From Psychroflexus maritimus (lineage in GTDB: Bacteria; Bacteroidota; Bacteroidia; Flavobacteriales; Flavobacteriaceae): 64,000 bases of DNA. The DNA is taken from NCBI RefSeq assembly GCF_011089875.1, contig NZ_JAANAS010000001.1, positions 1 to 64,000 of the forward strand. The letters run 5' to 3'. This document shows positions 1-64,000 of the stretch, in pieces. Each line of letters begins with the position of its first letter. Position 1 is the first letter of the stretch. Under the pieces are notes generated by a model. It saw nothing but the letters and a program-made list of their open reading frames with translations, did no database searches and was not told the DNA's origin. The position numbers and the translations under genes are program-made.

Positions 1-2183
1 AAGTTGGGGTCTCCACTTTGAAGCGGAGGAATTTCATTAACAATAAGTTCAAAAGAGGTGAAAGAGAAGCAACTTGTTTCTGTTTCGGTTACTCGGACAA
101 AAATTTCTTGCCCACTAGAGGTAAACGCTTCCGGATTAATGATCTCATTTTCGTTATTTTCCGCATCGGTTTGTGAAGTGTAAAACTGCAGTTCATGTTC
201 AATTACTTCGAGACCATTTAAAATAATTAGTGTTTGAGTTGTTAAATCAAAGGTAAATTCACCGATTAGGTCAACATCACAAGCTTCTACTGCAGTCATA
301 TCTTCCGCTTCGGCAATGAGAGGCAGTAAATCAGCTTCCAGTTCCAATTCGGTAAAGGATGCACAGCCGTTGGTAATATCGGTAACTCGTACAAAAAGTG
401 TTTGTGAAAAGGCATTTTCGTTGGTGTAGGGACTGGTTAATCCGTTTTCGATAGTTAAATCTTCTGCTTCAACTTGGGTGGTGAAGAATTCTACTTCGTA
501 ATTTGGATTTCCGTCGGTGATTTCATCGATTTTAGTAGTTAAATCAAATTCTGTAAATCCGAGTTGTTCTTCAGAGAAATCACATTCAGAAAGGGCTTCA
601 GGAGCGTTGATTTCAGGAGGCGGAAGGGTTTGAATTTCAAATGAATTGACGGCAAAACAATTGCCGTCGAAAATTCTTACCCAGAGGCTTTCTATGAGTT
701 CGGTGGGGTTGTAATCTGCTGGGTTTTCAATGGAATTTTCACCTTCCTCAGCATCTTCTTGGCTAAGGTGGAAAGTTGCTTCATCATCGGTGTCTTCAGC
801 ATCTTCTAGGGCTACTTCTAAGTTGAAAAAAGATTCTGATAAGTTGGTACATTGGGAGAGGTTTTGGGTGGTGAGGGGTGCTGGGGAGGTAGGCAGGAAA
901 AGCTCCTGCTCAAAATCGTTGTTGAGGATGTTACTTTCATTAATAGGATTACTGCCGTCTTCCAAAGTATTGACTTTGGCTATTAGTGTGGTGTTTTCGG
1001 GGATTTCATCAGGAATGGTGATGCTTAGAAATTGAGTTTCTGAATCGTCTATAGCAATTTCAGCTTGGGTGAAGAAAGTGTCTAAAAAAACTTCCTCGCC
1101 ATCTTCATCTAACACAAAAAAAGAAATGGGCGTATTGATAGGCAGCACATCGCTGGCGTCGAAGTTACCTACTGTTGTCTCTACCGTAAAATCCCGCTCG
1201 TCGCACTCACCTACTCCAGAAAAATCAACTAGCTCTACGGTAGCGTCTGGGAGCTCGGAGCGGAAAACAGTGACTACGTTTTGGATGAGGCGTGTAAATG
1301 TAGAGCTAAAAGTAATTGTTGCTTCTGTATCACCTACTTCAATAAATTCAGAAACGTCAAAAAAATCTAAATCCATATTCCATAAATCAGTAGCTCCAGT
1401 ATAAGAATTTGTACCATTAAATGGATTATCAACAGGATTTAAAGGTGGATTGCTCAATTGGTTTCCATTAAATGAAATGCTTTCATTTAAAAATAAATTA
1501 GGACTTCCATTCCAAGCTAAAAACCCCATACGGGCATTATCTGTACTAACAACATTAAGGTTATCAATATTTATAATTGTTGTTGCATTGATACCGAAAC
1601 CATAAACAGATGCTAAACCATCATATATATTGACTTGTTGTGTGGGTAAAGTATTGTCTTCATAAACTACAATTATTGACCAACCAGAGTAATATTGAGC
1701 TGTTGAGCAATAGTTATTTAAAATTGGATTTAAATTAAGTTCAGAAAAGGTATATAAACTATTGCCCCATTGTTGTACTATCTCAGTAATATTTTTGAAA
1801 GAACCAAACCAAAAAACAAAATTTGTTTCTTCTGGATCTACAACACTTATTTCATCAGCAAATAAAGTTTGTCCATTTAGTTGAACTTCAGGATCAAAAA
1901 GCCCATCCCCAATTCCAGACCAATACAGATAAGCTGCAACAACTTCTTGGTCAGGATCTAAGTCTAAATTAGCCGAAGACTCGGTTAGCATTTGACATGG
2001 TGGTGGCGGATTTTGCCAATTGTCAAATTCATTCAGTGTATTACCAATAATTTTGTAATCAAATTGTCCGTTGAATTGAGCACGTAGTTCCAGCGGAATA
2101 TCTGTTGGTACTTGAGCATTAATTCCATAACTCAAAAAAAACAAAAAGGTAAATAAATAGCATATATATATGTTAATTTTCAT
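1..2183 (-). CDS. Large secreted cell-surface protein, gliding/T9SS-type, C-terminus beyond window
   Basis: The reading frame is open on the minus strand from ATG at 2183 to the left edge, about 727 codons with no stop. The N-terminus is a signal peptide (MKINIYICYLFTFLFFLSYG, then INAQ). Residues 20-280 form a beta-rich domain with an AYLYWSGIG motif. The rest is a series of Asp/Glu/Thr-rich beta modules of about 90-100 residues with recurring LFVRVTD-like strands, as in large flavobacterial adhesins that end in a gliding-motility type B sorting domain. That C-terminal domain would lie outside the window, so T9SS export is inferred. Codon use changes near 1290-1350: the N-terminal part is AT-rich and the rest uses many C-ending codons. 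It is divergent from the S74 gene. Ligand and role are unknown. Confidence 0.8.
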   Translation of the reverse strand, partial: MKINIYICYLFTFLFFLSYGINAQVPTDIPLELRAQFNGQFDYKIIGNTLNEFDNWQNPPPPCQMLTESSANLDLDPDQEVVAAYLYWSGIGDGLFDPEVQLNGQTLFADEISVVDPEETNFVFWFGSFKNITEIVQQWGNSLYTFSELNLNPILNNYCSTAQYYSGWSIIVVYEDNTLPTQQVNIYDGLASVYGFGINATTIINIDNLNVVSTDNARMGFLAWNGSPNLFLNESISFNGNQLSNPPLNPVDNPFNGTNSYTGATDLWNMDLDFFDVSEFIEVGDTEATITFSSTFTRLIQNVVTVFRSELPDATVELVDFSGVGECDERDFTVETTVGNFDASDVLPINTPISFFVLDEDGEEVFLDTFFTQAEIAIDDSETQFLSITIPDEIPENTTLIAKVNTLEDGSNPINESNILNNDFEQELFLPTSPAPLTTQNLSQCTNLSESFFNLEVALEDAEDTDDEATFHLSQEDAEEGENSIENPADYNPTELIESLWVRIFDGNCFAVNSFEIQTLPPPEINAPEALSECDFSEEQLGFTEFDLTTKIDEITDGNPNYEVEFFTTQVEAEDLTIENGLTSPYTNENAFSQTLFVRVTDITNGCASFTELELEADLLPLIAEAEDMTAVEACDVDLIGEFTFDLTTQTLIILNGLEVIEHELQFYTSQTDAENNENEIINPEAFTSSGQEIFVRVTETETSCFSFTSFELIVNEIPPLQSGDPN

Positions 2184-2317
2184 ATTATCAAATTTAAACA
2201 TATTGATAAATGTCTTAGACCCTAAAAAGTTAATATATAGTTAAAAAAAAAAACAGGTAATTGATTATGAATGATTTATGTTTGTAAATTTAAAATCTAA
2301 CTTAAAAACATTTAACT

Positions 2318-3664
2318 ATGAAACATTTACAATTACTTACAGTTTTCTTAATGCTAAGCGCATTAAGTTATGGGCAGCAATTTAACCAATCAACAAACCC
2401 AGTTATTAATCCTATTAATAATCCAATAGACTCAAATGAACCTGGTTCCCAGTTTAATGGACAAGAAAAATTTAGATTTCAGGCTGGTTTAATAACTCAA
2501 CTAGATTCAATTATTGATGGTAGTACAGTAGCAAATGATCTTTTTAATTTTAATAACAGGTGGTTTTCTATTGGAAGGTTAAACACTGGAACACAAGAAG
2601 TGTATGGCTTACGTTTTCAATTGCCACAAAAAGCATTAACCTTTGGTTATCAGGATGTTAACGACACCAATCCTAGGATTCAATGGATTGGAACTGGACA
2701 AGATTTAGGAAATTTAGAGTTTAGGGTGGCAGATGATTTTATGTCTACCAATTCTGATTTAGTAGCAACTATGCGCAATGATGGTGGGACGGTTTTTGCA
2801 GAACAAAACTTATCTTCATTTACTGATGCTAAAGTAGGAATTAATAATTCTAGTTTTGCTAAAGCATTAAATATTATTAACGAAAGTGGAAGTATTGGTG
2901 TCGATGTTTTTCAAAACAATACTAACATTATAAATACATGTTATAATGCTACTATTCCAGAAGGAATTAAAGGACAAAGAAACATAGGTTATGACGTATC
3001 AGTTAATGCAAATTCCTCTGAAAATATTGGTTACAGAGCTAGAGTAGAAGGTCAAGCAAATTTTAGATTTGGATTTCAATCAAGTTCTGTAGGTGAAGGT
3101 ATTACGAATTTTGGAATTTCGGGATCTGCATCTGGTGCTGATAATAATTATGGTATTTTTGGTCGGGTAAGTAACACAAGTGGGGTTTCAAATAATCCAG
3201 GGGATTTTGCGGGATTTTTTGATGGTAACATTACTACAACAGCTGGTTTTTTTGCGCCGTCAGATCAAAAACTAAAAGAAGGTGTGAATCAATTAGAATT
3301 TGCTTTAGAAGATTTAATGAAGCTACAGCCCAAAACCTACAATTATATTAGTTCAAAAAAGATTAATCTTGCAGAAGGAAAGCAATTTGGATTTATTGCC
3401 CAAGAGTTAGAAGAGGTTTTTCCAGAACTTATCAAAGAGATTAGTAAACCAGTTTTTAATGAGGAAGAAGAAGTTAAAGAATATCTTGAATACAAATCAG
3501 TTAATTATTTGGGTTTAATTGCTGTTTTAACAGGCGCTATTCAAGAATTAGCTGAGGAGGTTGATCGCTTAAAAGAAACCAATGAAAGTTATGTGGTTTT
3601 CAGTGACCGTTTAGAAGCAGAAGAAATGGAGCGTCTTAGAAAATTAGCTTATCAATTAGAGTAG
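2318..3664 (+). CDS. Secreted protein with C-terminal peptidase S74 (intramolecular chaperone) domain
   Basis: This is a 448-residue protein with a signal peptide (MKHLQLLTVFLMLSALSYGQ). Residues about 40-310 are Asn/Gly/Ser-rich beta sequence like that of trimeric fibre proteins. Residues 318-375 match the S74 endosialidase-type chaperone: SDQKLKEGV, the LMKLQPKTYNY stretch, and GFIAQELEEVFPELI. A short C-terminal coiled coil (about 400-448) follows. S74 domains assist trimerisation of fibres and often cleave themselves off, so a secreted trimeric surface fibre is inferred. The frame ends at TAG (3662-3664), but the same frame continues with a complete T9SS type A sorting domain (see next entry). 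As annotated, the product lacks its secretion signal. A -7-like TATGTTTG lies at 2277-2284. Confidence 0.8.
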   Translation: MKHLQLLTVFLMLSALSYGQQFNQSTNPVINPINNPIDSNEPGSQFNGQEKFRFQAGLITQLDSIIDGSTVANDLFNFNNRWFSIGRLNTGTQEVYGLRFQLPQKALTFGYQDVNDTNPRIQWIGTGQDLGNLEFRVADDFMSTNSDLVATMRNDGGTVFAEQNLSSFTDAKVGINNSSFAKALNIINESGSIGVDVFQNNTNIINTCYNATIPEGIKGQRNIGYDVSVNANSSENIGYRARVEGQANFRFGFQSSSVGEGITNFGISGSASGADNNYGIFGRVSNTSGVSNNPGDFAGFFDGNITTTAGFFAPSDQKLKEGVNQLEFALEDLMKLQPKTYNYISSKKINLAEGKQFGFIAQELEEVFPELIKEISKPVFNEEEEVKEYLEYKSVNYLGLIAVLTGAIQELAEEVDRLKETNESYVVFSDRLEAEEMERLRKLAYQLE

Positions 3665-3901
3665 AATTATCCTAATCCTTTTCAAGGTAGAACTTCAATT
3701 GAATACAGCATTCCTGATGATGAAAGAAATGCCTCTATCATGGTATTTAATATGACAGGAAAATTGCTGAAAGAATTTAAATTAAGAGAAAAAACAGGTA
3801 AAATTGAAATTACTTCGGATGAGTTTCAGCCCGGTATTTACTTATATAGTTTAATTAGCGATAACAACGAGATTATTACTAAGAAAATGATTGTCAAATA
3901 A
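3662..3901 (+). pseudogene. T9SS type A sorting domain cut off from upstream gene by in-frame TAG
   Basis: Directly in frame after the TAG at 3662-3664, 78 sense codons run to TAA at 3899-3901. They read NYPNPFQGRTSIEYSI, then a strand with VFNMTGKLLKEF, then FQPGIYLYSLI and ITKKMIVK. This is a textbook T9SS type A C-terminal domain. The family consensus before NYPNPF is usually LEQ, and here the bases read LE-stop, so a single CAG to TAG change explains the break. Alternatives are a sequencing or assembly error, amber readthrough, or real loss of secretion. No separate start codon with a plausible ribosome site is evident. Confidence 0.8.
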
Positions 3902-4074
3902 AATTTATAATATTGAGTAAATTTACTTTTAAATGCGAGGCACAAAGCTTCGCATTGTTTTTTAAAAATATTTTTATCAAGACAATACACTATTCCTTTT
4001 ATCTTTCCGTATAAAAGATAGGAAGACTTGGGATTTTATGTTTTAGATTTTTCATTGTAGAGGCGTTTGGATTG

Positions 4075-4118
4075 TTTTATTGGTAGAGGTGTTTGGATAA
4101 AACGCCTCTACCAATAAA
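4075..4118. repeat. Inverted repeat, 20-bp arms, 4-base loop
   Basis: The arms at 4075-4094 and 4099-4118 are nearly perfect complements (TTTTATTGGTAGAGG against CCTCTACCAATAAAA) around a GGAT loop. A further partial copy (GTAGAGGCGTTTGGAT) precedes it at about 4057. The form suggests a REP-like or MITE-like palindromic element. Confidence 0.65.
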
Positions 4119-4163
4119 ATACGGGATTATTTTTGAATTGACATAGATTTTCATTACGGGGAG

Positions 4164-4330
4164 ATTCCGGATAAATTTCTAGGAAATTTTCCGGAATGAC
4201 AGTTCAATGAGGATGGGGAAATTTTTGCGGTATGACAGGTTAATGAGGGTATTGGAAATTTTTTGCGGTGTGACAGGTTTACAAGGCTGTTGGGGAATTT
4301 TCCGGAATGACAAGTTAATAATAGGGGTTT
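4164..4330. repeat. Degenerate tandem repeats carrying GGAATGACA-type motif
   Basis: An imperfect palindrome (ATTCCGG at 4164-4170 to CCGGAAT at 4191-4197) is followed by GACA. Then come three more degenerate units, beginning near 4217, 4254 and 4294. Each has the pattern GGAAATTTT, then (C/G)CGG, then a TGACA-like end and a TTAATGAGG-like tail. The period drifts from 35 to 40 bases. Related palindromes occur at 41495-41534 and 43660-43713. Confidence 0.6.
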
Positions 4331-4333
4331 GTT

Positions 4334-4364
4334 ATTCCGTTAGAGCGATAGCGAGATGTGGAAT
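4334..4364. repeat. Short palindrome with GAGCGATAGCGAG core
   Basis: ATTCC and GGAAT flank a centre that itself folds (GAGCGATAGCGAG). Its plan of outer stem plus a CGNNNGCG-like centre resembles the hairpin inside each 105-bp unit at 15216-15635. Confidence 0.45.
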
Positions 4365-4551
4365 CTGAAGCATTGGAATTCTATTCATGTTTTTTGTTAG
4401 GAAGTTTGTTTGCGTTAGGGATGGGAGTGGAAATCCTGCTTTTGGAGAGCTATATACCATTTATCAATTGAAATTACCGTAATAAAACACCCTTTTTTCC
4501 TTTCTGTTACATTACAAATAATAAATGGCATTAGATTTTTTTATTTTGAAA

Positions 4552-4661
4552 AGCGACCGGCAGGAAGCTCTTGAAAAATTCTAAAAATCTTAGCTTTACT
4601 AAAGCAGATTGGAACGGACAGCCCGACCTTTCTTTTATCAAAAAAAAGAAAGGGAACGCCC
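4552..4661. other. Conserved-looking intergenic element with terminal hairpin
   Basis: The block runs from GCGACCGGCAGGAAGC through CTTTACTAAAGCAGATTGG to GGACAGCCCGACC, then a hairpin (CCTTTCTTTT at 4627-4636, AAAAGAAAGG at 4644-4653) and GGAACGCCC. I recall similar intergenic blocks from other flavobacterial genomes but could not check this. It is not coding on either strand. It could be a small mobile palindrome, a structured RNA or a terminator. Confidence 0.4.
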
Positions 4662-4842
4662 AAATAATAACTAATACCTATTTAACCATCAAATGACGCT
4701 ATTTAGCTCATTCATTTTTCCATATATTTCCTTGTTCACAATTTCCGTCCCGTACGTACGGGATGCAAATTATTCACAGCGTTATATATGAAAAAAGCAA
4801 TTTCGCTTTATAAACGACATTTAATAGCCAAATTGGTATAAT

Positions 4843-5895
4843 TTAAGACTTTGACTTTGTGGTTTCGCGTAGTACTAAATCGGTTTTAACTACCACGGTT
4901 TGATAGGTTTCGTCTTCTTCGTCTTGCTTTTCTAAGCGCTCTATGAGTAATCTGGCGCAGTCCTCCCCCATTTCAAAGCCGTGTTGACTAATGGTGGTTA
5001 ATGGCGGATAGGCGTGCTTAGATAAAACTCCGTCTGTAAAGCCAATTACCTGAAGTTGTTCTGGAATTTGAATGCCGTTTTTGCGGGCGACTTTCATGGC
5101 GGTGATGGCGTAGAGCTCGTTGACAGCAAATATGCCATCAAGTTGTTTGTTTTGCTTAAAAAAAGTAGCGATTTGTGCTTCGAGTTGCTCTAAATTATCG
5201 TTTGAATTTAACTTATCGTCTATTTTAAGAATGAGGTCGTCATTTTTTGGAATATGGTTATGATTAAGGGCTTCCAAATAACCACGGGTGCGCAACCTAC
5301 CTACGCTTACGTAATCTTTGGTGCTAATGATACCGATTTTTTTACAGCCATTTGAAATGAGTTGCTGAACGGCTTTTTTGGAAGTGGCTACATCATCAAC
5401 AATAACTTTATCGCAAAGGATTTCGTCCACTACTCGATCAAACATGACGATAGGTACACCTTGGTCTATGGTTTCGGTGATGTGATGAAAATCTTCTTTA
5501 GCTAAGGTTTCTTTGGCTACGGAAATGATAAATCCATCTATACTTCCGTTGGCTAACATATCTAAGTTAATCACTTCTTTGTCGAATGACTCGTTAGAAA
5601 GTCCTACAATTACATTATAGCCTTGTTCATTGGCATATTTTTCTATACCAGAAATAACCGTGGTGAAAAAATGATGCACTATTTCTGGAATGATGACGCC
5701 AATGGTCTTGGTTTTTCGGTTTTTAAGACTAAGCGCTATATTATTAGGTCTATAATTGTAAAGTTTAGCAAAAGCTTTAACGCGTTCTTTGGTTTTTGCT
5801 CCAATTTCTTTACTGTCTTTAAGAGCTTTAGATACCGTAGAAACAGATACATCTAGTTCTTTAGCAATGACTTTTAGCGTAGGTTTTTGTTTCAT
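4843..5895 (-). CDS. LacI-family transcriptional regulator, probable maltodextrin/starch locus repressor
   Basis: This is a 350-residue LacI/GalR protein. Residues 5-50 are the helix-turn-helix (TLKVIAKELDVSVSTVSKAL, then the RVKAFAKLYNYRPN hinge region). Residues 60-340 are a periplasmic-binding-protein-like effector domain, starting TIGVIIPEIVHHFF and including GFIISVAKE and IGIISTKD. It is transcribed divergently from the SusC/SusD/SusE/amylase genes, an arrangement common for flavobacterial starch loci where a LacI protein answers to maltose or maltodextrins. The sugar specificity here is inferred from position. Likely operators are the CG-centred palindromes at 5999-6008 and 6084-6091, which would also let it control itself. 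Confidence 0.9.
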   Translation of the reverse strand: MKQKPTLKVIAKELDVSVSTVSKALKDSKEIGAKTKERVKAFAKLYNYRPNNIALSLKNRKTKTIGVIIPEIVHHFFTTVISGIEKYANEQGYNVIVGLSNESFDKEVINLDMLANGSIDGFIISVAKETLAKEDFHHITETIDQGVPIVMFDRVVDEILCDKVIVDDVATSKKAVQQLISNGCKKIGIISTKDYVSVGRLRTRGYLEALNHNHIPKNDDLILKIDDKLNSNDNLEQLEAQIATFFKQNKQLDGIFAVNELYAITAMKVARKNGIQIPEQLQVIGFTDGVLSKHAYPPLTTISQHGFEMGEDCARLLIERLEKQDEEDETYQTVVVKTDLVLRETTKSKS

Positions 5896-5998
5896 TAGTG
5901 TAAATTAGACTTCGAATATATAAATTTTACGGAATATTATTGGCTTGTTAGTAAAATATAGCTTGAATAATTGTTAAAATAAAAAACTTATCCACACG

Positions 5999-6008
5999 AA
6001 AACGTTTT
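5999..6008. promoter_or_regulatory. Candidate LacI operator 1 overlapping the susC -33 region
   Basis: AAAACGTTTT is a perfect palindrome with the central CG typical of LacI/GalR operators. It sits where the -33 element of the susC promoter should lie, which suits repression by blocking the polymerase. Confidence 0.55.
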
Positions 6009-6026
6009 AGTATTTGTTGAGATTTA

Positions 6027-6034
6027 TATATTTG
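6027..6034 (+). promoter_or_regulatory. Candidate -7 element of the susC operon
   Basis: TATATTTG matches the Bacteroidota -7 consensus TAnnTTTG. It predicts a transcript start near 6040 and a leader of about 60 bases. Confidence 0.5.
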
Positions 6035-6083
6035 AATGGCTTTACATACTTTTAACATCGGAAGTAGAAGTATAACTTAATGA

Positions 6084-6091
6084 TAACGTTA
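6084..6091. promoter_or_regulatory. Candidate LacI operator 2 in the susC leader
   Basis: TAACGTTA is a second CG-centred palindrome, 11 bases before the susC ATG. Its centre is 84 bases from that of operator 1, close to eight helical turns, so both sites face the same side of the DNA. Confidence 0.45.
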
Positions 6092-6102
6092 ATTTAAAAT
6101 TT

Positions 6103-9042
6103 ATGCAAACACTTAAACAATTGTATTTGTTGTTTTTATGTTTCCCGATGTTTGTTTTAGGACAAAATACAATTTCGGGTACAGTAACGGATGATAATAA
6201 CATCCCTGTACCTGGTGTTGAAATTCTTGTGCAAAACACCACACGCGGAACAACAACAGATTTTGACGGTAATTACTCAATCGATGTAAATAATGGCGAT
6301 GTGCTGTTATTTAAGTATTTGGGTTACAAAACAGTTCAGGTAGAGATGGATGGTCAAACCACAGTAGATGTTAATCTAGAGCCTGATGAGAATGTATTAG
6401 AAGAAGTTGTACTTGTTGGTTATGGTACTTCTAGAAAAAAAGATATTACAGGGTCTGTTTCTTCCATTAGTAGAGAAGAGATGACCAAAGGTAATATTGT
6501 TAGTCCTAACGATTTACTGCAAGGTAGAGCTGCAGGGGTTAACATCAACAATTTTGGTGGTGCGCCAGGTGCTCCCGCTCAAATTAGAATTAGAGGAGGC
6601 GGTTCTTTAGGTGCAAACAATGATCCATTAATTGTTTTAGATGGCCTTCCGCTTGAATTTAATGCTCCGGGTGGAGCTAGGTCTCTATTATCGTCATTAA
6701 ATCCTAATGATATCGAATCATTTAGTGTATTAAAAGATGCTTCTGCTACTGCGATTTATGGTAATCGTGCTTCTGCGGGGGTAATTATTATTGAAACGAA
6801 GAAAGGAACTAAACAGTTTCAAGTAGATTATAATTATGTAGCTGGTGTATATACTCCTTTTAATCAGATTGATGTCTTTAATGCTAATGAATTTAGGAGC
6901 CTAATTGCAGAAAGAAGGCCAGATGATGTGAGTTTGTTAGGAGACGCCAATACCAATTGGCAAGAAGAAATTTACAGTACCGCCTTATCTTCTGATCATA
7001 ACATCTCTATAAGAGGTACACTTTTAGATCGAATTCCTACACGCTTATCTGTGGGTTATTTAGATCAAGAAGGGATAAGGTTAACCTCTAGTTTTGAGCG
7101 AACAAATGCCTCTTTAGCAATGAATCCTACTTTTTTTCAAGATCACTTAAGAGTAAATTTAAACGCGAATGTAGCTTTAGAGAGAAACCGCTTTGCAGAT
7201 GGAGTTGAAGGTGCAGCTATTCGTTTTGACCCTACACAACCTGTTAGAGATCCTAATTCGCCATTTGGTGGGTTTTTTGAGCATTTTGTAAATGATAATG
7301 GAACACCAACTCCGGAGTTAACTGTTAGAAACCCTGTAGCCTCCTTATTACAAAGAGATAATAGAACAGAGGTAAATCGGTATTATGGTAATATGAATTT
7401 AGATTATCGTTTTCACTTTTTACCCGAAATGAGAGCTGTGGTTAACTTAGGTTTAGATATTAGTGAAAGTTCAGGTCGCAATCTTTTAGATCCGATGAGC
7501 GCAAGTGGTTTTAATTCTGAAAATGAACGCGTTGGTTCTGAGTCTATTTTTGATGCAACCCGAAGAAACTACTTAGCAGATGGATATTTAAATTACAAAA
7601 AAGATTTAACTAGTAAATTAAATGGAGATTTCACTCTTGGATATTCTTATCAGCGTTTTGAAGATGACGGATTTAATATTCCTAACTTAAGAGACCCCCT
7701 TTTTAATGAACGATTTGACTTTGCTAACTTAGACTTAGTATTGGTCGCATTTTTTGGACGTGCAGTTTTTAACTATGATGACAAATACATCCTAACTACC
7801 ACTTATAGAAGAGATGGTTCTTCTAGGTTTAGCTCTGAAAACAGATGGGGAGACTTCTTTTCGGGAGCCTTTGCGTGGAATATCATGGAAGAAAATTTCA
7901 TGGAAAATCAAACTACTTTTGATAACTTAAAACTAAGATTAGGTGTTGGTCAAACAGGACAGCAAGAGATAGGTAGAAGAGGAATTTATTTGGCTAATTA
8001 TAATATTGGAAGAGAAATTGATCGATCTGCTTATATGTTTGGAACAACCCCAATATTACCGGGTTTACCATCTAGTAGAAACGAAAGAGCCCAATGGGAA
8101 ACTTCTACTATGTATAACGCAGGTATTGATTATGGTTTTTTTAATAATCGCTTATACGGTAGTATAGATGCTTACTTTAGAAAAACCGACGATTTATTCA
8201 TTAATGCAGGAGTGCCTGATGGCGCCAACTTTGCTAATTCCTTTTCTCAAAATAACGGAACCTTAGAAACCAAAGGACTTGAGTTAGAAATTGGGGCTAC
8301 ATTGTTTGATAATGAGGGAGACAGTGACAAGTTTAACTGGAATGTAAACTACAATGTCACTTTTATGGATCAAGAAATCACAGCTTTAGCCAATGATGAA
8401 GAAATTAGAGTAGGTGGAATTGCGGGAGGTACAGGCAATACCGCACAAGTACATCAAGTAGGAAATGCTCCTTCTGCCTTTTATGTATTTAACCAAATAT
8501 ACGATGCAGATGGTATGCCTATTGAAGGTGCTTATGCTGATTTAAATGGCGATGGAATCATCACCGATGATGATAGATACGCCTATAGAAATCCGATGCC
8601 AGACGTAGTTATGGGATTCCAGTCTTCTATGGAGTACAAGAACTTTGATTTTTCATTTAACTTAAGAGCTAGCATTGGAAATTATAATTACAACAACGTT
8701 GATTCTGGAAGAGCTCAATATAACTTTTTACAAGATCAATCTCAGTTAGGAAACATTCCTAGATCGGTTTTAAATACTAATTTCAATGTTCAAGAAAATG
8801 TTATCTTGTCTGATATTTATATTGAAGATGCTTCATTCTTAAGAATGGATAACATTCAATTAGGTTATACCTTTAAAGATGTATTGAGTAAAGGAAATAA
8901 CTTTAGAATCTGGACTGGTGTTCAAAACGCCTTTGTAATTACCAATTACAGCGGATTAGACCCAGAGATTGTAGGAGGTATTGATAACACTATTTTCCCA
9001 AGACCACGAACATTCTTGCTTGGGGCTAATATCAACTTCTAA
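6103..9042 (+). CDS. susC: SusC-family TonB-dependent outer-membrane transporter
   Basis: This 979-residue protein has a signal peptide (1-20, ending FVLGQ). It is followed by a carboxypeptidase-like regulatory domain (ISGTVTDDNNIPVPGVEI, FKYLGYKT), a TonB-box-like EEVVLVGYGT stretch, and a plug domain (about 115-235: RIRGGGSLGANNDPLIVLDG, SVLKDASATAIYGNRA, GVIIIETKKG). The rest is a 22-strand-type barrel ending in RPRTFLLGANINF. With its SusD partner it should import malto-oligosaccharides across the outer membrane using TonB energy. It is the first gene of a co-directional set, with susD starting within about 30 bases of its stop. Substrate is inferred from the adjacent amylase and LacI regulator. 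Confidence 0.95.
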   Translation: MQTLKQLYLLFLCFPMFVLGQNTISGTVTDDNNIPVPGVEILVQNTTRGTTTDFDGNYSIDVNNGDVLLFKYLGYKTVQVEMDGQTTVDVNLEPDENVLEEVVLVGYGTSRKKDITGSVSSISREEMTKGNIVSPNDLLQGRAAGVNINNFGGAPGAPAQIRIRGGGSLGANNDPLIVLDGLPLEFNAPGGARSLLSSLNPNDIESFSVLKDASATAIYGNRASAGVIIIETKKGTKQFQVDYNYVAGVYTPFNQIDVFNANEFRSLIAERRPDDVSLLGDANTNWQEEIYSTALSSDHNISIRGTLLDRIPTRLSVGYLDQEGIRLTSSFERTNASLAMNPTFFQDHLRVNLNANVALERNRFADGVEGAAIRFDPTQPVRDPNSPFGGFFEHFVNDNGTPTPELTVRNPVASLLQRDNRTEVNRYYGNMNLDYRFHFLPEMRAVVNLGLDISESSGRNLLDPMSASGFNSENERVGSESIFDATRRNYLADGYLNYKKDLTSKLNGDFTLGYSYQRFEDDGFNIPNLRDPLFNERFDFANLDLVLVAFFGRAVFNYDDKYILTTTYRRDGSSRFSSENRWGDFFSGAFAWNIMEENFMENQTTFDNLKLRLGVGQTGQQEIGRRGIYLANYNIGREIDRSAYMFGTTPILPGLPSSRNERAQWETSTMYNAGIDYGFFNNRLYGSIDAYFRKTDDLFINAGVPDGANFANSFSQNNGTLETKGLELEIGATLFDNEGDSDKFNWNVNYNVTFMDQEITALANDEEIRVGGIAGGTGNTAQVHQVGNAPSAFYVFNQIYDADGMPIEGAYADLNGDGIITDDDRYAYRNPMPDVVMGFQSSMEYKNFDFSFNLRASIGNYNYNNVDSGRAQYNFLQDQSQLGNIPRSVLNTNFNVQENVILSDIYIEDASFLRMDNIQLGYTFKDVLSKGNNFRIWTGVQNAFVITNYSGLDPEIVGGIDNTIFPRPRTFLLGANINF

Positions 9043-9069
9043 ATTATGAATAAGAAAATAATTAAAGTC

Positions 9070-10674
9070 ATGAAAAAAACAAATTATAAGCTTTTTAGCT
9101 TCAGTATTTTAAGCTTGGTTTTAGTGCTACTAACAAGCTGTGTTGATGACATGGATATCACACCAAATGACCCGAATTCATTTTTGGATGAAGATTTTTA
9201 TAGTCAACCCGGTGCTTATGAACAAGCCATTGCTGGAGTCTATGGAAACTTGCAACTTACAGGCTTACAAGGCCCAGGCTCATCAAACATTACAGGTCTA
9301 GATGCAGGTACAAGTCAGTATGGCCGAGGCTTAATGAATTTACAAACTTTTAGTACTGATGAAGCTATTTGGTCTTACGAAAACGACCCCGGTATTAGAG
9401 AAATCCAACGTAAAACCTGGAGCTCACTTAACCCAATTCTCTTAGGAATGTTCAGTAGAACAATGGTTTCAGTTGCTTTTGCCAACGAGTTTTTAAGACA
9501 ATCAACAGATGATTTATTAAACCAACGCAATGTACCTGAAGCAGAACGTCCAGAAATTGCTCAATACAGAGCAGAGGCTAGATTTTTAAGAGCGCTTGCT
9601 TATTACCATCTGATGGATTTGTTTGGTAAAGCTCCTTACTACGATGAAACTATCCCTGTAGGAAGTTTTCGTGGGGAAGAAATGAATCGTCAAGAGATAT
9701 TTGAATTTGTTGAAGCAGAATTATTAGATATCATGGACGATATGGCAGCACCAAGAAATGTAGATTTTGGAAGAGCAGACCAAGGAACCGCTATGATGGT
9801 TCTAGCTAAAATGTATTTAAACGCCGAAGTTTACACAGGTACTCCTCGTTACACGGAGGCTATGGATTACATTGAAATGCTATTAGGTTCGGGTTATTCT
9901 TTAGCTAATGATTATCACAATAACTTTAGAGGAGATAACAGCACTAACGAAGCAACTAATGAAATCATTTTTGGTATTCCAAGTAATTTTGAAAACTCAA
10001 GATCATTTGGCCCTACAACAGTAATGACCAACGGTGGCGTTGGAAGCGTAGAAGGAAACAGCAACGATTTTGGCTTATTTAATCCTGGTTGGGGTGGAGC
10101 TATTCGGTTAACTCCTCAGTTTGTTGAGAAATTTGATGGGCCTGAATTTGAAAATGATGCTAGAAATACCATTATTGGAGAGGATAGACCGTTGGTAATA
10201 ACCAACATGAGTAACCAAAGTGAAGGTTATGTTTTAGTAAAATACACCAATATAAATAGTGATGGCTCTAATCCAGAGGTAGATACCTTCAGCAATGTAG
10301 CCTTTCCTATGTTTAGATTGGCTGATGTTTATTTGATGTACGCCGAAGCTCACCTAAGAGGTGGTGGCGGTAGCATTGGTGAAGCCGTAGGCTTAATTAA
10401 TGAATTGCGACTAAGAGCAGGAGGACAAACTATAAGTGAAGGTGATTTAAATCTAGACTTCATTCTTGATGAAAGAGCTAGAGAATTACATTGGGAATCG
10501 CACCGAAGACAAGATTTAATTAGATTTGGTAAGTTTTCTGGTGGTCAGTATATCTGGCAATTTAAAGGTGGAGCAGCTAGTGGACTTCCTACAAGTAGTA
10601 TAAGAAACTTGTATCCAATTCCATCACAAAGCTTATCAACCAACCAAAATTTAACACAAAACCCAGGATATTAA
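9070..10674 (+). CDS. susD: SusD-family starch-binding lipoprotein (RagB/SusD)
   Basis: I start this 534-residue protein at ATG 9070, because MKKTNYKLFSFSILSLVLVL followed by LTSC is a clean lipoprotein signal with a lipobox Cys. An ATG at 9046 would add eight residues, three bases after the susC stop. SusD hallmarks are the TPR-rich alpha-helical body (YRAEARFLRALAYYHLMDLFGKAP) and the C-terminal ILDERARELHWESHRRQDLIRFGKF and LYPIPSQSLSTNQNLTQNPGY. It acts as the surface lid on the SusC barrel and binds glycans. It lies in one transcription unit between susC and susE. Confidence 0.95.
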   Translation: MKKTNYKLFSFSILSLVLVLLTSCVDDMDITPNDPNSFLDEDFYSQPGAYEQAIAGVYGNLQLTGLQGPGSSNITGLDAGTSQYGRGLMNLQTFSTDEAIWSYENDPGIREIQRKTWSSLNPILLGMFSRTMVSVAFANEFLRQSTDDLLNQRNVPEAERPEIAQYRAEARFLRALAYYHLMDLFGKAPYYDETIPVGSFRGEEMNRQEIFEFVEAELLDIMDDMAAPRNVDFGRADQGTAMMVLAKMYLNAEVYTGTPRYTEAMDYIEMLLGSGYSLANDYHNNFRGDNSTNEATNEIIFGIPSNFENSRSFGPTTVMTNGGVGSVEGNSNDFGLFNPGWGGAIRLTPQFVEKFDGPEFENDARNTIIGEDRPLVITNMSNQSEGYVLVKYTNINSDGSNPEVDTFSNVAFPMFRLADVYLMYAEAHLRGGGGSIGEAVGLINELRLRAGGQTISEGDLNLDFILDERARELHWESHRRQDLIRFGKFSGGQYIWQFKGGAASGLPTSSIRNLYPIPSQSLSTNQNLTQNPGY

Positions 10675-10687
10675 AAAACATAAAACA

Positions 10688-11956
10688 ATGAGAAATAAAA
10701 TTTCAATTTTAATAGCAGGATTAATCCTAACTTTTGGATTTACAGCCTGTACCGATGATGACAACTTTCGTTTTCAAACCAACGAAGAAGTAGATCAAAT
10801 TACTTTCTTAAACGAATTCTTACCTGAATACGTTTTAAGTGAAGAAACAGCAAACAACAATGCAGAACGATTTATATGGGCAACACCTGATTTTGGTGCG
10901 CCAACTGCAATAAATTATGTGCTAGAAACCTCTCAAAATGGTACTTTTGAAGATGATGATTTAGAAGTAGTAGCTACTTCTACTGAAACCAATGCTTCGG
11001 TAAGTATTGGAGATATGCTTTCATTAGCTAATGACAAAGGATTAAGTAATAGTCAATTAGAAGATGAAGAAGGAAACCCCGTTTTTGACGAAAATGAAGA
11101 ACCTGTGTTTAATAATGAAGGGGAATTATTTTTTAGAGTAAGAGCAGACCTTGGAGATAATGCTGAAAATACTCCTGAAGCTGTTTCTGAAGTTACTACC
11201 TTAAATGTTCGTATTCTTATAGAAACTGAAGAAGATGACAGCCCTGAACCTTCAGGCGATTGTGAATTTGACCAATTGTGGATTGTTGGCGCGGGTGTGC
11301 CTGACGCAGGTTGGGGATGGGATTCTCCAGTTCAACTTTTGTGTACAGGTGATAATGTTTATTCAGGAAATGTATTGTTTGATTCAGATGGTGACGGAAA
11401 CTTTAGATTCTTCACAAATGCAGATGAACAATGGAGTTCGCCTAGCTACAACTTCCCTTACTTTGTGGAAGAAGGATTCACCATTGACCCCGTATTTGAA
11501 GATGCAGAAGATGGAGACAATAACTTCTTATTTACTGGAGAAACAGGCGTTTATTTCTTAGAAATTGACTTTGTAAACCAAACGATTACTGTTGGCCCAG
11601 AACAAGTTGAAGGAAATTGTGATTTAGACCAACTTTGGTTAGTAGGCGCCGGTGTTCCTGATGCAGGATGGGGATGGGATTCTCCAGTTCAACTTCCTTG
11701 TACTGGTGATAACGTATATTCAGGAAATGTAAACTTTAGCCCTGATAACGATGGTAACTTCCGTTTCTTTGAAGATGCCGACTTACAATGGGATTCGCCA
11801 AGTTATAACTTCCCCTACTTTGCTGATGATAGTTTTACAATAGACCCACTCTTCCAAGATGCTGAAGACGGTGACAATAACTTCCAATTCATTGGTGACG
11901 CAGGTACTTATTTTCTTACAGTTGATATGGAAAATAAGACAATTACATTAGAATAA
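10688..11956 (+). CDS. SusE/SusF-like starch-binding outer-membrane lipoprotein with duplicated module
   Basis: This is a 422-residue lipoprotein: MRNKISILIAGLILTFGFTAC gives a lipobox ending at Cys21. Residues 22-185 form a SusE-type N-terminal domain (FLPEYVLSEE, INYVLETSQNG). Residues 192-310 and 311-422 are a tandem duplication of one carbohydrate-binding-like module, each starting C-(E/D)-(F/L)-DQLW and containing VGAGVPDAGWGWDSPVQL and SPSYNFPYF. The repeated Trp/Tyr residues suit stacking on alpha-glucan, so starch binding at the cell surface is inferred. It lies 13 bases after susD. A hairpin after it may limit read-through to the amylase gene. Confidence 0.85.
   Translation: MRNKISILIAGLILTFGFTACTDDDNFRFQTNEEVDQITFLNEFLPEYVLSEETANNNAERFIWATPDFGAPTAINYVLETSQNGTFEDDDLEVVATSTETNASVSIGDMLSLANDKGLSNSQLEDEEGNPVFDENEEPVFNNEGELFFRVRADLGDNAENTPEAVSEVTTLNVRILIETEEDDSPEPSGDCEFDQLWIVGAGVPDAGWGWDSPVQLLCTGDNVYSGNVLFDSDGDGNFRFFTNADEQWSSPSYNFPYFVEEGFTIDPVFEDAEDGDNNFLFTGETGVYFLEIDFVNQTITVGPEQVEGNCDLDQLWLVGAGVPDAGWGWDSPVQLPCTGDNVYSGNVNFSPDNDGNFRFFEDADLQWDSPSYNFPYFADDSFTIDPLFQDAEDGDNNFQFIGDAGTYFLTVDMENKTITLE
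11261..11953 (+). repeat. Internal duplication of 119-codon binding module in the SusE-like gene
   Basis: The copies begin at 11261 and 11618, 357 bases apart, both opening with TGTGA(A/T)TT. DNA identity is high in the first 100 bases (the GATGGGATTCTCCAGTTCAA block appears in both), so the duplication looks fairly recent or under gene conversion. Confidence 0.8.
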
Positions 11957-11967
11957 TAATTTTACCT

Positions 11968-11995
11968 AATGGCTGTTTGACCTCAAACAGCCATT
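11968..11995. terminator. Hairpin between the SusE-like gene and the amylase gene
   Basis: AATGGCTGTTTGA pairs with TCAAACAGCCATT (13 bp) just after the susE-like stop. The downstream T-run is weak (TATTGTATTT), so partial termination or mRNA 3'-end protection is as likely as full termination. Confidence 0.55.
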
Positions 11996-12018
11996 ATTGT
12001 ATTTAAAAATAAATAACG

Positions 12019-14853
12019 ATGAAAAAAATAAGTTTGCTCTTAAGTTTTTTAATGGGCACAACATTAGGTTTTGCACAATTAAGTGTAACACCGACTACCT
12101 TTGATGTAGATGATGAAATTACAATTACTATTGATTTAGCACAGAGTCAGTGTAATTCTATTCCCTCTACCGCATCAACGGTGTATATGCATTCAGGCAT
12201 AGGAACTGAAGCTAACCCTTGGGGAATGAATGTAGTTGGAAATTGGGGGGAAGACGACGGTATTGGCGAAATGACCAGCCAAGGAAATGGAATATTTAGC
12301 ATAAGTATTACGCCAAGCGAATATTACAGCCTTACTTCGCAAGAGCAATCTGATGCAACCCGCATGGGAATGGTATTTAGAACTGCAGACGGTTCTGGTG
12401 AAATGAAAGAACCTCCTGGATGTGATGACTTTTTTGTTAATGTAGGTTCATTTCAAATGACCTTGACTAATCCAACACAAAATAGTGTAATTGTCTCTGA
12501 AGGTGATAATTTCACTGTTAGCGCAACGGCAAGTCTTAATGCTGATTTTGAATTATTTGCCAATGGAAGTTCAATTCATACCTCAACAAATACAACAAGT
12601 TATTCGCATTCTTTTACAGTGAATGAAGACATGTTAGTAGAATTAGTAGCTACACAAACAGGGGGCACAGACACCAAATCTGAATCATTTAATCTTGTTT
12701 TAGATCCTGAGCCTCAAATTTTAGCACTTCCTGAAGGAATGGAAGACGGAATTAATTATAATTCAGGTAATCCAGATGAAATCACTCTAGTATTGTATGC
12801 ACCTGGTAAAGAGTTTATTCACGTAGCTAGTAATTTAGCTGACAGTGATTATAACATCAACAATACGTATTTGATGAATTTTGATCCAGCTACAGATAGA
12901 CACTGGATCACCATTGATTTATCCAATCACAACGAAGATCATTTATTTTATGAGTATGTAATTGAAAATAGTTTTCGTGTTCCCGACCCCTACTCTAGAT
13001 TGAGCTTAAATGAATTTAATGATCCCTTCATTAGTTCTGAAGGAGTTTTTCCTTATTTACCAGAATTTCCAACAGATAAAACTGAAAACATCCTAACCTG
13101 GGTGAGGCTTAATCAGGCTGAATATGATTGGCAGATTCCAAATTTTGAACGCCCAAATCAAGAAGATTTAGTAGTTTATGAATTATTGATTCGCGACTTT
13201 GACGAAAATCATAGTTATCAAGATGTGATTAATCGTTTAGATTACTTGGAAGAATTAGGAGTAAACGCCATTGAATTTATGCCTATTAGTGAGTTCGACA
13301 ATAATGACTCTTGGGGCTATAATCCGTCATTACACATGTCTATCGACAAATACTATGGAACTCCAGAAAAATTTAAAGAATTGGTAGATGAATGTCATGC
13401 TAGAGGAATGGCGGTAATCTTAGATGTGGTTTATAACCATGGCACAGGACAAAGTCCGTACTTTAGAATGTATAATGATTGTAATGGATGTTTTAACGGT
13501 ACTCCAACATCAAACAATCCTGTTTTTGCAGAAACTGACCCTAACCCTGTATTTTCATTCTTTGAAAAAGTGGACCATAACAAACTTTACACCCATGAGT
13601 GGTTGGATAAGATGAACAAGTACTGGTTAGAGGAATACAATATTGATGGATTTCGCTTTGACTTCACAAAAGGTTTTACAATGACGCCCGGAGACGGGGG
13701 AAGTTTTGACCAACCAAGAATAGATAATCTTACTAGAATGTATAATGAAATTAGAGCTTATGATGAAACAGCTTTCGTAATTTTAGAACACTTTGCTCCG
13801 GATAGTGAAGAGCAAGTATTGATTAATCATAGATTTGATGGAGGCAATCCTAATGAAAATGGAATGTTGACTTGGGGAAATGTGAACTTTCAGTATAGTC
13901 AAGCTTCTATGGGCTACGACAATTCTAACTTTAATCGAGTAAGCTACAAAGGAAGGAATAATAGTGATAACTGGAGCCCACACTCAATATTAGGCTATAT
14001 GGAAAGCCACGATGAAGAAAGACAGATGTTTAAAAATGTGAGTTTTGGAAATGGAAGTGGAACTTATGATATTACCGAATTAAATACAGCATTAGAACGT
14101 TTGGAACTAACTGGAGCTTTTTTCTTTACCGTTCCAGGACCAAAAATGATCTGGCAATTTGGAGAAATAGGCTATGATTATAGTATCAATCATTGTCCTG
14201 ACGGAAGTATAAGTAATGACTGTAGAACTGCTCAAAAACCACTTGTTTGGGATTATCTCGAAAACCCTAATCGCATGCAAGTTTACGATACTTGGAAAAA
14301 ATTGATTCAGTTTAAAAAACAAGACCCAATTTTCAAAACAACTAATTTTACTTTAGAAACTGCAGACGATGTGGAAAAGAAAATATTCTTAATAAACGAT
14401 GACGCAGCCTCAGATGAAATTAAGTATGTAACTATTGTGGGGAACTTTGGGGTAAATCAAATCACTACTCAACCTTTCTTTCAAGAAACTGGAACATGGT
14501 ATAATGTGTTAGAAAATTCACCATTTGAAGTAACCGACACTAATATGTCGATTACTTTAGAAGCAGGAGAATTTATTGTTTTTGCCAATAATTCTGCAGG
14601 AACACTTTCAATTGAAGAGCAAGAAACAACTCTGTTTAGCTTATACCCAAATCCAGCTAATAACTATTTTGCTATAAGTGAAGCGGTAGAAGAAGTTGAA
14701 ATCTTCAATATAGAAGGTAGAAAAATAAATTCTTATCAAGGAAACTTTACCGCTAATCATAGATTTGACATCTCTAATTTAAGCTCGGGAGTCTATTTTC
14801 TGAAAATTAAAAAAGGAAATCAAACTAATCGTAAAAAACTTATTATTGAGTAG
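12019..14853 (+). CDS. Secreted GH13 alpha-amylase with T9SS type A sorting domain
   Basis: This 944-residue protein has a signal peptide (ending TTLGFAQ). Residues 20-140 are a beta domain resembling starch-binding modules, 145-230 an Ig-like domain, and about 235-340 an E-set domain before the TIM barrel. The GH13 signatures are complete: LDVVYNHG (468-475), GFRFDF with nucleophile Asp548, ILEHF with acid/base Glu590, and ESHDEE with His664 and Asp665. The C-terminus (about 870-944) is a T9SS type A domain (LYPNPANNYF, ISNLSSGVYFLKI, KKLIIE). It should cut starch outside the cell to feed the SusCD pair. The extra N-terminal domains make it longer than the usual 450-700-residue amylase. Confidence 0.93.
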   Translation: MKKISLLLSFLMGTTLGFAQLSVTPTTFDVDDEITITIDLAQSQCNSIPSTASTVYMHSGIGTEANPWGMNVVGNWGEDDGIGEMTSQGNGIFSISITPSEYYSLTSQEQSDATRMGMVFRTADGSGEMKEPPGCDDFFVNVGSFQMTLTNPTQNSVIVSEGDNFTVSATASLNADFELFANGSSIHTSTNTTSYSHSFTVNEDMLVELVATQTGGTDTKSESFNLVLDPEPQILALPEGMEDGINYNSGNPDEITLVLYAPGKEFIHVASNLADSDYNINNTYLMNFDPATDRHWITIDLSNHNEDHLFYEYVIENSFRVPDPYSRLSLNEFNDPFISSEGVFPYLPEFPTDKTENILTWVRLNQAEYDWQIPNFERPNQEDLVVYELLIRDFDENHSYQDVINRLDYLEELGVNAIEFMPISEFDNNDSWGYNPSLHMSIDKYYGTPEKFKELVDECHARGMAVILDVVYNHGTGQSPYFRMYNDCNGCFNGTPTSNNPVFAETDPNPVFSFFEKVDHNKLYTHEWLDKMNKYWLEEYNIDGFRFDFTKGFTMTPGDGGSFDQPRIDNLTRMYNEIRAYDETAFVILEHFAPDSEEQVLINHRFDGGNPNENGMLTWGNVNFQYSQASMGYDNSNFNRVSYKGRNNSDNWSPHSILGYMESHDEERQMFKNVSFGNGSGTYDITELNTALERLELTGAFFFTVPGPKMIWQFGEIGYDYSINHCPDGSISNDCRTAQKPLVWDYLENPNRMQVYDTWKKLIQFKKQDPIFKTTNFTLETADDVEKKIFLINDDAASDEIKYVTIVGNFGVNQITTQPFFQETGTWYNVLENSPFEVTDTNMSITLEAGEFIVFANNSAGTLSIEEQETTLFSLYPNPANNYFAISEAVEEVEIFNIEGRKINSYQGNFTANHRFDISNLSSGVYFLKIKKGNQTNRKKLIIE

Positions 14854-14881
14854 TAATTTTTTCATTTTTAATTAATTTTTG

Positions 14882-14916
14882 TTAGGCTATTTCTTTTGAG
14901 AAATAGCCTAATTTTT
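14882..14916 (+). terminator. Rho-independent terminator after the amylase gene
   Basis: TTAGGCTATTTC pairs with GAAATAGCCTAA (12 bp, 6-base loop) and is followed by TTTTT. It closes the starch locus. From here to the tRNA-Lys promoter (about 200 bases) I see nothing coding. Confidence 0.85.
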
Positions 14917-15115
14917 AATTTATACTAAACAATAGCAATCACTTTAACTATATTCAGAAAGAAACAGAAGTTAATAACTAATAGGCCGCTAAAATAACTC
15001 CGTAAATAAATTAAAAACTCAAATGCTTTTAACTGATGCAGAGGCAATTAATTTAAAAAAAATCAACAAGAATTAAAATTGCTTAAAATTCATTAAATTT
15101 TCTTTAAGTAAAGGA

Positions 15116-15146
15116 TTTGCAGGCTACAAAAAAGTATTATATTTGC
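15116..15146 (+). promoter_or_regulatory. Promoter of tRNA-Lys
   Basis: TTTG (15116-15119), an 18-base spacer and TATATTTGC (15138-15146) match the Bacteroidota sigma-A consensus. The tRNA starts 12 bases later. Confidence 0.8.
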
Positions 15147-15157
15147 CAACTCAAAAT

Positions 15158-15230
15158 GATCTGGTAGCTCAGTTGGTAGAGCATCTCCCTTTTAAGGAGA
15201 GGGTCCTGGGTTCGAGCCCCAGCCAGATCA
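15158..15230 (+). tRNA. tRNA-Lys (anticodon TTT)
   Basis: The cloverleaf is complete: acceptor GATCTGG/CCAGATC, D arm GCTC/GAGC, anticodon stem TCTCC/GGAGA with loop CTTTTAA, T arm CTGGG/CCCAG and discriminator A. CCA is not encoded. Its last 15 bases (15216-15230) are also the first 15 bases of the 105-bp tandem repeat. Confidence 0.97.
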
Positions 15231-15635
15231 CTTTTCTTACCTCTGAAGTTGATGGGCGAAAAGTTTATCCCGTGATAGATTTCAAGGAAACGCAGTGACC
15301 ATAGAAATCTTATACGGGAAGCCCCAGCCAGATCACTTTTCTTACCTCTGAAGTTGATGGGCGAGAAGTTTATCCCGTGATACATTTTAAGGAAACGCAG
15401 TGACCGTAGAAATCTTATACGGGAAGCCCCAGCCAGATCACTTTTCTTACCTCTGAAGTTGATGGGCGAGAAGTTTATCCCGTGATAGATTTCAAGGAAA
15501 CGCAGTGACCATAGAAATCTTATACGGGAAGCCCCAGCCAGATCACTTTTCTTACCTCTGAAGTTGATGGGCGAAAAGTTTATCCCGTGATAGATTTCAA
15601 GGAAACGCAGTGACCGTAGAAATCTTATACGGGAA
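15216..15635 (+). repeat. Four exact-length tandem copies of a 105-bp unit founded on the tRNA-Lys 3' end
   Basis: Units start at 15216, 15321, 15426 and 15531, and the repeat phase ends at 15635 before a truncated GCCC. Each contains the 15-base 3' end of tRNA-Lys (GCCCCAGCCAGATCA), a constant linker with ACCTCTGAAGTTGATGGGCG, and a long hairpin: TCCCGT plus AGATTTC paired with GAAATCT plus ACGGGA around a 20-base loop with GAAACGCAGTGACC. Units differ at only a few positions (A/G in GGGCGARAAG, A/G in ACCRTAG, and two changes in the unit 2 stem). No spacers are present. No protein is encoded. Confidence 0.95.
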
Positions 15636-15776
15636 GCCCGCTATCTAAATTACACAGCCGTTTGTTTTAAGGCGATAGAATTATACAACTAAACTCTTTC
15701 AGAGCTTTTTCTCATTGATGTGACGAAAGTTACTTATAGAGAAGAATAGTGTTTTTAAGTTTGTATCAAAAAACAA

Positions 15777-16379
15777 ATGAAAGAATTTTGGGATGAAAGG
15801 TATAGTGAAAAGGAATTTGCTTACGGAGCTAGGCCAAATGTGTTTTTCAAAAAACAAATTGACCAATTAAAACCAGGAAAAATACTTTTGCCTTTAGAAG
15901 GTGAAGGAAGAAATGCCATCTATGCGGCTTCAAAAAAATGGGAAGTTGAAGCTTTTGATTTTTCTGAAAGGGCAAAAGAAAACTGTTTGAAAGAAGCAGC
16001 TCAAAAAAAACTCAGAATTAACTATACTGTGAGTGATGCATTAAGTTATAATTCGTCCTCAAAATTTGATGCCATAGCTTTACTGTTTGCCCATCTACCC
16101 TCAGCCACAAGAAATAAATTTCACAGTTTATTAATTGAATTTTTAAAACCTGGTGGAATTCTAATCGTACAAGGTTTTCACCCTAATCAATTATCAAAAG
16201 GCTACAAATCTGGGGGGCCTAAAAATTCAGATTGGCTGTATGAGCTCAGTCAGCTTAAGTCTGATTTTAAACAGCTTAGACAAGTTTTAGGAGAGGAAAC
16301 CGAAACCCTTCTTGATGAAGGAAAATATCATCAAGGAAAAGCTTACGTAAGCAATTTTATAGCACAAAAGAAAATATAA
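15777..16379 (+). CDS. Class I SAM-dependent methyltransferase, TehB-like
   Basis: The 200-residue protein opens FWDERYSEKEFAYGARPN, the usual start of small TehB/thiopurine-like methyltransferases in this phylum. SAM motif I is degenerate (ILLPLEGEGRNAIYAA, about 34-49), and motif II-like acidic and GGILIVQGF (about 123-131) strands follow. It probably methylates a small molecule or metalloid, and the substrate cannot be read from sequence. A -7 element TAAGTTTG lies at 15756-15763, giving a very short leader before the ATG at 15777. It stands alone between the repeat array and a bidirectional terminator. Confidence 0.8.
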   Translation: MKEFWDERYSEKEFAYGARPNVFFKKQIDQLKPGKILLPLEGEGRNAIYAASKKWEVEAFDFSERAKENCLKEAAQKKLRINYTVSDALSYNSSSKFDAIALLFAHLPSATRNKFHSLLIEFLKPGGILIVQGFHPNQLSKGYKSGGPKNSDWLYELSQLKSDFKQLRQVLGEETETLLDEGKYHQGKAYVSNFIAQKKI

Positions 16380-16411
16380 AATGTAAAATATTTTAAGACA
16401 GGAAGCACATA

Positions 16412-16441
16412 AAAAAGGCGAAAACCAAGTTTTCGCCTTTT
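16412..16441. terminator. Bidirectional terminator
   Basis: AAAAGGCGAAAAC pairs with GTTTTCGCCTTTT around CAA, with A- and T-tracts on the two sides. It serves the methyltransferase (+) and the OmpH/Skp gene (-). Confidence 0.9.
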
Positions 16442-16465
16442 AGTTATATGTTTAGTAATAAAAAA

Positions 16466-16984
16466 TTATTCTTCATCCAGCATATCTGTAGGAAGCTCTA
16501 GCATTTCCATTACTTTCTTGGTTAAATCATAATCAGGATGTACATAAACTAGATTTGAACTTTCAGTAAAAACCTGTGTATAATTCTCCTTTTCTACAAT
16601 TACTTCAAGAGCATTTCCTATTTTGTTGTAAAGCGGACGTAATAAATCTTCTTGTTTTTTTCTAAGTTTCTGTTGAGAATTTTCTTGCATCTTCTGAATA
16701 TCCTCTTCCAAATCGGCAATTTCATTCATTCTAAATTTTTTCACAACCTCGTTTAGGTCCTTTTCTTCAGCTTGGTATTTCTCAGTTAAATCTTGATATT
16801 CTTCAAAACGTTTTCTCAACTCACTATCAAGTTCTCTGCTGTAAGCTTTCATTTCTTGATCTACGCTTTCAAGCTCAGGCATTTGAGACATAATAAATTC
16901 AGTATTTATTGTTCCTACCTTAGTTTGAGCCTGTCCAAATCCTACAATTAAAAGACCTAAAATTAAAAGTGCTTTTTTCATCAT
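16466..16984 (-). CDS. OmpH/Skp-family periplasmic chaperone
   Basis: The start is set at 16984 (MMKKALLILGLLIVGFGQAQ), which gives a clean signal peptide and 172 residues. An upstream in-frame ATG at 17032 would put charged residues before the signal. After cleavage, KVGTINTEFIMSQMPELESV is typical of OmpH, followed by a long charged coiled coil (about 45-125, EYQDLTEKYQAEEKDLNEVV). The C-terminal part returns to the trimer body (YTQVFTESSNLVYVHPDYDLT). Skp-type trimers hold unfolded outer-membrane proteins in the periplasm. It is near but not in operon with the parvulin genes, which serve the same pathway. Confidence 0.88.
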   Translation of the reverse strand: MMKKALLILGLLIVGFGQAQTKVGTINTEFIMSQMPELESVDQEMKAYSRELDSELRKRFEEYQDLTEKYQAEEKDLNEVVKKFRMNEIADLEEDIQKMQENSQQKLRKKQEDLLRPLYNKIGNALEVIVEKENYTQVFTESSNLVYVHPDYDLTKKVMEMLELPTDMLDEE

Positions 16985-17047
16985 TCTTATTTTTTGATAT
17001 GCAAATAAAACGTATTTTTTGTAAAACAACAATTATATGGCGTAAAA

Positions 17048-17500
17048 CTATTTTTTTCTTTGAGACACTTCTCTTTCGGCAAAAGCCTTAAAATCAGTCA
17101 TCACTTGTTCTCCTCTTTGTTTAAAAATTCCAGGCATAATTTTACTAATAATACGCATAGCTCCATGAAATTTGAATTCGCTCTCATTTTTCCAATGGGT
17201 TTGATTTTCATTAATTGCCTTAAAGTAATTTTTTTGTATGCTGTCAATTCCGTTGGCGGAATATTTTCCATGCCATTCATTAGGCAGTTTTTTTTTGATT
17301 ATGGTTTCTATCATAATGATTGTTTTAATTTCTAAATCAACTTTCAGCTTGCGTTTTGCTCCAACCTCGCCGTTCTCTCCTTTTATCAATTTGCTGTATT
17401 TCAAGCCTCTTTGCCAATCTGGTAGTAATTCTGGATTCTCAAAAATAGCAATTACTTTACTTAAGGGTAGGTCAATTATTATTTCAGTAGTGTATTTCAT
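17048..17500 (-). CDS. SRPBCC-superfamily (START/Bet v1-like) protein
   Basis: The protein has 150 residues, opening MKYTTEIIIDLPLSKVIAIFENPELLPDWQRGL, the usual first strand and helix of polyketide-cyclase-like SRPBCC folds. A central strand set (KTIIMIETIIKKKLPNEW) and a C-terminal long helix (IMPGIFKQRGEQVMTDFKAFAEREV) complete the fold. No catalytic residues are diagnostic. Members bind hydrophobic ligands, and the ligand here is unknown. It could share a transcript with the Skp gene downstream (64 bases between them). Confidence 0.75.
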   Translation of the reverse strand: MKYTTEIIIDLPLSKVIAIFENPELLPDWQRGLKYSKLIKGENGEVGAKRKLKVDLEIKTIIMIETIIKKKLPNEWHGKYSANGIDSIQKNYFKAINENQTHWKNESEFKFHGAMRIISKIMPGIFKQRGEQVMTDFKAFAEREVSQRKK

Positions 17501-17557
17501 GAAAACAAATTTAAGCCTTCAATCCTGGCAAACAATAATTTTATGTAAACTTAAACA

Positions 17558-17588
17558 TTGTAAAGCTGGTTCAAATTATTACATTTGC
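17558..17588 (+). promoter_or_regulatory. Promoter of the parvulin-SurA-MoxR operon
   Basis: TTG (17558-17560), 19 bases, then TACATTTGC (17580-17588). The start codon follows at 17613. Confidence 0.75.
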
Positions 17589-17612
17589 TAGACCTAAAAA
17601 TTAAAACAACTA

Positions 17613-19559
17613 ATGAATAGGATATTTTATTTTTTGCTGTTTGTAAGTAGCCTGATTTCTGCACAGGATTTTAGCGATAAAATTTTATTAGAAATAGGAG
17701 AAGAACAAGTAATGGCCGATGAATTTATTTACATCTACCAAAAAAACCTTAAGGTTTTAGAAGATGACACTAATGACGAAAGCATAGAAGCTTACTTAGA
17801 TCGCTTTATCAATTTTCAATTAAAACTTAAGGAAGCTAAATCTCAGGGATTAGATAAAGAGGAAGAATTTAACAAAGAGTTTAATCGATACTTTAAACAA
17901 TTTGCAGATAATTACATTGCAAATGGTGAGGTTACAGATGAAATGATTAAAGAAACCTATGAGCGTTTACTAAAAGAAGTAAGAGTAAGCCACATTTTAA
18001 TTGATGTAGCTCCCAATGCTTCTAAAGAAGAATGGAATGAAGCGCGCGAAAAAGCAAAAAACATACAACAACTTTTAATTGCTGAGGAAGCTAACTTTGA
18101 AGAATTAGCAAAACGCTTTTCTAAAGATCCCTCAGTAAAAAATAACCAAGGAGACATGGGCTGGTTTAAAGCTTTTAAAATGGTTCATTCCTTTGAAGAT
18201 GCCGCTTATAAACTAAGCACAAATGAAGTTTCTAATCCAGTTAAAACGCAATTTGGTTACCACATTATTAAAAAAACAGGAGAAAGAAAAAGCATAGGAA
18301 AACTAGGTGTTGCCCATATTATGCTTAGAAACAATAACAAAGAAGAGGCAGCAGAAAACGAAAAGCAAATTTTTAAAATTTACGAAAACCTTAAAAATGG
18401 TGACGATTTTGAAGACTTAGCAAAGCATTTTAGCGAAGACAAAAATACCGCAGAAAATGGAGGTCGATTACCCGCTTTTGAAGTAGGCGAAATCAATTCT
18501 AAGATTTTTGAGGAAAAAGCATTTGAACTAAAAAATGATGGCGATTATACCTCCCCTTTTCAATCGGAATTTGGTTGGCATATCATAAAAAAAATAGACC
18601 ATACGCCGGTAGAAACTTACAGCGAACTTAAAGAAAGTTTAAGAAGAAAAATCAAAACCTCAAACCGAGCTAAACTACTAAATGAACGAATCAAAGAAAA
18701 CATCATGCAACATTATAATGTTGTAATAAATCGTGATGCTATTACTTATTTTTCTGAATTAGTTGATGACCGCATTTATAAATCAAAATGGACCTTAGAT
18801 AAAAACCCAGAAGGTTTATCAAAACCTATTTTAAGCATAGAGGATACAGCTTATTCGTACAGAGATTTTGGAGTTTATATAGAAAAACAACAAGCAGGGT
18901 TTACCGGTAAACGCCCATTTAAGGAAATAATAGAAGAGTTATTTAACCGATATATTTACACAAAATTAGTTGAATACCACAAGTCGAATCTCACAAAAAT
19001 AGACCGCAAATTTGAATTAAAAATTAACGAATATAAAAATGGTTTACTCATTTTTGAATTGATGGAAAGAGAGCTTTGGAATAAAGCCAAAGAAGACACA
19101 ACTGGTCTTGAATTATTTTACACCGCAAATTCAAAAAAATATGTTGCACCTCAAAAAATAAGTGGAAAGGCTTTCACGTTTGAAAAGAAGAAACATGCAA
19201 AAAAGTTTTTAAGATTAGTGAATCGACGCGGAAAACCAGAAGATATTGCTTTAAACCAGCTTCAGGGAAGCTTGCAGAAAAAAATTGAGTCAAAACCTGT
19301 GACTGAATTTGAACTCCCTGAACATTTTAAAATAGCAACTAAATATAATGACTATTATTTTCAGAACAATAAATACATCGTTTTATTTGTTGATGAAATT
19401 GAACCTGAAAGACCCTTAAATTTAGACGAAATAAGAGGACAAGTCATTTCCGATTATCAAGACAAACTAGAGAAAGAATGGATGGAAGAATTGAAGTCTA
19501 AATACAGCGTAAAAATAAACGAAGAAACTTTTGAATTACTAAAAAAAGAATTTGAATAA
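17613..19559 (+). CDS. Periplasmic parvulin-type peptidyl-prolyl isomerase with two PpiC domains
   Basis: A signal peptide (MNRIFYFLLFVSSLISAQ) precedes 648 residues. A SurA-like N-terminal helical region (about 20-115) is followed by two rotamase domains. The first (about 123-225) has VRVSHILID, GDMGWFKAFKM and FGYHIIKK. The second (about 229-328) has LGVAHIML, NGGRLPAFEVGE and FGWHIIKK. A long charged C-terminal region (330-648) follows. It should act on outer-membrane or secreted proteins in the periplasm. It is the first gene of a tight operon whose next gene starts inside its 3' end. Confidence 0.92.
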   Translation: MNRIFYFLLFVSSLISAQDFSDKILLEIGEEQVMADEFIYIYQKNLKVLEDDTNDESIEAYLDRFINFQLKLKEAKSQGLDKEEEFNKEFNRYFKQFADNYIANGEVTDEMIKETYERLLKEVRVSHILIDVAPNASKEEWNEAREKAKNIQQLLIAEEANFEELAKRFSKDPSVKNNQGDMGWFKAFKMVHSFEDAAYKLSTNEVSNPVKTQFGYHIIKKTGERKSIGKLGVAHIMLRNNNKEEAAENEKQIFKIYENLKNGDDFEDLAKHFSEDKNTAENGGRLPAFEVGEINSKIFEEKAFELKNDGDYTSPFQSEFGWHIIKKIDHTPVETYSELKESLRRKIKTSNRAKLLNERIKENIMQHYNVVINRDAITYFSELVDDRIYKSKWTLDKNPEGLSKPILSIEDTAYSYRDFGVYIEKQQAGFTGKRPFKEIIEELFNRYIYTKLVEYHKSNLTKIDRKFELKINEYKNGLLIFELMERELWNKAKEDTTGLELFYTANSKKYVAPQKISGKAFTFEKKKHAKKFLRLVNRRGKPEDIALNQLQGSLQKKIESKPVTEFELPEHFKIATKYNDYYFQNNKYIVLFVDEIEPERPLNLDEIRGQVISDYQDKLEKEWMEELKSKYSVKINEETFELLKKEFE

Positions 19560-20406
19560 AAACACCTACATAGTTTTAACTACAATCTTTCTTTTGTTGC
19601 AGTCCTGCACATTCTTAGAAAGAAATAATGAAAAAAAGCCACTGGCTAAAGTAGGTAGCAATTTCCTATACGAAGAAGATTTACCTAAAGAAAAACTAGG
19701 CCAGCTTTCAGATAGTACGCTGTTTGTAAATAAATATATTGATGAATGGGCATTAAAAGAAATCTTGATGGAAAAGGCAAGATTTAATTTACCTAGCCTA
19801 GAACAAGAAAAATTTGATCAACTTATTCAAAATTATAAATATGAGTTATATATCAAGGCTTATAAAGACGCCTTACTGGCTAACCGACTAACTGAATACA
19901 AGCCAAAAGAGCAAGAAATAAAAAGCTATTACGAAGCACATAAAGAAACTTTTAGACTCAATGAAAACCTCTTAAAGTTAAGATTTATAGAATTATCAAG
20001 TAATTTATTTAATACAGATGAAATAAAAAAAGCTTTTTTTAGTTTTCAAACCGAAGATCAAATCTTCTTAGAACAACGAAGCTTAGAATTTAAAAATTAT
20101 TCGCTAAACGACTCTTTATGGGTTAAAGAAATTGATGTGTTAAAACAATTTAATGAGAAAGCTAAAAGAATATCTCCAAATGAGTTAGCTTTGCAAAATA
20201 AGCTTATTATTGAAGATAGTTTGGGCTACCTTTTCATAAAAATTGAAGACCGAAAAAAAATAAAAGAACAAGCGCCTATCAATTATGTTAAACCTACAAT
20301 AGAGCAAATTCTTTTAAACAAGAAAAAAATAGAATTAGAAAAAAAAATAGATAAAGAAGTACTTGAATATGCAATTGAAACCAATGAATATCAAAAGTTT
20401 AATTAA
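19552..20406 (+). CDS. SurA/PrsA-like lipoprotein without a recognisable PPIase domain, TTG start
   Basis: The 284-residue frame overlaps the previous gene by 8 bases and opens with TTG, giving MNKNTYIVLTTIFLLLQSC, a proper lipoprotein signal with lipobox LLQSC. No in-frame ATG lies near, so TTG initiation by translational coupling is the simplest reading. The body is helical and charged and resembles the N- and C-terminal chaperone halves of SurA (LAKVGSNFLYEEDL, LKFIEL-like LKLRFIELSSNLF) but lacks the HIL and GWH signatures of parvulins. It is inferred to be a membrane-anchored chaperone partner in outer-membrane protein folding. Confidence 0.75.
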   Translation: MNKNTYIVLTTIFLLLQSCTFLERNNEKKPLAKVGSNFLYEEDLPKEKLGQLSDSTLFVNKYIDEWALKEILMEKARFNLPSLEQEKFDQLIQNYKYELYIKAYKDALLANRLTEYKPKEQEIKSYYEAHKETFRLNENLLKLRFIELSSNLFNTDEIKKAFFSFQTEDQIFLEQRSLEFKNYSLNDSLWVKEIDVLKQFNEKAKRISPNELALQNKLIIEDSLGYLFIKIEDRKKIKEQAPINYVKPTIEQILLNKKKIELEKKIDKEVLEYAIETNEYQKFN

Positions 20407-21826
20407 CCTAGTTACGCTAATATTTTTAGCTTGTTTTAGTTTAAACGCACAGGTAATAATTGATGATGACGATAACTTAATTAAAGGTGAAGAAGAAGAA
20501 AGAAAAGTTTTTGACATTGCCGAAGATGGTAAAGTAAGGCAAAAAATTGATGGTGTTGCTGCTGTTGTAGGTGATTACCTGATTACGGAGAGTGATTTGA
20601 TGAAATTTCAGCTTGATGCTAAAGAACAGGGTATTCCTGCCTCTGAAAGAACTTCATGTAGAATTTTAGAACGCATGATGGAAAATAAACTCTTTGCTCA
20701 TCACGCAGTGCAAGACAGCTTAGAAGTTCCTGAAGAACGAGTTATGGCTGAAACCGAACAGCAGATAAGCCAAATGGTTGAACAAGTTGGAAGTTTAGAT
20801 AAAATCATTGAGTTTTATGGGCAAAGCAGCGAAGACGATTTAAAAACTAAATTATACGAAATTAATCTTGAAAGAAATCTCGCTCAAATGATGAAATCTG
20901 AGGTTGTTGATGATTTAGAAGTTACCCCAGAAGAAACAAGAAAATTCTTTAAATCCATCCCTGACGAAGATGTCCCCATTTTTGGAGATGAACTTGAAGT
21001 AGCGCAAATTGTCATTCAGCCAAAAGTACCACAAGAGCAAATTGATAAAGTGGTTGACCGACTCAATGAAATGCGCAAGGATGTACTTGAAAATGGTGCT
21101 AGTTTTGTAACCAAAGCTACTTTTTATTCAGAAGACAAAGCATCAAGGTCATCAGGTGGTTTATATACACTAACACGAAGAGATTCGTTTGTAAAAGAAT
21201 TTAAAGATGCTGCTTTTAGCCTAAATGAAGGCGAAATAAGTAAACCCTTTGAATCTGAATTTGGATGGCATATACTTATGGTTGAAAAAATTAGAGGTCA
21301 GCAAGTAGATGTTAGACATATTTTACTCTATCCTGAAGTTACCCAGGAAGCAGTGAGCGAAGCAGAAAAAAAAGCTGATAAAATCAAAAAAATGCTGGAA
21401 GAAGATGAGCTAGATTTTAAAGATGCTGCTAAAGAATTTTCAGACGAGCCAGAAACAAGAGAAAGCGGTGGACAGTTAATTAATTCTGCAGATGGAAGTA
21501 AACGCTTTGAATTAGCAAAAATGGATACTGAACTTTACACACGTGTTTACAAACTTAGAGAAGGTGAAATTTCAAGAGTGGTTAGAGACGAAGATAGAAC
21601 TGGGAAAACTTCGTTTAAAATTTATAAAGTCACCAAAAAAATTCCAGAACATAAAGCTAATTTTTCAGATGATTATCCAAAGATAAAAGAACTTGCTTTA
21701 CGACAAAAACAACTAAAGGAAGTAAAAAAATGGGTGATAAATAAATCAAAAGACACTTACATAAAATTCAATTCTGAATATAAAGCTTGCGAGTTTGCTT
21801 CAGATTGGATGAAAGAAAAAATTTAA
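20384..21826 (+). CDS. SurA-like periplasmic chaperone/peptidyl-prolyl isomerase
   Basis: I choose ATG 20384 (MNIKSLINLVTLIFLACFSLNAQ), a clean signal peptide. The ATG at 20363 adds seven residues. It overlaps the preceding gene by 23 bases. SurA N-domain: DGVAAVVGDYLITESDLMKFQ to about residue 180. First rotamase domain (about 190-300): ELEVAQIVIQP, SGGLYTLTRRDSF, FGWHILMVEK. Second, more diverged domain (about 303-410): VDVRHILLYPE and ESGGQLINSADGS. It should chaperone beta-barrel proteins to the BAM complex. A close spacing of 6 bases leads to the MoxR gene. Confidence 0.92.
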   Translation: MNIKSLINLVTLIFLACFSLNAQVIIDDDDNLIKGEEEERKVFDIAEDGKVRQKIDGVAAVVGDYLITESDLMKFQLDAKEQGIPASERTSCRILERMMENKLFAHHAVQDSLEVPEERVMAETEQQISQMVEQVGSLDKIIEFYGQSSEDDLKTKLYEINLERNLAQMMKSEVVDDLEVTPEETRKFFKSIPDEDVPIFGDELEVAQIVIQPKVPQEQIDKVVDRLNEMRKDVLENGASFVTKATFYSEDKASRSSGGLYTLTRRDSFVKEFKDAAFSLNEGEISKPFESEFGWHILMVEKIRGQQVDVRHILLYPEVTQEAVSEAEKKADKIKKMLEEDELDFKDAAKEFSDEPETRESGGQLINSADGSKRFELAKMDTELYTRVYKLREGEISRVVRDEDRTGKTSFKIYKVTKKIPEHKANFSDDYPKIKELALRQKQLKEVKKWVINKSKDTYIKFNSEYKACEFASDWMKEKI

Positions 21827-21832
21827 AATTAC

Positions 21833-22786
21833 ATGTCAGACGTAGAGAAAATTAAGCACTTAGTCCAAAAACACAAAAGTCTCAAAGAGGAAATTGCTAA
21901 AGTTATTGTTGGCCAAAACGAGGTTGTAAATCAAATTTTGATTTCAATTTTTTCAGGTGGTCATGCCTTACTAATAGGTGTTCCAGGATTAGCAAAAACA
22001 CTTATGGTGAATACTATTTCTCAGGCGCTTGGGTTAAATTTTAAACGTATTCAGTTTACACCAGATTTAATGCCGAGCGATATTGTGGGAGCAGAAATTC
22101 TTGACGAAAACAAGCGTTTTCAATTCTTAAAAGGGCCTGTTTTTGCAAATATCGTTCTTGCTGATGAAATCAACCGTACGCCGCCAAAAACTCAGGCAGC
22201 TCTTCTTGAAGCTATGCAGGAAAAGTCGGTTACCATAGGAGGAAAAACTTATGCGCTTGATCAACCTTATTTTGTGTTAGCTACCCAAAACCCAATAGAA
22301 CAAGAAGGCACCTACCCCCTACCTGAAGCTCAGTTAGACCGTTTTATGTTTGCCATAGAACTGAAATATCCTAGCTTTAAAGACGAAGTTGAAGTAGTAA
22401 AAGCCACCACTCAAAACCTAAATCCGCAGATTAATCCTTTGTTCAACGCACAAGAAATTATCGATTTTCAACAACTTATTAGAAGAATTCCTGTTACCGA
22501 CAACGTAATAGAGTACGCCGTTACTATAGTTGGAAAAACAAGACCAAAAGAAGCAAGTGCTAGCGATTTAATTAAAGAATATGTAGGTTGGGGAGCGGGA
22601 CCAAGAGCTTCACAAAATTTAATCTTAGCAGCAAAGACACATGCCGCACTAAACGGCAAGTACGCACCCGATATTGAAGACGTTCAAGCAGTGGCTCAAG
22701 GAATACTCAAGCATCGTGTGATCAAAAACTACAAAGCTGAAGCAGAAGGTTTAAGCACCCAAGAAATTATTACTAGTTTACTCTAA
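21833..22786 (+). CDS. MoxR-family AAA+ ATPase
   Basis: The protein has 317 residues. Walker A is GVPGLAKT (49-56), Walker B is VLADEIN (Asp111, Glu112), sensor 1 is VLATQNPIEQEGTYPLPEAQLDRF (written in two parts: VLATQNPIEQEGTY and PLPEAQLDRF), and the C-terminal lid holds WGAGPRASQNL. MoxR ATPases act as maturation chaperones, usually with VWA or DUF58 partners. None is next to it here, and its partners may be elsewhere. It is the last gene of the parvulin operon, and its 3' end overlaps the convergent binding-protein gene by 14 bases. Confidence 0.93.
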   Translation: MSDVEKIKHLVQKHKSLKEEIAKVIVGQNEVVNQILISIFSGGHALLIGVPGLAKTLMVNTISQALGLNFKRIQFTPDLMPSDIVGAEILDENKRFQFLKGPVFANIVLADEINRTPPKTQAALLEAMQEKSVTIGGKTYALDQPYFVLATQNPIEQEGTYPLPEAQLDRFMFAIELKYPSFKDEVEVVKATTQNLNPQINPLFNAQEIIDFQQLIRRIPVTDNVIEYAVTIVGKTRPKEASASDLIKEYVGWGAGPRASQNLILAAKTHAALNGKYAPDIEDVQAVAQGILKHRVIKNYKAEAEGLSTQEIITSLL

Positions 22787-24386
22787 TTTTTTTTTTTACA
22801 CTTCGAAGTTCTAGTAAATTAAGTGAATTAATAGGCAGACCACTTACCTCTTTTGGGGTAAACCGAATTACCTCATCGTAAAAAAGAGGAATAACGGGCA
22901 GTTCTTCACTAATTATTGAATCTAACTTTTCATACAGAGCTTTTCTTTCAAGTGGCTTGTTTATTTTGTAAGTCGATTCAAACAATGCATCAAATTCTGC
23001 ATTTTCAAAATGCGTATAATTGGGACCATTAGGAGAAAAATTTTGACTATAAAAAAGACCTAAGTAATTTTCAGCATCAGGATAATCGGCTATCCAACTG
23101 CCCCTAAAAGCCTCTAATTGCCCTGAAGAACGTTGTTGAAGCAAAGTTGAAGCAGGCACCACATCAACTTGAACTTGAATTCCAATTTTTTGTAATTCTT
23201 GCTGAATAAATTCAATTAAATCTACATAACTAGCATTGGTAGCTATATGTAAACTAGGATTAGAATCTCCTGTAGTTTTCTTGTATGCTTCAAGATATGC
23301 TTTTGCTTTTTTCAAATTGTAACGTTCTTTTTCTTGAGAAAAATGCCCTGGAAGAGAGTGGGGAACCATGCCTCCATAAGCAGGAACTCCAATGTTGTTT
23401 CTCAAATATTTCATCATGCTTTTTCTATTAAACCCATGATGAATGGCTTTCCTAAAATTTTTGTTTTGTGCTGCAGAATTTTCTTTAGGCAAATAAAAAC
23501 CAATATATTCTGTATTTAAAAAAGGAGCTTTGGTTTTGGTAAAACGACTTTTAAATTGAGGTTTCAATTTACCTTCAAGAGTGAGCAATTCATCTTTATA
23601 AGAAGGATGAAGACCGTTTAACAAATCAATTTCTCCCTGAATAAACTGCATAAATTCGCTTTGTTTATCAGGTAAAAAAGTAATAGCTACAGATTCTAAA
23701 TATGGAAGCCGATTTCCTCTTTCGTCTTTTTCCCAGTAAGTTTTATTTTTTCTAAAAACTAACTTTTCATTTTCAATCCATCGTTTGAAGTAAAATGGAC
23801 CGGTTCCTACAGGGTTTTCTCTAAACGAAAAAGATTCCTGAGCTGTTTCAACAGGAACTATTGAAGCATACTTCATACTCAAAATCCCTAAAAAAGGGGG
23901 AAATTTTTTGCTTAGTCGAAACCTTAAATGGAAGGTATCAATTACTTCAATTGAAGCTAAATTTTTTAAAATCCAATTACCTGGCGAAGCTACTTTTGGA
24001 TCCTTCAATCGGTTTAAGCTATAAGCTACATCAGCAGCATTTAATTCACGTGTTTTTTCTTCACCAAAAATTGAATGCGAATGAAAATACACCTCCTCAC
24101 GTAAGTAGAAATCGTAAGTCAACCCGTCTTCACTAACTTCCCATTCTTCAGCTAAACTAGGAATAATATTCAAGTCTTCATCTAATTCAACTAAGGTATT
24201 ATAAAGCTGATGACAAGCCCAAATATTGCGTTGATCTTTAGCAAAAGCAGGATCTAATGAACTTATATTAGCGTGTTCATTGTACCTAAATACTTCGGTT
24301 TCTGCATATTTATTCTCACCTTGAGAACAAGAAAATGAGAGAACAAGTAAAATTAGAGAAAAAACAATAAATTGAGCTGACTTCAA
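22773..24386 (-). CDS. Oligopeptide/solute-binding lipoprotein, SBP family 5
   Basis: A 537-residue lipoprotein (signal MKSAQFIVFSLILLVLSFSC) with the family 5 fold: NISSLDPAFAKDQRN near the N-terminus, LAEEWEVSEDGLTYDFYLRE, ADVAYSLNRLKDP, VGTGPFYFKRW, then FRKAIHHGFNRKSMM and the PVIPLFYDE end. Such proteins deliver peptides to DppBCDF/OppBCDF importers. No permease or ATPase gene is adjacent. It is anchored in a membrane, but whether it works with a distant ABC transporter is unknown. Confidence 0.88.
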   Translation of the reverse strand: MKSAQFIVFSLILLVLSFSCSQGENKYAETEVFRYNEHANISSLDPAFAKDQRNIWACHQLYNTLVELDEDLNIIPSLAEEWEVSEDGLTYDFYLREEVYFHSHSIFGEEKTRELNAADVAYSLNRLKDPKVASPGNWILKNLASIEVIDTFHLRFRLSKKFPPFLGILSMKYASIVPVETAQESFSFRENPVGTGPFYFKRWIENEKLVFRKNKTYWEKDERGNRLPYLESVAITFLPDKQSEFMQFIQGEIDLLNGLHPSYKDELLTLEGKLKPQFKSRFTKTKAPFLNTEYIGFYLPKENSAAQNKNFRKAIHHGFNRKSMMKYLRNNIGVPAYGGMVPHSLPGHFSQEKERYNLKKAKAYLEAYKKTTGDSNPSLHIATNASYVDLIEFIQQELQKIGIQVQVDVVPASTLLQQRSSGQLEAFRGSWIADYPDAENYLGLFYSQNFSPNGPNYTHFENAEFDALFESTYKINKPLERKALYEKLDSIISEELPVIPLFYDEVIRFTPKEVSGLPINSLNLLELRSVKKKIRVN

Positions 24387-24418
24387 AACTTGATTTTATG
24401 TATCAAAAATTAATTTGG

Positions 24419-24427
24419 TATCTTTGC
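24419..24427 (+). promoter_or_regulatory. -7 element for mtaB
   Basis: TATCTTTGC is a full match to the Bacteroidota -7 consensus. A TTG lies 16 bases upstream (24400-24402). It lies in the 89-base divergent gap with the binding-protein gene. Confidence 0.65.
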
Positions 24428-24475
24428 AGGCTAATATAAATAAACTTTAGGCATTTTAAAAGATTGGTGTTGGAA

Positions 24476-25804
24476 ATGAATAAAAAAGTTGCTTTTTATA
24501 CCCTTGGATGTAAGTTGAATTTCTCTGAAACTTCAACTATAGCTAGAAATTTTGAAGATGAAGGTTTTGAGCGAGTTGAGTTTAATCAACCGGCTGATAT
24601 TTTTGTAATTAATACTTGTAGTGTTACAGATAATGCAGACAAACGTTTTAAAACCATTGTAAAGCAAGCTCAAAAATTCAATAAAGAGGCTTTTATAATT
24701 GGTATTGGTTGTTATGCGCAACTAAAACCGGAAGAATTAGCAGCCGTTGATGGAGTTGATTTGGTCTTGGGCGCCACAGAAAAGTTTAAAGTAACCGATT
24801 ACCTCAACGATTTAAGCAAAAACGATTTTGGCGAAGTGCATTCTTGCGAAATCAATGAAGCTGATTTTTACGTAGGCTCCTACTCTATTGGCGACCGAAC
24901 GCGTGCTTTTTTAAAGGTGCAAGACGGATGCGATTACAAATGTACCTATTGTACCATTCCTTTAGCTCGAGGAATTTCTAGAAGTGATGAGTTAGGAAAT
25001 GTGCTTAAAAATGCTGAAGAAATTGCTGCTCAAAATATCAAAGAAATTGTTTTAACTGGTGTTAATATTGGCGACTACGGAAAAGGAGAGTTTGGTAACA
25101 AACAACATAAGCATACTTTTCTAGAAATGGTCAAAGCGTTAGATGAAGTTAAAGGCATTGAACGCCTCAGAATTTCGTCTATTGAACCCAATCTTTTAAA
25201 GGACGAAACCATCGATTTTGTTGCCCAAAGCAATTCATTTGTTCCACATTTTCATATTCCATTGCAAAGTGGAAGCAACGAATTACTAAAAAAAATGCGA
25301 AGAAGGTATATGAAAGAATTATACATTAATCGTGTTGAACGCATCAAGAAAAAAATGCCAGATGCTTGTATTGGAGTTGACGTTATTGTTGGTTTTCCTG
25401 GTGAAACTGACGAGCTCTTCTTAGAGACATACAATTTCTTGAACCAATTACCTATTTCTTATTTGCATGTATTTACTTTTTCTGAAAGAGAAAACACTGT
25501 GGCTGCAGAAATGCAAGGGGTTATTCCTCATAAAGTAAGAAAGAAAAGAAGTAAAATGCTACGGGGCTTATCAGCTAAAAAAAGGAGAGCTTTTTACGAA
25601 TCTCAGCTTGGAAAAACAAAAACTGTACTTTTTGAAAGTGAAAACAAAGAAGGCTACATTCACGGGTTTACAGAAAACTACGTCAAAGTAAAGTTTCCTT
25701 GGAACCCCAATTTATGCAACACCTTAAATGAAGTTGAATTAACAGAAATTGATGCAGATGGGTTGGTAAAAATTAAAACCAATACTTTTGAAGAAGTGGT
25801 TTAA
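24476..25804 (+). CDS. mtaB: tRNA t6A37 methylthiotransferase MtaB
   Basis: Start at ATG 24476 (MNKKVAFYTLGCKLNFSETS). The ATG at 24464 adds only MVLE. 442 residues with the three-part layout of methylthiotransferases: UPF0004 domain with Cys at 12, 48 and 82 region (TLGCKLN, NTCSVTD, GIGCYAQ), radical SAM domain with CDYKCTYC, and a C-terminal TRAM-like domain (GKTKTVLFESEN to the end). GCKLN and CSVTDNAD distinguish MtaB from MiaB and RimO. It converts t6A37 to ms2t6A in tRNAs reading ANN codons, using two 4Fe-4S clusters. Confidence 0.94.
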   Translation: MNKKVAFYTLGCKLNFSETSTIARNFEDEGFERVEFNQPADIFVINTCSVTDNADKRFKTIVKQAQKFNKEAFIIGIGCYAQLKPEELAAVDGVDLVLGATEKFKVTDYLNDLSKNDFGEVHSCEINEADFYVGSYSIGDRTRAFLKVQDGCDYKCTYCTIPLARGISRSDELGNVLKNAEEIAAQNIKEIVLTGVNIGDYGKGEFGNKQHKHTFLEMVKALDEVKGIERLRISSIEPNLLKDETIDFVAQSNSFVPHFHIPLQSGSNELLKKMRRRYMKELYINRVERIKKKMPDACIGVDVIVGFPGETDELFLETYNFLNQLPISYLHVFTFSERENTVAAEMQGVIPHKVRKKRSKMLRGLSAKKRRAFYESQLGKTKTVLFESENKEGYIHGFTENYVKVKFPWNPNLCNTLNEVELTEIDADGLVKIKTNTFEEVV

Positions 25805-26050
25805 CAAGAAGCTACTTTTTTTTAGGGAACTAAAATTAAATACGTTCCTTTCTATAACAAGTTTATTTTTTCTAGTCTATAAGCTAATTAATTTTAATTT
25901 ATATTTTGATTTTTATAGAAAATTCCCTGAAATATCTTTATTGGGCAACATAGAAATGCCTAGTAGTTTCATCATCGCATCAAAAATAAAATCAAGTAGC
26001 TGAACAAAATTAAAAATCTTCAACTATCTTTACCACAAACACTTATAAAG

Positions 26051-28186
26051 ATGCATAGAACTAACATTATTGTTTGCAGTATAAGCCTTATCTTCGCATT
26101 TGCTTGTACAAACGAAAAAAAAGAAAAATTGGCAGATTTAACTCCACCAAAAGCTAAAAAAATAGCAAAAGAACTTACTATTCACAATCATACACGTACA
26201 GATCAATATTATTGGCTAAATGAGCGAGAAAATCCAGAAGTTATTAATTACCTGGAAAAAGAAAATGAATACTATCAAGAATTCATGAAGCCTTATCAAA
26301 AATTTGAAAAAGACTTATTTGAAGAACTTAAGTCAAGAGTCAAAGAAAATGATGAATCTGTTCCTTATTTTTTAAATGGATATTGGTACCAAGTTAAATA
26401 CCAAGAAGGTAAAGATTACCCTATTTACGTTAGGAAGAAAGAAAAAATTGAAGCAGCAGAAGAAGTCATTATTGACGTTAATGAGCTAGCCGAAGGCCAC
26501 GAATACTTTAACCTTTCAGGTTTGAGTATTAGTCCAAATAACAAATACGCAAGTTTTGGCGTAGATCGTGTAGGAAGAAGAAAATACACCTTGCAAGTCA
26601 AAGATTTAGAAGTAAACGAAATTTTACCTACAAAAATTGAATTAACCACAGGCGGTTCGGTTTGGGCAAATGACAATAAAACTATTTTTTACACCCGAAA
26701 AGATGATCAAACTTTACGCTCAAATCAGGTGTTTAAACATCAATTAGGTAGTGAACCTAAGGAGGACAAATTGGTTTTCCAAGAAGATGATGAAACATTT
26801 ATTAGCTACGTTTATAAAACCAAATCTAAAGAATTTATTGTTATTGGTTCTACCAGCACAACAACAGATGATTACCAAATTTTAAATGCCAATCAACCTG
26901 AAGATAATTTCAAGCCTTTTGCTAAAAGAAAGCAAGGAGTAGAATACAATATTGAACATTATAAAGATCATTTTTACATTACCACTAATTTAGATGGAGC
27001 TACCAATTTTAAGTTGATGAAGACTCCTATTGAAAAAACTTCCGTTAAAAATTGGCAAGAAGTAATTCCACATAAAGAAGACACCTTATTAGAGGGTATA
27101 GATGTATTTAATGAATATTTAGTCACTTCAGAAAGATACAATGGCTTAAACAGAATTCGTGTAATGCGTTGGGATGAAAAAGATGATTTTTACTTGCCTT
27201 CTGAAAGCGAAACTTATACGGCATACACCACTACCAACCCAGAATTTGATACGCACAAACTAAGGTTTGCCTATAACTCATTGACTCAGCCCGCTTCGGT
27301 AGTTGAATTTGATATGCAAGAAAAAACATCTAAAATACTTAAAGAGCAAGAAGTTCCAAATCCTAATTTTGATAAGGACAATTACATTTCAGAACGTGTT
27401 TGGGCAACAGCTTCAGATGGAACTAAAATTCCGGTTTCTTTGGTCTATAAAAAAGGAGTAAAAAGAAACGGAAAAAATCCACTTTTACAGTACGCCTACG
27501 GAAGTTACGGAGCCACAATAGACCCTTATTTTTCTACCTCAAGAATAAGTTTGTTAGATCGCGGGTTTATTTATGCAATTGCACATATAAGAGGTGGTGA
27601 ATATCTTGGAAGACAATGGTATGAAGATGGCAAAATGATGAAAAAGAAAAACACGTTTACCGATTTTATTGATGTAAGTCATTACCTGATTGACCAAAAA
27701 TACACTTCGCCAGAACACTTGTATGCTATGGGTGGCTCTGCAGGAGGTTTACTCATGGGTGCTGTAATTAATAGTTCGCCAGAATTATACCACGGAGTTA
27801 TTTCCGCAGTTCCTTTTGTAGATGTAGTAACCACTATGCTAGACGACAGCATTCCGCTTACAACAGGTGAATACGATGAATGGGGAAACCCTAATGAAAA
27901 AGAATACTATGAGTATATGCTTTCCTATTCTCCTTACGATCAAGTAAAAGCTCAAAATTACCCTAATTTGTTAGTCACAACAGGTTTACACGACTCTCAA
28001 GTACAGTATTGGGAACCTGCAAAATGGGTAGCGAAATTAAGAGAACTCAAAACCGATGATCATCTTTTGTTTTTAGACACAAACATGAAAGCTGGTCACG
28101 GAGGTGCTTCAGGAAGATTTGAAGCCCTCAAAGAAGTGGCTAAGGAATACATCTTTTTATTTCATTTAGAAGGCATAAACGAATAA
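26051..28186 (+). CDS. S9A prolyl oligopeptidase family lipoprotein (oligopeptidase B-like)
   Basis: The protein has 711 residues with a lipoprotein signal (MHRTNIIVCSISLIFAFAC). Residues about 60-420 are a seven-bladed propeller (N-terminal S9 domain, DQYYWLNERENPEVINYL). Residues about 430-711 are the alpha/beta hydrolase. The catalytic triad can be placed: Ser563 in GGSAGGL, Asp648 in GLHDSQV and His683 in AGHGG. It also has the YGSYG oxyanion motif. It cleaves short peptides, in oligopeptidase B after basic residues. The lipid anchor puts it outside the cytoplasm, unlike E. coli PtrB. Confidence 0.93.
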   Translation: MHRTNIIVCSISLIFAFACTNEKKEKLADLTPPKAKKIAKELTIHNHTRTDQYYWLNERENPEVINYLEKENEYYQEFMKPYQKFEKDLFEELKSRVKENDESVPYFLNGYWYQVKYQEGKDYPIYVRKKEKIEAAEEVIIDVNELAEGHEYFNLSGLSISPNNKYASFGVDRVGRRKYTLQVKDLEVNEILPTKIELTTGGSVWANDNKTIFYTRKDDQTLRSNQVFKHQLGSEPKEDKLVFQEDDETFISYVYKTKSKEFIVIGSTSTTTDDYQILNANQPEDNFKPFAKRKQGVEYNIEHYKDHFYITTNLDGATNFKLMKTPIEKTSVKNWQEVIPHKEDTLLEGIDVFNEYLVTSERYNGLNRIRVMRWDEKDDFYLPSESETYTAYTTTNPEFDTHKLRFAYNSLTQPASVVEFDMQEKTSKILKEQEVPNPNFDKDNYISERVWATASDGTKIPVSLVYKKGVKRNGKNPLLQYAYGSYGATIDPYFSTSRISLLDRGFIYAIAHIRGGEYLGRQWYEDGKMMKKKNTFTDFIDVSHYLIDQKYTSPEHLYAMGGSAGGLLMGAVINSSPELYHGVISAVPFVDVVTTMLDDSIPLTTGEYDEWGNPNEKEYYEYMLSYSPYDQVKAQNYPNLLVTTGLHDSQVQYWEPAKWVAKLRELKTDDHLLFLDTNMKAGHGGASGRFEALKEVAKEYIFLFHLEGINE

Positions 28187-28281
28187 AAATTAATGAACTG
28201 ATTATAGGTTATTTATAGTCAATTTTTATGAGCAAAAGCAAAGGCTTTTGAAGAATTTAAAAGCTAACTCAAAAAAAATTG

Positions 28282-28290
28282 TAAATTTGC
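28282..28290 (+). promoter_or_regulatory. -7 element for the cysteine/cysteate-synthase-like gene
   Basis: TAAATTTGC matches TAnnTTTGC. It predicts initiation near 28296 and supports ATG 28331 as the start, since the ATG at 28301 would leave almost no leader. Confidence 0.6.
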
Positions 28291-28330
28291 GTCTCGGTTC
28301 TTGTTTTTAAAGAACAAAAAAGATATTTCT

Positions 28331-29392
28331 ATGCAAAAAAATGACTCAATTCATGAAAATTTACTTGATTTAATTGGTGAAACTCCAATGATTCGATTAA
28401 ATAGAATTACAAGTGATTTTCCAGGCAATTATTATGCTAAATTCGAAGCGCATAACCCAGGGCATTCTTCTAAGGATAGAATTGCAGTTCATATTATAGA
28501 CCGAGCTGAAAAAGAAGGAAAGTTAAAACCTGGAGATACCATCATTGAAACCACCTCAGGAAATACTGGATTTAGCGTTGCAATGACTTGCGTTATTAAA
28601 GGCTATAAATGTATTTTGGCTGTCAGTTCAAAATCATCACCAGACAAAATAAGCTTGTTAAGGAGTATGGGGGCTGAAGTTCATGTATGCCCTTCTAATG
28701 TTCCTGCAGATGATCCCCGTTCTTATTATGAAGTAGCCAAAAAGCTACACCAACAAATTCCTAATTCAATGTATATTAATCAATATTTTAATGAACAAAA
28801 TATTGATGCACACTACTTAACTACAGGACCAGAAATCTGGGAACAAACCAATGGAAAAATAACTCATTTAATTGCCTGTAGCGGAACTGGTGGTACAATA
28901 TCTGGTTCGGCAAGATACTTAAAAGAACAAAACCCTAACATCAAAGTAATTGGTATAGACGCCTATGGTTCAGTTATTCAGAAATACCATGAAACAGGCC
29001 AATTAGATAAAGATGAAATATTTCCTTACCGCATTGAAGGCTTAGGTAAAAATTTAATTCCATCGGCCACAGATTTTCAGATCATAGACAAGTACATCAA
29101 AGTTACGGATGAAGAAAGTGCTTATGTAGCTAGAGATCTTGCTAAAAAAGAAGGCATGTTTGTTGGCTATACCAGTGGAGCAGCTATGCAAGGAGTAAAG
29201 CAACTTGTTGAAGAAAACGAGTTTAATACAGAAGATGAGGTAGTTGTCATTTTTCCAGACCACGGCTCAAGATACATGAGCAAAGTTTTTAACGACCAAT
29301 GGATGGAAGAACAAGGTTTTACAGAACCTAAAAAAGAAACTGATAAACATACTAACGTTAAGAAAACGATCAATAACTTAAACAAAAACTAA
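28331..29392 (+). CDS. PLP-dependent cysteine synthase family enzyme, candidate cysteate synthase
   Basis: I start at ATG 28331, giving 353 residues with the fold of CysK/CBS. The PLP Lys48 is in [10 protein letters not shown], the phosphate cup precursor SGNTG is in [13 protein letters not shown], and SGTGGTISG binds the PLP phosphate. The usual NPGGSVKDR is altered to NPGHSSKDR. It is followed after 71 bases by an AOS-family acyltransferase. In capnine sulfonolipid synthesis a CysK homologue makes cysteate from phosphoserine and sulfite and an AOS enzyme then acylates it, so this gene is a good candidate for that first step. An ordinary O-acetylserine sulfhydrylase or cystathionine beta-synthase remains possible. 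A His/Lys-rich tail ([17 protein letters not shown]) is distinctive. Confidence 0.8.
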
Positions 29393-29463
29393 GTTTTGTA
29401 AAGGTTTTTAATAAATTGAAAAACTTCTACACTTAGTAGCTTAAGTTTGTAAAAAAGGAATAG

Positions 29464-30717
29464 ATGAAAGATTTATTTGAAAAAATATACAAGAACAAAG
29501 GACCTTTAGGTAAATGGGCAGATCAAGCAGAAGGCTATTTTGTATTCCCTAAACTTGAAGGTGAAATTGGCAATCGAATGAAATTCCAAGGAAAAGAAGT
29601 AATTACTTGGAGTGTTAATGATTATCTAGGATTAGCCAACCATCCTGAAGTTAGAAAAATAGATGCAGAAGCAGCAAAAAAATGGGGAAGCGCTTACCCC
29701 ATGGGCGCTAGAATGATGAGCGGACATACAAACTTGCATGAAAAATTGCAAAATGAATTGGCTAATTTTGTTAGCAAGGAAGCGGCGTATCTACTCAACT
29801 TTGGCTATCAAGGTATTTTATCAACCATTGATGCACTTGTTGGAAAAAATGATGTTATTGTTTATGATGTTGATGCGCATGCCTGCATCATTGACGGTGT
29901 TAGATTACACTTAGGTAAAAGATTTACTTATAAACATAACGACATTAAAAGTATAAAAGTTAATCTTGAACGTGCTGAAAAAATTGCTGAACAAACAGGT
30001 GGCGGAATTCTTCTGATTTCAGAAGGTGTTTTTGGTATGCGTGGTGAACAAGGTAAATTAAGAGAAATTGTAGCTTTAAAAGAAAAATATAATTTTAGAT
30101 TACTTGTTGATGATGCACATGGCTTTGGAACATTAGGAAAAACAGGAGCTGGAGCTGGTGAAGAGCAAGGTGTACAAGATCAAATTGATGTTTATTTTGC
30201 AACTTTTGCTAAATCGATGGCAAGTACAGGAGCCTTTATAGCTGGTGATAAAGAAATCATGGATTACATGAAATATAATATGCGTTCGCAAATGTTTGCT
30301 AAATCACTTCAAATGACTTTAGTGGAAGGGGCATTAAAACGACTAGAATTAATCAGAACTAAACCCCAATTAAAACAAAAACTTTGGGAAAACGTAAATG
30401 CGCTTCAAAACGGACTTAAAGAAAATGGATTTGATTTAGGAACTACACAAAGTTGTGTAACCCCTGTTTACTTAAAAGGAAGTATCCCTGAAGCTATGGC
30501 TTTAGTGAAAGACTTACGGGAAAATTATGGCGTTTTCTGTTCCATTGTTGTTTATCCAGTAATCCCGAAAGGATTAATTTTACTTCGATTAATTCCTACT
30601 GCATCTCACACCATGGAAGACATAACAACAACTATCGATGCCTTTTCTGCTATTCGAAGTAAACTAGATAACGGTATTTATAAAAAAATTGCTGAACGTG
30701 TTATGGCTGCTAAATAA
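29464..30717 (+). CDS. Alpha-oxoamine synthase family PLP enzyme, candidate cysteate acyltransferase (capnine pathway)
   Basis: The protein has 417 residues of the AOS family (serine palmitoyltransferase, Kbl, BioF). WSVNDYLGLANHPEV, GARMMSGHTNLHEKLQNELA, DDAHGFGTLGKTG (Asp216, Asp217, His219) and the PLP Lys250 in TFAKSMAST are all present. Compared with Kbl or BioF it carries an N-terminal extension, GPLGKWADQAEGYFVFPKLE, as in bacterial sphingolipid/sulfonolipid enzymes. With the cysteine-synthase-like gene upstream, condensation of cysteate with an acyl thioester to start capnine synthesis is the best guess. Serine palmitoyltransferase is the main alternative. The reductase for the next step is not in the window. 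A -7 element TAAGTTTG is at 29442-29449. Confidence 0.8.
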   Translation: MKDLFEKIYKNKGPLGKWADQAEGYFVFPKLEGEIGNRMKFQGKEVITWSVNDYLGLANHPEVRKIDAEAAKKWGSAYPMGARMMSGHTNLHEKLQNELANFVSKEAAYLLNFGYQGILSTIDALVGKNDVIVYDVDAHACIIDGVRLHLGKRFTYKHNDIKSIKVNLERAEKIAEQTGGGILLISEGVFGMRGEQGKLREIVALKEKYNFRLLVDDAHGFGTLGKTGAGAGEEQGVQDQIDVYFATFAKSMASTGAFIAGDKEIMDYMKYNMRSQMFAKSLQMTLVEGALKRLELIRTKPQLKQKLWENVNALQNGLKENGFDLGTTQSCVTPVYLKGSIPEAMALVKDLRENYGVFCSIVVYPVIPKGLILLRLIPTASHTMEDITTTIDAFSAIRSKLDNGIYKKIAERVMAAK

Positions 30718-30816
30718 AATTGAAATAAATTAAAAAGAAAGCTTGTTTTGCTGTTAAATTGATATTAAAGCAAAATAACAGATTTAAAAACTTCAAGCCT
30801 CACCAATCATTTTTAG

Positions 30817-30824
30817 TATCTTTG
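30817..30824 (+). promoter_or_regulatory. -7 element for lipA
   Basis: TATCTTTG matches the -7 consensus, 16 bases before the lipA ATG. Confidence 0.6.
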
Positions 30825-30840
30825 TAAAAAATATTTTGTT

Positions 30841-31734
30841 ATGGCAACGGCTACATTAAGTCCTGAAGTAAAAACAAAAACTCCCGAAACCAGAAAAGGT
30901 AAACCAAAATGGTTACGGGTAAAACTACCTACAGGCGAGAAATACAGAAATCTTAGAAAATTAGTAGATAAATACGACTTACATACCATTTGTACCTCAG
31001 GAAGTTGCCCTAATATGGGAGAATGCTGGGGTGAAGGAACGGCTACCTTTATGATTCTTGGAAATGTTTGTACCCGTTCTTGTGGTTTTTGTGGTGTTAA
31101 AACCGGAAGACCTGAAACTGTTGAATGGGACGAACCTGAAAAAGTAGCGCGCTCCATCAAAATTATGGGGATTAAACACGCCGTTGTAACTTCTGTAGAT
31201 CGTGACGATTTAAAAGATATGGGTTCCATTATCTGGGCTGAAACAGTAAAAGCCATTAGAAGAATGAACCCTACTACTACCCTAGAAACTTTAATTCCCG
31301 ATTTTCAAGGTATAGAACGACACATTGATCGTATTGTAGAAGTAGCACCTGAAGTAGTTTCTCACAATATGGAAACCGTAAGAAGACTTACCCGAGAGGT
31401 TAGAATTCAAGCTAAATACGACCGTAGTTTAGGGGTTTTAGATTACTTGAAAAAACAAGGAATTAACAGAACTAAATCAGGCATTATGTTAGGTCTAGGC
31501 GAAAAGGAAGAGGAAGTTATCCAAACCTTGAAAGACCTTCGCTCGGTTGATTGTGATGTGGTTACCATTGGTCAATATTTACAACCTAGCAAAACACATT
31601 TACCTGTAAAAGAATTTATTACTCCAGATCAATTTAAGCGATACGAAGAAGTTGGTTTAGAACTTGGATTTAGACATGTTGAAAGCTCGGCGCTTGTACG
31701 TTCTTCATACAAAGCTCAAAAACACATCAACTAA
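30841..31734 (+). CDS. lipA: Lipoyl synthase LipA
   Basis: The protein has 297 residues. The auxiliary 4Fe-4S cluster Cys are 51, 56 and 62 (CTSGSCPNMGEC), and the radical SAM cluster Cys are 77, 81 and 84 (CTRSCGFC). The C-terminal RSSY serine ligand motif is present in ALVRSSYKA. It inserts two sulfur atoms into octanoyl groups on lipoyl domains, such as that of the E2 protein encoded at 53437-54768. The gap to the GAPDH gene is 24 bases, so the two are probably co-transcribed. Confidence 0.97.
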   Translation: MATATLSPEVKTKTPETRKGKPKWLRVKLPTGEKYRNLRKLVDKYDLHTICTSGSCPNMGECWGEGTATFMILGNVCTRSCGFCGVKTGRPETVEWDEPEKVARSIKIMGIKHAVVTSVDRDDLKDMGSIIWAETVKAIRRMNPTTTLETLIPDFQGIERHIDRIVEVAPEVVSHNMETVRRLTREVRIQAKYDRSLGVLDYLKKQGINRTKSGIMLGLGEKEEEVIQTLKDLRSVDCDVVTIGQYLQPSKTHLPVKEFITPDQFKRYEEVGLELGFRHVESSALVRSSYKAQKHIN

Positions 31735-31758
31735 TTTTTCTTCATACAGTAATTTTAG

Positions 31759-32763
31759 ATGAATAAAAAAATAAGAATTGGAATAAATGGCTTTGGTCGC
31801 ATTGGCCGAAGCCTTTTTCGTTTGGCCTACTTACACCCACAAATTGAAGTAGTTGCTATTAACGATTTAGCTGATCCTACTACCTTAGCGCATCTAGTAA
31901 AATACGACTCCATTCATGGTGGCTTTGGTAAACAAGTTACTCCTAAAAAAAATGGATTTGAAATAAAAAAAGTTTATTTTCCACTTCTTAATCAAGCTAA
32001 AATTGAAGACATTCCTTGGCATGAATTTGAAGTTGACGTAGTCATTGAATGTACTGGAAAATTCAAAACTAAAAACAGCATTCAATTGCATTTAAAAACA
32101 GGGGTAAAACGCGTTATTTTAAGTGTTCCGCCTGAAGACGATGACGTAAAAATGATTGTTTTAGGAGTTAACGACCATAGCCTTAAAACTGAAGATATTT
32201 TAGTTTCTAATGCTAGTTGTACAACCAACAATGCGGCGCCAATGTTGCAATTAATTCATGAGCATTTTGAGGTTACTCAAGCTTATATATCTACCATACA
32301 TTCCTACACTTCCGACCAAAGTTTGCATGACCAACCGCATCGTGATTTACGAAGAGCACGTGCCGCAGCACAATCCATTGTTCCTACAACTACTGGCGCA
32401 GCCAAAGCCTTGACCAAAATTTTCCCTGATTTAAGCGAGGTAATTGGTGGCTGTGGAATTCGTGTCCCCGTACCTAACGGCTCATTAACAGATATGACCT
32501 TGAACGTAAAAAAATCAACATCAATTAAAGAAGTAAATCAATTATTTCAACAAGCGTCTTCAAAAAAATACAAAGGTATTATTGAATACACCGAAGACCC
32601 TATAGTATCTATAGATATTATTGGTAATTCGCATTCCTGTATTTTTGATGCGCAAATGACTTCCGTTATTGACGGAAATTTAATTAAGTTAATTGGATGG
32701 TACGATAACGAACGTGGTTACAGTAGCCGATTAATTGATTTGATATTGAAAGCACTTAACTAA
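31759..32763 (+). CDS. gap: Type I glyceraldehyde-3-phosphate dehydrogenase
   Basis: The protein has 334 residues. The NAD-binding GINGFGRIGR (8-17) is followed by AIND with Asp36, which favours NAD over NADP. Catalytic Cys154 is in SNASCTTN and His181 in TIHSYTSDQ. The phosphate-binding TTTGAAKA and WYDNERGYS end complete the set. It interconverts glyceraldehyde-3-phosphate and 1,3-bisphosphoglycerate. Flavobacteria often carry more than one gap gene, and its pairing with lipA rather than glycolytic genes suggests this may be a secondary copy, which the window cannot settle. Confidence 0.94.
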   Translation: MNKKIRIGINGFGRIGRSLFRLAYLHPQIEVVAINDLADPTTLAHLVKYDSIHGGFGKQVTPKKNGFEIKKVYFPLLNQAKIEDIPWHEFEVDVVIECTGKFKTKNSIQLHLKTGVKRVILSVPPEDDDVKMIVLGVNDHSLKTEDILVSNASCTTNNAAPMLQLIHEHFEVTQAYISTIHSYTSDQSLHDQPHRDLRRARAAAQSIVPTTTGAAKALTKIFPDLSEVIGGCGIRVPVPNGSLTDMTLNVKKSTSIKEVNQLFQQASSKKYKGIIEYTEDPIVSIDIIGNSHSCIFDAQMTSVIDGNLIKLIGWYDNERGYSSRLIDLILKALN

Positions 32764-32862
32764 GATAGCTAAGTGCTTTTAAGATATGCTTTGTATTCAA
32801 TTAAACCAACACACCAAGCTCATTCATTTTTCCTATTAAAGGCATTAATAGTTCAATAAAAC

Positions 32863-34131
32863 TTACCTCCCAAAACGCTCAAAAGCTTCTTTTTCTAGAG
32901 CTTCTCTGTGATTTGGGTGAGCTATTGAAATCAGTGCTTGCGCCCGTTGTTTAAGATTCTTGCCGTATAAATTGACTACACCTTGCTCGGTTGCTACATA
33001 GTGAACATGCGCACGAGTGGTTGTTACTCCAGCTCCTTCATTGAGGAATGGAGTGATTTTTGAAACTCCTTTTTGAGTAATAGACGGCATAGCTATGATG
33101 GCTTTTCCTCCTTCCGAAAGAGAAGCCCCACGTATAAAATCCATCTGCCCTCCTACTCCAGAATACTGTAGCCTACCAATAGTATCTGCACAAACCTGTC
33201 CAGTTAAGTCAATTTCTATTGCTGAATTAATGGCTGTAACTTTTGGGTTTCTTCTAATAATAGCTGTATCATTAGTATAAGCGGCTTCTTTAAAATGAAC
33301 CATGGGGTTGTCGTCTATAAAATCGTATAATTTTTCAGAACCCATGGCAAAACAGGTAACTATTTTACCGTTTTTAACGACTTTGTTTTCCCCTGTAATT
33401 ATTCCCTTTTCCACCAATGGAAGTACTCCATCCGAAAACATTTCTGTATGAATTCCTAGCGCCTTATGATGATGCAAATTACTTAAAACAGCATTAGGGA
33501 TAGCGCCAATACCCATTTGTAATGTAGCTCCATCTTCAACTAATTCGGCAACATTTGCTCCTATTTGCTGTTCAACTTCATTAGGAGATAAGGCTTGATG
33601 ACTGTGAATTGGTGTTTCTATCTGTACACCAAAATCAATTTCATTGATATGGATATTTCCATCTCCGTGAGACCTGGGCACTTTTGGATTGACTTGCGCT
33701 ATTACTGTTTTAGCAACTTTTACTGCCGTTAAGGTAACATCAATGGAAGTTCCTAACGAACAAAAACCGTGCTTATCAGGTGGCGAAACTTGAATAAAAG
33801 CAATGTCTAAAGGTAAAATTCCACGTTTAAAGAGCAAATGAACTTCACTTAAAAAAATGGGAATGTAGTCGCCATAATGCGAATTAACAACTTTTCTTAC
33901 ATTTCCACCAACAAAGCAAGAATTTGTCTTGAATGATTCGTTGTAGGGGTTTTCTGCGTATTTAGCCTCACCTTCTGTATGCATCTGCACAATTTCAACA
34001 TCCTTAAAGTCTTTGTAATGAATACACAATTCATTAATCAAGAATTTGGGCGTCATGGCGGCTCCCTGAAAAAAAATTCGATTACCTGATTTTACTTGTT
34101 GTATGGCTTCTTCTGCGGAAACGTATTTCAT
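32863..34131 (-). CDS. Acetyl-CoA hydrolase/CoA-transferase family (4-hydroxybutyrate CoA-transferase-like)
   Basis: A 422-residue protein with both CoA-transferase halves: N-terminal SAEEAIQQVKSGNRIFFQGAA and QVSPPDKHGFCSLGTSIDV, then GATLQMGIGAIPNAVL and the catalytic Glu in GIHTEMFSDG. The C-terminal half has GGQMDFIRGA and VHYVATEQGVVNLYG. It moves CoA between short-chain acids, commonly acetate, butyrate, succinate or 4-hydroxybutyrate. The substrate cannot be chosen from motifs alone. It stands alone, convergent to gap. Confidence 0.88.
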   Translation of the reverse strand: MKYVSAEEAIQQVKSGNRIFFQGAAMTPKFLINELCIHYKDFKDVEIVQMHTEGEAKYAENPYNESFKTNSCFVGGNVRKVVNSHYGDYIPIFLSEVHLLFKRGILPLDIAFIQVSPPDKHGFCSLGTSIDVTLTAVKVAKTVIAQVNPKVPRSHGDGNIHINEIDFGVQIETPIHSHQALSPNEVEQQIGANVAELVEDGATLQMGIGAIPNAVLSNLHHHKALGIHTEMFSDGVLPLVEKGIITGENKVVKNGKIVTCFAMGSEKLYDFIDDNPMVHFKEAAYTNDTAIIRRNPKVTAINSAIEIDLTGQVCADTIGRLQYSGVGGQMDFIRGASLSEGGKAIIAMPSITQKGVSKITPFLNEGAGVTTTRAHVHYVATEQGVVNLYGKNLKQRAQALISIAHPNHREALEKEAFERFGR

Positions 34132-34274
34132 GAAATTCTATTTAAAATGAACCAACAAAAATAAGGAAGAAATGAAGAAAACCGACTGATTTATATCAGC
34201 TATTCAAATTAAAATAACAAAATTTTACAAGCTAATGAACTAGGTAATTGGTTAATTTTAAATAATTTAGAAGA

Positions 34275-35168
34275 ATGAATTCGAAAGAAAAATTATTAGA
34301 GAAAGCTACTAACTTATTTTTAAAGGATCACTTAAAAGAGAAGATAGAGAAGGTTGTAGTATATCTAGCAATCATACTGTTTATTGCTCATTTAATTTTG
34401 ATTGGAATCATTGATTTCAACCTAATTGATTCAACAAGATTTGACCAATTAACAATCAACCCTATTTCTGCACTTTACACTCCTTTTTCGGTAATATTGA
34501 TTTACGAAATTTACTTGCTTGTTTTCTATCTCCCAAAATCGATTACCAATTACATAGGAAAGCAATATGAAATTATTACTTTAATTTTAATAAGGAAGAT
34601 ATTTTACGACCTAGCACAAATTGAGTTTTCTGAAGAATGGTTTTCTATTCAAGGTGACTTACAATTTACCTTAGACATTCTAGCTACTTTGGTCTTGTTC
34701 TTTGGCATATTTCTGTTCTACAGGCTAGACCAGAAAAATAAGAATAAATCGTCAATGAGCCAAAAGACGATAAAGTATATACAAATGAAAAAGTTTTTTG
34801 CTGTATTTCTAATTCCTGTTATTTTAGTACTTGGTATTTTTTCGATTTATGACTTTATAACTAATCCAAATTTATCACCAGAATCGGTAAGTTACAGCAT
34901 CAAGGGGTTTAACGCTGTATTCTTTGATGACTTTTTCACTATTTTAATTGTAACCGACGTTTTGTTACTACTATTTTCATTTTTACAAACCAATCAATTT
35001 AGTCGTGTAATTAGAAATTCTGGATTTATTATTTCTACGGTAATTATTAAACTATCCTTCTCTGCAGATGGTATTTTAAATCCGATTTTAATAGTAACTG
35101 CAGTTGTATTTGGTTTACTTATTCTGCTAATTTATCATCAGTTCACAAAATTAGAAATTAAAAAATAA
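34275..35168 (+). CDS. Membrane protein of unknown function
   Basis: I do not recognise a family. The 297 residues contain about seven hydrophobic spans: roughly 26-46, 68-88 (YTPFSVILIYEIYLLVFYLP), 132-150 (TLDILATLVLFFGIFLFYRL), 170-190 (FFAVFLIPVILVLGIFSIYD), 213-233, 247-262 and 264-282. The N-terminus is short, charged and probably cytoplasmic. There is no signal peptide. No catalytic motif stands out. It has its own intergenic region on both sides and is not clearly in an operon. Codon use resembles its neighbours. Confidence 0.7.
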   Translation: MNSKEKLLEKATNLFLKDHLKEKIEKVVVYLAIILFIAHLILIGIIDFNLIDSTRFDQLTINPISALYTPFSVILIYEIYLLVFYLPKSITNYIGKQYEIITLILIRKIFYDLAQIEFSEEWFSIQGDLQFTLDILATLVLFFGIFLFYRLDQKNKNKSSMSQKTIKYIQMKKFFAVFLIPVILVLGIFSIYDFITNPNLSPESVSYSIKGFNAVFFDDFFTILIVTDVLLLLFSFLQTNQFSRVIRNSGFIISTVIIKLSFSADGILNPILIVTAVVFGLLILLIYHQFTKLEIKK

Positions 35169-35178
35169 ACCTTGAGAT

Positions 35179-35511
35179 TTATATTGACTTTGGATTGGAC
35201 TTAAAGTCTTTTAAATGATTTTTTAAAACAATAAAACGATAAATTCCTATAATGATAAACAACAAACTTACTCCTAAAGAAATGTAACCAATAGGTTTTA
35301 AATTTCCGAATTCTGGATGTTCAATTCCTGCTAGTGCACCTCCTCCTAAAAATAAATACAAGGCACTTCTTAAATAAGACAGTAAAGTCCTTTCATTGGC
35401 AAGTTTTGTGCGCTCCATAGCCAAATGATCACGCAAAATAATCTTTTCTTCATTGGTGAATTCATCGGTTACCTGAATTGCTCTTTGTATTTTTTTTCCA
35501 ACTTTTCCCAT
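35179..35511 (-). CDS. DUF202 (YidH-like) membrane protein
   Basis: The 110-residue protein has the family signature LAMERTKLANERTLLSYLRSALYLFLGGGALAGI (here quoted only in part: ERTKLANERTLLSYLR) followed by membrane spans at about 48-66 and 76-96. The charged N-terminus is cytoplasmic. The function of DUF202 proteins is unknown. It lies 8 bases downstream of the DUF2461 gene, so probably shares its transcript. Confidence 0.88.
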   Translation of the reverse strand: MGKVGKKIQRAIQVTDEFTNEEKIILRDHLAMERTKLANERTLLSYLRSALYLFLGGGALAGIEHPEFGNLKPIGYISLGVSLLFIIIGIYRFIVLKNHLKDFKSNPKSI

Positions 35512-35519
35512 ACTAGTTA

Positions 35520-36173
35520 TTATACACTTACTGCTTTATTTAAATATCTCCTAAAATCAAGCATAGCTAAATAAGTTTCTTTAACTATTTCCTGAAAATT
35601 TGGAGCTAATATTTGATTTCTTGTTAAGGTTTTATAAGCAACAAAACTTTTATTTTTTAATAAATCAATATGCGGATGTTCTTTACTAAAGCCTTTTGGA
35701 GCATTGGTCAGTTTCTCATCCGCCTCTAATCCTCCAAACATTTCTTTGAACTTCTTTTCTTGAATAAGCTCATTCAACACCTCTCCATTATAATCTATCG
35801 CCTGTCTAATCGATTTCAAGAAATCAGATTTTGGTCGCCAGAAACCACCTGCCAAAAAACATTCCTCCACACCTAAATGAATGTAGAAGTCGCTTGTTTT
35901 TGGCTTTTTATCTAAACCAGCCCCAAAATGATCTTTGTAGGTAGGTTTATTAGGGTGATAAAGTAAATTATTGTTAATACGATTAAGTGCTTTTGCTGGA
36001 GAAGTAGGGTAATAATCGGAATCAACATCAGCTAAATATAAGTCCATTTCTGCCAACCATAATCTATAATCATCCCTAACTTGATGATACCAATCTCTGT
36101 TTTCATCCATCCAATCTTTAGAATTGTTTTTCTGTAGCGTTTCTAAAAACTGAAATAATTCTTTAAAATTCAT
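35520..36173 (-). CDS. DUF2461 family protein (TIGR02453)
   Basis: The 217-residue protein starts FKELFQFLETLQKNNSKDWMDENRDWY and has the family's typical NPKAL-like core (SPAKALNRINNNLLYHPNKPTYKDHFGAGL), then YIHLGVEECFLAGGFWRP. The fold is conserved widely but its biochemical role is not established. It is co-directional with DUF202 downstream and with the S24 regulator upstream. Confidence 0.88.
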   Translation of the reverse strand: MNFKELFQFLETLQKNNSKDWMDENRDWYHQVRDDYRLWLAEMDLYLADVDSDYYPTSPAKALNRINNNLLYHPNKPTYKDHFGAGLDKKPKTSDFYIHLGVEECFLAGGFWRPKSDFLKSIRQAIDYNGEVLNELIQEKKFKEMFGGLEADEKLTNAPKGFSKEHPHIDLLKNKSFVAYKTLTRNQILAPNFQEIVKETYLAMLDFRRYLNKAVSV

Positions 36174-36242
36174 AGTTATTTTTTAGCTAAAGTAATACTT
36201 TATCAATCAGTGTGAATTGTTTTATCACAAGTTTAAATGATT

Positions 36243-37013
36243 CTAGTCACGATTAAAATTAGCCAATTGCTGTTTTAAATCTTCCATAGATTGTTCTAAT
36301 TTTTTGAGCATAGAATTTTCTGAATTTTCACCCAAACTAAATGTAAGTTTCGATTTTACCTCCCACATTTCTTGTATTTGACTAATCAAAACTTCATAAG
36401 GCGGATAGGTTGAATTACTAGATATTAACCTAATTTTTGTGGTTTCTACATGTGGCTGAAAGTGCTTAATCATGACAGAATCCTGCAAAACAAAAACATA
36501 AATTTTATTGGATTTAGCTTCGTTTAAGTGTTCAACAGCTTTAGCCAAAACCCAATCGCCAGGCTGAAAATTTGGTAACATAGAATCGCCTTCTACTTGA
36601 AAACCTCGGTAGGTGGCATTTCTGAATTCTGGAATAGGTAAATCGAATGCTGGTAATTGTTCATACCACGACTCCTGCTGTAAATTACTAGGATAACCTG
36701 CTGAAGCCTTTTGATTGACCATTAAAATATTGTCTTGCTCTGTATTATTAACGGTGATCACCTTTGGCATAACTAATTTATTGGATAAATCAACTTGTTT
36801 TTGCTGACTTTCACCAAATAACCAAAGCGGATTAATATGAAATTCGCGAACCAAATTTTTGACTACATAACCCGCCAATTTGGTTTTACCACGCTCAATA
36901 TCGGCGGTTGAATTATTAATTTCAAGTTTTTCTGCAAATTCCGATTGGGTAAAATTGAAGTCCTCTCTAACTTGCTTAAAACGAACAACCTCTATGGGCA
37001 AATCTTTTTTCAT
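36243..37013 (-). CDS. XRE-type regulator with S24 (LexA/CI-like) domain
   Basis: I start at ATG 37013 (MKKDLPIEVVRFKQVREDFN) because the ATG at 37061 lies inside a terminator hairpin. The protein has 256 residues. Residues 8-62 are a helix-turn-helix (FTQSEFAEKLEINNSTADIERGK). Residues about 105-225 are an S24 domain with SAGYPS as the potential Ala-Gly cleavage site, Ser in GDSMLPNF and the partner Lys in VMIKHF. The C-terminus is a coiled coil (MLKKLEQSMEDLKQQL). Such proteins resemble phage repressors or LexA, but no phage genes are near. Targets are unknown. Confidence 0.85.
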   Translation of the reverse strand: MKKDLPIEVVRFKQVREDFNFTQSEFAEKLEINNSTADIERGKTKLAGYVVKNLVREFHINPLWLFGESQQKQVDLSNKLVMPKVITVNNTEQDNILMVNQKASAGYPSNLQQESWYEQLPAFDLPIPEFRNATYRGFQVEGDSMLPNFQPGDWVLAKAVEHLNEAKSNKIYVFVLQDSVMIKHFQPHVETTKIRLISSNSTYPPYEVLISQIQEMWEVKSKLTFSLGENSENSMLKKLEQSMEDLKQQLANFNRD

Positions 37014-37041
37014 AGAATCATATTTACCATCAAATATAGAC

Positions 37042-37088
37042 AAAAAAAGGAATATATCCATTTTATATCGGATATATTCCTTTTTTTT
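37042..37088 (-). terminator. Terminator of the aminotransferase gene
   Basis: GGAATATATCC (37049-37059) and GGATATATTCC (37070-37080) form an 11-bp stem with A- and T-tracts outside. It lies just after the stop of the minus-strand aminotransferase gene. It also argues against the upstream ATG of the S24 regulator. Confidence 0.8.
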
Positions 37089-37103
37089 AACAATAAAGTG
37101 TAT

Positions 37104-37949
37104 TTATATCAATCTAGCTTTAGCATTTAACTTACCAATTAGCATTTTAGCAATGGTATTAAGGTATTCTTTTTTTCGATATTTAGTAATACTTACAATT
37201 CCTTGGATGGCATTGGTATAAAATAATTCGTCAGCTTTTTGTAATTCAAATGGAGAAATGGACTCCTCAACTAACTCATAGTTTTCTGTTTTACCAATAA
37301 TATCCACAAGTTGTTTTCTAATTATACCATTTAAGCATCCATCAGCTAGCGGAGGGGTCTTTATTTTATTGTCCTTGACTAAAAATAAATTACCATTAAT
37401 GGTTTCCACCACCATTTTTTTCTGATTTAGAATCAAGCAATTGTCATAATCATTTTCTTTTGCAAAAATTGAAGCTAGAATAGGAACCAATTTATTATTA
37501 GATTTTAAAGTTGAAAGCAAGCCATCTACCATCAAATGATCTTTAAAAAGTTCTACTTCACATTTATCCTCTTTGAGAATAAAAAACTGATTATCAATTT
37601 CTTCAGCAGAAATCAAGTATCCTATATCATTAGAAAGTGGATGATATTTTCCTACTGAATCACGGTAAACATTAATTTTTACGCGGCAAGCTTTTTTAGT
37701 AAGTTCATTATGATGGAGGAGTTCAAGTATTTTTTCTTCTAAAAATTCAGGCGAAAAATTAGCAGGTATTTCCATTCTTAAGATACGCATGGAAGACATC
37801 AACCTAAAATAATGGTCTTCCCAGAACATAATGCTTGAATTGATTACTCTTATAGTTTCAAAAAGTGCATCGCCATATTGAAAGCCTCTGTTGATGTAAG
37901 ATAAATTAGCTTTTTCGTTGGAAACTAGTGTTCCATTGATGTTAATCAT
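37104..37949 (-). CDS. Class IV PLP aminotransferase (PabC/IlvE/DAAT fold)
   Basis: A 281-residue fold-type IV enzyme: NRGFQYGDALFETIRV near the N-terminus, RLMSSMRILRMEIP, the Lys-containing LSTLKSNNKLVPILAS region, and NGNLFLV with DGCLNGIIRKQL. Length and motifs suit aminodeoxychorismate lyase or a branched-chain/D-amino acid aminotransferase. The choice cannot be made from sequence alone. The START-like gene lies 10 bases upstream and shares its direction. Confidence 0.8.
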   Translation of the reverse strand: MININGTLVSNEKANLSYINRGFQYGDALFETIRVINSSIMFWEDHYFRLMSSMRILRMEIPANFSPEFLEEKILELLHHNELTKKACRVKINVYRDSVGKYHPLSNDIGYLISAEEIDNQFFILKEDKCEVELFKDHLMVDGLLSTLKSNNKLVPILASIFAKENDYDNCLILNQKKMVVETINGNLFLVKDNKIKTPPLADGCLNGIIRKQLVDIIGKTENYELVEESISPFELQKADELFYTNAIQGIVSITKYRKKEYLNTIAKMLIGKLNAKARLI

Positions 37950-37959
37950 ATAGTAAAAT

Positions 37960-38349
37960 TTATGAAGAGCCTAAAATGTGTTTTAATTCACTAACCATAT
38001 TTTCCCAAAGCATTTTTCCTTCCTCAACCTCATCTTCATCTTCGGCAAAATCGGTAATCATTAAAGAAACATCTTTAGTAATGGCATCTACCTGAATACG
38101 CAATTCAAAATAATAGGCAGTATCCTCATCATCTAGCCATTGTAATTTAATTTTATCATCCGATTTTTTAGTAAGTAACTTAGCTTGTTCTTCACTTCCT
38201 TCCCAGATAAATGTAAATATTTCACCTCTAGAATTCACATTATCTGCGTACCATTCGCTTAAGCCTGATGGTGTTGATATGTATTGATAAAGCAACGAAG
38301 GCGAAACCTGAATAGGGAATTCAAGTTCATATTTTACCTTTTCACTCAT
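37960..38349 (-). CDS. START-like domain protein of Bacteroidota
   Basis: Start at ATG 38349 (MSEKVKYELEFPIQVSPSLL). The 129-residue protein has the SRPBCC-like plan YQYISTPSGLSEWYADNV, FTFIWEGSEEQAKLL, YFELRIQVDAITKDVSLMITDFAE and a terminal helix MLWENMVSELKHIL. Acidic stretch EDEDEVEEGK. Function unknown. An ATG at 38376 would add nine residues with no support. The operon continues with the aminotransferase downstream. Confidence 0.8.
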   Translation of the reverse strand: MSEKVKYELEFPIQVSPSLLYQYISTPSGLSEWYADNVNSRGEIFTFIWEGSEEQAKLLTKKSDDKIKLQWLDDEDTAYYFELRIQVDAITKDVSLMITDFAEDEDEVEEGKMLWENMVSELKHILGSS

Positions 38350-38435
38350 AGTTGTTGAATTTAAGTTAAAAGGCAATATATATATTTATTTTGAAGTAGC
38401 TTAATTAAAAATTGATTTTTTTTATTTTTTTAAAC

Positions 38436-38466
38436 TTGGTAAATCAAATACAAATCTTATATTTGC
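38436..38466 (+). promoter_or_regulatory. Promoter of tRNA-Met
   Basis: TTG (38436-38438), 19 bases, TATATTTGC (38458-38466), 12 bases before the tRNA. Confidence 0.75.
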
Positions 38467-38478
38467 ACTCGCAAAAAT

Positions 38479-38552
38479 GGCGTGATAGCTCAGTTGGTTA
38501 GAGCGTCGGATTCATAACCCGGAGGTCGCCAGTTCAATTCTGGCTCACGCTA
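38479..38552 (+). tRNA. tRNA-Met (CAT), elongator type; tRNA-Ile2 not excluded
   Basis: Cloverleaf: acceptor GGCGTGA/TCACGCT with a G-T first pair, D arm GCTC/GAGC, anticodon loop TTCATAA, T arm GCCAG/CTGGC, discriminator A. The stem next to the anticodon has an A-C apposition. It lacks the C1-A72 mismatch and three G-C pairs of initiator tRNA. CAT can also be tRNA-Ile2 after lysidine modification. Confidence 0.9.
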
Positions 38553-38554
38553 CT

Positions 38555-38580
38555 AAAACCCGCTAAAGAGCGGGTTTTTT
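38555..38580 (+). terminator. Terminator after tRNA-Met
   Basis: AAAACCCGCT pairs with AGCGGGTTTT around AAAG and runs into TTTTTT. Confidence 0.9.
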
Positions 38581-38591
38581 AAATTCCTTTC

Positions 38592-38720
38592 CTACTTAGA
38601 GTTAAGCTTTTCCTTTTTCTGCTTTGCTTTCAATTTAGCTAACTTTTTTTGATCAAAGTGCACGCCGTCATCATGCATATCTGCCAATACAATTTCACGA
38701 TTTTCTTTTTTCTGTAACAT
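38592..38720 (-). CDS. Small highly charged protein, 42 residues
   Basis: ATG at 38720 to TAG at 38592-38594 encodes MLQKKENREIVLADMHDDGV, then HFDQKKLAKLKAKQKKEKLNSK. It begins with a short acidic/His segment and ends in a Lys-rich helix. Coding-like features are a frame free of stops, sensible codon use and position in an otherwise empty 250-base gap after the SPOR gene. No family recognised. It could bind nucleic acid or the ribosome, which is a guess from charge only. Confidence 0.5.
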   Translation of the reverse strand: MLQKKENREIVLADMHDDGVHFDQKKLAKLKAKQKKEKLNSK

Positions 38721-38808
38721 AACTTTTTCTTTTAAGTTACGAATAACTTAGCAGTTTGCTTAAAAATTTACGTTAAAACAGAAAATTTAGCACAAATAAC
38801 AACGTCTG

Positions 38809-39402
38809 TTAAAAATTAGACTTGATGCGTTCACCATTTTTATACTGCCCCACAAAAGCATCTCTAAAATTTAATTGTCTTACCACATTTCTCAATTTTT
38901 CGGCTTCTTCTTTAGTTTCAAAAACACCAAGGGTATAGAGGTTGAACTCATCATAACTCGCGTTTCTAACAATAGAAAAAGAAGCTGAAGAAAGTTCTGT
39001 ATCAAACTTCTTAAAGGCGCCTAATTGCACTGCATAAAATTCCTGTAAATCTAAAGGATGAACGCCTCTCGATCTAAGACTTTGTATTTCTTGTTCTAAA
39101 CTTGTTATGCTATTTTGATAAGTGTTGATTTCTTCTTTTTGAACTACAACCTCATCGCTAGCTATATTTGTTCCTATTTCTACTGGCAACAACTCTGGCT
39201 GCGTGTATAACAAGGCATAAGTTCCAATAAGTAACACAAAAAACAATATACTCAAAATCATAAAAACACTTTTTTGCTTTTGAGATTCTTCAGCTTTCTT
39301 CTCAGCTTTGTTTTTTTGTGAAATGCTATTGGCTAAACTTTCTTCAGAAGTGGCTATTTTAGCTTTGAGTTCGTTTAATTCTTCTTCGGTTAAAACGGGC
39401 AT
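38809..39402 (-). CDS. Single-pass membrane protein with C-terminal SPOR-like domain
   Basis: The 197-residue protein has a cytoplasmic coiled coil (1-43), one membrane span (about 46-68, VFMILSILFFVLLIGTYALL), a periplasmic coiled coil (about 88-112) and a C-terminal SPOR-like repeat (FYAVQLGAFKKFD, then LYTLGVFETKEEAEKLRNVV and AFVGQYKNGERI). SPOR domains bind denuded peptidoglycan glycan strands, usually at division sites. A division or cell-wall role is inferred. Confidence 0.82.
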   Translation of the reverse strand: MPVLTEEELNELKAKIATSEESLANSISQKNKAEKKAEESQKQKSVFMILSILFFVLLIGTYALLYTQPELLPVEIGTNIASDEVVVQKEEINTYQNSITSLEQEIQSLRSRGVHPLDLQEFYAVQLGAFKKFDTELSSASFSIVRNASYDEFNLYTLGVFETKEEAEKLRNVVRQLNFRDAFVGQYKNGERIKSNF

Positions 39403-39518
39403 AAATAATTGATTTAATATTAGGTTCTAAAATTAGATAAAATTAATTAATAATAGACTTAATATTTAAAAAACTATCATTTTATAAAACTGTTAATCAA
39501 CAACTAAGCAAGACTTCC

Positions 39519-40247
39519 TTATAAGCTTTTTTTAGGCAATTTACCTAAGTTTAGTTCAGCCGACCTACCCCCATCCTCATCTTTTTGAATTTTCATGCGC
39601 AAGGAGGTTTTCTTCCCTTTTTTAAACCCCCAATCAGTTCGTAAATCAGTATTTACTCTCAATACGGTATAGCTGATTCCCAACTCATCTAAGCGCTCTA
39701 CTGTCCATTCATAGTCTTCTCTTTTCCCTTTATTTCTTCCAGCGAATTTAGACCAATGGTAAACAAAATAATAGTCAGTTTCAGGCAAATTTTCTAGTTT
39801 AATTGGTTCACCATATAAATCTTCAGTTTCATTTATAAAATCAGATAAATGAGTAAATTTGAAGCCAAAATCAGCTTCAGACAAATCACAATCGTGAACT
39901 TGTTTTATGAAGTCCTCTTTCAAATCCACAAATTGAGAAGCGACGCACGACTCAGCTCCTGCGTAACATTTTCTATTTCCATCGGCATCAAAAAAATACA
40001 AGTCACCATCCAATGAACTAAGCATAATGTGATAATAAGTTGAATCTTGTTCTTGTTTTACATACATAAAGTCTAGTTCATTTTCAGGACTAAAATTCAG
40101 CTTTTCTGTTGCTTTCTGAATCTCCTCATTTGTTTGTACTTTAGGGTTTTTCAAACCTAAAATGGTCTTAAAAGTAAAGCCACAAGAACTCAAGCTTGTG
40201 GCTGTAATAAAAATTATAAGTAAGAAAAGTAAGCTCTTGTTTCGCAT
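39519..40247 (-). CDS. Lipoprotein of unknown function
   Basis: I start at ATG 40247 (MRNKSLLFLLIIFITATSLS, then SC), a lipobox signal. It overlaps the menB stop by one base (TAATG), so it is translationally coupled to menB. The 242-residue body has paired Cys (RKCYAGAESC), a YYFVYHWSKFAGRNKGK stretch and a C-terminal LRVNTDLRTDWGFKKGKK. No family recognised. The coupling to a menaquinone gene may be only positional. Confidence 0.75.
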   Translation of the reverse strand: MRNKSLLFLLIIFITATSLSSCGFTFKTILGLKNPKVQTNEEIQKATEKLNFSPENELDFMYVKQEQDSTYYHIMLSSLDGDLYFFDADGNRKCYAGAESCVASQFVDLKEDFIKQVHDCDLSEADFGFKFTHLSDFINETEDLYGEPIKLENLPETDYYFVYHWSKFAGRNKGKREDYEWTVERLDELGISYTVLRVNTDLRTDWGFKKGKKTSLRMKIQKDEDGGRSAELNLGKLPKKSL

Positions 40248-41080
40248 TATGAAATCCATTTCACTTTACTAAAATCAGGTTTTCGTTTTTCAAGAAATGC
40301 ATTTCTACCTTCTTTGGCTTCCTCCGTCATATAGGCTAAGCGAGTAGCTTCTCCGGCAAACACCTGTTGCCCTACCATGCCATCGTCAGTAGCATTAAAA
40401 GCAAATTTGAGCATTTTTATGGAGGTAGGCGATTTCTCTAAAATTTCTTGTGCCCATTGATAAGCGGTTGCTTCTAATTCTTCGTGAAGAATTACGGCAT
40501 TTACCATTCCCATTTCAAAGGCTTCTTGAGCTGAATAATTTCTTCCTAAGAAAAAGATTTCACGAGCTCTTTTTTGTCCGACCATCTTGGCTAAATAAGC
40601 CGAACCATAACCTCCATCAAAGCTGGTTACATCGGCATCAGTTTGTTTAAAAATGGCGTGTTCTTTACTCGCCAGAGTCAAATCACAAACAACGTGAAGC
40701 GAATGTCCTCCGCCTACAGCCCACCCAGGAACAACGGCTATAACCACCTTGGGCATAAATCTGATGAGGCGTTGCACTTCCAGCACATTTAGTCGTGGAG
40801 TTCCTTCATCATCTACATAACCTTGATGGCCGCGAGCATTTTGGTCACCTCCGCTACAAAAAGCGTATTTTCCATCTTTTGGCGAAGGACCTTCACCTGA
40901 AAGTAAAACTACTCCTATGCTGTGATCTTCTCTTGCATCTAGAAAAGCTTCAAAAAGCTCGTGTACGGTTTGCGGACGAAATGCATTTCTTACTTCCGGT
41001 CGATTAAAAGCGATTCTTGCTACGCCATTGCTTTTATGATAAGTGATATCTTGGTAATCTTTAACTTTTTTCCAGTTCAT
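40247..41080 (-). CDS. menB: 1,4-dihydroxy-2-naphthoyl-CoA synthase MenB
   Basis: A 277-residue crotonase-fold enzyme. Diagnostic features are FNRPEVRNAFRPQTV, the oxyanion strand FCSGGDQNARG, the loop GYVDDEGTPRLNVLEVQRLI that only MenB carries, GWAVGGGHSLHVVCDL and DVTSFDGGYGSAYLAK with the catalytic Asp/Tyr region. It closes the second ring in menaquinone synthesis. Other men genes are not in this window. Confidence 0.96.
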   Translation of the reverse strand: MNWKKVKDYQDITYHKSNGVARIAFNRPEVRNAFRPQTVHELFEAFLDAREDHSIGVVLLSGEGPSPKDGKYAFCSGGDQNARGHQGYVDDEGTPRLNVLEVQRLIRFMPKVVIAVVPGWAVGGGHSLHVVCDLTLASKEHAIFKQTDADVTSFDGGYGSAYLAKMVGQKRAREIFFLGRNYSAQEAFEMGMVNAVILHEELEATAYQWAQEILEKSPTSIKMLKFAFNATDDGMVGQQVFAGEATRLAYMTEEAKEGRNAFLEKRKPDFSKVKWIS

Positions 41081-41185
41081 TGTATATAGGTTTCTGTTCT
41101 TTTTCTACAAAAATACGAAAGCTTTTGAATTGTGGTAGTTTTTGAGTTTAGTATTCGTCTAATCAAGAAAACACTACTGTAAAAA

Positions 41186-41304
41186 GCGCAAAGGACACAG
41201 AGAAATACTTGATTCTTATAATCACCGCAAAGACGCAAAGAACGCAGAGAAATACATATAAAATTGATTAACTCTCGCAAAGACGCAGAGGCGCGAAGTA
41301 AGAG
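41186..41304. repeat. Three degenerate copies of a CGCAAAGACGC-type repeat
   Basis: Copies at about 41186-41207, 41225-41254 and 41275-41304 share GCAAAG(G)ACGCAGAG(A)-like cores, and two end in AGAAATA. The pattern is a nested short unit (GCAAAGA). The 41081-41582 gap contains this set and the hairpin at 41495, and nothing coding that I can support. Confidence 0.7.
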
Positions 41305-41494
41305 TAGTTCGCAAAAAAATAAACTCTAAAAACATATCGCAATAGCTGTTTGAAATTTATGATTAATCATCTGCCACACTAATCATCCTCACTTTTGTCA
41401 TTCCACACGAGGTTACGAGACGGGAAATCTTTTGTTTTAGATTTTTGATTACGTCTTTAATTAGAGAATGTATTTTTAGCTTTAGTACAAAGAA

Positions 41495-41534
41495 ATTCCG
41501 TATAAAATTTTGAAATGAAAATTTTATACGGAAT
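41495..41534. repeat. Perfect 17-bp inverted repeat, GGAATAACAAG-type palindromic element
   Basis: ATTCCGTATAAAATTTT (41495-41511) and its exact complement (41518-41534) flank a GAAATG loop, followed by AACAAGTCA. There is no T-tract on either side, so it is not a classical terminator. It matches the plan of the elements at 4164 and 43660. Confidence 0.75.
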
Positions 41535-41582
41535 AACAAGTCAGGCGATGTTTGTTCGTGATTGTCGATAATCAAAAATTGG

Positions 41583-42110
41583 TTAATTTGTTATTTCGCC
41601 TACTAAAACTTCATCGTAAGAAAGTTCTTTCTCTATAAAATCCTTTTCTTCATTGCAAAAAACTTCGCATTTATTAATTGGCCCAACATATAAGTGCAGG
41701 GTCATAGATTTTCCGTCTTCTATGTTGTGAAGTGAATGGTAACCCATTTCGTCATTCATATAAGAAATACCTGATTTTTTCATTTGAACATCATCAATTA
41801 ATTCAAGTGCTTCCGCTGTGCCTGAAAATCGTTTTTCTCTTATTTTTCCTTCTGCTAAATACACCCAACACTCTTCTCCATCATGCGAATGTATGTCAGT
41901 TTCTTGCCCTTTTTCCCAACAAAGCAAAAGCAATTCGTGTTGCTTATTTTTGTCTAAGCAAATTCGGGAGTAACTTTCTGAGGTAAATTGAGCGAATGGA
42001 TAAAATTCTTCTTTTGGAATAGATAAACGATGAGCAATTTTATAATAATCATCACCTTGGCAATGATCTAATTCTTCAATTAATTGAGCTAAGCTTGTAA
42101 TTTTATTCAT
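41583..42110 (-). CDS. Cysteine dioxygenase type I
   Basis: A 175-residue cupin. Iron ligands His74 and His76 (DIHSHDG) and His125 (GYHSLHN) are in place. Cys81 (EECWVYLAEG) and Tyr141 (LHLYVGP) line up with the Cys-Tyr crosslink pair of mammalian CDO, and the tail IN-KCEVF echoes the CHAF end of that motif. It oxidises cysteine to cysteine sulfinate. It is divergent, 95 bases apart, from a decarboxylase that fits the next step to hypotaurine. Confidence 0.88.
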   Translation of the reverse strand: MNKITSLAQLIEELDHCQGDDYYKIAHRLSIPKEEFYPFAQFTSESYSRICLDKNKQHELLLLCWEKGQETDIHSHDGEECWVYLAEGKIREKRFSGTAEALELIDDVQMKKSGISYMNDEMGYHSLHNIEDGKSMTLHLYVGPINKCEVFCNEEKDFIEKELSYDEVLVGEITN

Positions 42111-42172
42111 AGTACTAGATTTTCTAATTCTGAATATTCATCAAAAAGCTAATGATTTCCATCAAAAAGCTT

Positions 42173-42180
42173 TATTTTCG
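42173..42180 (+). promoter_or_regulatory. Likely -7 element of the decarboxylase gene
   Basis: TATTTTCG has one mismatch to TAnnTTTG. It lies inside the longer reading frame upstream and so favours ATG 42206 as the true start. Confidence 0.45.
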
Positions 42181-42205
42181 TAAATATAAATTTACTATAA
42201 TTGTT

Positions 42206-43582
42206 ATGCAAGAAGACTTAAACTTATTTAAGAAATTAGCAGAAAAATTAATCGAAAAAGAAGAAAAACAACCTGTTGTAAAACCCACTGATCAAGAGGA
42301 TGTTTTTGATGAATTCAATTTATACCTAGACGAAGACCCCATCTCAGAAGAGCAATTCAGCGAACTTTTAGAGCAAATTGTACTTCACACACCAAGAACT
42401 TCAACAAAGCTTTTTTTTAATCAACTTTTTGGAGGAAGAAACGCAAAAGCCACGCTTGGCGAATTACTAGCTGTTATGCTTAACACCAGCATGTACACTT
42501 ATAAAGTTGGTGGCCCACAAGTGGGAATTGAGAAACAAATCTTGCAAAAAGTAATTGAATTGGTAGGTTATAATCCTGCAAAAGCGGGCGGTACTTTTCC
42601 TCCTGGTGGTTCTATGAGTAATTTCATGGGACTTTTAATGGGAAGAGATGCTTTTAATCGAAACATTAAAAAAGAGGGGGTTTCGCAAAAAATGATAATT
42701 TATACCTCTAAAGAATGTCATTATTCCGTCACTAAAAATGCCACTTTTGCAGGAATAGGAACCGATCAAATTAGACACATTGAAGTTGATAAACGGGGCA
42801 GAATGCTACCTGAAGCTTTTGAAAATCAAGTAAAAACCGACTTAGCTGAAGGTTTACATCCTTTCTTTTTAAATATTACGGCAGGTACAACGGTCATGGG
42901 AGCATTTGACCCTTTAGAAGAATTATGTGAAATTGCTAAAAAATACGGAATCTGGAGTCATGTAGATGGGGCTTACTGCGGAGCCGTCTTATTCAGTGAA
43001 AAGTATAGACATCTGATTCAAGGTGTTGAGAAATCTGATTCTTTCAGTTTTAACGCCCATAAAATGCTGAACACGCCTTTGAGTTGTTCCATTATTGTTA
43101 CGCAGAATAAAGAAGACTTGGTACATTCGTTTGCTTGTGACGCTAATTACTTGTATCAAACAGGTACCGATGATTTCAACTTAGGAAAAACTTCTTTACA
43201 ATGCGGTAGAAGAAATGATGCACTTAAGTTTTGGTCGCTTTGGAAATCGGTAGGAAGAAAAGGCCTAGAAGAAATTGTTGATCAGCAGTTTTACTTAGCT
43301 GAAGTAGCTAGAGATTACATCAAAAACCACCCTGATTATACTTTATATAGTTATGAAGATTCTATTTCGGTATGCTTTAATTACAAAGGCATTGACCCAA
43401 GAATTTTGTGTAACCAAATGTACGAAGAAGGTAAATTAATGGTGGGATACGGTACTTTTGATGAAACTACTTTTATTCGTTTGGTCACTATTAATAGCAC
43501 GAATTCTAAAGAAGAGATTTTGAATTTCTTTACCACTTTAGAAAAATTTGTTGAAGATTTTGAGATTGTAGAACAAGTTTGA
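42206..43582 (+). CDS. Group II PLP decarboxylase, candidate cysteine sulfinate (sulfinoalanine) decarboxylase
   Basis: Start at ATG 42206 (MQEDLNLFKKL). The ATG at 42152 would overlap the promoter. 458 residues resemble animal CSAD/GAD more than bacterial GadB: FPPGGSMSNF, TSKECHYSVTKNA, ITAGTTVMGAFDPLEEL, HVDGAYCGAVLFSE, PLP Lys286 in FNAHKMLNTP and LQCGRRNDALKFW. Decarboxylation of cysteine sulfinate to hypotaurine is inferred from the adjacent cysteine dioxygenase. Glutamate, aspartate or cysteate are alternatives. Confidence 0.85.
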   Translation: MQEDLNLFKKLAEKLIEKEEKQPVVKPTDQEDVFDEFNLYLDEDPISEEQFSELLEQIVLHTPRTSTKLFFNQLFGGRNAKATLGELLAVMLNTSMYTYKVGGPQVGIEKQILQKVIELVGYNPAKAGGTFPPGGSMSNFMGLLMGRDAFNRNIKKEGVSQKMIIYTSKECHYSVTKNATFAGIGTDQIRHIEVDKRGRMLPEAFENQVKTDLAEGLHPFFLNITAGTTVMGAFDPLEELCEIAKKYGIWSHVDGAYCGAVLFSEKYRHLIQGVEKSDSFSFNAHKMLNTPLSCSIIVTQNKEDLVHSFACDANYLYQTGTDDFNLGKTSLQCGRRNDALKFWSLWKSVGRKGLEEIVDQQFYLAEVARDYIKNHPDYTLYSYEDSISVCFNYKGIDPRILCNQMYEEGKLMVGYGTFDETTFIRLVTINSTNSKEEILNFFTTLEKFVEDFEIVEQV

Positions 43583-43659
43583 TGAGAAGGAGCGATATAG
43601 ATTGTGAAGTTACAAACTTTGCATAGCAGAAAGAATGTTATGTCTTTGTTGACAAAAAG

Positions 43660-43713
43660 ATTCCGTTTAAAATTTGTCTAGGAAATTTATGTGAGCCGAA
43701 ATTTTTAGGGAAT
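43660..43713. repeat. Degenerate palindromic element of the ATTCC...GGAATGACA family
   Basis: ATTCCGTTTAAAATTT is partly mirrored by GAAATTTTTAGGGAAT and followed by GACAAATCAC. The 43583-43797 gap holds this and a small GCCAAGCCGAAAGGCTTAAG hairpin, and nothing else that I can see. Confidence 0.5.
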
Positions 43714-43797
43714 GACAAATCACAATTTTTATTAGGCTTTGCTTTTTAATTCACTCTTCTCACTCTTCGCCAAGCCGAAAGGCTTAAGAAAGGACAT

Positions 43798-44361
43798 TTA
43801 TTTTGAATTCTTCCACTTAATACCACATCCCATACTTGGTTTTTGGTTTTTTGGAGGTTGTTGATTATTCATTAGAGCATCTAAAGCTTCTCTGATGTTT
43901 CTACCCGTAACATTAATTCCATTTTTTGGTCTTGAATCATCTAATTGACCGCGGTAAAAAAGTTCATCGGCATTGTCAAATACATAAAAATCGGGAGTGC
44001 AGGATGCTTTGTAAGCTTTGGCTACTTTTTGTGTTTCATCGTATAAATAAGGGAAAGGATAATTCAATTTTCTGCCGTATTCCCACATTTTATCGGGGTG
44101 GTCTTCGGGATAATTTTCAACATCATTACTAGAAATAGCAACAAAACCGAAACCTAAAATTCGGTAGTCGTTAGCTAAGCGAATGATTTCATCGTTCACA
44201 TGTTTCACATACGGACAATGATTACAAATAAACATGACCACTGTGCCTTTTTTTCCTTTTACATCTTCAAAACTAAAGTAATCTTTGGTCAAGGTGTCTT
44301 TTAAACGAAAATCGGGAGCTTTTGTTCCCAAATCTAACATAGTAGATGGTGTTAATGCCAT
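43798..44361 (-). CDS. Redoxin (AhpC/TSA-like thioredoxin-fold protein)
   Basis: The 187-residue thioredoxin-fold protein has GTKAPDFRLKDT, a CNHC active site (Cys46-Cys49, FICNHCPYV) and the cis-Pro region SCTPDFYVFD. No signal peptide, so cytoplasmic. This subgroup is annotated as alkyl hydroperoxide reductase-like. Its reductant and target are unknown. The C-terminal tail is Pro/Lys/Gln-rich. It is 67 bases downstream of the arsenate-reductase-like gene and in the same direction, so it might be read through from the ars operon. Confidence 0.85.
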   Translation of the reverse strand: MALTPSTMLDLGTKAPDFRLKDTLTKDYFSFEDVKGKKGTVVMFICNHCPYVKHVNDEIIRLANDYRILGFGFVAISSNDVENYPEDHPDKMWEYGRKLNYPFPYLYDETQKVAKAYKASCTPDFYVFDNADELFYRGQLDDSRPKNGINVTGRNIREALDALMNNQQPPKNQKPSMGCGIKWKNSK

Positions 44362-44428
44362 TTCTTTTTTGTGCTAAGGTAAACATTTTTAAAATGAAGA
44401 GCAATACAAATTTTAATCGTAATTCTAC

Positions 44429-45040
44429 TTACTTGAGTAATGACAAAGCATAAAAAGCCTCTCGTCCTATTTGGCGACTTCTTTCTAAGTAGGTTTGTTC
44501 CATTTGTGAAGTACCGTCTGAAATTTTAGGATCTTCGTAGGTAAGTGAGAATCTAAATTCAGCTTGAGGAATAAACGGACAATTTACTTCGGCGTGGCCA
44601 CAAGTCATAATCGCAATAAATTGTTCAGGGAGGCTATTATCTGAAATAGTTTTGGAAAAACATTTTACACTTCGATTTCCAAAGTAAGAGAGCTCAACCT
44701 TTGGGTTTTCTTCTGAAAGGTTTTCTTGTAGAAACCTACTTTCTACTGAAAAACCTTGTTTCATTAAAACTTTCAGGGTGTTTGGATGAATTCTTGTGGT
44801 TTCTGTTCCTGCGGAATAAGTCTTCAGAAAAGAAAAATCATATTCCTCTGAAGCTACTTGCCACCAAAGTTGCGCTAAATGACTTCGCCTTGAATTATGC
44901 GTACAAACAAAAACAAGATTTACTTCGTCTTGCTTAATTTGCTGAATTCTTCTTACCAAGTCTTGAAGGACTTTTTTTCGTTCTTCAGAAATAACTTCAA
45001 AAGAAGATTTAAGGTATTGAATTTCTTTTTTTAATAACAT
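44429..45040 (-). CDS. Low-molecular-weight phosphatase-fold protein, arsenate reductase-like
   Basis: The 203-residue protein carries the P-loop CX5R (Cys46 to Arg52, VCTHNSRRS), with an N-terminal extension and the later Cys in IMTCGHAEVNCPF (relay cysteines as in thioredoxin-linked ArsC). The general acid Asp is near YEDPKISDGT. It lies 7 bases after acr3 in an ars operon, so reduction of arsenate to arsenite for export is inferred. A protein tyrosine phosphatase role is less likely. Confidence 0.87.
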   Translation of the reverse strand: MLLKKEIQYLKSSFEVISEERKKVLQDLVRRIQQIKQDEVNLVFVCTHNSRRSHLAQLWWQVASEEYDFSFLKTYSAGTETTRIHPNTLKVLMKQGFSVESRFLQENLSEENPKVELSYFGNRSVKCFSKTISDNSLPEQFIAIMTCGHAEVNCPFIPQAEFRFSLTYEDPKISDGTSQMEQTYLERSRQIGREAFYALSLLK

Positions 45041-45047
45041 ATATCAA

Positions 45048-46058
45048 CTAATATTTCCAACGATTAGCAATAGCTACCAAGGATAGCATCACAGGGACTT
45101 CTATTAAAATTCCAACTACAGTTGCTAAGGCTGCACCAGAATTCAATCCAAATAAAGCAATAGCAACAGCTACGGCTAATTCAAAAAAATTACTTGCTCC
45201 AATAAGCGATGACGGAGCACAAATTTGATGCTTTAAACCTATCCACTTTCCAGTAAACCAAGCAATAAAAAAGATAAAATAAGTCTGTATAGTAAGCGGT
45301 ACGGCAATGAGTAAAATATGAAATGGCTGTTGAATGATTTGATTGCCTTGAAAAGCAAACAACAATACCAAGGTAGTGAGTAAAGCAATAATTGAAATTG
45401 GTTTCAGCTTTGGAAGAAAAACCTCTTCTAGCCACTTTTTGCCTTTTGTTTGAATTAATAATTTATTGGATAGATACCCCGCTACAAGGGGAATTACCAC
45501 AAAAATAACTACTGAAGACAGGAGCGTGTTGTATGGGATTTCAATGTTGGTTACACCCAATAAAAAGCGAACAATAGGAATAAACGCCACTAACAAAACC
45601 AAGTCGTTCACAGAAACTTGAACCAAGGTATAATTGGCATCTCCTTTAGTTAAGTACGACCAAACAAATACCATAGCCGTACAAGGTGCAGCTCCTAAAA
45701 TAATAGCTCCTGCTATATATTCTTGGGCTAATTCGGGTTCTAAATAAGCATGAAAGAGTTGGTCTAAAAACAACCAAGCAAAAAAGGCCATGGTAAAAGG
45801 CTTAATTAACCAATTTACAATTAAGGTTAAACTTAACCCTTTGGCGTTTTGACCTATGTTTTTTAATGAAGAAAAATCAATTTGCACCATCATTGGGTAA
45901 ATCATCATCCAGACTAAAATTGCTACTGGAATATTGACTTTGGCAATTTCTAATTCACTTAAAAAAGTTATGGAATCTCCTACTAGATTTCCGATAAGTA
46001 TTCCAGCTACAATTCCTAATAAAACCCACAAACTTAAGTAGCGTTCAAAAGTTCCCAT
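45048..46058 (-). CDS. acr3: ACR3-family arsenite efflux permease
   Basis: The 336-residue protein has ten membrane spans. The conserved Cys motif is in GAAPCTAMVFVWSYLTKGD, and the N-terminal IPVAILVWMMIYPMM and the Glu-containing IGASNFFELAVAVAIALFG helix match ACR3. It exports arsenite, driven by the proton gradient. It lies 21 bases after the DUF6428 gene. Confidence 0.95.
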   Translation of the reverse strand: MGTFERYLSLWVLLGIVAGILIGNLVGDSITFLSELEIAKVNIPVAILVWMMIYPMMVQIDFSSLKNIGQNAKGLSLTLIVNWLIKPFTMAFFAWLFLDQLFHAYLEPELAQEYIAGAIILGAAPCTAMVFVWSYLTKGDANYTLVQVSVNDLVLLVAFIPIVRFLLGVTNIEIPYNTLLSSVVIFVVIPLVAGYLSNKLLIQTKGKKWLEEVFLPKLKPISIIALLTTLVLLFAFQGNQIIQQPFHILLIAVPLTIQTYFIFFIAWFTGKWIGLKHQICAPSSLIGASNFFELAVAVAIALFGLNSGAALATVVGILIEVPVMLSLVAIANRWKY

Positions 46059-46079
46059 AAATACGTTATTTATATGAAT

Positions 46080-46565
46080 TTAGCAACACCCAGCATTGGG
46101 ATCACATTGCATTTGCTGAAATTCAGATAATTTCATTTTTGGTTTTTTACTTCTTGGCAGTTTTTCTTCAGGAATTCCGCATTTGTCTTTCGCTAAACAA
46201 TCGGTTAAGGTAGATTCAAGTATAAATTTCCCGTTTTGGAAAGCTAAATTATACTTACCAATGGTATTTGATTGGTATTCAACCTCAACAGGTAAATGTT
46301 CGCTTAGTAGCAATTTTTCTTCAGAAAGCTCAATAATTGAGTTGAGTTTTTCAGCTGAAAGTCGGTGTTCAACATCATCAGCTGTCCACAATTGAAAATT
46401 AGCTTTTTTCTCGTCTCTTAGTGTTCCCCCACAATCAATAAATCGTTTAGCCACCTCTCCTACTTCGGTGACGTGAAAATGAGCAGGAACTTTTTCTCCT
46501 GAAGCCAATTGAAATTCTACATGCTCAACTTGCTTTAAGGCTTGTTTTACTTCTTTAATCGTCAT
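46080..46565 (-). CDS. DUF6428 family protein of the arsenic operon
   Basis: The 161-residue protein has TIKEVKQALKQVEHVEFQL, VPAHFHVTEVGEV, a Cys-Gly-Gly (FIDCGGTLR) and a Cys-rich tail (CLAKDKCGIPEEKLP and QCDPNAGCC). I recognise it as DUF6428, which travels with ars genes in Bacteroidota. The Cys/His content suggests metalloid binding, but its role is not established. It sits between arsR (16 bases upstream) and acr3. Confidence 0.82.
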   Translation of the reverse strand: MTIKEVKQALKQVEHVEFQLASGEKVPAHFHVTEVGEVAKRFIDCGGTLRDEKKANFQLWTADDVEHRLSAEKLNSIIELSEEKLLLSEHLPVEVEYQSNTIGKYNLAFQNGKFILESTLTDCLAKDKCGIPEEKLPRSKKPKMKLSEFQQMQCDPNAGCC

Positions 46566-46581
46566 AGTTTTTTTTTAAGAA

Positions 46582-46905
46582 TTAACAACATTGTTCGGAA
46601 GTAGTCAAATCTAAGCCATCAAACAAATCTAAGAGTTGTTGAAGTGCAGTATAATCAATGCAATAACAAACTGAAGTGCCTTCAACTGTTCCTTGAATTA
46701 AACCAGCATTTTTTAGCACTTTTAAATGTTGACTAATCGTGGCTTGTGCTAAGCCTATTTCGTCAACAATTGTTCTACACACGCAAGCTTTTTGCTTTAG
46801 CAGAAACTTGATAATAGCCACCCGAGCTGGATGCGCTAAGGCTTTTGCTAAAGTAGCTAACTGCACATCTTCTTGTTGATATAATTTATCTTTCACTAAT
46901 CCCAC
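46582..46905 (-). CDS. arsR: ArsR-family metalloregulatory repressor
   Basis: A 107-residue winged helix protein: LAKALAHPARVAIIKFLL, the metal site Cys41-Val-Cys43 (ACVCRTIV), the recognition helix AQATISQHLKVLKNAGLI, and the wing GTVEGTSVCYCI. The C-terminus adds Cys106-Cys107. Arsenite binding releases it from DNA. It is the first gene of the operon and has a palindromic operator in front. Confidence 0.94.
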   Translation of the reverse strand: MGLVKDKLYQQEDVQLATLAKALAHPARVAIIKFLLKQKACVCRTIVDEIGLAQATISQHLKVLKNAGLIQGTVEGTSVCYCIDYTALQQLLDLFDGLDLTTSEQCC

Positions 46906-46908
46906 ACG

Positions 46909-46950
46909 GCAAAGGTAGTAAAAATTATCTATTTATCGTAAAATTACGAT
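46909..46950 (-). promoter_or_regulatory. ars operon promoter and ArsR operator
   Basis: On the minus strand TACCTTTGC (46909-46917) is the -7 element. ATCGTAA-N2-TTACGAT (46935-46950) is a palindrome centred on the -33 position, placed to block initiation. This is the expected autoregulatory layout. Confidence 0.75.
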
Positions 46951-46962
46951 GAATGGATAATC

Positions 46963-46996
46963 AAAAAAGCCACAGCAAAAATCTGTGGCTTTTTTT
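46963..46996. terminator. Terminator downstream of the FadL-like gene
   Basis: AAAAAAGCCACAG pairs with CTGTGGCTTTTTT around CAAAAAT. It works for the minus-strand gene ending at 47032 and insulates it from arsR. Confidence 0.88.
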
Positions 46997-47031
46997 CACT
47001 CATCTTAAAACAACAACAACAATATTTTTAT

Positions 47032-48555
47032 TTAAAACAAGAAGCTATAAGTCATCATAACTTGATGAATTGTGTTTTCTGAAAATGCAGCAGTTGAAAG
47101 ACCTGTTTGAACAAACTGCTCTTCTCGGTCAAAATTAGTTAATCGGTAAGCAAAATCAATATTATTATTCCCAAATTTATAACCCAAGCCTGCTGAATAC
47201 CCGTGAGAATCGCCAAAAAAGAAATCATCTTTAAACTGTGATTGCGGTGATTGCGGTGATTGAGTGTAATTGTAACCCCCTCTAAAACTCCATACATCAT
47301 AGACATATTCACCGCCAATATTTAGGTTATGCGTAGATTGAAAGGTATTGCTTATTTGCCCATTTAGGCCTAATCCACTTGAAAAACGTTGATTTGCGAA
47401 ATCTTGATAGGTGTAATCTAAACTCAATAAGCCTGACTGACCAAACACATAAGCTATACTTGCTGTCGCTTTTCCTGGGCTTCTAAAGGAGTAGGAAGGA
47501 AAAAAATTAATCACATCTGGGAAAAGTGCAATATTGCCTTCATTCTCTGTTAAAACATCAATGCCTTGGGTAAGGTCTTCTTCAATATTATACCAAGTAG
47601 GTGTAGTTAATGATGCTCCTAATCGCAAACCTTCTACAACATAAATTGCGCCTAATTGCATAGAAAAACCACTACCTCTTACACGCAAATCGTTTTCATA
47701 AAACAAATCTAACACCTCTCCTTGTGGGTTATTGACGCTTTCAAAATAAGAAGTATATCGATCAAAATTTATAACATGAGCATTTAAGTTAGCTCCTACG
47801 TATAACTGATCGTTAACTTGTAAGCCAAGATTAAAGTTAATAACAGAGTTAATTCCTGATTCTCTTTGTATCATATCATTGCCGTAACTTGACCCTTGTA
47901 TATTAGAATTGTATTGGGTTTCATTATTTGCTCCACTTTCAGGGCTAATTAAAAACCCTTGATAACCTAGAAGAGCCTCCTGCCCTTCTAAGCCAAAATT
48001 ACTTCCCATAAATCGATATACTCCATCTAAAGACTCTCCATCATTGATGAATAAGTTATTAACTGCAATTCCATTAGCACGATTTACAAAATAATCTCCA
48101 ATACTTTCGGTAGTTGTTCCAAAAGCTCTGAAGTTTCGATTAAAGTTACCTGTTCTCTCGTAATTAATTCCAAAAGTAAATTTTTGAACTGCAGCATTAG
48201 GATCATTGCTTTCAAAAACAAAGACCCCCCCTACTTGAGGCATTCCCAATCTACTTCTTGAACGAGAAGCTTCGCCTACTTCTAAGTTTGGATTTCCAAA
48301 TTGCGTATCTACATTATTCCTTCTATAATCAAAAGTAAATGACGCTGCATTAGAATTAAAAACGGCAGAGCCTGCAGGGTTAACTTTAATTGAAGATAGG
48401 TCATTTCCTAAAGCGCCAAAAGCTCCTCCCATTCCAACAAATCGAGCTGTGCCAGATAATTCTTGCGTAGAGTACCTTAGTCCATCAAAAATATCTTGTG
48501 CGGTAAGCGTAAAGCTTACCAACACAAGACTTAAACTTATTGCTATATTTTTCAT
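47032..48555 (-). CDS. OmpP1/FadL/TodX-family outer-membrane protein
   Basis: Start at ATG 48555 (MKNIAISLSLVLVSFTLTAQ), which begins the signal peptide directly. The mature 507-residue protein opens with ALRYSTQELSGTARFVGMGGAFGALGNDLSSIKVNPAG (core motif ARFVGMGGAFGALGND), typical of the plug-bearing N-terminus of this family. A beta barrel ends in IHQVMMTYSFLF with a C-terminal Phe. It would take up hydrophobic compounds such as fatty acids. Neighbouring genes (Gly-rich lipoprotein, proS) give no substrate hint. Confidence 0.88.
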   Translation of the reverse strand: MKNIAISLSLVLVSFTLTAQDIFDGLRYSTQELSGTARFVGMGGAFGALGNDLSSIKVNPAGSAVFNSNAASFTFDYRRNNVDTQFGNPNLEVGEASRSRSRLGMPQVGGVFVFESNDPNAAVQKFTFGINYERTGNFNRNFRAFGTTTESIGDYFVNRANGIAVNNLFINDGESLDGVYRFMGSNFGLEGQEALLGYQGFLISPESGANNETQYNSNIQGSSYGNDMIQRESGINSVINFNLGLQVNDQLYVGANLNAHVINFDRYTSYFESVNNPQGEVLDLFYENDLRVRGSGFSMQLGAIYVVEGLRLGASLTTPTWYNIEEDLTQGIDVLTENEGNIALFPDVINFFPSYSFRSPGKATASIAYVFGQSGLLSLDYTYQDFANQRFSSGLGLNGQISNTFQSTHNLNIGGEYVYDVWSFRGGYNYTQSPQSPQSQFKDDFFFGDSHGYSAGLGYKFGNNNIDFAYRLTNFDREEQFVQTGLSTAAFSENTIHQVMMTYSFLF

Positions 48556-48667
48556 TTGTTCCAAGCTATTTTTTATTAATTTCAAATGTAACACTTTCGT
48601 CATCTTGTGAGATAAAGAAGAGTTTTATACCTAAGTGTTTCATTAGTTTTCCTTTTTAAAATTAGAT

Positions 48668-49894
48668 TTATCTTCTACCTCCAGATCTACCTCCACCAGA
48701 GCGCATTCCTCCAGAACTTCTCATACCGCCTCCAGAAGAGCGCATACTTCCTGAGCTTCTACTCGGTGAACTAGTTTTAATTGATGATCTAGTACGTGTA
48801 CTTTTATTTGTCTTTCTAACATTACTTCTATTGGTAGATCGGACAGAGCTTCTATTTATATTGCCACGCGAAGTTGCTCTAGCATTTACACTTCTAGGGT
48901 TTCTTACACGACTAACATTTCCTCGTGTTGCTCTTGTATTAGCTCCTCTTACATTAGAACCACGTGTATTTCCTCTTACAGTAGAGCCTCTAGTATTTCC
49001 TCTTAGGTTTCTACTTCTAGAAGTTCCTCTAACCCCAGCTTGACGTGTAGTTGATGTACCTCGTATATTTCTATTTGAACGTGTTGCATTATTATTAGAA
49101 CGGACACTTTGATTACTTCTCACACCTTGAGAACGACTTCCGTTTCTGCCTTGATTTGAGCGAACATCAGATCGATATCCATTAGAAGCAACAGAACTTC
49201 GGTAACGTTGTCCAGATAAACCTGCTCTTCCATTTCTATAGGTTCTATGATAAACTCCAGCATAATAGCCTCCTCCATAGTAACCACCCCAACCAGGACC
49301 GTAGTAACCACCTCCCCAGCCCCAACCAGGGCCATAGAAGCCACCGCCCCAGCCAAAACCAAAGCCTCCGCCCCAGCCCCAACCAGGACCGTAAAAACCG
49401 CCCCAGCCCCATCTAGGGCCATAGAAACCACCGTAACCCCAACCAGGACCCCAAAATGGATCATAGAAGCCGCCACCCATCACATTGACGGTAACGTTAG
49501 AACCAGCACTCCCCCAACCAGGATTAGCTGCAGCCTGACCACCTAAGTCGTCATAATATACTTCATCTTCATAATAATAATCATCTTGTTGTTGCGCAGG
49601 TCTTCCTTGTACGTTATTGTTGCCGTTGTCAACCCCTCTAGCTTGAGAAATTTGCTGACTTTGCTCACCAAAATAATTAGAATAATCTGTGTTGGTAGTT
49701 GTGCTACCTGAAGATTGCTGAACTCTTGGCTGACTCGAAGCCATTTGCTGTTCGTTGGCAGGGGTTGACCTGCTACCGTATATACCATCATTGGCTCCTA
49801 CATTGTGATAAGAACCACAAGAAGACATAAAAACCACGGTAACGACGCCCATACCGAGCGCTTTTAAATTTGTTTTAAGATTGTTGAATAACAT
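48668..49894 (-). CDS. Low-complexity lipoprotein: Gly/Trp/Tyr repeats then Arg/Ser/Asn repeats
   Basis: The 408-residue lipoprotein signal ends VVFMSSC. Residues 30-125 are Gln/Ser/Asn-rich. Residues about 140-215 are repeats of GGFYGPGWGWGG, almost only Gly, Trp, Tyr, Phe and Pro. Residues about 225-370 are Arg/Asn/Ser/Thr repeats (RGNTRGSTVRGNTRGSNVRG) and the end is SSGGGMRSSGGMRSGGGRSG. Similar proteins stand next to proS in flavobacteria and have been auto-annotated as vitellogenin-like, without function. The reverse strand gives long false frames. Confidence 0.82.
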   Translation of the reverse strand: MLFNNLKTNLKALGMGVVTVVFMSSCGSYHNVGANDGIYGSRSTPANEQQMASSQPRVQQSSGSTTTNTDYSNYFGEQSQQISQARGVDNGNNNVQGRPAQQQDDYYYEDEVYYDDLGGQAAANPGWGSAGSNVTVNVMGGGFYDPFWGPGWGYGGFYGPRWGWGGFYGPGWGWGGGFGFGWGGGFYGPGWGWGGGYYGPGWGGYYGGGYYAGVYHRTYRNGRAGLSGQRYRSSVASNGYRSDVRSNQGRNGSRSQGVRSNQSVRSNNNATRSNRNIRGTSTTRQAGVRGTSRSRNLRGNTRGSTVRGNTRGSNVRGANTRATRGNVSRVRNPRSVNARATSRGNINRSSVRSTNRSNVRKTNKSTRTRSSIKTSSPSRSSGSMRSSGGGMRSSGGMRSGGGRSGGRR

Positions 49895-50006
49895 AACTTG
49901 TGGTTTTAAATTGTTTTACTTATTGTTATTTTACTTAGTTTTGCGAACTAATTAATTATCAATTAATATAGAGCAATTTTTGTGCCAAAATAAGAAATTA
50001 ACTAAT

Positions 50007-51485
50007 ATGAGTAAAAAGTTAACGCCGAGATCTCAAGATTATTCAAAATGGTATAATCAGCTAGTAGTGGAAGCCGATTTAGCTGAAAATTCTGCTGTTC
50101 GAGGCAGTATGGTAATAAAACCTTATGGTTATGCTATATGGGAAAAAATGCAAAGCGATTTAGATAGACGATTTAAAGAAACCGGACATGAAAACGCTTA
50201 TTTTCCATTATTTGTTCCGAAGCACCTTTTTGAAGCAGAAGAAAAAAATGCTGAAGGCTTTGCGAAAGAATGTGCGGTGGTTACCCATTATCGGTTAAAA
50301 AATGACCCAGACAACCAAGGTAAATTAATTGTTGATCCTGAGGCTAAGTTAGAAGAAGAATTAATTGTTAGGCCTACTTCTGAAGCTATTATATGGAGCA
50401 CGTACAAGAACTGGATTCAATCCTATAGAGATTTACCTATTTTAGTTAATCAGTGGGCTAATGTAGTTCGTTGGGAGATGCGCACTCGCTTATTTTTAAG
50501 AACGGCTGAATTTTTATGGCAAGAAGGGCATACCGCTCACGCTACAAAAGCAGAAGCTATTGAAGAAGCCGAAAAAATGAACGAAGTTTATGCCGAATTT
50601 GCAAGAGAAGTATTAGCCATACCCGTTATTAAAGGAAGGAAAAGTCCAAGTGAACGTTTTGCTGGTGCTGTTGAAACCTATTGCATTGAAGCCTTAATGC
50701 AAGATGGAAAAGCACTTCAAGCTGGAACCTCGCACTTTTTAGGGCAAAACTTTGCTAAAGCATTTGATGTTAAATATACTTCTAAAGAAGGAAAACAAGA
50801 ATATGTCTGGGCCACAAGTTGGGGGGTATCTACTCGTTTAATGGGTGCATTAATTATGAGCCACAGTGATGACCAGGGCTTGGTCTTACCTCCAAAACTT
50901 GCTCCTTACCAAGTTGTTATTGTACCTATTTACAGAAAACAAGAACAACTTGACCAAATCACTGAGGTAGCTGAAGAATTAATGAAAGAATTTAGAGACA
51001 AAGGAATTCGCGTAAAGTTTGACCATAGAGATACACATAAGCCGGGTTGGAAATTTGCGCAATATGAATTACAAGGTGTACCCACAAGAATTGCTATTGG
51101 ACCTAAAGACTTAGAAAAAGGAACAGTAGAACTAGCTAGAAGAGACAATCTATCGAAAGAATTTATACAAAGAAACGAAGTAGTTGACCGTGTTGTTGCT
51201 TTAATGGATGAAATTCAAGATTCGTTGTACAATAAAGCATTAGATTTCCAAGAATCACACACTACAAAAGTAGATACCTTTGAAGAATTTAAGGAAGTTC
51301 TAGAAAAAAAAGGAGGTTTTATAGCAGCTCATTGGGACGGTACAGAAGAAACCGAACAAAAAATAAAAGAACTTACCAAAGCCACCATAAGATGCATTCC
51401 AGACAAGCAAGAGAAAGAAGCTGGAAAATGCGTATTAACTAACTCAAAATCAGAAGGAAGAGTGCTTTTTGCTAAAGCCTATTAA
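50007..51485 (+). CDS. proS: Prolyl-tRNA synthetase, archaeal/eukaryotic type
   Basis: Start at ATG 50007 ([20 protein letters not shown]), leaving out nine upstream residues. 492 residues of class II: motif 1 region with [14 protein letters not shown], motif 2 [18 protein letters not shown], motif 3 and [21 protein letters not shown], then the anticodon-binding domain (VVIVPIYRK) and the C-terminal zinc-like domain ([17 protein letters not shown]). The short type without an editing insertion is usual in Bacteroidota. It charges tRNA-Pro. Confidence 0.96.
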
Positions 51486-51512
51486 TTTTTTTGTTTTTTT
51501 TTATTCAAATAT

Positions 51513-51544
51513 TTTGGATAAATGACAAAATAAACTATTTTTGC
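51513..51544 (+). promoter_or_regulatory. Promoter of the tRNA-Glu pair and probably rpsT
   Basis: TTTG (51513-51516), 19 bases, TATTTTTGC (51536-51544). Confidence 0.78.
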
Positions 51545-51562
51545 AACCGCAAATAAGCAGAC

Positions 51563-51634
51563 GGTCCGTTCGTCTAGTGGTTAGGACGCCAGGTTTTCAT
51601 CCTGGTAACAGGGGTTCGATTCCCCTACGGACTA
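51563..51634 (+). tRNA. tRNA-Glu (TTC), copy 1
   Basis: Acceptor GGTCCGT/ACGGACT, anticodon stem CCAGG/CCTGG with loop TTTTCAT (anticodon TTC), T stem GGGG/CCCC, discriminator A. No encoded CCA. Confidence 0.97.
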
Positions 51635-51655
51635 CAAATATTGAAGAAAATCAAG

Positions 51656-51727
51656 GGTCCGTTCGTCTAGTGGTTAGGACGCCAGGTTTTCATCCTGGTA
51701 ACAGGGGTTCGATTCCCCTACGGACTA
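51656..51727 (+). tRNA. tRNA-Glu (TTC), copy 2, identical to copy 1
   Basis: All 72 bases equal those of copy 1, 21 bases apart. It probably arose by local duplication. The rpsT ATG follows 19 bases later, so one transcript may carry all three. Confidence 0.97.
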
Positions 51728-51746
51728 CAAAAAAAAGAAAATTGAA

Positions 51747-51998
51747 ATGGCAAATCATAAGTCAGCATTAAAAAGAATTAGAAGTAACGAAGCAAAAAGA
51801 CTTCGTAACAAATATCAACACAAAACTACAAGAAACGCTATCAAGAAGTTAAAATCTATTGCTTCTAAAGAAGAAGCATCAAACGAACTTCCTAAGGTGG
51901 TTTCTATGGTTGATAAGTTGGCTAAAAAAAATATTATTCACAACAATAAAGCCGCCAATTTAAAATCGCAGTTAGCTAAACATGTAGCTAGTTTATAG
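51747..51998 (+). CDS. rpsT: 30S ribosomal protein S20
   Basis: The 83-residue basic protein begins ANHKSALKRIRSNEAKRLRNK after Met and ends NKAANLKSQLAKHVASL, the S20 hallmarks. It binds 16S rRNA. It is placed directly after the two tRNA-Glu genes with no terminator between. Confidence 0.97.
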   Translation: MANHKSALKRIRSNEAKRLRNKYQHKTTRNAIKKLKSIASKEEASNELPKVVSMVDKLAKKNIIHNNKAANLKSQLAKHVASL

Positions 51999-52018
51999 TT
52001 GTAAAAATTTTATAATTT

Positions 52019-52050
52019 ATCCGCTTGGATGAAATTCTAAGCGGATTTTT
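52019..52050 (+). terminator. Terminator after rpsT
   Basis: ATCCGCTT pairs with AAGCGGAT around a 12-base loop, followed by TTTTTTTT. Confidence 0.85.
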
Positions 52051-52116
52051 TTTCCATAAAACAATCTTAGTAGAAAAGTTTGTGTTTCATAGTTAAAGTT
52101 TTTTTGGTTAATAATT

Positions 52117-52144
52117 AAAGCTATCTTCGGATAGCTTTTTTTTG
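52117..52144 (+). terminator. Second hairpin with TTCG loop and T-tract
   Basis: AAAGCTATC-TTCG-GATAGCTTT followed by TTTTT. It is either a backup terminator for rpsT or the end of an unseen short transcript in 52050-52117. The 52000-52269 gap holds nothing coding that I can see. Confidence 0.8.
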
Positions 52145-52269
52145 TTTGCCAATAACAAATTATCCAAAAGTTATTTTAAAAACTTAAAATTCTAAATTGC
52201 CTTGGATTTTGAAAACTGAAGCTGATAAAAAAATGATTAATTTTAATTTATTTTTCTATTTTTGAAAAC

Positions 52270-53349
52270 ATGAGGAAAATTATATACACCCTATATGCGC
52301 TTCTTTTAGCAAATTATGTTCAAGGACAAGCTTGGATTGAAAAGATTGAATTGTCAACCTATATAGAAAGTTACTATAACTATGATTTTAACCAACCTAA
52401 ATCTAACGAGATACCCGGTTTTCTGTACAATTTTAATCGTCATAATGAAGTTAATTTAAACATTGGATTTATACAAGCCAGTTATATTAGCGATGAGGTA
52501 AGAGCAAATCTAGCTTTAATGACAGGAACCTATGCTAATGTAAATTTAGCCGACGAACCTGATGTTATGAAAAATATATTTAGAGCAAACGCTGGTGTAA
52601 AACTTACAAAAAATCATCAATTGTGGTTAGATGCGGGTATATTTGATTCTCATATTGGATTTGAGAGCGCTATTGGTGCAAATAACCTGACATTATCACG
52701 CAGCATTATGGCCGAAAATTCGCCTTATTATCTAGCTGGAGTTAAATTAAGTTATACTTCTTCAAATAAACTATGGGATTTCTCTTTGTCCTACCTTAAT
52801 GGGTGGCAACGCATACAACGAGTAGAAGGCAATTCTTCGCCAGCTTTTGGTCATCAAATCACCTATCAACCAAATAAGCAATGGACTTTTAATTCAAGCT
52901 CGTTTGTGGGTAATGATTTTCCTGATGAATTCAAAAAAAACAGATATTTCCATAACTTTTATACAATTTACCAACCCAATATGCATTGGAAATTTATATT
53001 TGGCTTAGACTCAGGCTGGCAACAGAAAGAAAAAGGTAGTAGCCAATACAGCAATTGGTTTTCCCCTAACCTGATTGCCCAATACCAATTAAATGAAAAA
53101 AGTAAACTTGCAGGAAGAGTTGAATATTTTGATGACCAAGACAATGTTATTATAGCTTCTGATTTAGTAAACAATTTTGGGTTTCAAGTTTCTTCGTACT
53201 CACTTACATTCGATTATCAAATCACAAGCTTGATTTTATGGCGAATTGAAGCAAGACATTTTCTAGGTAACAATGAACTTTTTCAACAAAACAATGAATT
53301 GGTTAAAGATTCCTTTTTTATAACTAGCTCATTAGCGATTAAACTTTAA
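52270..53349 (+). CDS. Outer-membrane beta-barrel porin (BBP2/OmpL-like)
   Basis: A signal peptide (MRKIIYTLYALLLANYVQGQ) precedes about 340 residues of amphipathic strands. IELSTYIESYYNYDFNQP near the N-terminus, LDAGIFDSHIGFESAIG and SPYYLAGVKLSYTSSNKLWDFSLSYLNGWQ (core YLAGVKLSY) match the putative porin-2 family. It ends SFFITSSLAIKL. A diffusion channel is inferred, and the substrate is unknown. TATTTTTG at 52257-52264 lies so close to the ATG that the message would be nearly leaderless if it is the promoter. Confidence 0.8.
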   Translation: MRKIIYTLYALLLANYVQGQAWIEKIELSTYIESYYNYDFNQPKSNEIPGFLYNFNRHNEVNLNIGFIQASYISDEVRANLALMTGTYANVNLADEPDVMKNIFRANAGVKLTKNHQLWLDAGIFDSHIGFESAIGANNLTLSRSIMAENSPYYLAGVKLSYTSSNKLWDFSLSYLNGWQRIQRVEGNSSPAFGHQITYQPNKQWTFNSSSFVGNDFPDEFKKNRYFHNFYTIYQPNMHWKFIFGLDSGWQQKEKGSSQYSNWFSPNLIAQYQLNEKSKLAGRVEYFDDQDNVIIASDLVNNFGFQVSSYSLTFDYQITSLILWRIEARHFLGNNELFQQNNELVKDSFFITSSLAIKL

Positions 53350-53363
53350 ATTGAAACAATATA

Positions 53364-53393
53364 AAAAGGCTGCCTTCTTAAGACAGCCTTTAA
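53364..53393. terminator. Terminator between convergent porin and E2 genes
   Basis: AAAGGCTG-CTT and AAG-CAGCCTTT form a stem with A/T flanks, usable in both directions. Confidence 0.75.
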
Positions 53394-53436
53394 ATTAAAT
53401 TGATTACTAAACTCTAGCAACCTGTACTATAGTTTT

Positions 53437-54768
53437 TTAAATAGACCTTTCATTGTCAAAAGATTCTAAGTATTGCGCTACACGTTGAACAAATTGTCCG
53501 CCCAGTGCACCATTAACCACTCGGTGGTCATAAGAATGTGATAAAAACATTTTGTATCTAATTCCTATGAAATCTCCTTCTGAAGTTTCAATTACTGCTG
53601 GAACTTTTCTTATAGCGCCTAGTGCTAAAATAGCTACTTGTGGTTGGTTGATAATTGGTGTTCCCATTATGCTTCCAAAAGTACCTACATTGGTTACTGT
53701 ATAAGTTCCTCCTTGAGTTTCGTCGGGTTTAAGTTTTCCTATTCTTGAACGTCCAGCTAAGTCATTAACTTTTTTTGCCATTCCAAGTAAGTTCAGCTGA
53801 TCGGCATCTTTAATAACAGGAACAATGAGGTTTCCGTCAGGAAGAGCTGCCGCCATTCCTAAATTGATGTGTTTGCGCTTTATTACTCGATCTCCATCTA
53901 CTGAAATATTAATCATTGGAAAATCTTTAATCGCTTTAGCCACAGCTTCCATAAATATAGGAGTAAATGTTAGCTTTTCTCCCTCTCGCTTTTCAAAAGC
54001 AGCTTTATTTTTCTTTCTCCAATTCCAAATTTTTGTAACGTCTGCTTCTATAAAAGATTGAACATGAGCAGATGTTTGTACACTTTGCACCATGTGATGA
54101 GAAATCAATTTACCCATTCTTGACATTTCAATAATCTCATCTTCAGCATTCACATTTACAGGAGTTGTTGGAACAACAGGCTTACTTGTAGCAGTTTCTT
54201 GCTCAGGTTGAGCTTTATCAGTTACACTTGATGAGATTTTTCCAGAAGCTCTATTTTCTAAATAAGACAACATATCATCTTTTGTTACTCTTCCTTCAAG
54301 ACCACTGCCTTGAATGCTTTCTAACTCTTGAAGTGTAACGCCTTCTTCTTTTGCAATATTCTTAACTAAAGGTGAGTAAAAACGTTTAGCTTCAGAAAAA
54401 TCTTGGCTTTTTGTAGTTGATTTAGCCTGATCTAAAAATTCAGCGGCTTTTTCAGCAGTAGCTAATACCTCTTCATTTGCAGCATCAGAATCAGTTTGAC
54501 TTTGACTCTCCTCTTGAGTGGTCTCTGCGTCGGTTTCAATAATTGCAATGACTTCACCAACTTTAACTACATCATCCACATTAAAAAACCTTTCAATAAG
54601 CTTTCCATCAACTTCACTAGGAACTTCAGAATCAACTTTATCAGTAGCAATTTCTAAAACTGGCTCATCAGCTTCAATTTCATCACCAACCTCCTTTAAC
54701 CAGTTAGTGATTGTTGCTTCTGCAACGCTCTCACCCATTTTGGGTAGTTTTAATTCGAATTTTGCCAT
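53437..54768 (-). CDS. 2-oxo acid dehydrogenase E2 (dihydrolipoyl acyltransferase)
   Basis: The 443-residue protein has one N-terminal lipoyl domain (Lys44 in EIATDKVDSEVP), an acidic/Gln linker, an E3-binding domain (about 127-165, SPLVKNIAKEEGVTLQELESI), a second linker, and the catalytic domain with SHSYDHRVVNGALGG near the end. One lipoyl domain and the overall form suit a branched-chain or a 2-oxoglutarate/pyruvate E2. The absence of E1 and E3 genes next to it leaves the substrate open. LipA at 30841 would provide its lipoate. Confidence 0.93.
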   Translation of the reverse strand: MAKFELKLPKMGESVAEATITNWLKEVGDEIEADEPVLEIATDKVDSEVPSEVDGKLIERFFNVDDVVKVGEVIAIIETDAETTQEESQSQTDSDAANEEVLATAEKAAEFLDQAKSTTKSQDFSEAKRFYSPLVKNIAKEEGVTLQELESIQGSGLEGRVTKDDMLSYLENRASGKISSSVTDKAQPEQETATSKPVVPTTPVNVNAEDEIIEMSRMGKLISHHMVQSVQTSAHVQSFIEADVTKIWNWRKKNKAAFEKREGEKLTFTPIFMEAVAKAIKDFPMINISVDGDRVIKRKHINLGMAAALPDGNLIVPVIKDADQLNLLGMAKKVNDLAGRSRIGKLKPDETQGGTYTVTNVGTFGSIMGTPIINQPQVAILALGAIRKVPAVIETSEGDFIGIRYKMFLSHSYDHRVVNGALGGQFVQRVAQYLESFDNERSI

Positions 54769-54851
54769 ATCTTTACCTTAGCGGTTATTTTTTAATTCAG
54801 ATTGCGAATTTAATAAATTTAAGCCTACTTTTACTTAATTATATTTAAAAG

Positions 54852-55985
54852 TTAAAACTCAAGTACTTCCCCTTGTATATAACTTGAATCGCTTCCAATA
54901 ATGTAATTAGCTCCTTTTGGACGTATTCTGTAGTATAAGCCAATATCATGATTTTCAACTATTAAATTAATTATTTGCTGATAAGAAAGTTGATTGGCAT
55001 CAAGAATAAAAAGGCTTTCTTTTTCTTTGAATTGTTGTGCTGCAGCGGCCTTTAGTTGGTGTTTTTTTGCGCTTTCAAATTTTACATGTGTAGAAAATGC
55101 GTTGATTATATCTTTGTTACAATTAACAAATACTAAATTTTTGATTTTTAGCTTCCGCTTAACAACATGTTTATTTACTCTAGAAATGGCTACTAATTTA
55201 ATGAAAATCAGCATCATTTTCGCTAAATTAGATAATAGCAGGGATTGATTGAAATGTTTATTGTAAAAAATCAACATTGCATTATAAAACCGATTAACGT
55301 AAACCTTATTCTTAACCGTACTTTCTCCTTTAAAATGAATTACTTTTTCACTTCCTAGATAGTAGTTTTTATAATTGTGTTTTAGAAAAGAATAGCTTAA
55401 ATCAATATCTTCACCATACATAAAATAGGTTTCATCTAGTCCACCAACTTGCCAATACCTATCTTTTCTCATCAACATAAAGGCACCAACTAGTATTTCA
55501 ACTTCACTAAAATCTTTTGTTTTTATATGTTCTGGATAATAACTTTTATTTTTTCCCAGTAATTTAGAAAAAACAACTTGTGGAGTAGGAATATTTCTTT
55601 TACTTTCTGGCAAGAAATGCCCTGTTCCATTCATTAAATAGGGGCCTAATGCGCCAAGGTTAGTGAGTGATTTTGCTTTAGCTAACAAATTTTTAAATGT
55701 ATTTTTACCTACTATTGTATCTGGATTTAAAAGGCAAATATAACTGCCTTTAGCACGCTTAACACCTACGTTATTACCCGCAGAAAATCCTAAATTAGAA
55801 TCATTTTGTAAGTATATAAATTCTGGAAATTCATTTTGAACTAATTGAGAGGTTGCTTTATCTTTTGCATTATTGACCACAATAACTTCTGCATCTATTG
55901 CTTCTATTGATTCTCTTACAGAGCCTAAACATAAGTTTAAATAGTGCGGAACTTTGAAAGTTAATATGATTATAGATAGCTCCAC
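54852..55985 (-). CDS. Family 2 glycosyltransferase, rhamnosyltransferase-like, with C-terminal extension
   Basis: Residues 1-270 are GT-A family 2: MELSIIILTFKVPHYLNLCL, VIVVNNAKDKATSQLV, NLGFSAGNNVGVKRAKG, LLNPDTIVG and GGLDETYFMYGEDIDLSY, close to WbbL-type enzymes. A hydrophobic segment at about 247-268 may dip into the membrane. Residues about 275-377 form an additional alpha/beta domain (KNLVFVNCNKDIINAF, SLFILDANQLSYQQIINLI) not part of the usual family. The target glycan is unknown. It lies 2 bases after recR. Confidence 0.88.
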   Translation of the reverse strand: MELSIIILTFKVPHYLNLCLGSVRESIEAIDAEVIVVNNAKDKATSQLVQNEFPEFIYLQNDSNLGFSAGNNVGVKRAKGSYICLLNPDTIVGKNTFKNLLAKAKSLTNLGALGPYLMNGTGHFLPESKRNIPTPQVVFSKLLGKNKSYYPEHIKTKDFSEVEILVGAFMLMRKDRYWQVGGLDETYFMYGEDIDLSYSFLKHNYKNYYLGSEKVIHFKGESTVKNKVYVNRFYNAMLIFYNKHFNQSLLLSNLAKMMLIFIKLVAISRVNKHVVKRKLKIKNLVFVNCNKDIINAFSTHVKFESAKKHQLKAAAAQQFKEKESLFILDANQLSYQQIINLIVENHDIGLYYRIRPKGANYIIGSDSSYIQGEVLEF

Positions 55986-55987
55986 TA

Positions 55988-56605
55988 TTAATTTTTTAAT
56001 GAGTTTTCAAAAGGAACACGTTGTAAAATACTTCGGCCTAAACTAATTTGATCTGCATATTCAAGCTCATCGCCTACAGCTATACCTCGGGCAATTGTAG
56101 AAACCTTAATTGATGATTTTTCTATCTGCTTAAAAATATAGTAGTTTGTTGTATCTCCTTCCATGGTGCTACTAAGTGCAAAAATTAATTCTGTTATCTC
56201 TGATGAATTCACTTTATGAATCAATGAATCGATAGTTAAGTCTGAAGGTCCTATTCCTTCCATCGGATTTATTTTTCCACCAAGCACATGATAAACTCCA
56301 GAAAATTGTTGCGTATTTTCTATAGCCATAACGTCTCTTACATCCTCTACAATGCATATTAAGCTTTGGTCTCTTTTAGCATCTGCACAAATTTCGCAGA
56401 TAGGTTGATCACTTATATTGTGACATTCCTTACAAAATTTAATTTTCATTTTTAAATCTACCAAAGCACTCGCTAAATTTGTAGTTCGCTCTGAAGGTTG
56501 ATCTAATAAATGAAGAACTAAACGAAGAGCTGTACGCTTACCTATTCCAGGCAGCAGAGCTACTTCTTGAACTGCATTTTCTAAAATTTTAGAAGAAAAA
56601 TTCAC
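55988..56605 (-). CDS. recR: Recombination mediator RecR
   Basis: The 205-residue protein has the helix-hairpin-helix [17 protein letters not shown] (18-34), the zinc finger Cys58, Cys61, Cys70, Cys73 ([16 protein letters not shown]), and a Toprim domain ([34 protein letters not shown]). It loads RecA on gapped DNA with RecF/RecO. It directly abuts the T9SS protein gene upstream and the glycosyltransferase downstream. Confidence 0.97.
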
Positions 56606-59101
56606 TTAATTTATAATTAGTTTTTTGGTACTAGTGCCTACAGCATTATCAATCTTAACAAAATATACTCCCGATTTAAAGCTGCTTACGTCTAAAGTAA
56701 ATTCAGTAGTTAGGTCTAATGATTTTTTATCTATAATAAGCTTTCCTGTTTGTGAATAAACCTGTAGATAAGACAATCCCTCATAATCTAAAGAAAAGCT
56801 TACTTTATTTGTTGTGGGATTAGGATACATTTTAAACTCCTCTAATTTGGCAAATTCTTCTGAAGAGAAAGTAGTTTCATACAAATCACTAACCCATAAG
56901 CCTCGTCCGTAAGTTCCTGCATATATTTTATTTTGTTCAAAATTAATTTCTAATTCGTTAATAATCACATTGGGTAAGTTAGTGTTGTAAGGAATCCATT
57001 CATTCAATTCGTCATTTATGTAGTACACTCCATAATTCATTCCTAAGTACAATCCGTTTTTATCTGTATTATCCCAAGTTAAATCCAGGGCCTGAAAATC
57101 AGGCAAATTGAATTGAAATGACTCCCAGTTAGCTCCTCCATCCTCAGTAACAAAAACTTTTGAATTATCGTTTGTAGCAACTGCCACTTGATTCTGATTT
57201 TGCGGGTGAACAGCTATAGAATTAATAAAACCAAGGCTATTGGTTACTGTTAGCCAACCAAGACCATTAACCGTTGTTTTAACAAGCGTATTTCCATATG
57301 ATGCAAAAACAACATTTGGATTTGATTGAGCAATTTCTATATGATCAAGATTAGAAGCAAATGGAGGCGAGTAAGTATCCCAACTTAAACCTCCATTTTC
57401 GGATTTAAAAATTTGATTATAACCTACAAAGATTGTATTTTCCTCGGTGGGGTGTTGTGTAAATGGAGTTACCCAATTTCCAGAACCAGTTGGCGAATTT
57501 ATTTGAGCAAGGCTTTGTCCATTATTTTCTGATTTATGCAACCCCCCAAATTGTACCGTACCATAAACAATCTCTGGATTATCTTTATCATAAAAGCTTT
57601 CCATTCCATCGCCACCTATCCAATCAATCCATTCTTCAGTTACTGCATTATAAATAGATGTGCCATTATCTTGAGATCCACCTGAAACTTGTGTTTCTTG
57701 AGTTTGAGCTACCCCAATTTTATAAAACTGACGAATACCTAAATTTTGAGATAAGTCTGTAAAATAGCCCGCGGTAATATTTTCAGAATCCTCTACTTTA
57801 AAAAAACCACCATCAGTTCCTACATAGAGTACATCACCATAAAATTCCATGATGTCAACATCAGCATGACAATAACCCAACCCCGCATTGGCAGCATTTC
57901 CAGGAACCCAATCTGAAGTAGGCAAGAAGTTTGTGCCACCGTCTATAGAACGCCACGCATTAATACCTGCTATATGAACTTCATCTTTATTATTAGGGCT
58001 AACTGCAATAGCCATATCTCTTGGCGCTTGACCTAAATCATCATCAGCAACTGTACTATAGCCGAAGTAATTTTTATCAAGGTGTTCTGAGAGTAAAGTA
58101 AAAGTATCTCCCGCATCGTCTGATTTATACAATCCGCCAAAAACGTTATTATCAGCCTCTAAAACATAAATCCGATTAGCGTCATCTGGACTAACCCCAA
58201 TCATTTTAGGGCCATTGTTAAAACCATTAATGCTTGTAAAATTTACTCCAGAATTGGTTGACTTATGTACGCCACTTCCTGAAATATAAACTACAGAAGG
58301 ATCTGTTGGTGAAAATTGAATATCAAATCCTCTGTTATCAAAGGTTTTCTTTTCCCATGTTTCGCCTCCGTCTGAAGATCTATAAATACCAGAATTTTCT
58401 GAGGTGGCAAACATAATATTTGAATCGTTTGGGTGAACTAAAATTTTATTGACTAAAGAATTACCAGCCGAACCTATTTCCGTCCAAGTTTCTCCTTGAT
58501 TAATCGATTTATAAATTCTGCCTCCATTTGAACCAAAAAAATAAATATCCGAATTTGTTGGATGCATTGCTGTAGAGAAAACATGCATATTTGAAAAGTA
58601 GTCGTTTAAGGGTTCCCAAGTTTCACCTCCATCTAGCGTTTTCCAAACTCCGCCTGTATTGGCTCCTACAATAATATGGTTCTCATCTTCGGGGTCAATG
58701 CTAAAAGCAGTAACTCTTCCTACTCCTGGATTCCATCCAGTTGTTGCGTTGTAATCGAAAGGTCCCAACTCCTCCCACTCATCATTTGAAGCATAAGTAG
58801 AACTTGGTTTTTGTAAAAATTGACTAGTATATTTTTCTAATTCTCGAACATAAAAGTCTTCTGATTTTAAATAGCCCTGGCTATCCATTAACCTGAGTGC
58901 CATGTATTCCCAGCGTTTAAATTGTTTGTAGCCACTGCCTCTACCCTTTTGTCGATCTTTGAAGTATCGTTCTGCTTCTTCTTGTATTTCGGCTACTTTG
59001 TAATCTCCAGATTCAACCATCAGTTTGTATTCCTGAGCAGAAGAATGGAAAGAAAACCCTAGAAACAATAAACTAACTAAGAATAAGTAATATTTAAACA
59101 T
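56606..59101 (-). CDS. T9SS-secreted beta-propeller (BNR/VPS10-like) protein
   Basis: Start at ATG 59101 (MFKYYLFLVSLLFLGFSFHS), giving a clean signal peptide and 831 residues. An Asp-box pattern recurs at least nine times (KTLDGGETW, KSINQGETW, RSSDGGETW, RSIDGGTNF, KSENGGLSW, VTEDGGANW), giving one or two propellers over about 110-740. The C-terminus is a T9SS type A domain (MYPNPTTNKVSF, SSFKSGVYFVKI, KKLIIN). No glycosidase catalytic residues could be assigned, so carbohydrate or protein binding on the surface is the safer call. It lies immediately upstream of recR. Confidence 0.9.
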   Translation of the reverse strand: MFKYYLFLVSLLFLGFSFHSSAQEYKLMVESGDYKVAEIQEEAERYFKDRQKGRGSGYKQFKRWEYMALRLMDSQGYLKSEDFYVRELEKYTSQFLQKPSSTYASNDEWEELGPFDYNATTGWNPGVGRVTAFSIDPEDENHIIVGANTGGVWKTLDGGETWEPLNDYFSNMHVFSTAMHPTNSDIYFFGSNGGRIYKSINQGETWTEIGSAGNSLVNKILVHPNDSNIMFATSENSGIYRSSDGGETWEKKTFDNRGFDIQFSPTDPSVVYISGSGVHKSTNSGVNFTSINGFNNGPKMIGVSPDDANRIYVLEADNNVFGGLYKSDDAGDTFTLLSEHLDKNYFGYSTVADDDLGQAPRDMAIAVSPNNKDEVHIAGINAWRSIDGGTNFLPTSDWVPGNAANAGLGYCHADVDIMEFYGDVLYVGTDGGFFKVEDSENITAGYFTDLSQNLGIRQFYKIGVAQTQETQVSGGSQDNGTSIYNAVTEEWIDWIGGDGMESFYDKDNPEIVYGTVQFGGLHKSENNGQSLAQINSPTGSGNWVTPFTQHPTEENTIFVGYNQIFKSENGGLSWDTYSPPFASNLDHIEIAQSNPNVVFASYGNTLVKTTVNGLGWLTVTNSLGFINSIAVHPQNQNQVAVATNDNSKVFVTEDGGANWESFQFNLPDFQALDLTWDNTDKNGLYLGMNYGVYYINDELNEWIPYNTNLPNVIINELEINFEQNKIYAGTYGRGLWVSDLYETTFSSEEFAKLEEFKMYPNPTTNKVSFSLDYEGLSYLQVYSQTGKLIIDKKSLDLTTEFTLDVSSFKSGVYFVKIDNAVGTSTKKLIIN

Positions 59102-59155
59102 TCTATTAATTTTATTCAAAAATACATTTTTTTAGATTTTTGCAAACAATATTTC

Positions 59156-59163
59156 TACATTTG
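59156..59163 (+). promoter_or_regulatory. -7 element of the sodium:solute symporter gene
   Basis: TACATTTG, 23 bases before the ATG. Confidence 0.55.
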
Positions 59164-59186
59164 TCTTGCTAAATAATAGATAGCTT

Positions 59187-60647
59187 ATGACTCCCTTTCA
59201 GATTATATGTTTAATCGTTGCCTATTTTGGTGTTCTAGTTCTAATTTCTTTCTTCACCAATAAGTCTGGTAACAACGACGAGTTTTTTAAAGCTAATCGG
59301 CAATCGCCTTGGTATTTAGTAGCTTTTGGCATGATTGGAGCCTCCCTAAGTGGAGTTACTTTTATTTCTATACCGGGCACAGTAGAATTTGATCAATTTA
59401 GTTATTTTCAAGTGGTTCTTGGTTACACCCTTGGTTATGCTGTTATCAGTTTAGTGCTATTACCCTTGTACTATCGTTTAAACCTAACTTCCATTTATAC
59501 TTACTTAGGAACAAGGTTTGGTAATCACGCTTACAAAACAGGCGCTTGGTTTTTTATTTTGTCTCGACTTGTAGGCGCAAGTTTTCGATTATTTTTAGTG
59601 GCTAATGTACTTCAATTATTGGTTTTTGACCAACTTAATGTTCCGTTTTACCTAACTGTTAGCGTTACCGTATTTTTAATTTGGTTATACACTTTTAAAA
59701 GTGGTATAAAAACGATTGTTTGGACAGATAGCCTTCAAACCTTATTTATGCTATTAGCACTTGGAGTAAGTATTTATTACATTTCTGAAGATTTAGGAAT
59801 ATCCACAAAAAATATGTTTCAATACCTTGGCAATCACAAACATTTCCAAGTATTTTTTACCGAAAACATAAGTAGTCCTAATTACTTTTGGAAACAGTTT
59901 ATCTCAGGAGCTTTTATTGCTATTGTAATGACAGGTTTAGACCAAGATATGATGCAAAAAAATCTTACTTGCAAAAATCTAAAAGACGCTCAGAAAAATA
60001 TTTTTTGGTTTACACTTACGCTAACAGTTGTCAATTTTCTATTTTTAAGCTTAGGATTATTATTGATAGATTATGCAGAGTTACATAATATTGTAGCCAA
60101 AAAAGACGAACTTTTTCCTAGTATTGCAGCTAGCGGAAATATGGGATTTGCCGTAGCTGTATTTTTTGTGCTTGGACTAATTGCGGCTGCTTACTCAAGT
60201 GCTGACTCTGCGCTTACTTCTCTAACTACTTCCTTTAGTATTGATATTTTATCTATTGAAACCAAAGTAAAAAAAAGCAAGCAAGTTGTTTATCGAAAAT
60301 TAATTCATGTTTGTATTTCTCTAGTTTTTATTGGAGTAATGCTGTTATTTAGGTACGTTATTGAAGATGAAAGCGTGATCATTAAATTATTTGAATTTGC
60401 AGGTTACACCTACGGTCCCATTCTAGCCATGTTTTGTATAGGTATGTTTACAAAGCTTCAACCAAGAGATTATTTAATTCCTTTAATTGCAATTTTAGCA
60501 CCCATACTTACCTACCTTATAAGTTGGTGGATAAATAGCTCATTTGGTTTTGAATTTGGTTTTTTTGTGTTGATTTTAAACGCCTTAATCTGTAGTTTTG
60601 GTTTAGTATTGATTAGTTTGAATCAACACCAAGGTGCACGCGCTTAA
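59187..60647 (+). CDS. Sodium:solute symporter family transporter
   Basis: The 486-residue protein has about 13 membrane spans and SSS motifs: FKANRQSPWYLVAFGMIGASLSGVTFISIPG near the N-terminus (core GASLSGVTF), YTFKSGIKTIVWTDSLQTL, and GLIAAAYSSADSALTSLTTSF around the sodium-binding helix 8. It imports a small solute with Na+. Substrate unknown. Its 3' end overlaps the convergent CoA-binding gene by 45 bases. Confidence 0.92.
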   Translation: MTPFQIICLIVAYFGVLVLISFFTNKSGNNDEFFKANRQSPWYLVAFGMIGASLSGVTFISIPGTVEFDQFSYFQVVLGYTLGYAVISLVLLPLYYRLNLTSIYTYLGTRFGNHAYKTGAWFFILSRLVGASFRLFLVANVLQLLVFDQLNVPFYLTVSVTVFLIWLYTFKSGIKTIVWTDSLQTLFMLLALGVSIYYISEDLGISTKNMFQYLGNHKHFQVFFTENISSPNYFWKQFISGAFIAIVMTGLDQDMMQKNLTCKNLKDAQKNIFWFTLTLTVVNFLFLSLGLLLIDYAELHNIVAKKDELFPSIAASGNMGFAVAVFFVLGLIAAAYSSADSALTSLTTSFSIDILSIETKVKKSKQVVYRKLIHVCISLVFIGVMLLFRYVIEDESVIIKLFEFAGYTYGPILAMFCIGMFTKLQPRDYLIPLIAILAPILTYLISWWINSSFGFEFGFFVLILNALICSFGLVLISLNQHQGARA

Positions 60648-60971
60648 AACTTCTACTCCTGCACTTGCTAACTTATTTTGAAGCTCTATATTATTGGTGC
60701 CTGGATTAAAAATAACACGTTTTGGATGTAAATCAAGAATCATCTTCTCATATTGCTTTTGAAGCGGTGGCTTTAGATAGATAGTTACCGTATGAACCTG
60801 CTTCACATAATCAGGTAAAGTTGTTAAAATTTTGACATCGCCAACCTCAGCCTCTTTTGAACCAATAGCTATAACATCTTCTCCTTTATTTTGAAGGAGT
60901 TCAATAGCCATTTTTGAATAGCGAGTAGTTTTACTCGAAGCTCCTAAAACCAAGTTCGTTTTATCTTTCAT
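60603..60971 (-). CDS. CoA-binding domain protein (YccU-like)
   Basis: The 122-residue Rossmann fold has TNLVLGASSKTTRYSKMAIE, VIAIGSKEAEVGDVKI, HTVTIYLKPPLQ and VIFNPGTNNIELQNKL, as in small CoA-binding proteins. It binds CoA or a nucleotide in the family. The physiological role is unknown. The last 15 codons overlap the end of the symporter gene. Confidence 0.85.
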   Translation of the reverse strand: MKDKTNLVLGASSKTTRYSKMAIELLQNKGEDVIAIGSKEAEVGDVKILTTLPDYVKQVHTVTIYLKPPLQKQYEKMILDLHPKRVIFNPGTNNIELQNKLASAGVEVLSACTLVLIQTNQY

Positions 60972-61150
60972 ATTAAAATTGTTTAATGTTTTTATGTGAA
61001 AATAGAAACAACGTTAAATAAAGTTAATTTACTAATATGCAGAAGTTTGTGTGTAACAATATGGCATTATTTTCGTTATATAATAAACAGGTTCTTACAC
61101 TATTTATTTGAATTAGCCTTCAAAATAAAGAACAGAACAGAACCATATAT

Positions 61151-61183
61151 AAAAGGCTTGTGGGTTCATTTCCACAAGCCTTT
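61151..61183. terminator. Terminator downstream of the KAS III gene
   Basis: AAAAGGCTTGTGG pairs with CCACAAGCCTTT around GTTCATTT. On the minus strand it ends in TTTT and closes the fabH-like gene. Confidence 0.8.
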
Positions 61184-61205
61184 AAATCTTATTAAAACTA
61201 AATAT

Positions 61206-62213
61206 TTACCATTTAATAATAACACTACCCCACGTAAAACCACTTCCAAAGGCCGCTAAAACTACATGATCTCCTACTTTTATTTTCCCTTCTTCCCAAG
61301 CTTCAGTTAAGGCTATTGGAATTGAAGCTGCTGTAGTATTCCCATAACGCTGTATATTGTTATACACTTGCTCATCGCTTAATTGGAACTTCTTCTGAAT
61401 AAACTGAGATATACGTAAATTTGCTTGATGAGGAATAAGCATATCAATATCTTTAACTTCTAAGTTATTGTGCTTTAAACCTTCCTTGATAACTTCAGAA
61501 AAACGAACTACGGCATTTTTAAACACTAATTGCCCATTCATATAAGGAAAATAAGGAATGTTTTCTTGAGGGTTTTCTTTAATAATCTCAGGCAACCAAT
61601 GATTTGTACTTGGGCCAATTAAAGCAAGTTCTTCAGCAAACTCTCCTTGCGAGTGTAAATGAGTGGATAAAATACCATGACTATTTTCTTGAGAGCGACT
61701 AACAACGGCTGCTCCAGCACCATCTCCAAAAATTACCGATACAGAACGTCCTCGAGTTGTCATGTCTAATCCGCCACTATGATTTTCACTACCAATTACT
61801 AATACGTTTTTATACATTCCTGTTTTGATAAACTGATCTGCTACAGAAAGTGCATAAACAAAACCAGAACATTGGTTTCTTACATCTAATGCTGGACAAG
61901 TATGAATACCTAACATGTCTTGAATTTGAACTCCACATCCAGGAAAATAATAATCAGGACTTAGTGTGGCAAAAACAATTAAATCAATTTCATTTTTATC
62001 TAAGCCTGCACGTTCTATTGCTTGTAGGGCAGCCTTTTTACCCATAACTGCAGTGGTATCTCCTGTTGATTTATCAATATGCCGACGCTCTTTAATTCCC
62101 GTTCGTTCAACAATCCATTCATTACTGGTCTCCATAATTTTGGATAAATCTTCGTTGGTAACAATATTATCTGGAACATATTTTCCTAATCCTATAATCT
62201 TTGATTGATACAT
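61206..62213 (-). CDS. fabH: 3-oxoacyl-ACP synthase III (KAS III)
   Basis: A 335-residue thiolase-fold enzyme with catalytic Cys115 (VRNQCSGFVYAL), His in LIPHQANLRI and Asn in RYGNTTAAS, plus the terminal FGSGFTWGSVIIKW. It starts fatty acid chains from acyl-CoA and malonyl-ACP. Residues FPGCGVQIQDMLGI and EFAEEL suggest a slightly divergent paralogue compared with the usual FabH next to rpmF/plsX, which are absent here. A specialised KAS III (for example for flexirubin or aryl polyene lipids) is possible. Confidence 0.88.
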   Translation of the reverse strand: MYQSKIIGLGKYVPDNIVTNEDLSKIMETSNEWIVERTGIKERRHIDKSTGDTTAVMGKKAALQAIERAGLDKNEIDLIVFATLSPDYYFPGCGVQIQDMLGIHTCPALDVRNQCSGFVYALSVADQFIKTGMYKNVLVIGSENHSGGLDMTTRGRSVSVIFGDGAGAAVVSRSQENSHGILSTHLHSQGEFAEELALIGPSTNHWLPEIIKENPQENIPYFPYMNGQLVFKNAVVRFSEVIKEGLKHNNLEVKDIDMLIPHQANLRISQFIQKKFQLSDEQVYNNIQRYGNTTAASIPIALTEAWEEGKIKVGDHVVLAAFGSGFTWGSVIIKW

Positions 62214-62307
62214 TTGTAAATGCTTAAAATTTGATTCGACAAGATAGCATAAATTAAAAATATGACAAATTTACATTCCAGATTTTACTGTGCTTGCATA
62301 ATAAACA

Positions 62308-62339
62308 AGAGCCGCCGTAAAAAAATTACGAACGGCTCT
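62308..62339 (-). terminator. Hairpin downstream of the ABC1 kinase gene
   Basis: AGAGCCG pairs with CGGCTCT, and inside it GTAA pairs with TTAC. On the minus strand it continues TTGTTTATTAT, a weak T-tract. Confidence 0.6.
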
Positions 62340-62372
62340 CAACCAACCTAACCAATAAAAAAGTTAAGAAAT

Positions 62373-63683
62373 TTAATCTAACATGCTTTTGTATTGGTTT
62401 ATCTTCACTTTGGCTTTTAAATCATTCAAGAGATTATAAAGGCCAAAAAAAGTTCTATTTATGTATATAAAGTGCTTACTTCCTCTATTTCCATTCATTT
62501 TTCTTAACTGTGTATCACTTGAGTACTTTTCGCTAAGATTAGCTATTTGAGACCAAAACGCATCATCTCCAAAATCAAATTCTTCGCTGTGGAAAGGCTG
62601 TGTAAATAAACTAAGCATTTCGTGAAACAAACCTGTAAAATATTCAATCTCTTCTTTTGAATCATCAGGACGTAAAATTTCTAGCTCACGCAGTTTGCCC
62701 TGAAAAAAATCGATATCATTAATATGCGCTGGATTAGCTAATTCAAAATAAGGAATGTAAAAATCATCTGGCACTTTCTTGATACAACCAAAATCAATAG
62801 CAATTAAATCGTTTTGCTCATTTACTAAAAAGTTTCCAGGATGAGGGTCGGCATGAACTTCTTTCAACCCGTGCATTTGAAACATGTAAAAATTCCAAAG
62901 AGATTGTCCTAATTTATTCCCTACTTCTTCTGAAAAATCAGTTTTTGCGAACTCAGACAGATGCTTTCCTTCCATCCAATCCATTGTGATAATTCGCTCA
63001 CTAGATAATTCTTGGTAGTAAATAGGAAATTTAAGTCCTTTAATATGGCTGCAAGCTTCTGAAATTCGTTTACTTTGTTCTACCTCAAGAATATAATCGG
63101 TTTCTTCAAGTAATTTATTTTCTACCTCTTGAAAGTATTTATCAGAATCTTTGCCTTTGATATTGAACATCTTCAGCGCAATTGGTTTTACTAATTTTAA
63201 ATCTGAACTAATGCTATCTGCTACCCCAGGATATTGAATTTTAACCGCAAGCTTTCTTCCATCCTTTAAAGCTCTATGCACTTGACCTATACTAGCTGCA
63301 TTAACAGAAGATGAGGTGAATTCGTCAAAAAGCTCTTCTGGGTATTGGCCGTTGTATTTTTTAAATGTTTTTCTCACCAAAGGAGGAGAAAGCGGAGGCA
63401 CACTAAACTGAGCTAAAGAAAATTTTTCAACATAAGCATTAGGCAAAAGATTTTTTTCCATAGAAAGCATTTGCGCAACTTTTAATGCACTTCCTTTTAA
63501 ACTTTTTAAACCGTCATAAATATCGGTTGCATTACTCTCATCAAGCTCATCTCTAGTTATCTCAGGATTAAAAGCTTTTTTGGAATAATATTTTAGGTAA
63601 TTGGTGCCAATCTTAGCACCTGTAGAAACTAATTTAGAAGTTCTACTTAATTTACCTGTAGGTATTTTATCTATTGTTTTCAT
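62373..63683 (-). CDS. ABC1/AarF/UbiB-family atypical kinase
   Basis: The 436-residue protein has the family's KxGQ-like segment (GSALKVAQMLSMEKNLLP), the Ala-rich loop in VNAASIGQVHRA, the Lys of LAVKIQYPG, EVEQSKRISEAC, the catalytic-loop HADPHPGNFLVN and the DFG-like IAIDFGCIKK. Members support quinone synthesis or lipid homeostasis. As menaquinone is this organism's likely quinone, a role there or in membrane lipids is inferred. It lies 4 bases downstream of the regulator gene, so they share an operon. Confidence 0.9.
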   Translation of the reverse strand: MKTIDKIPTGKLSRTSKLVSTGAKIGTNYLKYYSKKAFNPEITRDELDESNATDIYDGLKSLKGSALKVAQMLSMEKNLLPNAYVEKFSLAQFSVPPLSPPLVRKTFKKYNGQYPEELFDEFTSSSVNAASIGQVHRALKDGRKLAVKIQYPGVADSISSDLKLVKPIALKMFNIKGKDSDKYFQEVENKLLEETDYILEVEQSKRISEACSHIKGLKFPIYYQELSSERIITMDWMEGKHLSEFAKTDFSEEVGNKLGQSLWNFYMFQMHGLKEVHADPHPGNFLVNEQNDLIAIDFGCIKKVPDDFYIPYFELANPAHINDIDFFQGKLRELEILRPDDSKEEIEYFTGLFHEMLSLFTQPFHSEEFDFGDDAFWSQIANLSEKYSSDTQLRKMNGNRGSKHFIYINRTFFGLYNLLNDLKAKVKINQYKSMLD

Positions 63684-63687
63684 TCAG

Positions 63688-64000
63688 TTATTTACCCATT
63701 TGCTCTTTGTACAAAAATTTACCAAAATCAAATACTTTTTCTAAAGGTGTGTTATCAAACACATCAAAAACAGTATTTACAGATTTTTCAATGGCGACAT
63801 CTGTTTTTTCAAAACCAGGTGATTGATCATCTTTCCAGAATTTCAGTAAAAACAAAAATTGAATCCAAGCCCCTTCAGAAAAAACCTTTTCAGAATTTTT
63901 CAAGAAGTTAAATTTCTTTTCGTCATTATCTTCAGCAATCAATTCTTGGGCAAAAGATTTAATGTTCTTTCTCAATCCCTTCAACTGAGATAAATTTTTC
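63688..64000 (-). CDS. C-terminal part of a regulator, probably TetR family (start beyond window)
   Basis: The frame is open to the right edge (about 104 codons in view). The apparent start at 63984 is a TTG inside the continuing frame (NLSQLKGLRKN), so I treat it as partial. The helical sequence with ALIAEDNDEKKFNF-like and GAWIQFLFLLKFWKDDQSPGFEKTD is similar to TetR C-terminal ligand domains found before ABC1 kinase genes in flavobacteria. That recollection is unchecked and the DNA-binding part is not visible. Confidence 0.6.
   Translation of the reverse strand, partial: KNLSQLKGLRKNIKSFAQELIAEDNDEKKFNFLKNSEKVFSEGAWIQFLFLLKFWKDDQSPGFEKTDVAIEKSVNTVFDVFDNTPLEKVFDFGKFLYKEQMGK

What the first reader, a model, noticed from the sequence alone, without database searches (positions are those of the whole stretch)
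15216..15635. 4 x 105-bp tandem array nucleated on the 3' end of tRNA-Lys
Seen: four units of exactly 105 bases, phase starting 15 bases before the tRNA 3' end, so each unit carries a copy of the tRNA-Lys 3' end (GCCCCAGCCAGATCA) plus a long hairpin. Units differ at only a handful of sites, so the array is young or homogenised. Established: tRNA 3' ends are favoured integration sites for tyrosine-recombinase elements. Inference: the array could be a ladder of duplicated attachment sites, a relic of repeated element insertion and excision, a processed RNA with four tRNA-end decoys, or simple slippage. No integrase is in the window.
Basis: partly seen in the sequence, partly recalled or inferred. 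Interest (0 to 1): 0.7.

Follow-up and report, generated by a model that had tools for sequence, protein, structure and literature searches.

The report
tRNA-end hairpin repeats in Bacteroidota
Behind a lysine tRNA gene, this marine bacterium carries four copies of a small hairpin joined to copies of the tRNA's tail, and the same kind of unit, matched each time to its own tRNA, sits behind many tRNA genes in related bacteria, which points to a little-noticed family of small insertions tied to tRNA genes.

Summary
The array is real: four 105-bp units behind tRNA-Lys, three ending in a 16-nt copy of the tRNA tail (the fourth keeps only GCCC). It is not a private slippage event. Each unit holds an element E: a left arm resembling the reverse complement of the host tRNA's 3' end, a conserved unpaired core (GAGAAGTTTA), a variable hairpin, RA, then the tRNA tail from position 59. 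E occurs behind Lys, Trp, Gln, Met, Leu, Ile, Thr, Gly, Asn and other tRNAs. In a capped genome scan, a core 15-mer lies within 500 bp behind a same-strand tRNA at 51 of 66 Bacteroidota loci and 0 of 46 loci from other phyla. Its arms covary with the host tRNA. At tRNA-Trp and tRNA-Gln, related genomes show sites with and without E. G·T pairs outnumber A·C pairs 51 to 6 on the tRNA-sense strand, so that strand (RNA or ssDNA) probably folds. About half the loci have a predicted terminator between tRNA and E. My reading: a small non-autonomous hairpin element that rebuilds the tRNA end on insertion, then amplifies in tandem. The mobilising enzyme is not found; an RNA role is not excluded. No Rfam family matched; my literature searches found no description.

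The parts
15158..15230 (+). tRNA-Lys(ttt); the repeats copy its end from position 59, just after the T-loop TTCGA
15231..15241 (+). spacer after the tRNA (CTTTTCTTACC), repeated in every unit; differs from the spacer of the second tRNA-Lys of this genome
15242..15257 (+). left arm of unit 1 (TCTGAAGTTGATGGGC), imperfect reverse complement of the tRNA 3' end
15258..15267 (+). conserved unpaired core of unit 1 (GAAAAGTTTA; family consensus GAGAAGTTTA)
15268..15320 (+). variable hairpin of unit 1 (TCCCGTG...ACGGGA) plus the A before the tRNA-end copy
15321..15336 (+). first downstream copy of the tRNA-Lys end (GCCCCAGCCAGATCAC)
15337..15441 (+). unit 2: spacer, left arm, core (15363-15372), hairpin, tRNA-end copy 15426-15441
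15442..15546 (+). unit 3: spacer, left arm, core (15468-15477), hairpin, tRNA-end copy 15531-15546
15547..15639 (+). unit 4, truncated: core 15573-15582, hairpin, then only GCCC (15636-15639) of the tRNA end

Best explanation
The array is a tandemly amplified member of a Bacteroidota family of small hairpin elements (E) tied to tRNA 3' ends. Shown: E has a conserved unpaired core between two covarying stems. The outer stem is closed by a left arm matched to the host tRNA and by the tRNA's own 3' tail (from position 59). E lies on the tRNA strand at varying distance behind the tRNA, and related genomes differ by presence or absence of E plus a duplicated tRNA tail. Inferred: a folded single strand in tRNA sense (ssDNA exposed in replication, or a transcript) is recognised through the core by an enzyme acting in trans. 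One junction is made at T-loop position 58/59, so the tRNA is rebuilt with a full 3' end. Recombination between the tRNA-end copies then expands or contracts the array (here to four). The enzyme is not identified.
For: Same-strand tRNA within 500 bp upstream of the 15-mer core at 51 of 66 Bacteroidota loci, 0 of 66 upstream on the opposite strand, 0 of 46 in other phyla. tRNA-Trp locus, 25 genomes: 11 have the tRNA directly followed by AAATCTTA; in G005, G016 and G013 that flank follows the distal tRNA-end copy. tRNA-Gln: G004 lacks E; the near-identical flank in G024 holds E between two copies of tRNA tail plus terminator. Second tRNA-Lys of the same genome: one E between 29-bp direct repeats with its own local flank. 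Covariation: 53 double-change cells against 17.4 sd 6.0 in shuffles, 0 of 500 as high. Left arms fit their own tRNA end better than shuffled ends (307 of 336 inner pairs; shuffle mean 289.9, maximum of 2000 = 298). Strand asymmetry G·T 51, A·C 6. Arrays of 1-5 closely similar units.
Against: No trans-acting enzyme co-localises. Of the 8 fetched integrase neighbourhoods only L452 holds E units, with an integrase gene about 1.2 kb past the second tRNA-Lys array. No Y1 transposase was found in G002 and G011, which carry E arrays (G002 is a 90% complete draft). Hairpin payloads are not significantly more alike within a genome than between genomes (p 0.11), so recent transposition between tRNAs is not shown. 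Two of the covariation measures are only mildly above shuffles: pairs with a double change 6 against 4.7 (80 of 500 as high) and further pair types 16 against 13.7 (32 of 500). The core was used to find the units, so its conservation is inflated; a GAGAAGCCTG form exists. Length of the duplicated flank varies (0 to about 60 nt past the tRNA), unlike a fixed target-site duplication. Precise loss by recombination could also give the sites without E. Outer-arm complementarity is weak for Trp and several Met and Thr units.
Confidence: 0.45

Rival explanations
1. RNA function: the units are transcribed with the tRNA and fold into T-arm/acceptor-like minihelices ending in the tRNA 3' end, acting as processing substrates, decoys or released small RNAs, as rtT RNA does at E. 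coli tyrT (recalled).
For: Single units fold better than shuffles in 6 of 7 tested (z -2.5 to -5.0; L073 z -0.2). The tRNA-sense strand carries the G·T pairs. 48 of 94 tRNA-spacer cases have no predicted terminator before E. In L082 E sits behind tRNA-Ile between 16S and 23S rRNA, where read-through is expected.
Against: 46 of 94 cases have a predicted intrinsic terminator between the tRNA and E (my own simple detector). E is absent at most tRNAs of the same genome (5 of 34 have it) and absent at the same tRNA in many relatives. No transcript data.
Confidence: 0.2
2. Passive amplification: an old palindrome behind the tRNA, tandemly duplicated by replication slippage at short homologies (CGA-GCCC in the T-loop, GAA-GCCC in E), with arm complementarity maintained by quasipalindrome template switching; no dedicated enzyme, no function.
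For: E ends in RA-GCCC, microhomologous to the T-loop. Arrays are tandem and locally homogenised. Duplicated flank length varies. Sites without E can arise by precise recombination.
Against: The same core recurs behind many tRNAs across the phylum, always with the tRNA on the same strand when one lies upstream, which drift does not predict. Template switching predicts perfect Watson-Crick arms, not an excess of G·T over A·C.
Confidence: 0.2
3. GIY-YIG endonuclease units that share the niche drive the amplification: cleavage in tRNA genes followed by recombination at short homologies, as published for the phage enzyme SegB (PMC13096335, passages read).
For: In the fMet array of G006 (L117) and in the orphan fMet-end array of G013 (L371) GIY-YIG units and an E unit adjoin. 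GIY-YIG genes behind tRNA-Phe, Asn and Ala form repeated units, and one behind tRNA-Arg a single unit, that carry tRNA fragments.
Against: Of 27 GIY-YIG loci that could be placed (3 of 30 were too short) only 3 have a tRNA within 450 bp upstream. The window array and the Trp, Gln and Lys units read contain no such gene. By eye the GIY-YIG units lack the GAGAAGTTTA core.
Confidence: 0.1
4. Ladder of attachment sites left by repeated integration and excision of a tyrosine-recombinase element.
For: tRNA 3' ends are classic integrase targets (established knowledge). Orphan arrays without a tRNA (L079, L092, L120, L371) look like displaced tRNA flanks.
Against: No PF00589 gene in the window. The unit recurs across the phylum and has its own two-stem structure. 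No cargo between copies in the window.
Confidence: 0.05

Closest known systems
E. coli tyrT repeats / rtT RNA (recalled; 178-bp repeats carrying the last 19 bp of tRNA-Tyr)
   Same: Tandem units behind a tRNA gene, each with a copy of the tRNA 3' end
   Different: Known to me at one tRNA of enterobacteria; no Rfam RtT match here even at E-value 10. Here the unit recurs behind many tRNAs and its left arm covaries with the host tRNA
REP/BIME palindromes with RAYT (Y1) transposases (PMC3733652, abstract in the listing and passages read)
   Same: Short imperfect hairpin with a conserved unpaired motif at its 5' foot; small, gene-free; sometimes tandem
   Different: REPs carry GTAG or CGTC tags and lie as singlets, dimers or groups over the genome; E carries GAGAAGTTTA, is tied to tRNA ends on one strand and repeats the tRNA tail. 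No Y1 gene found in two genomes that carry E
Integron attC sites and cassette arrays (recalled)
   Same: Outer stem, unpaired spacer, variable terminal hairpin; the stem is completed by sequence of the next unit; tandem arrays from a primary site
   Different: No integron integrase over the TIGR02249 cut-off in 27 genomes, no cassette genes in the E units read, folded strand is the tRNA-sense one
tRNA-targeting integrative elements (recalled)
   Same: Insertion at the tRNA 3' part with a restored tRNA end and a direct repeat
   Different: Repeat period of roughly 57 to 190 bp in the units read, no integrase, variable flank duplication, own covarying structure
SegB-driven segmental amplification (PMC13096335, passages read)
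   Same: Tandem repeats that include tRNA sequence, expanded through short homologies
   Different: Phage system amplifying whole tRNA genes with an endonuclease gene in the unit

Membership tests
E. coli rtT RNA (Rfam RtT) | match to the Rfam covariance model | tested here: not met
   cmscan of 15100-15760 at E-value up to 10: only tRNA and a weak mascRNA match on the tRNA itself; 12 other E loci at gathering cut-offs: only tRNA and rRNA
E. coli rtT RNA (Rfam RtT) | tandem repeats carrying the tRNA 3' end | tested here: met
E. coli rtT RNA (Rfam RtT) | processed transcript | not testable with these tools
   no transcript data
REP/RAYT repeats | GTAG or CGTC tetranucleotide at the hairpin foot | tested here: not met
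   consensus foot is GAGAAGTTTA; tags as described in PMC3733652
REP/RAYT repeats | Y1 transposase in the genome | tested here: inconclusive
   24 of 27 genus genomes have PF01797 at E up to 0.001; none found in G002 and G011, which carry E
REP/RAYT repeats | hairpin dispersed over extragenic space in both orientations | tested here: not met
   51 of 66 Bacteroidota loci behind a same-strand tRNA, 0 of 66 behind an opposite-strand tRNA
Integron cassettes (attC) | integron integrase | tested here: not met
   TIGR02249: 0 of 27 genomes over the cut-off; 26 have weaker matches
Integron cassettes (attC) | folded single strand with unpaired spacer and variable terminal hairpin | tested here: inconclusive
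   two covarying helices around an unpaired core; recognition not testable
tRNA integrative element | restored tRNA end with direct repeat and an unoccupied site in relatives | tested here: met
tRNA integrative element | integrase gene in or beside the element | tested here: not met
   no PF00589 match in the window; one of 8 fetched integrase neighbourhoods (L452) holds E, about 1.2 kb away
GIY-YIG tRNA units | GIY-YIG gene within the unit | tested here: not met
   E units of the window and of the Trp, Gln and Lys arrays read hold no gene

The most novel reading that the evidence does not exclude
A Bacteroidota-wide class of miniature mobile elements that uses the universally conserved T-loop (TTCRA, junction at 58/59) as its entry point, carries a tail that rebuilds the invaded tRNA, and closes its recognition hairpin with the tRNA's own 3' strand, so that each copy becomes matched to its host tRNA. 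One version would have the tRNA 3' end copied through a reverse-transcribed intermediate that stops at position 58, as retroviral primer tRNAs do at m1A58 (recalled).
Probability: 0.3. Interest if true: 0.85.

Novelty: new variant of a known kind. Interest (0 to 1): 0.66.

Why it matters
tRNA 3' ends are the best-known landing sites of bacterial mobile DNA, but through integrases and large islands. A gene-free unit of roughly 60 to 190 bp that sits behind many different tRNAs across Bacteroidota, leaves the tRNA gene full-length and covaries with it would be a new way of living on tRNA genes. It also makes a testable case of DNA or RNA hairpins whose partner strand is supplied by the host gene, and it explains otherwise puzzling tRNA-end repeats that could break assemblies and confuse tRNA and attachment-site annotation in this phylum.

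Tried and rejected
Private slippage: rejected, since the unit recurs in relatives. Ordinary phage or plasmid origin: the 20 phage hits listed of 1266 cover only the tRNA part of the 503-bp query, plasmids gave 3 weak partial hits, and none of the 80 viral loci examined of 84 has the core within 700 bp behind a tRNA. Rfam: no family besides tRNA and rRNA, apart from a sub-threshold match on the tRNA itself. Integron: no integrase over cut-off; of eight fetched tyrosine-recombinase neighbourhoods only L452 holds E units; the remaining core-like strings there, found with up to two mismatches, show no tRNA-end copy in what was printed, and the repeat array between tRNA-Arg and integrase in L448 is an unrelated A+T-rich repeat. 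Y1 transposase: no consistent link. Transposition between tRNAs within a genome: payload similarity within genomes not significant, p 0.11; between genomes at the same tRNA p 0.051. GIY-YIG genes as general companions: only 3 of 27 placed loci have a tRNA just upstream, fewer than the tandem examples I had picked suggested. NCBIfam has no model for the one GIY-YIG protein tried. Literature: the listings showed no description of such repeats in Bacteroidota; most listed papers were not opened, and the library lacks most subscription papers. Phylum sample: 65 of 395 genomes match a 16-mer with up to one mismatch, but most of these hits were not inspected and many may be chance.

Full report
WHAT IS THERE. 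The window array is confirmed: 15215-15639, period 105, 4.0 copies, 97% matches, no indels. It starts inside tRNA-Lys(ttt), 15158-15230. Exact 16-nt copies of the tRNA end lie at 15321-15336, 15426-15441 and 15531-15546; the fourth unit keeps only GCCC at 15636-15639 and then runs into unique DNA. One unit folds with -27.8 kcal/mol, z -2.5, 3 of 200 shuffles as good.

IT IS NOT PRIVATE. The same genome (2.59 Mb, 126 contigs) has a second tRNA-Lys with one unit. There the DNA between tRNA and hairpin is different, and it is repeated after the hairpin together with the tRNA end, as a 29-bp direct repeat around an insert of about 77 bp. E units also follow tRNA-Met (C82; C39 begins inside a similar array), a second tRNA-Met (C60, core with two mismatches) and tRNA-Leu(tag) (C93, two units) of this genome. 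So 5 of its 34 tRNA genes are followed by E, counting the two Lys. The genus is Psychroflexus: genome G005 has a contig of 342,083 bases, as does the record of P. tropicus DSM 15496. The 105-bp unit matched at E up to 0.01 in 9 of 60 genomes, the own genome included, and four of the nine (G005, G006, G023, G033) only through short pieces of 19 to 27 bp. The core pattern with up to two mismatches matched in 24 of 27 genus genomes; the reversed control pattern gave 0 to 2 hits per strand and genome, several genomes have no more hits than that, and some two-mismatch hits are chance, in coding DNA.

ANATOMY. Across loci the unit reads: tRNA tail from position 59 (just after T-loop TTCRA), spacer, left arm, GAGAAGTTTA, hairpin beginning mostly TCC and ending mostly GGR, A, then again the tRNA tail. 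Units were found by searching for the core with at most one substitution, so its conservation is inflated; a GAGAAGCCTG form occurs in L127 (Lys), L462 and L110 (Gln). On 56 of these 62 (6 with shifted boundaries dropped by me) the two helices hold 92.9% of cells against 83.5% in shuffles, with 53 cells changed on both sides against 17.4 sd 6.0 (0 of 500 shuffles as high); sliding the partner by 1 to 3 columns gives 3 to 18 such cells. Two other measures are only mildly raised: pairs with a double change 6 against 4.7 (80 of 500 as high), further pair types 16 against 13.7 (32 of 500). Relatedness inflates such counts, and the composites are short. The inner four letters of the left arm follow the host tRNA: GGGC with GCCC (Lys, Gln, Met, Asn), AGAC with GTCT (Ile, Leu), GGAC with GTCC (Thr, fMet), GGGT with ACCC (Gly), mostly TGGC or AGGC with GCCT (Trp). 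Of 152 cores within 450 bp behind a tRNA, 118 had a recognised tRNA-end copy after the hairpin; in these the four inner positions pair, G·T included, in 117, 115, 111 and 92 cases. Over 84 locus-tRNA combinations, shuffling tRNA ends lowers inner pairs from 307 of 336 to 289.9 (maximum of 2000 shuffles 298), and outer ones from 362 of 840 to 313 (maximum 361). The outer arm is good for Lys, Ile and His and weak for Trp and several Met and Thr units.

WHICH STRAND FOLDS. In the eight pairs, G·T cells number 51 and A·C cells 6, against 73.2 and 28.0 in shuffles; without the pair next to the tRNA copy they number 35 and 6. An A·C on the tRNA-sense strand is a G·T on the other strand, so the tolerated wobbles lie on the tRNA-sense strand. 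This favours a single strand in tRNA sense, RNA or ssDNA, over a cruciform or the opposite strand.

HOW FAR IT REACHES. By record title I placed 66 loci in Bacteroidota, 46 in other phyla and left 6 unclear. A same-strand tRNA lies within 500 bp upstream in 51 of 66, 0 of 46 and 3 of 6; no opposite-strand tRNA lies within 500 bp upstream in either large group; 9 of 66 have a same-strand tRNA within 500 bp downstream. Of the 15 Bacteroidota loci without a tRNA, several are cut by the stretch or contig end just before the core or keep tRNA-end pieces, and L138, L139, L219 and L229 look like chance matches. Carriers by title include Christiangramia, Salinimicrobium, Salegentibacter, Mesonia, Flavobacterium, Indibacter, Cyclobacterium, Algoriphagus, Phaeodactylibacter, Terrimonas and Bacteroidales MAGs. 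It is sparse in the phylum as a whole: with up to one mismatch of a 16-mer, 65 of 395 sampled genomes match, most hits uninspected.

GAIN OR LOSS AT A SITE. tRNA-Trp is followed by a gene that I read as secE (not searched). Of 25 genomes, 11 have the tRNA directly followed by AAATCTTA. G005, G016 and G013 have one, two and four tRNA-end copies with E, and the same AAATCTTA flank follows the last copy. G006 and G023 also have E with tRNA-end copies; G009 has a core without a recognised tRNA-end copy; G011 a tRNA-end copy without a recognised core; the other 7 have other flanks and neither. At tRNA-Gln, 24 loci were fetched and 23 could be read: 6 have tRNA-end copies; G004 has no copy and no E in 330 bp, and G024, with nearly the same flank, has E after the terminator with tRNA tail and terminator repeated after it. 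So one junction is at T-loop position 58/59 and the other lies 0 to about 60 bases past the tRNA in the cases compared. These comparisons show precise presence or absence; they do not show direction, since recombination between the repeats would remove E cleanly.

TRANSCRIPTION. Of 94 distinct tRNA-spacer cases, 46 have a predicted terminator between tRNA and first E, by my own simple detector; all 10 Asn, 5 Gly(tcc) and 10 Met cases do, none of 7 Trp, 2 Ile and 6 Thr cases does. In L082 E sits between tRNA-Ile and 23S rRNA. So some E copies should be transcribed and many probably are not. Seven units were folded: six have z -2.5 to -5.0 and one (L073) -0.2 (one further fold was a wrong stretch).

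WHO MOVES IT. Unknown. Y1 transposases occur in 24 of 27 genomes but were not found in G002 or G011, which carry E. No genome passes the integron-integrase cut-off. Of eight fetched integrase neighbourhoods, only L452 holds E units, with an integrase gene about 1.2 kb past the second tRNA-Lys array. Small GIY-YIG genes form a second kind of tRNA-linked unit (see Noticed in passing) and adjoin E units at fMet ends in L117 and L371, but of 27 placed GIY-YIG loci only 3 have a tRNA just upstream. Hairpin payloads are not significantly more alike within than between genomes.

READING. I take E to be a small non-autonomous hairpin element tied to tRNA ends. Its recognition structure is closed by the tRNA's own tail, and its insertion leaves a full-length tRNA gene. 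The array in the window is a tandem expansion of one such unit; the near identity of its copies fits recombination between tRNA-end repeats. The RNA reading stays open because of the strand asymmetry; passive amplification stays open because the second junction varies. Searches of the open library showed no description in their listings; of the papers listed I read passages of PMC3733652 and PMC13096335. The E. coli tyrT/rtT precedent, attC anatomy and the m1A58 stop of retroviral primers are recalled.

Noticed in passing
L371 (G013:C34:5500-11500), L379, L382, L384, L378, L390: Small GIY-YIG endonuclease genes in units behind tRNA-Phe, Asn, Ala and fMet ends, several in tandem (periods about 364-382 bp in L371, L379, L382); several unit ends carry a fragment of the tRNA interrupted by a short G+C palindrome. 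L371 shows eight GIY-YIG matches in a row, starting from an fMet 3' half without its 5' half.
   Followed up: partly
L383 (G013:C23:113500-116600): About three tandem GIY-YIG units lie before an intact tRNA-Arg(acg) and carry tRNA-Arg 5' pieces interrupted by long palindromes, so 5' parts of tRNAs are also copied.
   Followed up: no
L374 and L375 (G000:C49, C93): In the window's own genome GIY-YIG genes follow tRNA-Arg(tct) and tRNA-Asn and end in palindrome-interrupted tRNA pieces.
   Followed up: no
L081, L082, L122, L123: E units directly behind tRNA-Ile; in L082 this is the 16S-23S spacer of an rRNA operon.
   Followed up: partly
L079, L092, L120, L078: Orphan E units with Met or Leu tRNA-end pieces but no intact tRNA beside them, perhaps tRNA flanks displaced by an integrated island.
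   Followed up: no
L446, L447, L448, L450: Tyrosine recombinases of about 390-620 aa that score about 109-134 bits against the integron-integrase model, below its cut-off of 265; such matches occur in many genus genomes, several near contig ends. In L448 an A+T-rich array with AATGTACATTA motifs lies between tRNA-Arg and the integrase.
   Followed up: partly
window 51563-51728: Two tRNA-Glu(ttc) genes in a 93-bp tandem duplication, 100% matches.
   Followed up: no
window 4182-4319 and 49287-49450: Two further tandem arrays, units of 38 bp and about 30-33 bp.
   Followed up: no
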